DNA from: an uncultured SAR86 cluster bacterium
Lineage (GTDB): Bacteria; Pseudomonadota; Gammaproteobacteria; Magnimaribacterales; D2472
Length of the DNA stretch: 35,356 nt
NCBI GenBank assembly: GCA_902516285.1
Contig: CABXXT010000012.1
Span: 1-35,356 of the forward strand
Direction of reading: 5' to 3'
Below the pieces are notes generated by a model, which saw nothing but the letters and a program-made list of their open reading frames with translations, did not search any database and was not told the DNA's origin. How positions within the stretch are numbered: the first letter of the stretch is position 1; every line of letters starts with the position of its first letter. Shown piece by piece: positions 1-35,356 of the stretch. The translations under genes were made by a program, and so were the position numbers.

Positions 1-744
1 GTAAGAACTGGATCAGGGATGGTCCCCACTCAAAAAACTGAGAACATGATTTTGGATGTTCAAAGTGCTCTGACTTTAATTCAAAAAAGTGTAAATGAAC
101 CAGATACCTTTGAACCAAAATCTTCAGAAAGAAATTTCAAATTATCTTTAGGAGACGTTTCTGAGGGCAGAGTTTTGCCGTTTATTATGAAAGAAATTTA
201 CAAAGATGCTCCAAATGTTTCTGTAGGAAGTTTTGCATATCCAAGAAGTGATCAAGTACACGCTTTATCAACAAATAATCTAGATTTCGTCGTAGATCCA
301 ATAATACCTGCAACAGATGAAGTAGATTCAACAAAAGTATTTGAAGATGACTTCGTTGTGATGCACAGAGAAGATCATGACATCTCTAAGTTTAAAAATG
401 TAACTATTGACAACATCTTAGATCTAAAGCATCTGCATGTTTCAGGAAGAAAAAGAGGACTTCACTTAATAGATGTTGAGCTTGAAAAAATAGGCTTTAA
501 AAGAAATGTATCTTTAAGATGTCAACATTTTCTTATTGCGCCATCAATTATAAATTCTACTGATCTTGTGCTTATGGGAACTAGAAGTTTTGCTAAAAGA
601 AATAATCTTGCATTTGTAGAAATACCTATTGAAATACCATCAATGGAATATTTTCTAATATGGCATAAAAGTGATGAAGGTGATGGTGGTCACATTTGGA
701 TGAAAGATCTTGTAATTAGGGCTTTCAAAGATGCGCAAAGGTAA
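1..744 (+). CDS. LysR-type transcriptional regulator, 3' part (cut by window edge)
   Basis: The frame is open from the first base and reads VRTGSGMVPT before the first internal Met at 19. That matches the end of the LysR winged-helix domain (usual form LFxRTGxGMxPT), so the helix-turn-helix lies left of the window and Met-19 is not the true start. The remaining ~247 residues form the two-lobed effector-binding domain: the first lobe opens at FKLSLGDVSEGRVLPFIM and a hinge return follows near LVLMGTRSFAKR. LysR proteins bind DNA as tetramers and answer to a small-molecule coinducer; the ligand cannot be read from the sequence. The stop is 1 nt from the stop of the convergent reductase gene. 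Family assignment is firm; target genes are unknown. Confidence 0.88.
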   Translation, partial: VRTGSGMVPTQKTENMILDVQSALTLIQKSVNEPDTFEPKSSERNFKLSLGDVSEGRVLPFIMKEIYKDAPNVSVGSFAYPRSDQVHALSTNNLDFVVDPIIPATDEVDSTKVFEDDFVVMHREDHDISKFKNVTIDNILDLKHLHVSGRKRGLHLIDVELEKIGFKRNVSLRCQHFLIAPSIINSTDLVLMGTRSFAKRNNLAFVEIPIEIPSMEYFLIWHKSDEGDGGHIWMKDLVIRAFKDAQR

Positions 745-745
745 T

Positions 746-1543
746 TTAACCAAGATTGTGGCTGCTAGTTTTTACTATACCTCCGTCTGAAGTTATAGTT
801 TCACCGACGGTATAAGCACCAGCTCTAGAGCATAAAAATATAACAAGTCCCGCAATATCCTCCGCTGAGCCGACTCTTTTTCTAGGATTTCTTTTTTCTA
901 TCTCAGTGTAGTCAGAATTTACTGCTGATCCAAGCATTTCACTAGGATATGGTCCCGGAGCTATAGCGTTAACTAAAATATTTTCTTTCACTAATTTTGC
1001 TGCCATTACTCTTGTGAGATGATGAACAGCTGCTTTAGACGTGCTATATGAATACGTTTCAAAAGCAGGGACATTTAAGCCATCAATTGAACCAATATTA
1101 ATAACTCTTGATGGATCTTCCAATGAGGCATTTTTCGTTAACAAAGTTTTAAACTGTTGTGTTAAAAAAAACATACTCTTCACATTAAGATTCATTACTT
1201 TATCCCACCCCTTTTCAGAAAAACTCTCAAATGTTTCACCCCAGGCTGCTCCAGCATTATTTATTAAAAAATCTATGCTTTCTTCGTTATTTTTTATTTC
1301 TGTAACAAAATTATTGATTCCCTCAGAACTACTTAAATCACAAGGCACCGGTATACATTCCTGTTGAAACTTTTCACTTAATTCATTTGCCTTTTCAATA
1401 AGAGCTGGTGCCTTCCTAGCAGAAATATATACTTTTACACCATTTGCAAGAAAGCCTGAAGCAATCATTTCACCAATACCTCTTGAACCACCTGTTACGA
1501 TTGCTGTTTTACCTTTCACACTAAAAAGACTGTTTATTTCCAT
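746..1543 (-). CDS. Short-chain dehydrogenase/reductase, RhlG-like 3-oxoacyl reductase
   Basis: A 265-residue SDR. The NADP(H) motif TGGSRGIG is at about 17-24, NNAG near 95-98, and the catalytic set is N120, S152 (INIGS), Y166 and K170 (YSTSK). The C-terminal DGG motif is present. The pattern SLFSVKGKTAIVTGGSRGIG and the INIGSIDG block resemble RhlG-type NADPH-dependent 3-oxoacyl reductases more than housekeeping FabG. The frame extends 19 codons further upstream, but I chose the Met at 1543 because GGAG lies about 11 nt ahead and the glycine-rich motif then sits at the normal distance from the N terminus. The substrate is probably a 3-oxoacyl or related carbonyl compound; this is inferred from the family. 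Confidence 0.87.
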   Translation of the reverse strand: MEINSLFSVKGKTAIVTGGSRGIGEMIASGFLANGVKVYISARKAPALIEKANELSEKFQQECIPVPCDLSSSEGINNFVTEIKNNEESIDFLINNAGAAWGETFESFSEKGWDKVMNLNVKSMFFLTQQFKTLLTKNASLEDPSRVINIGSIDGLNVPAFETYSYSTSKAAVHHLTRVMAAKLVKENILVNAIAPGPYPSEMLGSAVNSDYTEIEKRNPRKRVGSAEDIAGLVIFLCSRAGAYTVGETITSDGGIVKTSSHNLG

Positions 1544-1635
1544 TCTAAAAACTCCAATATGTATTTTGAAGTTATATTGTATCTTTAATTTATTAAACAT
1601 AATCTAAATAATGCATATCTAGGTTAAAATAAATA

Positions 1636-2589
1636 ATGGATTTTTTTTTAAATTCGTTTGGTCTCATAGTGTCACTATCATTTTTAATATGGGGTGCAGA
1701 TAAATTTGTAGATTACTCATCTATTGTTGCAAAAAAACTTGGTGTTAATGAGCTTACAATTGGGTTAACTGTAGTCGCCCTGGGTACATCTGCTCCTGAA
1801 ATATTTGTAGGAATATCTTCTGTAGTAAATCAGAGTGAATCTATAGCTCTTGGAGCAGTAGTAGGTTCAAATATCTCAAATATTGGCCTGATTTTTGGAG
1901 TATCATGCATAGGCATTTATCTTAAACCTAAAGAAACGCCACTTATTCAATTTGTCCCATTTATTTTATCCGTATTAGTTCTTGGTTATTCCCTATATGA
2001 CTTAACAATATCAAAATTAGATAGTCTTATGCTAATTTTGGTATTTTGCTATTTCTTGTATGTAATTGTAAAAAATAGAACCGATAAAAATTCATCTCTG
2101 GAAGCCGATTCATCTCAACAGCAAAACGCCGTTATTGTTTTCTTTATTTTAGTTGGACTCGTGTCTTTAATCTTAGGTTCAAGATACGCAGTAATCTTTG
2201 CGGAAAAGATTGCTCTAATGTTAAATATTTCTGAGTTAATTATAGGATTAACAATAATAGCAATTGGTACAAGCTTACCAGAACTTGCTGCAACTATAAG
2301 CGCGGTAATTAGAAGAAAAACAGATATGGTTGTCGGGAATGTCATTGGCTCAAATGTCCTAAATATAACTTTAGTTGTTCCTATTATTGGAATTTTTTCA
2401 AATGTCTCGCTTGAAAGTGTTCTTTTTTCAAGAGATTATCTGCTAATGGTTTTTGCATCAATTGCATTTATAACTTTTGCTTTAATATATTCGAAAGAAC
2501 AAATATCAATTCTTGGCATAAAGATCATTGGATTTTTATTTGTTACAAGTTATTTTATGTATTTGTTATTTTTGGCAAATATTATTTGA
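1636..2589 (+). CDS. CaCA-family Na+/Ca2+ exchanger (YrbG-like)
   Basis: A 317-residue inner-membrane protein with about ten hydrophobic segments and the two inverted alpha repeats that define the Ca2+:cation antiporter family. The first has GTSAPE at 50-55 followed by GSNISN; the second has GTSLPE at 211-216 followed by GSNVLN. The acidic residue in each GTSxPE motif coordinates the transported cation in this family. A polar linker (KNRTDKNSSLEADSSQQQ) separates the halves. Length matches bacterial YrbG. It probably exports Ca2+ in exchange for Na+, though the ion cannot be proved from sequence. The last 8 nt overlap the end of the convergent membrane-protein gene. Confidence 0.9.
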   Translation: MDFFLNSFGLIVSLSFLIWGADKFVDYSSIVAKKLGVNELTIGLTVVALGTSAPEIFVGISSVVNQSESIALGAVVGSNISNIGLIFGVSCIGIYLKPKETPLIQFVPFILSVLVLGYSLYDLTISKLDSLMLILVFCYFLYVIVKNRTDKNSSLEADSSQQQNAVIVFFILVGLVSLILGSRYAVIFAEKIALMLNISELIIGLTIIAIGTSLPELAATISAVIRRKTDMVVGNVIGSNVLNITLVVPIIGIFSNVSLESVLFSRDYLLMVFASIAFITFALIYSKEQISILGIKIIGFLFVTSYFMYLLFLANII

Positions 2590-2995
2590 TCTTGCTTCTA
2601 AAATAAAGAAAAAATAAGCCAATAAAAAAAGCTATAACTTCAAATAAAAAATATGGATTAAAGAATCCTGGTGTTGTTGGAAATAATGAGAAAATTATTC
2701 TTCCTATTGCAATTGAACCAACCAGAAATGTCACAAATTGAATTGAAAATATTCCTATACTTCTTTTAAAAATTCCAATAAAGCACATTATTCCAATACA
2801 TAAATTAAGTCCACCATATATACCCGCAATTTCAGAGTATCCAAGTGGAGATGTTACTGACAAACCTACAGCATTTAAGAATGATGGATATCCCAATTCT
2901 AAGGCATTTAATAAAGGATCAAGAATAGCCCATACACCAATAAAGAAATACATAACTGCTAATAGAAGCAAATATATTCTAAGGATCCAAATCAA
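2582..2995 (-). CDS. Small four-TM membrane protein, DUF4345-like
   Basis: 137 residues with four predicted membrane helices. The block SEIAGIYGGLNLCIGI and the later GRIIFSLF resemble the DUF4345 pattern (EIRGFYGGLxLGxGL...GR). Function unknown. The start is a TTG: minus-strand GGAGA at 3005-3001 sits 5 nt ahead of it, and the next Met (at 2953) would remove most of the first helix, so TTG is preferred. Its 3' end overlaps the exchanger gene by 8 nt. The product at 23208 is of similar size and topology. Family assignment is by pattern only. Confidence 0.68.
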   Translation of the reverse strand: MIWILRIYLLLLAVMYFFIGVWAILDPLLNALELGYPSFLNAVGLSVTSPLGYSEIAGIYGGLNLCIGIMCFIGIFKRSIGIFSIQFVTFLVGSIAIGRIIFSLFPTTPGFFNPYFLFEVIAFFIGLFFLYFRSKIK

Positions 2996-3000
2996 TTAAC

Positions 3001-3005
3001 TCTCC
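3001..3005 (-). promoter_or_regulatory. Shine-Dalgarno GGAGA that fixes a TTG start
   Basis: On the minus strand GGAGA is followed by gttaa and then TTG at 2995. The 5-nt spacing is normal and no ATG is similarly placed, so it supports the non-ATG start of the downstream membrane protein. Confidence 0.6.
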
Positions 3006-3039
3006 GATTAATATTTATAATACAATTATTAGCTAAATT

Positions 3040-3546
3040 ATGGTTATAAGTTTATTTAAAAAAATTAGTATTACATATTTTTTCTTAATTTGTATTATCC
3101 TAAATGCAGATATGATGTTAGATGCAAACGATAAATTAGATCTTCCTCTCCCACTTCCATATGATGGAAATGAAATAAGCGTTGAAGAAGTAAACAAATT
3201 TTTATCTCAGTCAATTGCTGAAAATAAACAACCTATTATTATTTTTGGTGCAAATTGGTGTCCTGATTGTAGAATTTTTTCTGGGACAATTGATATTCCT
3301 AAAATCAATGAATTTATAGAAACATATTTCAATATCTTATATATCGATGTAAAGAGATATGAGATTAATATGAATTTAATTGAGTATTTTGACATACCTT
3401 CTGAGGAAGGTATTCCAAGAGTCTTAGTCTTTGATTTTAACAAAAATGTTATTAATAAGAGTTCAACAACTGAATGGAGAACTGCTAGAGATAGAAGTTC
3501 ACAGGATATATTTAATTTTTTTCAGGAAATGAAAAAGTCCAGCTAA
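3040..3546 (+). CDS. Periplasmic thioredoxin-fold protein (WCPDC)
   Basis: 168 residues. Residues 1-29 form a signal peptide or signal anchor with a hydrophobic run (ITYFFLICIIL). The redox motif W73-C74-P75-D76-C77 follows a beta strand (IIIFGAN), and GIPRVLVFD supplies the cis-proline strand next to the active site. The CPDC dipeptide differs from CGPC (thioredoxin) and CPHC (DsbA). The protein probably reduces or isomerises disulphides outside the cytoplasm, or is a degenerate TlpA-like member; the partner is unknown and no cytochrome c maturation or dsb genes are nearby. Its stop is interlocked with that of the convergent MFS gene (CTAA at 3543-3546). Confidence 0.8.
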   Translation: MVISLFKKISITYFFLICIILNADMMLDANDKLDLPLPLPYDGNEISVEEVNKFLSQSIAENKQPIIIFGANWCPDCRIFSGTIDIPKINEFIETYFNILYIDVKRYEINMNLIEYFDIPSEEGIPRVLVFDFNKNVINKSSTTEWRTARDRSSQDIFNFFQEMKKSS

Positions 3547-4817
3547 TCAAACTGTTTTTCTGCACTAGCAAAAATCAAATAATATAAACCGCCTATAACT
3601 AATATTCCTGAACATACGTAAAAAATCAAATTCCATGAGTTTGAAAATTCAAGCACATATCCCGCAACTATTGGGCTAAATATTGCGGCAATCATGCCAA
3701 TACTACCCGCCATTCCAACAAGGGATCCTGTATATTTTGGTCCTAGATCAGCATGATTTACTCCAAATCCTCCTTGGCATATTCCTGAACATGTATTTAC
3801 CAAGCACAATAGAACTAAAATATTAACTAACGAGTCTTGAAATGGAATTAAAATAAGAAAAATCGAAGAACCAAAAAATCCTATTGTATTTACAGTTTTT
3901 CTTACAGTTATAACTTTAAAGCCTCTTTTTATTAATGAGTCAGCTAATATTCCACCAAATAAAAGAGCAAACACGGAAACAACACTTGGAATAAGAATTA
4001 AATATATAAAAAGACTTGAGTCTAATTCAATCCCCAAACCTCCAGTTGATAATGGGTCATTCACATATCTTGGCAAATATGACAAAAAAGTATACAAAGC
4101 CCAATTATTACAAAATGTTGCAATTGCAATTGCTAGAAATGGCTGATTTTTAATGAGTTTTGATAAAGGGATTTTTGGAGGTGTCTCTTTAGAGGGTGCT
4201 TCTTTAATTATATAATCAAGTTCTTCACTAGAAATAGATACATGATCCTCTGGATATGAAGTTACATTTCTTTGCCAAAAAAAATACCAAAAAATTCCAA
4301 GAATACCAAAAGAGTAAAAAACCCATTCCCAAGAATATCTAGAGATGATTATGGCTGCTACAACATAGCCAAAAACTGTTCCTACTGATATACCGCTGTT
4401 TGTGATAGCTATTGATCTTGTTCTCTCATTAAATGGTATCCATCTTGCATAAATTGCATGCCATGATGGGAATGTGATTCCTTCACCCAGACCCATTAGT
4501 ACTCTTATTAATATTAATAGCCAAAGACCACTATATGCAAAAGCAGGAGTAATAACAGTAAAGAAAGACCATAATAATAGTCCATATCCTAGGACTTTTT
4601 TACCGCCATATTTGTCAGCTAAATAGCCTCCCAATGTCATAGAAACCATGTAGCCTGCATAGAATGAACCTAGAATTAATCCAACTTGAGATTCACTCCA
4701 GCCGAATTGATTTTGCATAGGAATTATTGCAACAGAAATATTTACTCTATCTATGTAGCAGATAAAAACTGCCAGGAATGAATAAAAAATGACTTTAAAT
4801 CTGATTGGCATAGTCAT
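3543..4817 (-). CDS. MFS transporter, anion:cation symporter (ACS/SLC17-like) family
   Basis: 424 residues with 12 predicted helices. YIDRVNISVAIIPMQ in helix 1, the loop GGYLADKYGGKKVL between helices 2 and 3, and RVLMGLGEGITFPSWHAIYARWIP in helix 4 are typical of the anion:cation symporter group (hexuronate, sialate, tartrate, phosphate and related organic anions). These carriers usually import an organic anion with H+ or Na+. The substrate cannot be deduced. The gene follows argH on the same strand after a ~50-nt gap and could partly share its transcript, but nothing ties its substrate to arginine. A second ATG two codons in (4811) is an equally possible start. Confidence 0.87.
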   Translation of the reverse strand: MTMPIRFKVIFYSFLAVFICYIDRVNISVAIIPMQNQFGWSESQVGLILGSFYAGYMVSMTLGGYLADKYGGKKVLGYGLLLWSFFTVITPAFAYSGLWLLILIRVLMGLGEGITFPSWHAIYARWIPFNERTRSIAITNSGISVGTVFGYVVAAIIISRYSWEWVFYSFGILGIFWYFFWQRNVTSYPEDHVSISSEELDYIIKEAPSKETPPKIPLSKLIKNQPFLAIAIATFCNNWALYTFLSYLPRYVNDPLSTGGLGIELDSSLFIYLILIPSVVSVFALLFGGILADSLIKRGFKVITVRKTVNTIGFFGSSIFLILIPFQDSLVNILVLLCLVNTCSGICQGGFGVNHADLGPKYTGSLVGMAGSIGMIAAIFSPIVAGYVLEFSNSWNLIFYVCSGILVIGGLYYLIFASAEKQFD

Positions 4818-4866
4818 TAATATTTTTATGAATGATCAAGGTGTATTATCTTATCTTATAAAGAAC

Positions 4867-6147
4867 CTATTTCCCATTTAGTCTCTTTTCAAGAATTTCT
4901 AGATTAAGATTTTTAGGAGATCCACTTGAGGACTTAGTTATATTCTTTTTTGATATTTGTAATTTGCCTTTGCTATCTTTAACAGCTTGATAGGCATCTC
5001 TAAAAGGCATACCTTTTGAAACTAACTCATAAACTTGCGACGTCATCATCATTTCATCATCAATAAATTCTAAAGATCTTTTTTTATTTATCTTAATTGA
5101 TCTAACTAAGTCTGGTATCAATTCAAGAGTTTTTTCAGTAATTTCAAAACTTGAAATTAAGCTTTTCTTTGTTATTTGTAAATCTCTATGATAACCGGTT
5201 GGAAGTGATAACAAGTTTTCAAGTTCTGAGTAATTTCCTGCAATTATTGAATAATTTCCTCTCATAATTTCAATTACATCTGGATTTTTTTTGTTTGGCA
5301 TAATTGAGGAACCAGTTAAGTAAATATCACCTATAGTCAATAAATTAAACTCTTGAGATAAGAACAAGCTCATATCCCACGCAAACTTTCTTATGTCCAA
5401 CATTGACTGTTTTAGTGAGTTAATTATTTGCATTTCATATTTGCCTCTACTGTTTTGAACATAAAGAGAGTTCAGCTGAATTCTCTTAAATCCTAATTCC
5501 TTTGTTACCATTTTTCTATTTAGAGGAATATCAACACCATATCCTGCAGCAGTTCCTAATGGATTACTGTCTATCCAATCAATTGTTAAACCATTTAAAT
5601 CATAATTATCAATAAAAGCCTCTGCGAAAGAGGAGAACCAAAGCCCCCATGTTGAAGGCATTGCTCTTTGAAGATGAGTGTATCCAGGCATTGGGAGATC
5701 ATGGTATTTTTTTGCATATTGTAGAAAAGTTTTAGCAATTCTTTTGTTAATTTTATTAATATTTTTTAAATTGTCTTTTGCATACAATCTTAACGCCACT
5801 TGAATTTGATCGTTTCTGCTTCTACCTGTATGAATTTTTTTACCAGTCTCTCCAAGCTCTTTAGTGAGATAGAACTCAATAGCTGAATGACAGTCTTCAT
5901 ATTTATTCGTTAATTTAAATTTATTAGAAATAAATTTTTTATTAAGGTCTTTTAAGCATTTAATAATTTTTCTAGATTCAGAGGAGCTTAGAATTTTAAT
6001 ATCTTTTAATCCATTAACATGAGCGATTGAAGCCTTGATGTCATAAATGAATAAATTTTTATCTAAATCGATATCATTTCCTGATAGAAAATCGTCTATA
6101 GCTTTTAGTCCTTCATTTCCTTTTGAGGACCAAATTTTTTTATTCAT
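4867..6147 (-). CDS. argH: Argininosuccinate lyase
   Basis: 426 residues of the fumarase/aspartase superfamily. It cleaves argininosuccinate to arginine and fumarate, the last step of arginine synthesis. The signature loop GSSIMPNKKNPD starts at about residue 279 and carries the catalytic serine; TGRSRNDQ and GYTHLQRAMPSTWG are the other two conserved active-site regions. It is somewhat shorter than the ~460-residue E. coli enzyme but of a length typical of the Xanthomonas type. Its start overlaps the argC stop by 8 nt, so translation is probably coupled. It is the last gene of the arginine unit. Confidence 0.95.
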   Translation of the reverse strand: MNKKIWSSKGNEGLKAIDDFLSGNDIDLDKNLFIYDIKASIAHVNGLKDIKILSSSESRKIIKCLKDLNKKFISNKFKLTNKYEDCHSAIEFYLTKELGETGKKIHTGRSRNDQIQVALRLYAKDNLKNINKINKRIAKTFLQYAKKYHDLPMPGYTHLQRAMPSTWGLWFSSFAEAFIDNYDLNGLTIDWIDSNPLGTAAGYGVDIPLNRKMVTKELGFKRIQLNSLYVQNSRGKYEMQIINSLKQSMLDIRKFAWDMSLFLSQEFNLLTIGDIYLTGSSIMPNKKNPDVIEIMRGNYSIIAGNYSELENLLSLPTGYHRDLQITKKSLISSFEITEKTLELIPDLVRSIKINKKRSLEFIDDEMMMTSQVYELVSKGMPFRDAYQAVKDSKGKLQISKKNITKSSSGSPKNLNLEILEKRLNGK

Positions 6148-7087
6148 ACGTAATTCCAGTTATATTGTTTATTCCTAAAGAAATGTTTAAATTTTGAATA
6201 ACTTGTGTAGCAGCTCCTTTAAGTAAATTATCTAAAGTGCAGCATACCTTTAAAGTTTTTCCTGAAGCATCCAAAGAAAATCCCCCTAATTTTGTAATAT
6301 GCTTGTTTATTGTATCTTGGATCATTGGTATATCTTTAGTTATTTGAACCAATGGAAAATCTTTATAAAATTCTTCATATAATTCAATTAGATCATCAAT
6401 TAGAACTTTTTCCTTGAGAGAAAAATGTGACGTCATTAAAATTCCTCTAAAAAAACTAGCAACATTTGGAGTGAATGAAATATCTTGATAGCAATGAAAA
6501 CTAACCTCTTTTTCATGACTATGCCCATTTATGTTGTAAGGGATTATATTATTTTCAAGATTCTTTAAATTGTTTCTTTTGTTTGGTGAAGCTCCAGCTC
6601 CACTGTATCCAGAGATTCCAAAAGAATGAATTTTTCCTTTGATCATTGATTTAATTGGAAGAATTGAAAATTGCATCGCTGAAGCATAACAGCCTGGATT
6701 ACTAATCCTAGTAGATACATTTGAATTCATTTTTGATAACTCAGGAATACTATAAAACCAATTTTTATTAAATCTATTATCTGAACTTATATCGATAATG
6801 GTGATATTTTTATATTTGTTATCTATTAAATTTATGTAAGGCTCTGATGCATTATTTGGGAGAGCTAAAATTACAAAATCGATATTTAATAGATCAATAT
6901 TTTTATTTAGTTGTTCATATTTTAAACTTTTATCTTTAGAGTAGATGTCAACCAAAGTGCCTGCAGCTGAGGAAGAAAAAACTTTTGCTAAGTAAAAATG
7001 GTCATGATTATTAAGTATTTTGATAATTTCAGATCCGACGTAACCTCTTCCTCCAAGAATGGCAACTTGTTTTACTTTAGTACTCAT
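6140..7087 (-). CDS. argC: N-acetyl-gamma-glutamyl-phosphate reductase
   Basis: 315 residues. It reduces N-acetylglutamyl phosphate to the semialdehyde with NADPH, the third step of arginine synthesis. The N-terminal Rossmann motif GGRGYVG is at 12-18, the catalytic cysteine is C133 in SNPGCYA, and GHSHEKE carries the conserved histidine region. Length and motifs fit the Xanthomonas-like class. It overlaps the upstream kinase/synthase gene by 11 nt and argH by 8 nt, which places it inside one polycistronic message. Confidence 0.94.
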   Translation of the reverse strand: MSTKVKQVAILGGRGYVGSEIIKILNNHDHFYLAKVFSSSAAGTLVDIYSKDKSLKYEQLNKNIDLLNIDFVILALPNNASEPYINLIDNKYKNITIIDISSDNRFNKNWFYSIPELSKMNSNVSTRISNPGCYASAMQFSILPIKSMIKGKIHSFGISGYSGAGASPNKRNNLKNLENNIIPYNINGHSHEKEVSFHCYQDISFTPNVASFFRGILMTSHFSLKEKVLIDDLIELYEEFYKDFPLVQITKDIPMIQDTINKHITKLGGFSLDASGKTLKVCCTLDNLLKGAATQVIQNLNISLGINNITGITYE

Positions 7088-8384
7088 AAGTTATAGATAA
7101 CGGTTGTTCAATTGCATACCTAATGCATCCGGAGAGCTCATCTAGATCTTCAATACCGATCCAATAAATATTCCACTCACTGTGCTTTTGAAAGCCATCA
7201 CATGCATTTTTATAATAACTATTAATATTATTATTTGGTCTTGAGCGCCAAAATATTTTAGGATGGTCTAACATCATTTTTTTCATAATTGCCTTACCAA
7301 GTCCCTCTCCTCTTGCATCATTCATTACAGCAAACTTATCCATATATGCTGCTTTTTCTTCATACCTCATTACAATTACAGCTCTATCACAAGAACTTAA
7401 ATAGTATTTTTTGTTTCCGTCAAAAAAATTTTTATTTAATTTTCCTTTAAATGATTTTTCTAAAATAGATTGAACCGTACTTGATTGGTCTAAGCTAACT
7501 GATTCAAACTTATTTATCTTATGACCGAGCTTTACAAGGGTTCCAGACCCTGCGTCAGTAAATAATTCTCTTGTAAGATTAAGAGGTTTTGTTATGGAAG
7601 CTGAACTGTTTTTAGGTAATAAATTCAATAAATTATTAATTTGTTTTAGTTTGTGTTTCATGCCAGAATGGAGCCAGTCTTTTGACATCAAATACTCATA
7701 ATCATCTTTTAAATTAATATTTGATATGAGAACATTATTTTGGTCTAAAATCCCACCAAGCTCGCTTAAAAAAATTACCTTATCTGGAAGAATTTTCTTT
7801 GAAATTGCTAATGTAGCATTATCAGCATTAATATTTACCAGTTGACCCTCTATAGTTCTTCCCATAGGAGATAAGATTGGAATTTCTCCATCATCAATAG
7901 ATTTTTTTATGCTCGCAATATTAATCTCACATACTTCACCAACAAAACCTAATTTGTTATCTTTAATTTCACAAACAAAAGCATCATCATAAAAAGCTTT
8001 TGATGTAACATTTTTTTTCTCTAAGGCATTTGTGATTTTCTTACTTTCAGATGTGAAAACGGAATGTGCAACGTCAAGAACTTCACTGGTAGTTATTCTT
8101 TGGCCATCTAAAAAAGAAAATTCTATTTCATTTGCATCTAGCTCACTTGAGAGGCTAGGCCCACCACCATGAATAATAATAGGCTTTAAACCAACTTCAT
8201 GAAGAAAAGATATAGAGGAAACTAAGTTTTCGAGATCATTTTGTATTACTGCTCCACCAACTTTTATTACTGCAAATCTAAAATCATCAGATGAGAATCT
8301 TTCAAGATACTTACGTATCTCTTTTTCGCTACTCATCCCACTTAAAAGCTTAAGAATAGTTTCTTTTGTATAAACCTTGTTCAT
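7077..8384 (-). CDS. argB: Bifunctional N-acetylglutamate kinase/synthase (ArgB with C-terminal GNAT)
   Basis: 435 residues with two domains. Residues ~30-290 are an amino-acid kinase fold with KVGG (41-44) and HGGGP (72-76), which should phosphorylate N-acetylglutamate. Residues ~300-435 are a GNAT acetyltransferase with the acetyl-CoA loop RGEGLG at 358-363, which should make N-acetylglutamate from glutamate. This is the vertebrate-like NAGS/K arrangement known from Xanthomonas and relatives, and it explains why no separate argA is present. The N-terminal helix region (ETILKLLSGMSSEKEIRKYLERF) is characteristic of the group. In this family arginine can inhibit the enzyme allosterically. It lies 2 nt after argG and overlaps argC. 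Confidence 0.92.
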   Translation of the reverse strand: MNKVYTKETILKLLSGMSSEKEIRKYLERFSSDDFRFAVIKVGGAVIQNDLENLVSSISFLHEVGLKPIIIHGGGPSLSSELDANEIEFSFLDGQRITTSEVLDVAHSVFTSESKKITNALEKKNVTSKAFYDDAFVCEIKDNKLGFVGEVCEINIASIKKSIDDGEIPILSPMGRTIEGQLVNINADNATLAISKKILPDKVIFLSELGGILDQNNVLISNINLKDDYEYLMSKDWLHSGMKHKLKQINNLLNLLPKNSSASITKPLNLTRELFTDAGSGTLVKLGHKINKFESVSLDQSSTVQSILEKSFKGKLNKNFFDGNKKYYLSSCDRAVIVMRYEEKAAYMDKFAVMNDARGEGLGKAIMKKMMLDHPKIFWRSRPNNNINSYYKNACDGFQKHSEWNIYWIGIEDLDELSGCIRYAIEQPLSITYEY

Positions 8385-8386
8385 GT

Positions 8387-9577
8387 TTATTTCTTATTTA
8401 AACCTCTCCACGTAGAAGTACTCTGTCCATACAATTTAATAAATCCTATAGATTCTTTCTCATCCCATGATGCTGATTGAGCATACATTGCGTCTTTTTT
8501 CTGAAGAATTTTTTTTGATTCAACTGATATAGATTCAACTTTGCCGGGACTCAATAACAAGGTAACCCTTCCACTCACTGATTTTTGTGAATTCTCTAAG
8601 AATGATTCTAGATCTTCAATCAAAGGATCATAGTAAAAACCTTTGTATACTAGCTCTACCCACTTTTCACCAACGTTCGTTTTAAAAGAATTTTGTAAAT
8701 TTGTAAAAACGGCATCCTCTAATGCTTTATGTGCCGACATGAGAACACTAATACCTGGAGATTCAAATAAAATTCTTCCCTTTATTCCTATGATTGTATC
8801 TCCAGTATAAAGATCTCTTCCTACTCCATATTTTCCAGCTTCTTTGTTTAGAATTTTTAGTAATTCTGATCCTTTTAGACTTTTTCCATTAAGTTTTTTA
8901 GGTACGCCTTTAAAAAAATCAATTGAAATTTTCTTTTCTTTAGATGGATATTTATTAGGTTTATTACATAAAACATATGTTTGATCTTTTGGCTCCTGCC
9001 ATTTATCTATTTCTGAACCAGAAATAGTAACCCCCATGAGATTTTCGTTAATACTATACTTAGAGTTTGAGCTGGATATTTTATGTCCTCTGCCTTTTAG
9101 AAAATCTATTTCATAATTTCTAACATCACTCACTTTTGCTTGAATTTCTCTGATTGGAGAAACAATCTCATAATTTCCTAGTGCTTTTATAGACATATCA
9201 AATCTAACTTGATCGTTTCCCATACCCGTACATCCATGAGCAATTAAATTAGTCTTTAATTTTTTACATAAATTAACTGCTTCAGAGACTATTAAATATC
9301 TATCAGAGCACAACACAGGATACTTACCTTGATATAAGGAGCCTGACCAGATCAGTGGTGTTAAAATTTGTTGCCATAGTTTTGTTTCAACATTTACACT
9401 ATGGTGTTTTTTTGCACCTAATTTTTTTGATTTATAGGAAATCTGTTTTTCAATATTCTTTGAAATACCGCCAGTATTTACAAAAATAGTATGTACCTCA
9501 AAACCTTTATCAATTAGGTAAGGAACACAAAAACTTGTATCTAATCCACCTGAAAAAGCTAATACTATTTTTTTCAT
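8387..9577 (-). CDS. argG: Argininosuccinate synthase
   Basis: 396 residues. It condenses citrulline and aspartate using ATP. The PP-loop SGGLDTS is at 9-15, and GCTGMGNDQVRFD and the GKYPVLCSDRYL region bind citrulline and aspartate. The sequence is of the Xanthomonas-like ArgG type. Its ATG overlaps the argF' stop by 4 nt (ATGA), a translational-coupling arrangement. In the acetylated pathway, acetylcitrulline must be deacetylated before this step; no deacetylase gene lies beside it. Confidence 0.94.
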   Translation of the reverse strand: MKKIVLAFSGGLDTSFCVPYLIDKGFEVHTIFVNTGGISKNIEKQISYKSKKLGAKKHHSVNVETKLWQQILTPLIWSGSLYQGKYPVLCSDRYLIVSEAVNLCKKLKTNLIAHGCTGMGNDQVRFDMSIKALGNYEIVSPIREIQAKVSDVRNYEIDFLKGRGHKISSSNSKYSINENLMGVTISGSEIDKWQEPKDQTYVLCNKPNKYPSKEKKISIDFFKGVPKKLNGKSLKGSELLKILNKEAGKYGVGRDLYTGDTIIGIKGRILFESPGISVLMSAHKALEDAVFTNLQNSFKTNVGEKWVELVYKGFYYDPLIEDLESFLENSQKSVSGRVTLLLSPGKVESISVESKKILQKKDAMYAQSASWDEKESIGFIKLYGQSTSTWRGLNKK

Positions 9578-10581
9578 TTTGTAAGATCCCCTAAAAGATT
9601 AGTTAATAATGATTTCTGAACATGTAATCTATTTCCAGCCTCTTCTATAGCTAAGCAATAATCTGAATCCATAACTGCATCTGTCGCTTTAACATTTCTC
9701 CTAAGTGGAAGGCAGTGACTAAAGACACCATTATTAGTCATATTCATTTTTTTACTATCAACAATAAAATTTTTATATTTATCCCTAATAATTTTTTCAT
9801 TCTCAGGATCATTATAAAAATTTATTGAACCCCAGCTTTTTGCATAAACAATATCAGCATCTTTATATCCATTATCAATATCATGAGTTATTTCAAAGGT
9901 TGTTTTATTATTTGCACACTGAAGGTTAGCTTCGTCTAAAAAGCTTTCATGTAATAAATAGTCCTCTGTAGGGCAAAGAAGTTTAATATTCATTCCAAAT
10001 TTACTTGCAATCATAAGCGCAGAGTTTGCAACAGCAGTATTCAATGCCTTGGGATGATAAGTCCACGTAAGCAAATAATTTTTCCCAGACAAGTCACCAA
10101 ATTTCTCTTGTAAAGTTAATATATGTGCCAATTCTTGACATGGATGGGTAATTGTTTCCATATTAATAACTGGTACAGATGAATATTTGGCAAAAGATTT
10201 AATAACATTGTCAGATAAATCTTCCTCTAGGTTCTCAAATTTTGGGAATGCCCTGACTGCAATTAAATCACAATATTCTGACAACACTTGTGCAACTTCT
10301 TTGATATGCTCCTCAGATTCATTATTCATAATCTGATCTGGTTTAAATTCAATTGGCCATGCATCTTTTCCAGGATGAAGAACGACAGCGATGCCTCCAA
10401 GTTGTTGAATTCCTAGCTCAAAACTAGTTCTTGTTCTCATTGATGGATTAAAAAATAACAAAGCAACAGACTTATTTTTAAGTGTTGATTGAAATTTATT
10501 GATCTTTAAATATTTGGAATAATCTAAAATTTCTTGTATTTCAAGTTTTGACCAATCTTTTGTTGTTATAAAATTTTTCAT
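9574..10581 (-). CDS. argF': N-acetylornithine carbamoyltransferase (AOTCase)
   Basis: 335 residues. The carbamoyl-phosphate site is SMRTR at 47-51 and HPCQ follows METIT. Three features separate this enzyme from ordinary ornithine carbamoyltransferase: the GKDAWPIEF loop (W75, matching W77 of the Xanthomonas enzyme); E90 in SEEHI, matching the Glu that selects N-acetylornithine over N-succinylornithine; and HCLPLRRNVKATDAV, with K298 matching the carboxylated lysine. It should therefore carbamoylate N-acetylornithine to N-acetylcitrulline. It is the first enzyme gene of the arginine unit, preceded by the attenuator. Minus-strand AGAGA lies about 11 nt ahead of the ATG. Confidence 0.94.
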   Translation of the reverse strand: MKNFITTKDWSKLEIQEILDYSKYLKINKFQSTLKNKSVALLFFNPSMRTRTSFELGIQQLGGIAVVLHPGKDAWPIEFKPDQIMNNESEEHIKEVAQVLSEYCDLIAVRAFPKFENLEEDLSDNVIKSFAKYSSVPVINMETITHPCQELAHILTLQEKFGDLSGKNYLLTWTYHPKALNTAVANSALMIASKFGMNIKLLCPTEDYLLHESFLDEANLQCANNKTTFEITHDIDNGYKDADIVYAKSWGSINFYNDPENEKIIRDKYKNFIVDSKKMNMTNNGVFSHCLPLRRNVKATDAVMDSDYCLAIEEAGNRLHVQKSLLTNLLGDLTK

Positions 10582-10601
10582 AATTTATTGTCTCTATATA
10601 T

Positions 10602-10625
10602 AAAAAAACCCAGCATAAGCTGGGT
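10602..10625 (-). terminator. Intrinsic terminator / attenuator hairpin ahead of argF'
   Basis: On the minus strand ACCCAGC (10625-10619), loop TTAT, then GCTGGGT (10614-10608) make a perfect 7-bp stem followed immediately by T residues down to 10602. It lies 20 nt before the argF' start codon, so it would stop transcription of the arginine operon unless prevented from forming. The 5' arm is also complementary to the segment at 10652-10643, the hallmark of an attenuator. Confidence 0.88.
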
Positions 10626-10652
10626 CAAACATACACAAGTAATGATCCAGCT
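10618..10652 (-). promoter_or_regulatory. Predicted antiterminator hairpin of the arg leader
   Basis: Minus-strand AGCTGGATCA (10652-10643) pairs with TGACCCAGCT (10627-10618) in nine of ten positions: a continuous 6-bp block, one A/C mismatch, then 3 bp. It uses most of the 5' arm of the terminator, so the two structures are mutually exclusive. The upstream strand begins inside the leader-peptide stop codon, so a ribosome resting there would cover it and let the terminator form. Confidence 0.8.
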
Positions 10653-10682
10653 ATTCAACCATATCCCGTCTTCGTTGTGTAT
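10631..10682 (-). promoter_or_regulatory. Protector stem of the arg leader
   Basis: Minus-strand ATACACAA (10682-10675, the codons just before the three Arg codons) is perfectly complementary to TTGTGTAT (10638-10631). This 8-bp stem encloses one strand of the antiterminator and cannot coexist with it without a pseudoknot. It should form when the leader is untranslated, leaving the terminator free. A ribosome stalled on the Arg codons would melt it. Confidence 0.7.
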
Positions 10683-10695
10683 TTAATATATTCAT
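10651..10695 (-). CDS. argL: Arginine leader peptide MNILNTQRRRDMVE
   Basis: A 14-codon ORF (ATG at 10695, TAG at 10653-10651) upstream of argF'. Codons 8-10 are CGA AGA CGG: three consecutive arginines immediately before the stem-forming region. This is the design of amino-acid biosynthetic leader peptides (compare the His run of hisL or the Trp pair of trpL). Its role would be to sense charged tRNA-Arg by ribosome stalling, not to act as a peptide. CGA and CGG appear uncommon beside AGA in the neighbouring genes. No Shine-Dalgarno is visible; promoter placement suggests a very short 5' leader. The symbol is descriptive. Confidence 0.85.
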   Translation of the reverse strand: MNILNTQRRRDMVE

Positions 10696-10703
10696 TGATG
10701 ATG

Positions 10704-10742
10704 AGTATATATATATAAAATATTTTGTAAACTTATTGTCAA
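10704..10742 (-). promoter_or_regulatory. Candidate promoter(s) of the arginine operon
   Basis: Two readings fit on the minus strand. TTTACA (10731-10726), a 16-nt spacer and TATACT (10709-10704) would start transcription near 10697, only 2-3 nt before the leader ATG. Alternatively a perfect TTGACA (10742-10737), a 17-nt spacer and TTTATA (10719-10714) would start near 10707. The TTGACA overlaps the stop codon of the laminarinase gene. The long AT run makes the exact -10 uncertain. Confidence 0.55.
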
Positions 10743-11689
10743 AGCTTTTCGTACTCAATCCAATCAATTAAAAGCCTATGATCATCTGGATTTTGCTTAT
10801 TAGAGCAATCTTTGTCGACACAAAAAGCGCTCTTATCCACCCAGTAATCGTCATATTTTCCTCCAACAGCAACATTAATAATCATGTAATAGCTTCTATT
10901 GAAAGGATATGCATACTTTTTAAATTCTGGATGTGAGTTATCAATAGAGAAATAAGGAGTTTTTTCATTATCAATGAAAAACTCAATGCTATTTTTTTTC
11001 CAAAGCATAGATATCGAGTGAAATTTTTCCTGAAACTTTACATATTTTGGAATTAGAACCTCTCCAACAAGTGTAGATTTATTTTTATAATCCACTCCAA
11101 AATGAAGGGCTGAACTGGAAACATTAGAAATTCTACCCCTATTTTCCAATATATCTATTTCACCACCTTGAGGCCAATCGCTATCATCATTTGGCATCAA
11201 CCAAAATGCAGGCCAAAAACCTATTCCAGTTGGAACCTTAAAACATATTGTAATTCTTGAAGGATATATAAATTCCATTAAAGATTTAGTATTTATTCTG
11301 GCTGAAGTATATGCAAACCCTCGATATTTCTTTTGAATTGGTTGAATTTTTAATAAGCCATCTTCAATAAATAAATTATCATTTGTATAACTTTTATCAT
11401 TATTGCTTGGTTTCATATAATACTGTAACTCTCCATTACCCCAACCAGGAATGTACTGCCCTTTGTATCTAAAACCATTTGACGTCGAATAATTCCACTT
11501 TGACTTTAAAAGGTCTGAGTTATTAAATTCCTCATTCCAATTCAAATTGATTTCATTTGTTCTTTTCCTACAGTACGAATTACTTTCAACCTTGTAATCG
11601 TCAGAAATAACAGTTGTTGTTACAACTATGTCATCTTCATCGGAATGAATAGATGAAAAAAATGAAATTAAAATAATAAATTTAAGCAT
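10739..11689 (-). CDS. Secreted GH16 beta-glucanase (laminarinase-like)
   Basis: 316 residues with a signal peptide (MLKFIILISFFSSIHS). The GH16 catalytic motif EIDILE is at 177-182; E177 is the expected nucleophile and E182 the acid/base, and the extra residue in ExDxxE is the beta-bulge form seen in laminarinases and lichenases. Flanking conserved blocks are GWGNGELQYY, GFWPAFWLMP, HFGVDY and the C-terminal IDWIEY strand. It probably hydrolyses beta-1,3-glucan such as algal laminarin outside the cytoplasm. No CBM, TonB-dependent receptor or other glycoside hydrolase is nearby, so this is not a full polysaccharide utilisation locus. No terminator separates its stop from the arg leader. Confidence 0.92.
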   Translation of the reverse strand: MLKFIILISFFSSIHSDEDDIVVTTTVISDDYKVESNSYCRKRTNEINLNWNEEFNNSDLLKSKWNYSTSNGFRYKGQYIPGWGNGELQYYMKPSNNDKSYTNDNLFIEDGLLKIQPIQKKYRGFAYTSARINTKSLMEFIYPSRITICFKVPTGIGFWPAFWLMPNDDSDWPQGGEIDILENRGRISNVSSSALHFGVDYKNKSTLVGEVLIPKYVKFQEKFHSISMLWKKNSIEFFIDNEKTPYFSIDNSHPEFKKYAYPFNRSYYMIINVAVGGKYDDYWVDKSAFCVDKDCSNKQNPDDHRLLIDWIEYEKL

Positions 11690-11860
11690 ATTTTGATCAA
11701 ATTAAACTTTATAGATAACTAAAAAAGATTTTTTTGATTTTAATGCATCAATTCCCTTTCTAGTAGTATTTTTTTAATATGGACTGGAGATAATTTGATC
11801 TGCGGTGTAGAATGTTTAACAAAATTATGGTTTTTTTTACACATTTTGGAAATAAAATTT
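11690..11860. other. Divergent intergenic region
   Basis: AT-rich gap between the laminarinase and the TonB-domain gene. It must hold promoters for both directions. A minus-strand TATAAA at 11713-11708 lies about 20 nt before the laminarinase ATG and may be a -10, but no convincing -35 pairs with it. I see no hairpin or repeat. Confidence 0.35.
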
Positions 11861-12229
11861 ATGAATAATTTTAAGGCAATACTATTCTGTGGTTTATTAG
11901 TTTTTGTAGGTTTTAATAGCCATGCTGCCGAATATGGTTATTTTGATAAAGAAACAAGGATAAAGCTTGAAAGAATGAATAAACTTCAACCTGAATATCC
12001 AAGACAGGCCTTGAGGCTTGGAATTGAAGGCGAGGTTGTTCTTCAGTTTGATGTTGATCAATATGGAGCTGTTTTAGATCCATATGTGGTTGAAAGTAAT
12101 CCTGGTGGCCTTTTTGAAAGAGCCTCAATTAAAGCAGTTAGAAAGTTAGTCTATAATCCACCAATTCATGAAGATTCTGCAGTCGACGTTACGGACGTTA
12201 GACTCCGTGTTGTATTTAAATTGCAATAA
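11861..12229 (+). CDS. Secreted stand-alone TonB C-terminal-domain protein
   Basis: 122 residues. A signal peptide (MNNFKAILFCGLLVFVGFNSHA) precedes a domain with the TonB/TolA C-terminal pattern: LQPEYPRQALRLGIEGEVVL, FDVDQYGAVLDPYVV, and AVRKLVYNPP. Unlike true TonB it lacks the membrane-anchored proline-rich spacer, so it cannot span the periplasm and is probably a periplasmic TonB-fold protein of unknown role. The frame extends upstream to a TTG at 11795, but the ATG at 11861 places the signal peptide at the N terminus and has GGA about 10 nt ahead. The kinase gene follows after 15 nt, so the two are probably co-transcribed; a sensory or envelope accessory role is possible. Confidence 0.78.
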   Translation: MNNFKAILFCGLLVFVGFNSHAAEYGYFDKETRIKLERMNKLQPEYPRQALRLGIEGEVVLQFDVDQYGAVLDPYVVESNPGGLFERASIKAVRKLVYNPPIHEDSAVDVTDVRLRVVFKLQ

Positions 12230-12244
12230 TCTATAAATTTCTAA

Positions 12245-15223
12245 ATGCCAATTAGACTTCAATTACTTCTTTTTGGGGTTATTGGTAACCTCCTTGTAGC
12301 TACAATATTTGTGTTCTCTTTCGGATATAGGGAAAATATACAACAAGAATCATCTAGTGAATCTCTTCTGACTCTTTACGATGCTGCTTGGTATCAAACT
12401 TATAATAATTCATTTGAATCTATGTCCAAATGGCAACCTGTATTTGGTGCAAATGCATCCTATTGGCAACCCGATTCTGAAATTTATATGGATGAAGTTG
12501 CATCAAGTGGAAATTACACGAATCCATTTTTAGATACCATTAGTGCAAAAAGAATTGGTGATGCGCAATATATCATTGAGTTATTTTTTGAAGAAGAATT
12601 AGACTTTGGATATTTAAGTTATGTTATGGCCTATTTCCCAACAGGTGAAAGAATATATTGTGGTAGCGCTCTAGATTTATCTGGTATTGATCCATGCTCA
12701 CCGACTGCCAGGCCAGATTTTTTTGTAAATATAGATTCATTCTTAAAAGATGTATCCACAAGGCCAAGACAAAATATAGTCAAAGTAGCAGATACATCTC
12801 AAAAACAGTCTGCTACCCTTAATCAAGGGCTTTCTTTCCCAATAAAAGTTGAAGGAGAAACTTTAGCGATAATAATTTTAGGAGTTGATATAAGAAAATC
12901 TCTTGAGATTTTTGAGGACGAGTTTGAGGTTAAAACCGCAATTAAAACACCACAAAACTTGATATCCCTTGATGACTATTTTACAAATTTTAGTGGTGAA
13001 AATGACAGTATCTTTGATGTAGAGAATTTTGATAGCCTTACATCAAAAGCAGAAGTATTTAGAAATAATAATGGTTCCAGATTTTCAACACAAGATACTG
13101 AATTAGGAACATCTATAACATTGTTGCCATTAAGCTCTTATCTATCCGCTGATCAGGCGCAATTATTTATTTTTAAAGATGAAAGAGAGAATATTCTTAG
13201 AGCAACTAATGTTCTTAATATTACTTACATTGTTGCAATATTTTCTGTGATTTTAATCATTTCCTTAATTGCGTTTGTAACAACCAGAACATTTGGGAGC
13301 ATCACAAAAGCAATAGAAGTATTAGAAGGTTTAACAAAGGGAGATAGTTCTCAAGAAATGCCAAGTAGACATGGTTATTTTGTATCAGAGACTGATGAAG
13401 TTGGACAGCTTTCAACAGCTTTAAAAAGCTATAAATCTCATTTAATTGAAATGGAATCTATAAGAGAGGAACAATCAAAAAGGAGACATGAAAGAGATGA
13501 GGTTATTATTGAAAAAATGTCAAAACTTGCCGATCAACTTGAAGGCGATGCAAGAACTTTAATCATAAATGACTTAGAAAAAATGAATAAATTAGCTGAT
13601 AGTGCTGACAAAAATTCCAGCGAAGAGGCATCTGTTGAATTAATGCTAATTGCTTTTTCAAGGATGTCTGATGAAGTAAATGCACTGATTGATGCCAGAA
13701 CTTCAGAAATGGAAACTGCAAGAGATGAAGCAAGAGATGCTAGTGACCAGAAAACAAAGTTTTTTGCAAATATGAGTCATGAATTAAGGACACCATTGAA
13801 TGCAATTTTAGGTTATGGCGAAATGCTTTATGAGGACTGTGAGGATCTAGGATATGAAGATTTGCTGCCTGATCTGAAAAAAATTACCTCTGCTGGATCT
13901 CATTTGCTTTCTTTGATCAATAATATTTTAGATCTTTCAAAAATAGAAGCAGGGAAAATGGAATTATTTATAACTAATTTTGAAATTGAAGATATGGTGG
14001 ATACTATTAAAGATGTTTCATCACCTCTAGCTGCAAAAAATGAAAATCAATTTGTAATAAACTTTGAAGGAGCTGTAGGAGCTATGTCCCAAGATGAAAC
14101 AAAGTTAAGACAATGTTTAACAAATTTCTTGAGTAATGCTTTTAAATTTACCAAAAATGGCACGGTCACTCTTGATGTGAGATCTGAGATGAAAGACGAT
14201 ATTGAATTTATTAATTTCTCCGTCACTGATACTGGCGCTGGAATGAGTCCTGAAGGGGTTGCAAAGGTCTTTGAAGAATATACTCAAGCTGAAAGATCTA
14301 CTTCAGCAAATTATGGAGGAACTGGTTTAGGTCTCCCAATATCAAAGAAATTTGCTGAACTAATGGGTGGCGACGTAACTGTAACTAGTAAAGAAGGTGA
14401 AGGTTCTGTCTTTTCAATACTTGTTCCAAGAGAATGCGCTGAATACGAAGACGAAGTTGAAAAAGGCGTGATAAACCTTGATTCAGACCAAAATATTGTC
14501 GTACTTGTGGACGATGATACTGCTATGCATGGTTTAATAAAAAGAACAATTTCTAAGTTAAATTTAACGCTTATTGGTGCTACAAATGGTGAAAAAGGAA
14601 TGGATTTAATTAGAGAAGTAAAACCAAAACTTATACTTTTAGATGTTCTTATGCCTGGGAGAGACGGTTGGTCAATTTTGAAGGAATGTAAAACAGATGA
14701 AGAATTAAAAGATATCCCTGTTATTATGATTAGTCAGCTTGATCAGTCAAATATGGCGGAATCATTAGGTGCTAATGAATATATGACTAAGCCAATTGAT
14801 AGAGAGTTATTCTTAAATACTGTTAAAAGAATTCTCGGTTCGTCAACAAAAGATAAAAAGGTTTTAGTTATAGATGATGACAAAGATGTGAGAGATCTTA
14901 TGTCCAGACTTCTAAATGATATAGGGGTTAGGCCAATTGATGCTAGGGATGGAAAAGAAGGTTTAGAGAGGACAAAAGATAATCCATCTTTAATTGTCCT
15001 TGATTTAGAGATGCCGAGAATGGATGGCTTTGAGTTCTTAGAAAATTATATTAAAACAACTCCTGAAGATAAAAGAGCCCCCGTATTAGTATATTCTGGT
15101 AAGGATTTATCAGATGTGCAATCTGAACTTCTTAAAGACAAGGTTGTTGGTTTGGTGAAAAAAGATGATGCATCAATGGAAAATCTTTCAAGCACTATAT
15201 CTGGATTAATTAAAGAATCTTAA
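12245..15223 (+). CDS. Hybrid sensor histidine kinase with two receiver domains
   Basis: 992 residues. TM1 (~7-28) and TM2 (~327-348) bracket a periplasmic sensor region of ~300 residues. A HAMP-like segment and coiled coil lead to the DHp domain with phospho-acceptor H512 (SHELRTPLNAILGYGEM). The ATPase domain has N-box LTNFLSNAFKF, DTGAGMS and YGGTGLGLPISK. Two receivers follow: REC1 with D800 (LLDVLMP) and REC2 with D920 (VLDLEMP). All key residues of both are present. No HPt domain is included, so phosphate must leave via REC2 or another protein. The ligand is unknown. The receiver, cyclase and phosphodiesterase genes converging on it are likely partners. Its stop shares TTAA with that of the receiver gene. 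Confidence 0.93.
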   Translation: MPIRLQLLLFGVIGNLLVATIFVFSFGYRENIQQESSSESLLTLYDAAWYQTYNNSFESMSKWQPVFGANASYWQPDSEIYMDEVASSGNYTNPFLDTISAKRIGDAQYIIELFFEEELDFGYLSYVMAYFPTGERIYCGSALDLSGIDPCSPTARPDFFVNIDSFLKDVSTRPRQNIVKVADTSQKQSATLNQGLSFPIKVEGETLAIIILGVDIRKSLEIFEDEFEVKTAIKTPQNLISLDDYFTNFSGENDSIFDVENFDSLTSKAEVFRNNNGSRFSTQDTELGTSITLLPLSSYLSADQAQLFIFKDERENILRATNVLNITYIVAIFSVILIISLIAFVTTRTFGSITKAIEVLEGLTKGDSSQEMPSRHGYFVSETDEVGQLSTALKSYKSHLIEMESIREEQSKRRHERDEVIIEKMSKLADQLEGDARTLIINDLEKMNKLADSADKNSSEEASVELMLIAFSRMSDEVNALIDARTSEMETARDEARDASDQKTKFFANMSHELRTPLNAILGYGEMLYEDCEDLGYEDLLPDLKKITSAGSHLLSLINNILDLSKIEAGKMELFITNFEIEDMVDTIKDVSSPLAAKNENQFVINFEGAVGAMSQDETKLRQCLTNFLSNAFKFTKNGTVTLDVRSEMKDDIEFINFSVTDTGAGMSPEGVAKVFEEYTQAERSTSANYGGTGLGLPISKKFAELMGGDVTVTSKEGEGSVFSILVPRECAEYEDEVEKGVINLDSDQNIVVLVDDDTAMHGLIKRTISKLNLTLIGATNGEKGMDLIREVKPKLILLDVLMPGRDGWSILKECKTDEELKDIPVIMISQLDQSNMAESLGANEYMTKPIDRELFLNTVKRILGSSTKDKKVLVIDDDKDVRDLMSRLLNDIGVRPIDARDGKEGLERTKDNPSLIVLDLEMPRMDGFEFLENYIKTTPEDKRAPVLVYSGKDLSDVQSELLKDKVVGLVKKDDASMENLSSTISGLIKES

Positions 15224-15579
15224 TTTAATAAATTATCAATTTTTGATAAAAGTCTTTTAAAGTCTACGGGTTTTGTATCAAAATCATCAGCGCCACAATC
15301 GAGTGCTTTTTGTTTATCAGATTCTAAAGCATGAGCAGTTAATGCAATTATAGGAATTGAACTTATTTCTGGATCAGCCTTTGCTTGAATTGTTGCTTCC
15401 CATCCATCTAACACAGGCAAACCCATATCCATTAATACCACGTCAGGGCTTTCAGATTTCATCATATCCAAACCAGCTTGACCATCGAAGGCCATGATAA
15501 CTTCATACCCTCTCCTAGTTAATCTTCTTGACAACATATCGCGATTCATCTCATTATCTTCAACGTAAAGTATCTTCAT
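15220..15579 (-). CDS. Single-domain response regulator (CheY/DivK-like)
   Basis: 119 residues, receiver domain only. The acidic pair is E7-D8, the phospho-acceptor is D51 (VLMDMGLP), the conserved Thr is in ALTAHA, and the Lys is in DTKPVD. The motif YVEDNEMNRDMLSRRLTRRGYEV resembles DivK-type and hybrid-kinase receivers more than chemotaxis CheY. Without an output domain it must act by protein binding or as a phosphate shuttle between kinase and effector. Its start overlaps the end of the cyclase gene by 4 nt (ATGA), so it is translationally coupled to it. Confidence 0.9.
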   Translation of the reverse strand: MKILYVEDNEMNRDMLSRRLTRRGYEVIMAFDGQAGLDMMKSESPDVVLMDMGLPVLDGWEATIQAKADPEISSIPIIALTAHALESDKQKALDCGADDFDTKPVDFKRLLSKIDNLLN

Positions 15580-17066
15580 TTTTCTCCATTAATTTCAGAA
15601 TTAACTAATATAAATCTATTTCTACCAGATTTTTTTGCCTTGTAAAGTCTTTTGTCTGCTTTATTAATTAAATCTGATGACGTTTCAGACTCCTCAGAGA
15701 AAGCTACACCTCCACTAGCTGTAATATGAATATTTGTACCTTCATAATTAACAACATTTTTTTGTATTTTGGAAATTAATCCTTTAAGAAAAATACTAGT
15801 ATCATCTTCACTTTTATATAAGATTGCTAAGAACTCTTCACCACCTATTCTTCCAACTTGATTTGGCTGAGAGATTTCTTCGTCCAATAAATTTGCAAAA
15901 GATTTAAGAACCTCATCTCCTCCAGAATGTCCATAAGTATCATTCACCTTTTTGAAAAAATCGATATCGAAAACTACAACAGCAAAAGGTTGGTAATCTT
16001 TTCTTTTCTCTCTAATCAATGAGTTTTCAAGTGTTTCAAAAATAACTCTTCTGTTAGCGATTCCTGTTAATTGATCTGTAGTAGCTTGAATATGTAGCTC
16101 GTTAACTAATTCTTTTTCTCTTTCTCTTAAAAGCTTTCTTTCTAATGTAGATACAACTTTTGCGAGAAGTACTGTACCGTTAATTGGTTTTGGTAAATAA
16201 TCTTGAGCACCTAATTGTATGCATTTAGCAATACTTTCAACATCATCAAATGCAGATACCATTATTACCGGTAGTGACTCAGCTGCATGTTTTGATCTAA
16301 ATTTTTTGAGTAATTCAAGGCCATTTATGTCAGGCAATATTACATCCAGTAAAATTAAATCAGGAGTTTGCTTTTCAACCTCATCAAGTGCACTTTTGCC
16401 ATCATATGAGGTTCTGCAAGTTAGGCCACTCATTGATAATCTTCTTTCTAAAACTTCACAATTTGTTTTATTGTCATCAACAATAAGGATGTCAGATTCC
16501 TTTAGTTCATCACTCAAAGAAATTGAGTACTCAATATCTCCAAGAGATTTAAATAGTGCTTGTGCTGTTTCTAGTTGAGAAGAAGATGATTCTTCAAGCT
16601 CAATACTCTCACCTTTTATAAAATCTACAAAAACCTCAATTGCTTTTTCAGTATCTCTTGCCAAATCTATAATATGCTTAAGGTCGTTGATGATTATTCT
16701 TCTAGTTCGGCTTTCTGGAATATCTTCTTCAAAATCTTCTATTAAAATTTCACCATACCCAATAATTGCATTAAGAGGTGTCCTTAGATTATGTCTCAAT
16801 TCAGCATATTCGTCTTGAGTTTTTTTTGCAGTCCCTTTTGCATAAATATTAAAAGCTTCGTCATATTGATTGATAAGTTTTGTGCATGAGCTTTTTACTT
16901 GGTCAAGCTCATCACCAGATGGAAAATCTAATTTAATAAGGGCTTTTTCAACAATATCAATATAATCAAATATAGCGTTAGCAGGAGTAACAAAATCTTG
17001 CTTTATTTGAGATAAAATTATATCTCTAGCTACTTTCGATGAGTTTTTTGAAGATGAATTATTCAT
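15576..17066 (-). CDS. Diguanylate cyclase with DHp-like, REC and GGEEF domains
   Basis: 496 residues. The N-terminal half holds a histidine-kinase DHp-like segment (RHNLRTPLNAIIGYGE, H92) with no ATPase domain after it. A receiver follows (VDDN acidic cluster, D241 in LLDVILPD, K in LPKPI), then a GGDEF domain with DQLTGIANRR, FDIDFFKKVND and catalytic GGEEF at 408-412. It should make cyclic-di-GMP when the receiver is phosphorylated, by analogy with PleD and WspR. The residues where an RxxD inhibitory site would sit read SQPN, so product inhibition by the canonical I-site is not expected. A TTG at 17084 is in frame, but the ATG at 17066, just after the EAL stop, is preferred. Confidence 0.9.
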   Translation of the reverse strand: MNNSSSKNSSKVARDIILSQIKQDFVTPANAIFDYIDIVEKALIKLDFPSGDELDQVKSSCTKLINQYDEAFNIYAKGTAKKTQDEYAELRHNLRTPLNAIIGYGEILIEDFEEDIPESRTRRIIINDLKHIIDLARDTEKAIEVFVDFIKGESIELEESSSSQLETAQALFKSLGDIEYSISLSDELKESDILIVDDNKTNCEVLERRLSMSGLTCRTSYDGKSALDEVEKQTPDLILLDVILPDINGLELLKKFRSKHAAESLPVIMVSAFDDVESIAKCIQLGAQDYLPKPINGTVLLAKVVSTLERKLLREREKELVNELHIQATTDQLTGIANRRVIFETLENSLIREKRKDYQPFAVVVFDIDFFKKVNDTYGHSGGDEVLKSFANLLDEEISQPNQVGRIGGEEFLAILYKSEDDTSIFLKGLISKIQKNVVNYEGTNIHITASGGVAFSEESETSSDLINKADKRLYKAKKSGRNRFILVNSEINGEK

Positions 17067-17067
17067 A

Positions 17068-18162
17068 CTAATTTTCAATCTCAATATCGTCTAAGAAACT
17101 CGGCTTATGCATTAAAAAACCTTGACCAACCTTGCATCCTAAGTTGATCATTTTTTCTTTCTCGACCTCAGTCTCAATACCCTCTCCAATCATTTCTAAG
17201 TCTAGCTCTAAACAAACATCTGCAACAAATTGAATTAGTCTTGCTGTTGAGCTATCAGATATATTTGAGGTGAAGTGTCTATCAAGCTTAACAACATCGA
17301 TTGGTAAATCTTTTATGTATTTCAGAGATGCATAACCTGCTCCAAAATCATCAAGAGCAATTTTAATTCCCTTTTCTTTAAGTCTTGCTAACGACTCTCC
17401 AGCCTTATGCATATCCTCTAACTCGGCAGTTTCAGTAACTTCAAGACCAAACTCATTGGGTTTAATGTTATTTTCGTCAACAAACTTAGAAAAAATCTTA
17501 CAAAACTCTTCATGCATTATTGTATGAGCTGAAACATTTAGATATAAAGTTACATCTGATAGTCCTTTTGCATCCTTCTGTTTAAAAAATTCTTTTACTT
17601 GATTTAAAGATTCAAGAACAATCAATGAAAATAACTTTTCTCCTTCAATGAGGGGTATGACTTTATCATTTGCAAAATATCCCCCTTTACCATCTTGCAT
17701 CCTTAAAAGAGCTTCAACACCAGTTATCTTCTTTGTATTTAAATCATATTGTTTTTGATACGCTAATTCGATTCTATTATTTTCAATACATTCAATAGTC
17801 TCTTTTAGTGCATTTAATCCATCTCTTGAAGAACATAAAAGCTCTATAAGCATAATTCCAGAATCATCCGATACTGGAATCATATGTACTCTTGTTCTCA
17901 TAAAAAAGTTAATCTTTCTTAGAGTGATCTCAATTGGTGTATCGTAATATAGAGCTATTGATTCGAGGTCGCCAAAATTATTTTTAATTTCATCATCAAT
18001 GTTTTTTATTGATACTTGCTTAAGGTTAGATAAATTAAATATATATTTCGCAGCCATGTTAGCCCAAGCAATTGAACCGTCAAGTTCATAGATGATGTAT
18101 GGGCTTGGATGGTGCAGCAAGGACCTAGTTAAGTAATTTAACTCTTTATCTTTATGTTGCAT
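17068..18162 (-). CDS. PAS-EAL cyclic-di-GMP phosphodiesterase
   Basis: 364 residues. Residues ~10-110 look like a PAS sensor (PSPYIIYELDGSIAWANMAA). The EAL domain starts with E150-A-L-L-R, and all catalytic landmarks are readable: the Asn of LNVSA, Glu of EVTETAE, DDFGAGYAS, the Lys of VKLD, GEGIE and the Gln of GQGF. It should hydrolyse cyclic-di-GMP to pGpG. It has no transmembrane segment, so PAS would sense a cytoplasmic cue. It overlaps the upstream small membrane-protein gene by 11 nt and is directly followed by the cyclase gene, placing synthesis and breakdown of the messenger in one transcript. Confidence 0.92.
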   Translation of the reverse strand: MQHKDKELNYLTRSLLHHPSPYIIYELDGSIAWANMAAKYIFNLSNLKQVSIKNIDDEIKNNFGDLESIALYYDTPIEITLRKINFFMRTRVHMIPVSDDSGIMLIELLCSSRDGLNALKETIECIENNRIELAYQKQYDLNTKKITGVEALLRMQDGKGGYFANDKVIPLIEGEKLFSLIVLESLNQVKEFFKQKDAKGLSDVTLYLNVSAHTIMHEEFCKIFSKFVDENNIKPNEFGLEVTETAELEDMHKAGESLARLKEKGIKIALDDFGAGYASLKYIKDLPIDVVKLDRHFTSNISDSSTARLIQFVADVCLELDLEMIGEGIETEVEKEKMINLGCKVGQGFLMHKPSFLDDIEIEN

Positions 18163-18631
18163 CTGTTCCGTAGATTTGAGACTGCTTTATTTGCTCATCA
18201 ACAAGTTCAACAAAGTCATCAGAAAAGGTAACTTTAATATATTCCCAGATTTCAACGTGTTTTGGCTCCTTAAATAATGTTTTAAAAGACGTTAACATTG
18301 AAGACCACTCTTTTTCATCTAACATTCCAATTTGAGATTGATAATGTTGATTCTCTCTAGCTCTTAACATAAGGCTAAAATAGGTTAAGTAGTTTGCATT
18401 TTCCTCTTTTGTAAGCTCTTCATTATTTCTTAATTTAATTTTTGCAGCAACAATATCTTTTTTCATCCCAGCTAGAGCAAGTTTTTGATGAGAATCAGCA
18501 ATGTTTTGGCGAGCATTTGCTCTTGCAACTTTATTTTGTTCTTTTAATTCAGTTACAAGGAAATAAACAGTAACAAGTACAGTGAAAGGTCCAAGCGTTT
18601 GCAGAATTATGATTATTACGTCGAAACTCAT
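18152..18631 (-). CDS. Single-TM protein of unknown function
   Basis: 159 residues. One N-terminal helix (VIIIILQTLGPFTVLVTVYFLV) is followed by a helical cytoplasmic domain with ELKEQNKVARANARQNI, a hydrophobic aromatic block YLTYFSLMLRARENQHYQSQIGMLDEKEW and a charged end. This layout matches a common marine and proteobacterial hypothetical family (TM helix, then a helical domain with a QxxxGLLDExxW-like motif). I do not know its function. A GTG at 18655 is in frame, but the ATG at 18631 puts the membrane helix at the N terminus. It heads the EAL/GGEEF/REC unit with an 11-nt overlap, so a regulatory or anchoring role for the EAL protein is possible. Confidence 0.7.
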   Translation of the reverse strand: MSFDVIIIILQTLGPFTVLVTVYFLVTELKEQNKVARANARQNIADSHQKLALAGMKKDIVAAKIKLRNNEELTKEENANYLTYFSLMLRARENQHYQSQIGMLDEKEWSSMLTSFKTLFKEPKHVEIWEYIKVTFSDDFVELVDEQIKQSQIYGTDAT

Positions 18632-18655
18632 TGTTGGTATTTTTAAATAAAACAC

Positions 18656-18845
18656 TTAAATATAGTGTTTTTTTTGATACACGTAAAGGAAAAATACTGC
18701 TAGACATTAGACCTTATATTAAGATTAGTAGAGATGAATGGAGTCTAACTCATGCCTCATCAAATAATTTCAATAATTCTAAATATATCTGCTTCAGATA
18801 ATTTCATTTAATAATCAAACTATAATTAATATAAAAGTGTTATTT
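18656..18845. other. Intergenic region with no recognised element
   Basis: About 190 AT-rich bases between the small membrane-protein gene and the stop of the large lipoprotein gene. The minus-strand promoter of the EAL/GGEEF unit should lie at its left end. I see no strong hairpin, repeat or RNA gene. A 19-codon ORF at 18752 on the plus strand has no supporting signal. Confidence 0.4.
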
Positions 18846-21800
18846 TTATTCTGTAACATCAAATTTTACGATCTCTGTAAAGTCATAGGTTTTAAAGTTA
18901 CGCGCCCTATCTTGAAGCGTTAATTCAGTTATCCCCCATTGCCCAGGTGCTGAGCCTTGAGGCAAAATTACTGTATCGGTATATTCATACCAATCAGTAT
19001 CATAGTCGTTAGGGAATAATTGACCTCCACCAGCGGGATAATGATAATTACCATACGTCGTACCCTGTGGATCTCTAAATTTATAATATCCCAGCCTATA
19101 CCCTGAGATGTCATCTTTAACTCTGAAAGTGAAATCAACCTTTGTTTCTCCATTTGGATTATTTGGGTTGGTAGGTTCAGCAGTTACACTAATTACATTT
19201 AAATCTAATTCTGGTGCTGCAGTATCTGGATTTGAAGATGATAGTGTTACTTCTGGAGCCATTTCGTCTAGCTGTCCATTAACCCCCTCTCCACCTGGCC
19301 AGTCACCCCCATCGGTTCCTGCAGGCCTTTTAAAGTAATTTTGGCTCCTGTTTCCAGCCACATCTGTTTGGAATATATAATTTAATCTCCAAGTGCCAGA
19401 TGGCATATAGTATGGCATCAGATATTCTACATAACAATTATTTGCTTGATAATCACCTGAGTAGTTTTGCGGAGAATATTTTTGTAATGAATAAGTTGTT
19501 TCGTTCTCATCGTTAAGCGCGCCATAACAACCTTGATTTTCTCTAGGATTTGCTTCATCTATTTGCCATTTACCAACTATGACATCAACTGTTTGATTCT
19601 CAACCTCTCTGGTTGTTTTAGATAAAGAAATAGTGTTTGCAATATACTCTGGGGCTGTAAGGTCTTCCATTGGATTGTTTACAAACATTCTCCAACCATA
19701 ATCATCACCTCCACTTGAAAATCTTTCATTACCTGAATTATCAGAAGTTTTTAAAGTCACAGACTGCCAATAACCTTTAGCGGCGTATTTTGATAATGTA
19801 AAACTACCTTGTAGTTTTGTACTTAATCCAGATCCATCAGTTGGATATAAATATAAATCTGTAATAGTATCTTGAGGGCTTTGAAGCCTAGTAAAGGCAT
19901 AATTAGCACCCTCTAATACTTTGTCTAGCGCATGAAGCCTTATTTCTACTTTTACAGTCTTATCTTCATTTGGCTCACCTTCAACTGAGATTTGGATTCT
20001 ATTTATCTTCCCTGGAAATACATAATCAGGATAAAGGTTATATACCGTGAAAGTTAAATCTTCTCTAATTTGAGAAATATATATATTTCCTTGCATAATC
20101 CTATCTCTGACAAAAATATATTTCTGTTCAGCTCTTGATCTTAAAGCATCAGGATTTACCATAAAATAAGAAATGGTTTCGGCCATATCCTCATTAGGAT
20201 TATTACCATGGGCGTAGGCGCTAACGAATTCGGTTTGTTTTGATGTAGACCAACCATCGCCATTATAAAAATTTGATGCATTATCTCCAGAAGAATGTGT
20301 CCAACCACCTAAATTAACCCAATCAGTTAAAAGTTGTGTATCAAAAACTTTTCTATATAAGAAGTGTGCTTTTTCGTGAAGGATTAAGCGATGCATGTAT
20401 TCTATATCAAAAGTTGTAAATGCAGTTTCCATAAATTCTATATATCCACTATCTGACCAAGCAACTGCTGGTGCTTCTGGGTAAAGTGGATGTGCTGCAC
20501 CATTTACTCTTCTAATTAAGTAATTAAGGCTTTGGACTTTATGAAATCCAGATGGCATTTCTTCGAACATATTTATTATCGATACTAATTCTGATGGTTG
20601 AAAAGATTGGAATCTTGAGGCATCTTCATTTGTAGTGCTTGCTGTTAGAGAAACATAATCAGCAGGGCTTAGACTCACTCCATATCTATCCGTCAAGATT
20701 TGATTAACACGTCCTATATCTACTCCATTATTTGTAACATACCTAACCAATGCATGATGGAGTCTATTGGAATAATAAATACCTCTTTTGCCTTCAACTG
20801 TAGCAATTCTTGGATTTGCATTGGTAAATACTGAACTAGAAATATTGACACTTTTTGTGTCATCAGAGTTTGTAGTAATTTGTATATCATCAGTCAGGTC
20901 TAAATCTGTAAGAGTCCATTTACTAAAAACTCTGCGATCATATGTCTGACCTCTATTAAGTTGAGGAATTTTTTTCATGGTTTGAACAATCGCATAAGCC
21001 TTTTCTTTATCCCAAGCTTTATCACCATCAGAAGATAAAATAACTCCATATTCTTGATAAAGTTCTTCCGCATAGTTTGAATCTGGGACATTAACTGATT
21101 GATTTCCAAAAGTTACTATTAATGGCGATATTACATTTGCAGAATAATCTGTTCCATCAGGTGTTGTTTGATCCTCTTCCCAACAATATCTAAATTCATT
21201 GGCTCTTGCATACTGAATAAACTGAGAACAAGGATTAGATGTATTCATCTCTTCATCTATATCAACGACCTGTATCTGAACATCTTTAGTTACAGTCAGA
21301 GTTCCGTCTGTAAGAGAAAAAGTAATTGAATAAGAATTCTTTGTCTCAGCATCTGGTGGAGTCTTAAATGTAAGAACATTTGAAGATGAAAGGTCAAAAC
21401 TATCAGCATCAGTTCCTGACATACTTAAGGTTAAAGTATCGTCTGCATCTGGATCCGATACAGAAATTGTAGCTACAGCGGTCTGATTTTCTGCTGCTTG
21501 TAAAGTAGAAGCAATATCTATTGAAGGAGCATCATTGATTGCATTTACAGTAATACTAACAACTGCTGAAGCAGTTTTATCGCCTTGAGTAATTGTATAA
21601 GAGAATGAATCAGCTCCATTATAATCTGCGCTAGGTGTATAGGTAATTACATTTGCATTATTAACAATAACTCCATTAGATGGATTTGCAGCAGTGACTG
21701 TAATTGGTGCTGAACTTAAATATGAATCATTAGCTAAAACATTAATAGTTACTTGGGTATCTTCATCGGTAGATGTATTATCATCAATTGCTGTAATAGA

Positions 21801-22958
21801 TGGAGCCAATAAACTAGCTGTGACAGATTCTGATGTAGCAATATAATTTAAAATATCCGATTTATAACTATTGATAGTTTCTGCACTAGCGGTTCCATTT
21901 GCTATTGCTTTTATATCGGTTTGAAATTTAGAAGTTGCAAAACTTATTACTGCGGTAGTTAATTCATTAGTGGATTTAACCTCTACAACTGGTATAACAC
22001 CTGACAATGCTTTTAGAGTATTTGTTTTTACTTCATCTGTAAAAGTTATTGTTTTTGTTGTAACAACGTTATCTAATACTTTTGTTATAAAAGCTTCAGT
22101 TTCTATATCAACTTTAGCTAAAGTTTCAGTATATTCTTTTTCTACCTCTTCACTTATAGCTTTAAAATAATCTTGGGTGGTTTCAGTAGATGTTTTTAAA
22201 TCATTGGTTAAGTTTTGGAGTGCGTAAGCTAAAACTGTGAGCTGATTTCCTTTCTCGTATAAATAGTCATTGATTCCACCATCGCCTTTGTTGGCAACTG
22301 GATCAAAGATATAAACATCTATAGATGCATCAATCCCTAAAGCAGTATTAATGTTAGCTGGAGTTGACATAAAAGCAGCCACCGAAGTTACTGGAGTAAC
22401 CGCTTTAAAATCTGTGTGGCCGGTTAATTTATGAGTAATTAAAAGATTGTCTAATAAAGTTTGTGAATCTAAATCAGTCCCGCCTAGAGAAACTAAATAA
22501 CCATCAGCATATTTAATGGTAAATTTTCCATTGTTATCTGAGGTAGTTGAACTCTCATTAGAATCAGCCATCCAGTCTTCATCTTCATCCACAAAAACTT
22601 CTGCACTAGAAATATAACCATCCACCACTATTCCGTCTGTATTTCTATAACCCTCAATTACAACTGAGTTTTGCGCTGTGCCTCCTTCTCCGCTACATGA
22701 AATAGAAAAAGAGTTATTGCCTGGTTGAGAGATATTTACTGTTTCAGATCCAGAGGAAGATGTTGATGAAGTCCAGCTAGCTGAGCATGATGATGCATTT
22801 GAGGTTGACCAGGTTAGAGTTGATGAATTTCCTAATAAAACTGAAATAGGTTCAGCAGATAAATTAATAACTGGTGATGGGCTTACTGGATTGCTAGCGC
22901 CTCCACCACCTCCGCCACATGATGAGATAATGAATAAAGATAGCAAGATTCTTAACAC
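18846..22958 (-). CDS. Giant outer-membrane lipoprotein with cadherin-like domains and HEKAH zinc-protease motif
   Basis: 1370 residues. A short signal with lipobox ISSC (C14) is followed by six glycines and a Ser/Pro-rich segment; the residues after Cys predict outer-membrane sorting. Residues ~390-570 are two cadherin/Ig-like domains (VLANDS, YTPSADYNGADSFSYTI; AENQTAVATISVSDPDADDTL). H861-E-K-A-H865 is a zinc-protease motif, and E927 in NEDMAE, 62 residues on, is a good third ligand of the gluzincin type. The rest, ~970-1370, is beta-sandwich-like with DVAGN and DRARN motifs. It may act on surface or extracellular protein. The start is GTG; the ATG at 22962 is out of frame. Protease activity is inferred from motifs only. 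Confidence 0.8.
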   Translation of the reverse strand: MLRILLSLFIISSCGGGGGGASNPVSPSPVINLSAEPISVLLGNSSTLTWSTSNASSCSASWTSSTSSSGSETVNISQPGNNSFSISCSGEGGTAQNSVVIEGYRNTDGIVVDGYISSAEVFVDEDEDWMADSNESSTTSDNNGKFTIKYADGYLVSLGGTDLDSQTLLDNLLITHKLTGHTDFKAVTPVTSVAAFMSTPANINTALGIDASIDVYIFDPVANKGDGGINDYLYEKGNQLTVLAYALQNLTNDLKTSTETTQDYFKAISEEVEKEYTETLAKVDIETEAFITKVLDNVVTTKTITFTDEVKTNTLKALSGVIPVVEVKSTNELTTAVISFATSKFQTDIKAIANGTASAETINSYKSDILNYIATSESVTASLLAPSITAIDDNTSTDEDTQVTINVLANDSYLSSAPITVTAANPSNGVIVNNANVITYTPSADYNGADSFSYTITQGDKTASAVVSITVNAINDAPSIDIASTLQAAENQTAVATISVSDPDADDTLTLSMSGTDADSFDLSSSNVLTFKTPPDAETKNSYSITFSLTDGTLTVTKDVQIQVVDIDEEMNTSNPCSQFIQYARANEFRYCWEEDQTTPDGTDYSANVISPLIVTFGNQSVNVPDSNYAEELYQEYGVILSSDGDKAWDKEKAYAIVQTMKKIPQLNRGQTYDRRVFSKWTLTDLDLTDDIQITTNSDDTKSVNISSSVFTNANPRIATVEGKRGIYYSNRLHHALVRYVTNNGVDIGRVNQILTDRYGVSLSPADYVSLTASTTNEDASRFQSFQPSELVSIINMFEEMPSGFHKVQSLNYLIRRVNGAAHPLYPEAPAVAWSDSGYIEFMETAFTTFDIEYMHRLILHEKAHFLYRKVFDTQLLTDWVNLGGWTHSSGDNASNFYNGDGWSTSKQTEFVSAYAHGNNPNEDMAETISYFMVNPDALRSRAEQKYIFVRDRIMQGNIYISQIREDLTFTVYNLYPDYVFPGKINRIQISVEGEPNEDKTVKVEIRLHALDKVLEGANYAFTRLQSPQDTITDLYLYPTDGSGLSTKLQGSFTLSKYAAKGYWQSVTLKTSDNSGNERFSSGGDDYGWRMFVNNPMEDLTAPEYIANTISLSKTTREVENQTVDVIVGKWQIDEANPRENQGCYGALNDENETTYSLQKYSPQNYSGDYQANNCYVEYLMPYYMPSGTWRLNYIFQTDVAGNRSQNYFKRPAGTDGGDWPGGEGVNGQLDEMAPEVTLSSSNPDTAAPELDLNVISVTAEPTNPNNPNGETKVDFTFRVKDDISGYRLGYYKFRDPQGTTYGNYHYPAGGGQLFPNDYDTDWYEYTDTVILPQGSAPGQWGITELTLQDRARNFKTYDFTEIVKFDVTE

Positions 22959-23071
22959 CCATTAAGTTTAACTTATATTAATGGCTATTAAAAAAATTCC
23001 TTGATATGTCTGATCAGCTCGTCTGTTCAATACATAAAAGAATATGTTATAGGGATTTTAGTTATTTTAGG

Positions 23072-23156
23072 TGGTAGGGATGGAGGGAGTCGAACCCCCA
23101 CGCCTTGCGGCACTTGGTTCTAAGCCAAGCGTGTCTACCAGTTCCACCACATCCCC
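23072..23156 (-). tRNA. leuW: tRNA-Leu (anticodon UAG)
   Basis: 85 nt on the minus strand. The acceptor GGGGATG pairs with CATCCCT (one G-U), the anticodon arm is CTTGG-CTTAGAA-CCAAG with anticodon TAG at 23122-23120, a long variable arm (GCCGCAAGGC) marks the class II leucine type, and the T arm is GGGGG-TTCGACT-CCCTC. The discriminator A and a genomically encoded CCA close the gene. It reads CUN codons. The symbol is by analogy with E. coli. Confidence 0.95.
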
Positions 23157-23166
23157 AGACTTGGCC

Positions 23167-23172
23167 ATTATA
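23167..23172 (-). promoter_or_regulatory. Candidate -10 box of tRNA-Leu
   Basis: A perfect minus-strand TATAAT lies 10 nt before the tRNA 5' end, a normal distance for a tRNA promoter. No good -35 hexamer is seen 16-18 nt upstream (the region reads around TGCACT). Read-through from the upstream membrane-protein gene is also possible. Confidence 0.5.
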
Positions 23173-23207
23173 TATATTTCTATTCTATTAGTGCAGCTTT
23201 ATTTTAA

Positions 23208-23606
23208 TTACAAATCATATGATATTTGATTTCTTCTCTTTCTTCTTTCAATTAATAAAACTGTTAATGTTAAAAATCCAATTGCAAAAATAATTAGATC
23301 TTTGTTGTATATCCCCTCATAAATAAATCCCATAAATTTACCTACTAACATAAAAGAAACTAAATAAATAAGCACTGTGCCAAGCTGAACTCTTGAAGAA
23401 GAAAATACAAACCTAATAAGTATGTAGCCACCAGCAGCAAACAAACCTGACATTGTTCTTACAAATATAGCTAGAGCATCATCATCAGGCCTAACATCGA
23501 AGGTTAAAATGGCTGTATTTACGTCTGGGGAAAACATCATATAAATACCCCCAAGAACAGAAATTAACCCAACTGACGTTAAATAAGCTTTATTAAAAAT
23601 TGTCAT
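23208..23606 (-). CDS. Small membrane protein, DUF4345-like
   Basis: 132 residues with about four membrane helices and a basic tail (ERRKRRNQ). The blocks VRTMSGLFAAGGYILIRFVF and LIYLVSFMLVGKFMGFIYEG fit the loose DUF4345 pattern, and the product at 2582 is of similar kind. Function unknown. The frame runs 19 codons further, but the ATG at 23606 has a strong GGGAG 4 nt ahead and forms an ATGA overlap with the preceding 70-codon gene, so it is the true start. Confidence 0.68.
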   Translation of the reverse strand: MTIFNKAYLTSVGLISVLGGIYMMFSPDVNTAILTFDVRPDDDALAIFVRTMSGLFAAGGYILIRFVFSSSRVQLGTVLIYLVSFMLVGKFMGFIYEGIYNKDLIIFAIGFLTLTVLLIERRKRRNQISYDL

Positions 23607-23815
23607 AATACTCCCAAAGCAAAAAGGGCTACCGTAAAGCATAACATCCCAATAAAAATCCAAAAATACATTTCTTTGTAGTTATTAAATTTATATGAAT
23701 TGATAGCAAAATATGCGCTAAATATAGGAGCGATTATTAAAATTCCATACCCAATAAAAATCATTAATGGGATAAAAGCTAAAATAAGAAAAATTCTTAG
23801 GGCGAGTTGATTCAT
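23603..23815 (-). CDS. Two-helix small membrane protein
   Basis: 70 residues that are almost entirely two membrane helices (IFLILAFIPLMIFIGYGILIIA and YFWIFIGMLCFTVALFALGVL) joined by a polar loop (NSYKFNNYKE). I recognise no family. It is supported as a gene by the ATGA coupling to the next gene, by GAG just before its ATG and by position 31 nt after the coiled-coil gene on the same strand. Confidence 0.62.
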   Translation of the reverse strand: MNQLALRIFLILAFIPLMIFIGYGILIIAPIFSAYFAINSYKFNNYKEMYFWIFIGMLCFTVALFALGVL

Positions 23816-23846
23816 TACTCTATAAAACTATTATTTTTTAAGGTTG

Positions 23847-24485
23847 TCAATTAATCTCATCTATTTCTAAATCATCCATTGACAGGTTAGAAACTTTTGT
23901 CTGAATTTCAAGTATTACTTGGTTGAGTTGATTCTTATAACTATTAAGAGCATTAATTGAATCATCTAACAACATTATTTGAGTATTGATTGAAGTCACA
24001 TCCATTTTGAGATTGGTCAAATCATTTGATGATAGACCGAGATCATTTATTTTATTTGAATTAAGCTCCAATGCTTCAGCAATAACTAACATTTTTTCTT
24101 TATTTGCTTTCAAATTTGATTCAAGAGCTTGCATAAGATTCTGAGTTGATTGAATCTCTGATGATAATTTTTGAATATTCACCTTATTTCTTTTATTACT
24201 AAGATCCCAAAGCTTTCTGACTTCTTTATCGAGAAACTGAATAGAGGAAGATAGGTCTGTTAAAGAATCATTATTAGTCTCATCAACTATATTTATTTCT
24301 TCTTCAATAAGAGACAATCTTTCATCAATAGTTCCAATAGAAGCGCTGTTGTATCTAGATTCAAAAGTTTGCCAAATAGCAAGGGTAAAAATACTCATAA
24401 AAACAAGCAAATATATAAAACCTAAAAACAAGCCATCTTTTTTTGCTCTTTTAATATATGAAGGAATTTTTCGCTCAAATTTCAT
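23847..24485 (-). CDS. Single-TM coiled-coil protein of unknown function
   Basis: 212 residues. A basic N terminus (MKFERKIPSYIKRAKKDG) precedes one membrane helix (LFLGFIYLLVFMSIFTLAIW), then ~150 residues rich in heptad-like Leu/Ile/Asn/Glu repeats (IDERLSLIEEEINIV, LSSSIQFLDKEVRKLWDL, LKMDVTSINTQIMLLDDS) that should form a long periplasmic coiled coil, ending acidic (DDLEIDEIN). The layout resembles envelope or division-associated bitopic proteins, but I cannot name a family. An in-frame start at 24581 would overlap the divergent dehydrogenase gene, so 24485 is preferred. It leads two small membrane-protein genes. Confidence 0.68.
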   Translation of the reverse strand: MKFERKIPSYIKRAKKDGLFLGFIYLLVFMSIFTLAIWQTFESRYNSASIGTIDERLSLIEEEINIVDETNNDSLTDLSSSIQFLDKEVRKLWDLSNKRNKVNIQKLSSEIQSTQNLMQALESNLKANKEKMLVIAEALELNSNKINDLGLSSNDLTNLKMDVTSINTQIMLLDDSINALNSYKNQLNQVILEIQTKVSNLSMDDLEIDEIN

Positions 24486-24562
24486 TTTGATATCTTGTAT
24501 CCTGTAAAAATTACTTTTTTTTAGATTATAATAAGAATCATACCTTAACAAAATATTTATTA

Positions 24563-25675
24563 ATGAATTTAGATTTCTCAAATGATCAAAAATTTCTTAA
24601 AGAAGAGGCTAAAAAATTTTTAGAAAAAGAAAACTCTCTATCAAGAAATAGAGCTGTATTAGAAAACAATTCTCGAGTTGATAAAGATCTTTGGAATAAA
24701 ATTGTTGGCCTTGGGTGGACAGGAATAAGAATACCAGAAGAGTATGAAGGTCTGGGGCTTGGTCATCTAGAACTATGTGTCATTGCTGAAGAATTAGGGA
24801 GATTTCTTGCACCAGTTCCATTTTCTTCTTCAGTATATCTTTTTACAGAGATCATAATTAATTATGCTAATGATGATATAAAAAAAGATATTTTACCTAA
24901 ACTTGTTTCTGGTGAAGTTGTCGGGACTTTGGCAGTAACAGAAGAGTTTAAAGCACCCTCTTCATCTAACATATCATCTCTGTGTGAAAATAATTTATTG
25001 AATGGCTCTAAAATAGCAGTCCCAGATGCTGAAATTGCAACTCATGCCATAGTTGTTGCAAAAAATGAAAACGGTGTATCACTTCAATTGGTAGATCTTT
25101 CATCAAATGGTGTAAATATCGAATATCAAGAAAATATTGATGAGAGTCGCGGTCATTTTCAAATAAAATTTGATAATGTTGAATGTCAATTAATAGGCGA
25201 TGAGTCTAATGGATGGAATCTTTATGAAACAATCGTAAATCAAGCTGCAGTATTGTTTGCATATGAACAAATAGGTGGATCACAGGCAGCTATGGATATG
25301 GCTATAGATTATGCAAAAGAAAGATATGCATTTGGAAGACCAATAGGATCTTTTCAGGCCATTAAACATAAGTTGGCAGACATGTATATATCCCTTACTA
25401 TAGCAAAGTCTAATTGTTACTATGCTGCTTGGGCTCTTTCAACAAATTCTTCTGATCTTCCAGCGGCATCAGCAACTGCAAGAGTCAGTGCAACAAAAGC
25501 ATATCAATTTTGTTCTAAAGAAAATATACAAACGCATGGTGGTAATGGGTTCACATGGGAATATGATTGTCATATGTTTTATAGGCGATCGAAATTACTA
25601 TCACTCAATATTGGTTCATTGAGTAACTGGAAGGAAAAACTTGTAGTTGGTCTTGAACAATCAAATATAAACTAG
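24563..25675 (+). CDS. Acyl-CoA dehydrogenase, subunit 1 of a tandem pair
   Basis: 370 residues with the acyl-CoA dehydrogenase three-domain plan. The N-terminal helical part has GLGHLELCVIAEELGRFLAPVPF; the middle beta domain is divergent (LAVTEEFKAPSS instead of the usual LTEPxAGSD); the C-terminal part has the FAD-contact block ERYAFGRPIGSFQAIKHKLADMYI and THGGNGFTWEYD. FAD-dependent oxidation of an acyl-CoA thioester is expected. Adjacent divergent dehydrogenase pairs often form alpha2-beta2 enzymes acting on bulky or branched acyl-CoAs; that is inference here. The second gene follows after 8 nt. Confidence 0.9.
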   Translation: MNLDFSNDQKFLKEEAKKFLEKENSLSRNRAVLENNSRVDKDLWNKIVGLGWTGIRIPEEYEGLGLGHLELCVIAEELGRFLAPVPFSSSVYLFTEIIINYANDDIKKDILPKLVSGEVVGTLAVTEEFKAPSSSNISSLCENNLLNGSKIAVPDAEIATHAIVVAKNENGVSLQLVDLSSNGVNIEYQENIDESRGHFQIKFDNVECQLIGDESNGWNLYETIVNQAAVLFAYEQIGGSQAAMDMAIDYAKERYAFGRPIGSFQAIKHKLADMYISLTIAKSNCYYAAWALSTNSSDLPAASATARVSATKAYQFCSKENIQTHGGNGFTWEYDCHMFYRRSKLLSLNIGSLSNWKEKLVVGLEQSNIN

Positions 25676-25678
25676 GAG
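25674..25678 (+). promoter_or_regulatory. Shine-Dalgarno AGGAG overlapping a stop codon
   Basis: AGGAG begins within the TAG stop of the first dehydrogenase gene and lies 5 nt before the ATG of the second. It is among the strongest ribosome-binding sites in the window and implies coupled translation of the pair. Confidence 0.65.
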
Positions 25679-25683
25679 AAAAA

Positions 25684-26904
25684 ATGGATTTTAATGATAC
25701 CCCTGATCAAGCAAAATTTAGAGAGAAATGCAGAATTTGGTTGGAAAATAATGCTCCCTATAAAGATGGTTCTGCAAAGATGGAATCATTTGCTAATAAA
25801 GATATTCTTAAAGAAGCAAAGGAATGGCAGAAGAAAAAATATGATGCAGGTTGGGCAATGCTTCATTGGCCAAAAGAATATGGAGGTATTGGTGCAACTC
25901 CAATTGAGAGAATAGTCTGGGCTAATGAAGAAGCTAAATTTAATGTGCCCAAAGGAATATTTGAAATTGGATTAGGTATGTGTGGGCCAGTAATGATGAC
26001 ATATGCAACAGAAGAGCAAAAAGAAAGATATTTACCGCCAATGGCAGAGGGAAAAGAGATATGGTGTCAGTTGTTTTCTGAACCATCAGCTGGATCAGAT
26101 GTTGCTGGGTTAAGAAGTAAGGCAATAAAAAAAGGTGATAAGTGGATTGTTAATGGGCAAAAGGTTTGGACTTCTGGTGCTCATTTTTCTGATTTTGGAA
26201 TCTTAGTGGTGAGACATGATCCTGAGCTTGAAAAACATAAAGGTCTCACATTTTTCTTTGTGGATATGAAATCGCCAGGTATTGAAGTAAAGCCAATTAA
26301 ACAAATTACTGGTGGTTCAAGCTTTAATGAAGTTTATTTCACAGATGTTGAAATACCTGACTCACAAAGGCTTGGTGAGATTGGAGATGGCTGGAAAGTT
26401 GCAATTACAACTCTAATGAATGAAAGACTTGCTGTAGGTGATGCTGATGGGGCTGACGTTGAAGATGCCTTTAAATGGGCAAAGAATCAGGATAGTCTTG
26501 GTGAACCGTTGCTTAACAATAGAGCTGCTAGAGAGTCCATTGCTGATTGGTATTGTGAAGCAAGTGGTTTAAAAAATACAAAGCTAAGAACAATGTCTGC
26601 GCTATCAAAAGGAGACACACCTGGTCCTGAGGCTTCGATAACAAAAATTGTTAGTGCTGCAAAATTACAAGATATAGGTAATTTTGGTATCGATTCTCTA
26701 GATATGGCTGGCATGTTAAGAACTGATAATGAAGATATAAAACGCTTTCAAAATGCATGGCTTGGTGCACCTGGACTAAGAATTGCTGGTGGTACAGATG
26801 AAATTCTTAGAAATGTTATTGCTGAGAGAGTTCTTGGACTTCCTCAGGATCCGAGAGCTGATAAGGGAGTAGCATACAAAGATATTCCATCAGGGAAAAA
26901 TTAA
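25684..26904 (+). CDS. Acyl-CoA dehydrogenase, subunit 2 of a tandem pair
   Basis: 406 residues. The middle domain carries the classical flavin/acyl signatures WCQLFSEPSAGSDVAGL and GQKVWTSGAHFSDFG, and the C-terminal part ends with GGTDEILRNVIAERVLGLP. The N-terminal GWAMLHWPKEYGG is typical of the long-chain or branched-substrate FadE-like group. At the place where MCAD-type enzymes have YEGT with the catalytic Glu, this protein has AGGT, so the base must come from elsewhere or from the partner. It should work with the dehydrogenase encoded just upstream. Its stop is 1 nt from that of the convergent sulfatase-like gene. Confidence 0.92.
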   Translation: MDFNDTPDQAKFREKCRIWLENNAPYKDGSAKMESFANKDILKEAKEWQKKKYDAGWAMLHWPKEYGGIGATPIERIVWANEEAKFNVPKGIFEIGLGMCGPVMMTYATEEQKERYLPPMAEGKEIWCQLFSEPSAGSDVAGLRSKAIKKGDKWIVNGQKVWTSGAHFSDFGILVVRHDPELEKHKGLTFFFVDMKSPGIEVKPIKQITGGSSFNEVYFTDVEIPDSQRLGEIGDGWKVAITTLMNERLAVGDADGADVEDAFKWAKNQDSLGEPLLNNRAARESIADWYCEASGLKNTKLRTMSALSKGDTPGPEASITKIVSAAKLQDIGNFGIDSLDMAGMLRTDNEDIKRFQNAWLGAPGLRIAGGTDEILRNVIAERVLGLPQDPRADKGVAYKDIPSGKN

Positions 26905-26905
26905 A

Positions 26906-28621
26906 TTATCTAAACTTTGATAGAAATTCCAAAAATTTTATAGATTCTCCGTCAACATTAATTCTGCCTGATGAAATAAGAGAAATAGGATTCTCTAGTC
27001 CTACTAGAACTTTTTTGAAATCATCTTGATTGGTAATTATATTTAGATCACATTTTTGTGATTTATTGCTATCGACAGCTGCAACTCCATTTCTTAGTGT
27101 TATATTTTTTATAACATTTGTATCAAATTCAAAACAAGCTTTAAATAAACTCTTGTCATGTTTTTGTGGATTAAATCTCACAGAAAGAACGCTAAATAAA
27201 GTATCTAATGATATTTGGTTTAATAACTCTTCAGTCATCATCGTTTGAGGAAATCCATTAAATTCTATGCTTAATTCATTTGCTGTTGACAAAAAATAAT
27301 TTCTTTTATTTGGGTTCGATGATCTTAAGCCAATATATTTTAATGCTATAACTCTTAAATCTAAAACTTCCTTTGTAAAAACGTCTAAAGATATAAGATA
27401 ATCCGATAACTCGAGTGCCCACTGCATATCTTCATTGATCACAGCTTCTTGAAGTTGTTTAAGAAGATTTTCATCTCCGCCAGCAAGATTGGAAATTCTT
27501 AAAGCTTTTTCATATCTTGAGAGTGGATCTAACTCTGAGGGATTACCATTGAACCAACCCAAGTAACCATTAAAAATACTTTTAACTGACCATCTCAAAG
27601 TTCCATAAAATTCATAAAAATATGGTGAGTTTGAGATACTTTTAGGCAATTGAATCATATCTACAATTTGATCTGGGTACAAACCTTCATTCATTAATCT
27701 TATGGTTTGATCATGAGTATATTGAATTCCATCTCTATACAAAGTCACTGCATCCTTTATTTCATTTTTTCCTACTATAGGTTTTGTATGACTCGGGAAC
27801 AAATACTCAGCACCAAAAGAGTTCATATGGTCAAGGCTATTTATCCAACCAATTACATCCCTGTGAGAAGTACCTCTGATTGTATATAAGTTTGGAAAGG
27901 TTTTATAAATATTATCTCCTGGCATTAGAGCTTTATGGGAAGGTAACCAAATAAAAATTTGATCATTAGTCTCACCCGGCGCGTGATATAACTCTATATC
28001 AATACCTGCAATTTTAATTACTAAAGAATCTTTAAATGTTAGGTCAGGCTTAAGATATCCAGCTGGAGACTTTGAGACACTTAAGCTTGGTCCAATACCA
28101 ACATTTATTAAATCCTCCTCAGGCAATAATGTTCCAAACATTCTAGAACTTCTTTTTGTAATAATAGGGCTAAGTATTCCCAAAATTCTTTGCACATAAA
28201 AGTCGGTATCTTCATGTGCAATAATTTGAGGTTTTTTTTCCTGAGATTTTAAATAATATGCTGAACCAAAAGTATGATCACCATGATTATGAGTATAGAT
28301 AATTGCCTCTATTGGATTATCATTTTTGGATTTAAATAGTGAATAAATTTGTTCTGCCTCATAAACACTATCGGACGTATCAACTATTATGTTTGCATTA
28401 TCCCCTTCAATCATGATTGAGTTTGCTATTCCAAAACCAATTGCAAAATGAATTTTTCCACCAGGTGTATTATATGTAAGAACTTGTCTTTCAAACTCAT
28501 CAGAATGTTTTACCAACATTTCTACCTTAGATGTTTTAGGTATTTCAATATCAGTTAAAGAATTTTCAGAGCAAGAGTAAATAAAAAAGATAAAGAATAA
28601 AGATGTAATTACCTTTAGCAA
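26906..28621 (-). CDS. Alkylsulfatase-like metallo-beta-lactamase-fold lipoprotein
   Basis: 571 residues. A lipobox FIYSC (C17) marks it as a lipoprotein. The metal motif H111-N-H113-G-D115-H116 is followed by HAPGETNDQ, LMPGDN and FPSHTKP. Then comes the alkylsulfatase dimerisation domain (YGTLRWSVKSIFNGYLGWFNGNPSELDPL), and a C-terminal SCP2-like domain that usually covers the active site. This order is that of type III alkylsulfatases such as SdsA1, which release sulfate from primary alkyl sulfates. Lipid anchoring is less usual than a soluble periplasmic form. The exact substrate is uncertain. The DUF4136-like lipoprotein gene lies 11 nt upstream. Confidence 0.88.
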   Translation of the reverse strand: MLKVITSLFFIFFIYSCSENSLTDIEIPKTSKVEMLVKHSDEFERQVLTYNTPGGKIHFAIGFGIANSIMIEGDNANIIVDTSDSVYEAEQIYSLFKSKNDNPIEAIIYTHNHGDHTFGSAYYLKSQEKKPQIIAHEDTDFYVQRILGILSPIITKRSSRMFGTLLPEEDLINVGIGPSLSVSKSPAGYLKPDLTFKDSLVIKIAGIDIELYHAPGETNDQIFIWLPSHKALMPGDNIYKTFPNLYTIRGTSHRDVIGWINSLDHMNSFGAEYLFPSHTKPIVGKNEIKDAVTLYRDGIQYTHDQTIRLMNEGLYPDQIVDMIQLPKSISNSPYFYEFYGTLRWSVKSIFNGYLGWFNGNPSELDPLSRYEKALRISNLAGGDENLLKQLQEAVINEDMQWALELSDYLISLDVFTKEVLDLRVIALKYIGLRSSNPNKRNYFLSTANELSIEFNGFPQTMMTEELLNQISLDTLFSVLSVRFNPQKHDKSLFKACFEFDTNVIKNITLRNGVAAVDSNKSQKCDLNIITNQDDFKKVLVGLENPISLISSGRINVDGESIKFLEFLSKFR

Positions 28622-28632
28622 AATAAAAACTT

Positions 28633-29145
28633 TTATAAAAAGCTAAGCATTATTTCATCTACAAGAATATTTGATGCATCATCATCAGAAATGGATCTAT
28701 TTGATCCATTTCGCCAAACAGTTACAACGGTCCAAACTGTCTTATCTTTTTCAAGATCTTTAAGATTTACTCTTAAAATATTTTGTGTAACAGTATATAT
28801 ATCATCACGATACCTATGATAGTCCCAGTAATATCTAGAGTAATAATGATTAAGTCTGTTCGATTCTACAGTATCTTTGGTCGTAAAATTTATATCAAAA
28901 ACTAAATTAGAATTCTGATTAAATTCAAGCCCAGTTTCTTCTATTGCATTTTTTAAACTTGCTTTAAATTTTTCTAATACGATGGGATTCACCTCAGCAC
29001 TTATATTTGATGTGTTTAACTTTATGTTAAAATCATTATAATTATTGAGGTTGAAAGTTTCTAAAGAATCAACTTTAATATTTGATTGTGTTGTAGAGCA
29101 TCCAATTATTATAATTAGACTTAAAATTGTTATTATGTATTTCAT
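28633..29145 (-). CDS. DUF4136-like lipoprotein
   Basis: 170 residues with lipobox IIIGC (C16). The remainder (YNDFNIKLNTSN, VLEKFKASLKNAIEETGLEFNQNSNLVFDINF, RVNLKDLEKDKTVWTVVTVW, LVDEIMLSFL) follows the DUF4136 plan: a small alpha/beta domain that compares an ageing lipoprotein-like strand set with a terminal helix. A Tyr/Arg-rich insert (NHYYSRYYWDYHRYRDD) stands out. Function unknown. It probably shares a transcript with the sulfatase-like gene. Its ATG is only 20 nt from the ATG of the divergent peptidase gene. Confidence 0.75.
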   Translation of the reverse strand: MKYIITILSLIIIIGCSTTQSNIKVDSLETFNLNNYNDFNIKLNTSNISAEVNPIVLEKFKASLKNAIEETGLEFNQNSNLVFDINFTTKDTVESNRLNHYYSRYYWDYHRYRDDIYTVTQNILRVNLKDLEKDKTVWTVVTVWRNGSNRSISDDDASNILVDEIMLSFL

Positions 29146-29165
29146 AAATATTTGTAGAGTTCCTT

Positions 29166-32027
29166 ATGTTTAATCTTGAAGATCAAAAATATATAAAATT
29201 ACTAGACCTTAATGCACAAATATATAACGAATCTAATTTTAATTGCAAGCATATTCATTTAGATTCTAAAAGTAATGAAAAAGTTTTTATGGTTGCTTTC
29301 AGAACAATCCCAGAGGACTCAACTGGTGTTGCTCACATTTTAGAGCACACAGCCTTGTGCGGATCAAAAAAGTATCCGGTTAGAGATCCTTTTTTTATGA
29401 TGATAAGAAGGTCTTTAAATACTTTCATGAATGCTTTCACGTCAAGCGATTGGACGGCCTATCCTTTCGCAACGCAAAATGAAAAAGATTTTAATAATTT
29501 ACTAAGTGTATATTTAGATTCTTCATTTTTTCCAAATCTCGATCAGTTAGATTTCTTACAAGAAGGACATAGATTAGAATTTAAAGAAAATATAATTGAT
29601 AACGATCTCGAAATTAAAGGTGTTGTATTTAATGAAATGAAAGGCGCTATGAGCTCAATATCTAGTCAGCTCTGGCATGGTATGTCTAAACATTTATATT
29701 CCTCATCTACTTACAAACATAATAGTGGTGGCGATCCAGAAGCAATTATTGATCTTACTCATGATTATTTAGTTAATTTTCATAAGAAGCATTACCACCC
29801 CTCAAATGCAACCTTTTTCACATTTGGTGATATTGATCCAAAAGAAATTCAAGAGTTTATAAATATTAATGTATTACAGGAGTTTACTCCTTCCTCAGAA
29901 AAAATATTTGTTGAAAACGAGGAAAGAATTACATCTCCAAAAACTGTCAAAGAATATTACAATCCACTACCAAATGATGAAGATAATCATCATGTGGTTT
30001 TAAGTTGGCTGCTTGGTGAAAGCCATAATCCTGTAGAATTACTAGAGTCCTATTTAATGTCAAATATTCTCTTAGATAATTCTGCTTCTCCTCTAAGAAG
30101 TGTTCTAGAAAATACTGATTTAGGTAAATCCTTATCTCCTCTTACAGGCTTAGAGTCTGATCACAAAGAATTGGTTTTTGCAGCGGGCCTTGAAGGTGTG
30201 TCAAAAAATCAGCAACAAAAAGTTGAGGAACTTATTATATCTTGTTTAAAAGATGTGGTGAATAAGGGAATTTCTAAAGAATTAATTGATTCCTCATTAC
30301 ATCAGTTAGAAATAAAACAAAAAGAGATTACAGGATCTGGTATGCCATATGGTCTTCAAATCATGCTAAGTTGCTTGCCTGCATGTATTCATAATGACGA
30401 TCCTATTAAAGTTTTAGATCTAGATTCATCATTTAAAATTTTGAAAAAAAATATTCAAACTGATAAGTATGTTGAAAATCTTATTAAAAAAAAGTTGATA
30501 GACAATAATCATAGACTTAACTATTCTCTTGTGCCGGATGTTGATTTTAATAAAAAGAGTGAGGCAATTATACAAGATAAAGTCCAGGATAAAGCAAGTA
30601 AGCTTTCAGCTGATGATAAAAATCAATTAGTTAGCCTTGCAAACGATCTTAAGTACAGGCAAGAAAAACATGATGACCCTGAGATACTTCCTAAGGTTAC
30701 TAAGTCAGATATTCCAGAAACAAGATCATTTGCAAAGGCAAAAATAGTAACCTCTAATTCTTCAGAAAATCATTATTATAAAGCTGGAACTAATGGAATT
30801 ACCTATCATTCAATGATATTTGAATGTGATAATTTAACAGATCAAGAATTTGCAATGACTTCTTTATATGCAAATACTCTTACTGATATTGGTTTAAATG
30901 ATAAGAATTATGAGGAAATTCAAAAATTACAATCTTCAATAACTGGAGGTATATCAGCAAACTTTATGTTAATTCCTCAAGCTAATAGAGAGCACAAAAT
31001 AGCATTAAAAATTAGCTCAAGGTCCTTAGAAAAAAATGAAGCTGCAATGCAGATGCTTATGAGTAACACTGTTACTGAAGCTAGTTTTAATGAAAAAAAG
31101 AGAATCAAAGATATACTTAATTTTATTGCTTCAAGCAATGAAAGATCTCTTATACAAAATGGACATGTGCTTTCAATGAGTAATGCAGCAGCTCAAATCA
31201 ACAATATATCTGCCTCTAATGATATTGTTTCTGGAATTAACTTTATAAAGAACACAAACTTACTTCTTAAAGATATTGATAAAGGTAAAAATTTAGAAAA
31301 TTATATTGGAATTTTTAAAAGCATAAGAGATAAAATTAATCACAGTCCCTCTTATACATTTACTGCATCCTCTCTTGAGTTTGAGAAATCTAATCTTAAT
31401 CTAAATAATGATAGCGATATATTACAAGTTACCAATCAAACTTTCCCAGATATTCAAAATGATTCAATTGCCTGGATTACGGGTGCGCAAGTTTGTTATT
31501 GTGCAGAAGCTTTTGCAACTGTTGGCTCTTCTCACGAGGATGCCGCGGCACTTACCGTTCTTGGTGCTGTTCTGAGGAATGGGTATCTCCATTCAGCAAT
31601 TCGTGAAAAAGGAGGTGCTTATGGATCAGGCGCCATTCAAGATTCAAAAAACAAAGTATTTAAATTTTTCTCTTACCGTGACCCAAGGTGTGGAGATACC
31701 TTCAATGACTTTAAAAAATCAAGGGAGTGGTCATTAAAGAACATAACCCAAGCTCAATTAGATGAAGGCATACTTGGTGTAGTATCAAGTATAGATAAAC
31801 CATTATCACCATCTGGTGAAGCTATGAATGATTTCTCAAATAATATAGATAACAGAGATCAAACTAAAAGACTTAAGTTTAGATCTAATGTCAAGGAATG
31901 CAGTGTTGACGATCTTGTTAGAGTTTCCAGCAAATATTTATTCAACGAATCAAAAAAATCTCTAATAGCAGGAGAAAGTTATAATGATGAGATTAAGAGA
32001 TTAGGTTTTAAGATCAAAAATATTTAA
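29166..32027 (+). CDS. PreP-like M16C zinc metallopeptidase
   Basis: 953 residues, the usual size for presequence-protease-type M16C enzymes with both halves in one chain. The inverted zinc motif is H57-I-L-E-H61, with the third ligand E157 in VVFNEMKGAMSS. The block LCGSKKYPVRDPFFMMIRRSLNTFMNAFTSSDWTAYP is diagnostic of the PreP group. The C-terminal half carries REKGGAYGSGA, the conserved substrate-closing region. No signal peptide is seen, so it is probably cytoplasmic and degrades short unstructured peptides. It ends interlocked with the convergent SLT lipoprotein gene (TTAA). Confidence 0.92.
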   Translation: MFNLEDQKYIKLLDLNAQIYNESNFNCKHIHLDSKSNEKVFMVAFRTIPEDSTGVAHILEHTALCGSKKYPVRDPFFMMIRRSLNTFMNAFTSSDWTAYPFATQNEKDFNNLLSVYLDSSFFPNLDQLDFLQEGHRLEFKENIIDNDLEIKGVVFNEMKGAMSSISSQLWHGMSKHLYSSSTYKHNSGGDPEAIIDLTHDYLVNFHKKHYHPSNATFFTFGDIDPKEIQEFININVLQEFTPSSEKIFVENEERITSPKTVKEYYNPLPNDEDNHHVVLSWLLGESHNPVELLESYLMSNILLDNSASPLRSVLENTDLGKSLSPLTGLESDHKELVFAAGLEGVSKNQQQKVEELIISCLKDVVNKGISKELIDSSLHQLEIKQKEITGSGMPYGLQIMLSCLPACIHNDDPIKVLDLDSSFKILKKNIQTDKYVENLIKKKLIDNNHRLNYSLVPDVDFNKKSEAIIQDKVQDKASKLSADDKNQLVSLANDLKYRQEKHDDPEILPKVTKSDIPETRSFAKAKIVTSNSSENHYYKAGTNGITYHSMIFECDNLTDQEFAMTSLYANTLTDIGLNDKNYEEIQKLQSSITGGISANFMLIPQANREHKIALKISSRSLEKNEAAMQMLMSNTVTEASFNEKKRIKDILNFIASSNERSLIQNGHVLSMSNAAAQINNISASNDIVSGINFIKNTNLLLKDIDKGKNLENYIGIFKSIRDKINHSPSYTFTASSLEFEKSNLNLNNDSDILQVTNQTFPDIQNDSIAWITGAQVCYCAEAFATVGSSHEDAAALTVLGAVLRNGYLHSAIREKGGAYGSGAIQDSKNKVFKFFSYRDPRCGDTFNDFKKSREWSLKNITQAQLDEGILGVVSSIDKPLSPSGEAMNDFSNNIDNRDQTKRLKFRSNVKECSVDDLVRVSSKYLFNESKKSLIAGESYNDEIKRLGFKIKNI

Positions 32028-32635
32028 AAAAAGAAAAACCATTTTCTTTTTAGCTCTTTTGAACATCCCCAATATTGTTGTTGATACTTTGTAGATCTTG
32101 TTTGCACCCTATCAGCAACTTTTATTAACCACTGTTTTTTTCTGTATGTCTTCTTTTTGAATCCTGTGTAACCTTCGTGATATGCAAGATATAGTGATCT
32201 TGCATCTGTTCTTTCAAAGCCTTGATAGTATCCTTTACTCGCATACCAACCTATAAAGTCTGCAGAGTCCTTAAAGTCTTTTCTATTTGCTCTACTGTTA
32301 CCAGTTTCATCACGATAATCATCCCAAGTTTTAGTTAAAGCTTGTGAATAGCCCACAGACGAGGATGGTCTTTTCCAAGGTATAAATCCTAGAACCTTTT
32401 GCCTTTCAGGTCTTGCATCTGCTCTATAGCTTGATTCCTGAAAAACAAAAGACATCAAAACATATGGAGGAATCTTCCATCTTTTTTCTGCCCTTATTGC
32501 AGCGTTATACCAACTCCTTTTTTCTTTAAAGATCATACAAATATTATCTGGATTCTCCGGTGGCCTGACTGCGCAAGATTGGATTACTAAGAAAGCTAAG
32601 CCTGTGACAAAAAATTTTAAATTAAATTTTTTCAT
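32024..32635 (-). CDS. SLT-fold lipoprotein (possible lytic transglycosylase)
   Basis: 203 residues. Lipobox VIQSC (C21) and a short domain with the lysozyme-like pattern: the expected catalytic Glu is E67 in FVFQESSYRADARP, followed by SVGYSQALTKTWDDYR and YLAYHEGYTGF. It probably cleaves or binds peptidoglycan from the outer-membrane side. The family has inactive members, so activity is not certain. A TTG at 32644 is in frame, but AGAGGA is 10 nt before the ATG at 32635, which I take as the start. It overlaps the ligase stop by 14 nt and so belongs to the smc-zipA-ligase unit. The C terminus is basic and ends WFFFF. Confidence 0.83.
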   Translation of the reverse strand: MKKFNLKFFVTGLAFLVIQSCAVRPPENPDNICMIFKEKRSWYNAAIRAEKRWKIPPYVLMSFVFQESSYRADARPERQKVLGFIPWKRPSSSVGYSQALTKTWDDYRDETGNSRANRKDFKDSADFIGWYASKGYYQGFERTDARSLYLAYHEGYTGFKKKTYRKKQWLIKVADRVQTRSTKYQQQYWGCSKELKRKWFFFF

Positions 32636-33908
32636 CTTTTTCAAATCCTCTAAAATTCTTAAATCTTGGGAATCTTAGGCTATAAAATTCGCCTTCAATA
32701 CTTTTTGTAATTGCATCAGCTCTGATTTCAATCAATCTTCCAATAAGCTTATCTTTCAATCTCCAGAACTTTTCTCTATCATCATCTGTCAATCCGCTGC
32801 CAACACTTAGAGAAAAAAACTTACCATCATCTTTTCCCTCAACCTGAAATGCGCCTAACTTACCTTCATGTTTTCCAGTCCCTTCTTGTATGTTAATAAT
32901 TTTAAGAGTGACCTCAATGAATGGTTTTATCTTTAGCCAAGCATGGCTTCTTTTACATTCATAGAAATTATCACATGGCTTTATCATAAGTCCCTCAAAG
33001 CCTTTTTCTAATGCATCTTTATTCATGACTGCAAATTGATTTTGACCTTCATCACTATCAAAATTAATTATTTCAAAATCTACTAACTTAATTACATTAT
33101 CAAAATCTTTTGATAAATTATTCAACTCATTTCTTCTATCTAGAGAGTTTAGTTTGCTTTTACCTGCATTAAATTCTTTCAAAGGTAGCATATCAAAAAG
33201 TGCTAAGAATGCATCATCAGTTTCAGCTCCAGATTTTCGATAAACTTGTTTCATCAGCGCTTGGAAATCATCACTCATAACTTCGCCATCAAAAACTAAA
33301 TTATTAAACTGTTTTTTACTTAGTGAGTTTTCTATATGAGGAAAATTATTGAATATCTTTCCATTTCTACTGTAAAGTGTAGCCTTTCCATTTTTTACAA
33401 TTGCTATCACCCTAACACCATCGTATTTATATTCTACAAGACAGTCACCATTAATTTTTTTTGGATGTTTTGCACCATCATGAGCCAACATACAAGAAAA
33501 AACTGGTACTCTGAAATCAATATCCATTCTTTTTGCAACATTATTTACAGTTTTTTGACTTACACCACATCTAAGATCTTTAATTAAAATCCTTCTATAC
33601 CAATTACTCCATTGAATCTCTGTTGACTTCTCCATTAATTCAATAATTAAATCTCTGGCAGCATGGCCAGTTTTTTCTCTATTAATCATTAAATTTACTG
33701 AGTCTTTAAAAGTATTCCAATCCAAACCCTTACCTTTTGAATTATGTTCAGGAACTTGCTTAACACCAAAAGTAACAAGAGGATCAAGGCACATAGATAG
33801 TCCTTCTTGAAAAGTGACGCTTTGTAAATTTTTTTCGACTATAGCCTCTTTAAATAATCTGCTGTTATCACTTTCCAATTCTTTAATAATATTCCAGGGA
33901 TCTTCCAT
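32622..33908 (-). CDS. ATP-dependent DNA ligase (phage/T4-like)
   Basis: 428 residues. Motif I is EYKYDGVR with adenylated K161; motif III is VFDGEV, motif IV FEGLMIK, motif V WLKIKP, and an OB-fold tail ends RFPRFKNFR. NAD+-dependent LigA has KLDG, zinc-finger, HhH and BRCT parts, none of which is present, so this is a nucleotidyl-transferase ligase using ATP. An N-terminal helical domain of ~150 residues (FGVKQVPEHNSKGKG, LRCGVSQKTVNNVAKR) resembles T4-type ligases. It seals nicks in DNA. It sits 9 nt after zipA, the place where Pseudomonas-type genomes have ligA, and overlaps the SLT gene. Composition resembles its neighbours, so any transfer is old. Confidence 0.9.
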   Translation of the reverse strand: MEDPWNIIKELESDNSRLFKEAIVEKNLQSVTFQEGLSMCLDPLVTFGVKQVPEHNSKGKGLDWNTFKDSVNLMINREKTGHAARDLIIELMEKSTEIQWSNWYRRILIKDLRCGVSQKTVNNVAKRMDIDFRVPVFSCMLAHDGAKHPKKINGDCLVEYKYDGVRVIAIVKNGKATLYSRNGKIFNNFPHIENSLSKKQFNNLVFDGEVMSDDFQALMKQVYRKSGAETDDAFLALFDMLPLKEFNAGKSKLNSLDRRNELNNLSKDFDNVIKLVDFEIINFDSDEGQNQFAVMNKDALEKGFEGLMIKPCDNFYECKRSHAWLKIKPFIEVTLKIINIQEGTGKHEGKLGAFQVEGKDDGKFFSLSVGSGLTDDDREKFWRLKDKLIGRLIEIRADAITKSIEGEFYSLRFPRFKNFRGFEKDEKI

Positions 33909-33917
33909 AAAAGGTAC

Positions 33918-34529
33918 CTAACTCACTGAACGCTCTTCGAGTTGTTTTAACCTCGCAATATCTTGCGCACGAGACTCCATATGTGAAATCATTTGTTTTG
34001 TTATAGGTGTTCTTTCTTCATCACAAAGTGTGGCATAAAACTTATCGGTAAATTGAAGTGAAAATTCAATCATTTCTTTCAATATGCTTGGCGCATCAGT
34101 AACTGTATTTAAGTCAGCAACAAATACAATTGCAAAGGTCTTAGTATCTTCATCAAATATTCCAGGTGAAATTGCATTAATGACTCTAAATTTTTCTGAG
34201 CCATCTTCATCAAAGAAAGAAAAATAACCATCATTAATTTTTCCACCATAATTCATTAAAAATCCAAACACTTGCTCAATTTCATAAAAAGATTTATCGA
34301 CAGAAATAAGGTTTAAAATGGCGAGTTCTTGTTTATTTTCTTTAACTTCAAAATCAAAAGTTTGCTGATTTTCTTTCTTTGGTTGAGAAGACTCTTCTAA
34401 ATTTGAAACAGTTTCAATCTTTACTTTAAGCTTTCCAGAACTTGAAATTTTTCTTACATATAAAAAAACAATGACTAAAAAAAATAAGGTAGCTAGTCCA
34501 ATTAAATATAATTCAGAATTTGTACTCAT
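33918..34529 (-). CDS. zipA: Cell division protein ZipA
   Basis: 203 residues. An N-terminal membrane helix (LYLIGLATLFFLVIVFLYV) is followed by a basic and then Glu/Gln-rich linker and the C-terminal FtsZ-binding domain: ILNLISVDKSFYEIEQVFGFL, YFSFFDEDGSEKFRVINAISPGIFD, and the end ATLCDEERTPITKQMISHMESRAQDI. ZipA ties FtsZ to the membrane in gammaproteobacteria, so the gene is also a taxonomic marker. The linker is much shorter than in E. coli (328 residues in total), in keeping with a compact genome. It starts 3 nt after smc. Confidence 0.9.
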   Translation of the reverse strand: MSTNSELYLIGLATLFFLVIVFLYVRKISSSGKLKVKIETVSNLEESSQPKKENQQTFDFEVKENKQELAILNLISVDKSFYEIEQVFGFLMNYGGKINDGYFSFFDEDGSEKFRVINAISPGIFDEDTKTFAIVFVADLNTVTDAPSILKEMIEFSLQFTDKFYATLCDEERTPITKQMISHMESRAQDIARLKQLEERSVS

Positions 34530-34532
34530 TTA

Positions 34533-35356
34533 TCACAATTCAGCTAATTTAATAGCTTGGTTTACGTCAACAGAAACCATTCTTGAAACTCCAGCTTCTT
34601 GCATGGTTACTCCCATTAAAATATCACTTCTTTCCATAGATACTTTATTATGTGTGATAAATATAAATTGTACATTTTTAGACATATCTTCAACCATATT
34701 TATAAATCTAAGCGTATTTAAGTCATCTAATGGAGCGTCTACTTCATCTAGTAAACAGAAAGGTGCAGGATTTAAATCAAATATTGAGAATACTAAAGCC
34801 AAAGCTGTAAGTGCTTTCTCCCCTCCAGATAACTGAGATATTGATGAATTTTTTTTGCCTGGAGGTCTAGCCATTAATACAACACCTGCATGCAAAGGAT
34901 CATCATCTGTTAATGTAAGCTCAGCAACTCCTCCCCCAAATAGCTTCGGAAATACTTCTTTTAGTCTCTCATTTACTGCGTCAAAACTGTCTTTAAAGAT
35001 TGTTTTAGTTTCGTTATCAATTTTCTTTATAGCCGAGGTCAATTTCTCAAGAGCTTCAGTTAGGTCATTATATTGAGAGTCGAGTTCTTCTTTTCTCTTT
35101 GATTCCTCTTCAATCTCTTCAGGTGCAGCTAAGTTTATTGCTCCAAGCTTAATTATTTTTGATTCAACATCTGTTAGCTTGTTATCAATATCCTCTAAAG
35201 TTAATTCCTCATAATCCTCACTATTAATATGTTCGATATCAAGACCAGCTTGAACAATTTTTTTATTAGAGTTTTCTAAATTAATTTCATAGGTTTTTAA
35301 TTCAAGTCTTACATTAGTTGTTTTTTCAATAAGAGATTTTGAATCAAGATCTGCGA
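34533..35356 (-). CDS. smc: Chromosome segregation protein SMC, C-terminal part (cut by window edge)
   Basis: The frame is open to the right edge, so about 273 C-terminal residues are present. The coiled-coil return arm (LGAINLAAPEE, KRKEELDSQYNDL) leads to the C-terminal ATPase lobe with signature LSGGEK, Walker B FCLLDEVDAPLD, and the H-motif FITHNK. SMC dimers compact and segregate the chromosome by ATP-driven loop extrusion. A TTG at 35042 could be mistaken for a start; the reading frame and SMC homology continue well upstream. It leads the unit smc-zipA-ligase-SLT. Confidence 0.95.
   Translation of the reverse strand, partial: ADLDSKSLIEKTTNVRLELKTYEINLENSNKKIVQAGLDIEHINSEDYEELTLEDIDNKLTDVESKIIKLGAINLAAPEEIEEESKRKEELDSQYNDLTEALEKLTSAIKKIDNETKTIFKDSFDAVNERLKEVFPKLFGGGVAELTLTDDDPLHAGVVLMARPPGKKNSSISQLSGGEKALTALALVFSIFDLNPAPFCLLDEVDAPLDDLNTLRFINMVEDMSKNVQFIFITHNKVSMERSDILMGVTMQEAGVSRMVSVDVNQAIKLAEL

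Follow-up and report, generated by a model that had tools for sequence, protein, structure and literature searches.

The arginine biosynthesis operon of a SAR86 cluster bacterium, argF'-argG-argB/A-argC-argH, is very probably controlled by ribosome-mediated transcription attenuation in response to charged tRNA-Arg, as suggested by comparative sequence analysis and folding models of the leader ahead of argF' (10695–10602, minus strand; Table 1). The stretch of DNA analysed, hereafter the window, comprises 35,356 nucleotides and belongs to a genome of 1.08 Mb that is 81% complete (G000). The parts of the element, their conservation, the covariation of stem 1:2, the geometry of the switch and the absence of the repressor ArgR are shown by sequence comparison and modelling, and from these we infer that arginine is the signal and that read-through is regulated. 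The gene order behind the leader is that of the acetylated arginine pathway. Directly after argH lies an MFS transporter gene (3543–4817) resembling phosphate/galactonate transporters, which is possibly co-regulated. The upstream neighbour of the leader (10739–11689) encodes a secreted beta-glycanase-like protein (EglC, weak match), in place of which some related loci carry a tRNA-like sequence.

Table 1. Coordinates of the leader, its predicted promoter and the operon genes in the window
Feature	Position	Strand	Remark
-35 element TTTACA, predicted leader promoter	10726..10731	-	spacing conserved in SAR86 leaders
-10 element TATACT	10704..10709	-	end of -10 lies 6–9 nt before the start codon in 43/43 leaders
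Leader peptide ORF MNILNTQRRRDMVE, 14 codons + TAG	10651..10695	-	frame kept in 28/28 SAR86 argF' loci with terminator
Protector stem strand 1, ATACACAA	10675..10682	-	pairs with 10638–10631; covariation
Arg codons CGA AGA CGG	10666..10674	-	invariant CGG at codon position -5 counted from the stop
Leader stop TAG	10653-10651	-	inside the antiterminator 5' strand
Antiterminator 5' strand TAGCTGGATCA, leader stop included	10643..10653	-	repeats the terminator 3' arm in direct orientation
Protector stem strand 2, TTGTGTAT	10631..10638	-	perfect 8-bp stem with strand 1
Intrinsic terminator GACCCAGC-TTAT-GCTGGG, then 7-T tract	10602..10626	-	base-by-base check, fold z, covariation
argF' (N-acetylornithine carbamoyltransferase)	9574..10581	-	NF003384, 520 bits vs cut-off 288
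argG (argininosuccinate synthase)	8387..9577	-	TIGR00032, 297 bits vs cut-off 268
argB/A fusion (acetylglutamate kinase/synthase)	7077..8384	-	NF003387, 494 bits vs cut-off 426
argC (N-acetyl-gamma-glutamyl-phosphate reductase)	6140..7087	-	TIGR01850, 250 bits vs cut-off 233.6
argH (argininosuccinate lyase)	4867..6147	-	TIGR00838, 312 bits vs cut-off 279.5
MFS transporter, possible last operon gene	3543..4817	-	membership inferred from orientation and spacing

Base-by-base inspection confirmed the elements described in a first-pass annotation of this DNA, namely the 14-codon ORF with CGA AGA CGG in a row, the 7-bp terminator stem with its 7-T tract, the 8-bp first stem, and the complementarity between antiterminator strand and terminator 5' arm, in which AGCTGGATCA (10652–10643) pairs with TGACCCAGCT (10627–10618) at nine of ten positions, the tenth being an A.C mismatch. 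Within the terminator, ACCCAGC (10625–10619) pairs with GCTGGGT (10614–10608), and the T tract (10608–10602) lies 20 nt ahead of the argF' ATG (10581). The whole leader folds with a z-score of -3.6, none of 200 shuffles being equally stable, and a covariance model scores the window copy, itself among the model's 22 source sequences, at 92.6 bits (E = 1.9e-19). Matches to this model were used only at 45 bits or above; those of about 40 bits and below were set aside, and the case inspected, a 36-bit match in the window's own genome, proved to be an ordinary terminator behind a rhodopsin-like gene. Such an arrangement is rare, as evidenced by the single-contig SAR86 relative G053 (1.23 Mb), where, of 44 strict terminator-like sites, the one in the argF' leader alone is preceded by a copy of its own 3' arm.

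The leader also has a predicted promoter of its own, TTTACA-N16-TATACT, which the earlier annotation had missed. Across 43 distinct SAR86 leaders (22 ahead of argF' and 21 ahead of a receptor gene discussed below), the best -35-like hexamer is located 16 nt upstream of the -10 element in 39, of which 32 have four or more of six matches. Transcription is thus predicted to start at about 10697, some 2 nt before the leader ATG. A Shine-Dalgarno-like motif before the leader start codon is absent in all 43, and by sequence the SAR86 leader ORFs look leaderless, with 0–3 nt ahead of the start codon. This reading is favoured by analogy because the 5' end of the Xanthomonas RNA Xoo5, mapped by RACE, likewise falls 2 nt before the homologous ATG.

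We propose that transcription would begin on the leader ATG or immediately ahead of it and that, when Arg-tRNA is scarce, a ribosome would stall at CGA AGA CGG and cover strand 1, leaving the antiterminator strand TAGCTGGATC free to pair with the terminator 5' arm, whereupon RNA polymerase would read into argF'. With ample arginine, translation would proceed to the TAG inside the antiterminator strand, where the ribosome would hide that strand, so that the terminator would form and transcription would end near 10602. Constrained folding of the leader with the ribosome-covered bases (assumed footprint 29 nt), as the first-pass annotation had suggested, gave this switch in the model: as long as the terminator 3' arm is still to be transcribed, the antiterminator has a probability of 0.99 when the ribosome sits over CGG, and of 0.00 when it sits over the stop, the latter value being partly a consequence of the footprint assumed and the former not. 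Mean probabilities over 37 leaders are 0.99 at CGG, 0.00 at the stop and 0.53 without a ribosome, and the remaining six leaders, including that of the window, behave in the same way at CGG and stop. Stalls with the A site anywhere from codon -7 to codon -3 permit the antiterminator, and those at -1 and the stop do not; permissive and blocking positions coincide with the Arg codons and the stop, respectively. Without a ribosome, SAR86 leaders form the antiterminator with probabilities anywhere between 0.00 and 1.00, and for the window copy the value is 0.97 before the 3' arm exists, indicating that stem 1:2 protects weakly in this copy and that an untranslated window leader may, according to the model, read through. 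The trp/his-type geometry claimed earlier therefore holds as far as a stall frees and the stop blocks the antiterminator, but the protection expected from stem 1:2 is weak in the window.

Homologous leaders were aligned across SAR86, as proposed in the first-pass annotation. This type of argF' was found in 47 SAR86 genomes, one of them truncated at the gene start, and 28 of the 46 readable genomes have leader and terminator before the gene. All 28 keep an Arg codon, the reading frame, the terminator and a stop that falls within the antiterminator strand or adjoins it, with the rest of the peptide varying, and all have a 14-codon ORF with CGG as codon 10; no SAR86 argF' leader was found that has a terminator yet lacks the Arg codon or the frame. 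The 43 distinct leaders all contain an Arg codon; the ORF has 14 codons in 38 of them. Between start and stop the sole fixed element is CGG, at codon -5 relative to the stop in 41 leaders and at -4 in two. Sensing by Arg codons, as first read, is thus upheld in that such a codon is always kept, but a run of them is not required, some leaders having a single CGG.

Covariation was observed in the protector stem. An alignment-free permutation test of stem 1:2 gave a matched mean of -7.17 versus -5.45 ± 0.54 kcal/mol (p = 0.001), and stem 1:2 and terminator together hold 47 doubly changed cells versus 18.9 ± 3.6 in shuffles (0/500 as high) in an alignment that was model-fitted to the structure, which favours the count (A3; a first MAFFT alignment, A1, in which strand 2 of genus g1 was misaligned, was replaced). 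Nearly all of these cells are in stem 1:2, and slid structures give 11–19. The antiterminator pairs in 89% of cells and its core is nearly invariant within SAR86, its compensatory changes occurring only between families and from few variants; the compensatory changes anticipated for the stems were therefore borne out for stem 1:2 and, for the antiterminator, between families but not within SAR86. Mutually exclusive stems in a conserved RNA ahead of biosynthetic genes might also be expected of an arginine-binding riboswitch or of control by an RNA-binding protein, with the ORF incidental. It is, however, the frame, the Arg codons and the stop position that are conserved, while sequence outside the hairpins and the in-frame CGG varies, and the window element has no Rfam match at gathering threshold, where a tRNA elsewhere in the window is the sole match and those to the element are weak and far below thresholds. 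The riboswitch was rejected on this search, and we consider control of either kind very improbable compared with sensing by a translating ribosome.

The 18 argF' loci in which leader and terminator are absent all belong to SAR86 genus g5. Several of these (L023, L029, L047, L052, L054, L055, L057) have argF' without a terminator; in some g5 loci an ORF ending in RRRRSI or similar has its stop 34–38 nt before argF', and in others the upstream gene, panD-like by reading, ends in TQRLRSL or TQRIRSL. It is possible from these sequences that argF' of genus g5 is under a different arginine-linked control. In one further genome (G044, L136) a leader identical to that of G100 is followed directly by an MFS gene fragment, possibly through contamination or a deletion of arg genes, and this leader was left out of use.

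Outside SAR86, a leader with an Arg run and a terminator precedes the homologous gene in all 30 Xanthomonadaceae genomes examined and in 23 of 24 readable genomes of the Kangiella group, the Arg runs being RARR and RRR to RRRRR. The antiterminator motif GCTGGG is common to SAR86, Xanthomonadaceae and the Kangiella group, and its variants keep pairing (GCCGGG/CCCGGC and ATCGGG/CCCGAC, as well as GCTGGG/CCCGGC via a G.U pair). An antiterminator competing for the terminator 5' arm has a mean z of -4.0 over 54 loci of the other families, among which the value for L109, with a misplaced arm, is to be disregarded. From the shared GCTGGG/CCCAGC motif we infer that the attenuators of the AOTCase operons of all three groups are homologous. 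The geometry is not carried over exactly from SAR86 to Kangiella itself, where the leader stop lies further downstream. In one Kangiella-group genome (L087), copies of the repeat GTGAAACTAGACAGTCAGAAA stand in place of the leader region upstream of argF', and leader and terminator are gone.

The Xanthomonad leaders match the Rfam family Xoo5 (RF02242; L064:2647-2770, L066:1244-1367, L122:1131-1254), whose model begins 2 nt before the homologous leader ATG, and by this sequence match the Xanthomonas sRNA Xoo5 is the Xanthomonad version of the arginine leader. In Xanthomonas oryzae, Xoo5 has a 5' end determined by RACE and gives Northern bands of ~130 and ~100 nt (PMC3039613). Its cloned 3' end is ~10 nt before the terminator 5' arm and thus short of the terminator, so Xoo5 alone is no proof of termination there. 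Xoo5 is catalogued as an sRNA, and the words "arginine", "ornithine" and "leader" are absent from the text of that paper (PMC3039613). Such cataloguing, together with an upstream ORF that ends at 10739 in the window, would fit an independent small RNA, or a terminator that simply serves the upstream gene, with the leader ORF arising by chance. The dedicated promoter between the upstream ORF and the leader speaks against this, as do a frame, an Arg codon and a covarying stem 1:2 that are conserved in dozens of genomes with differing upstream sequence; the comparative data already contradict such an origin, and we give it hardly any credence beside attenuation.

ArgR is the DNA-binding repressor that controls arginine biosynthesis in gammaproteobacteria (PMC5343134). 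Control of the present operon by ArgR was rejected on a Pfam search, PF01316 having no match in the window's genome (81% complete). None of 106 SAR86 genomes scored over the curated cut-off in a search whose controls were positive in 9/14 genomes, and ArgR was likewise found in none of 119 Xanthomonadaceae genomes and none of 25 AOTCase-positive Kangiella-group genomes. Six genomes of the Kangiella group do encode ArgR, all of them without AOTCase, and no genome with this type of argF' was found to carry the repressor. Neither the attenuator element nor ArgR was found with the 18 AOTCase loci of SAR86 genus g5 or with five AOTCase loci of SAR92/Porticoccaceae and Wenzhouxiangella.

A second target of the attenuator is indicated by 21 further genomes of the window's own genus, which the covariance model matches at 46–87 bits (L131–L135, L137–L152). 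Here the leader precedes a gene for a protein of ~790 amino acids, with a start usually within 20 nt of the terminator, and one representative has the plug and barrel of a TonB-dependent receptor (PF07715, PF00593). These 21 genomes, five of which are 90–96% complete, have no close argF' match and no full argG match, and weak argG-like matches in ORFs of ~480–540 amino acids are probably other enzymes. They are therefore predicted from gene content to be arginine auxotrophs. Since argF' and argG are kept by only three genomes of the genus, the same prediction extends to most of its members, the window's genome being an exception there. Given the predicted auxotrophy, the receptor most likely serves arginine supply, and it probably imports arginine or an arginine-containing compound. 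Most receptor leaders have a single Arg codon. On balance we favour the view that the leaderless arginine attenuator is what corresponds to ArgR in gammaproteobacteria that use the acetylated pathway and has been redeployed, in SAR86 lineages that have lost arginine synthesis, to control a TonB-dependent receptor; uptake of arginine or of compounds containing it would then be the role marked out for this orphan receptor, with starvation read mainly via one codon almost absent from the genome.

Codon choice in the leader bears on what the ribosome would sense. CGG accounts for 0 of 11,125 codons in the window and for 90 of 367,758 in G053, from which genome-wide codon use and tRNAs were taken, and is there the rarest of all sense codons. 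The tRNA-Arg set of G053 consists of ACG, TCG, TCT and CCT; a tRNA-Arg(CCG) was not found, and decoding of CGG must accordingly depend on wobble. These properties would suit a constitutive setting device, in which the near-absent CGG slows the ribosome whatever the arginine supply and so fixes the level of read-through or senses translation speed in general, and so would the invariance of CGG at a position where other Arg codons would serve and the many receptor leaders without any other Arg codon. Other families, however, place different Arg codons there (CGA CGT CGC; CGC CGT CGC CGC CGT; CGT GCG CGC CGA), and arginine, not CGG, is therefore the common feature. The genes behind the leader, moreover, make arginine or, where argF' and argG are missing from the genome, encode a receptor, and the Salmonella leader orf34 responds to arginine whether its Arg codons are rare or common (PMC6386406). 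We accordingly regard a constitutive device as improbable and retain sensing of charged tRNA-Arg. Codon choice in attenuators has been treated in terms of selective charging (PMC1183508), and by gene copy and codon usage this theory would favour AGA, not CGG, as the sensor codon (PMC1183508), so that the invariance of CGG is not fully explained.

These findings bear on several questions. The usual description of gammaproteobacteria has ArgR in control of arginine synthesis; attenuation by ribosomes appears to take over this role in lineages that lack ArgR, which include abundant bacteria of the ocean and Xanthomonadaceae associated with plants. A likely function emerges for the so far unexplained Rfam sRNA Xoo5, whose family entry could be revised. 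In uncultured SAR86 that are probably auxotrophic, a TonB-dependent receptor is tied to arginine, which makes its substrate testable, and the leader is a candidate case of attenuation by ribosomes that load at the extreme 5' end of an RNA and sense one codon.

Attenuators of the trp, his, leu and thr operons combine a short leader peptide, in which the end product's own codons occur, with protector, antiterminator and terminator hairpins, the stop being placed such that a ribosome there hides the antiterminator. The present leader shares the end-product codons, the three hairpins and a stop positioned to hide the antiterminator (for theory see PMC1183508). It differs in its amino acid, arginine, in its apparently leaderless ORF without a Shine-Dalgarno motif, in having as few as one regulatory codon, in a stop that lies within the antiterminator strand, and in the TonB-dependent receptor as a possible target. 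The speF leader orf34 (DUF2618) of Salmonella is likewise a short ORF upstream of its gene, and a run of Arg codons in it senses arginine (PMC6386406), but orf34 governs an ornithine decarboxylase through Rho, RNase G and access to the ribosome-binding site and involves no intrinsic terminator (PMC6386406). Four longer leader peptides of the related families had no Pfam match, DUF2618 included, and the 14-residue SAR86 peptides are too short for this test. The carA leader of Pseudomonas aeruginosa likewise places a leader peptide before a gene of arginine and pyrimidine synthesis, but there attenuation is attributed to pyrimidines (PMC4997734). Xoo5 (RF02242) represents the same leader in Xanthomonads, though described as an sRNA, and the ArgR regulon has the same target, arginine biosynthesis, but acts through a DNA-binding repressor that was not found in attenuator-carrying genomes. 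A leader-peptide attenuator of arginine biosynthesis was not found in the open-access literature, to which the search was confined, and within that scope the result agrees with the first-pass annotation, to which attenuation of an AOTCase-type arg operon appeared new. The mechanism is of a known kind, and what appears new is the proposed control of AOTCase operons by arginine, the leaderless leader, the reliance on a single rare codon and the receptor as target.
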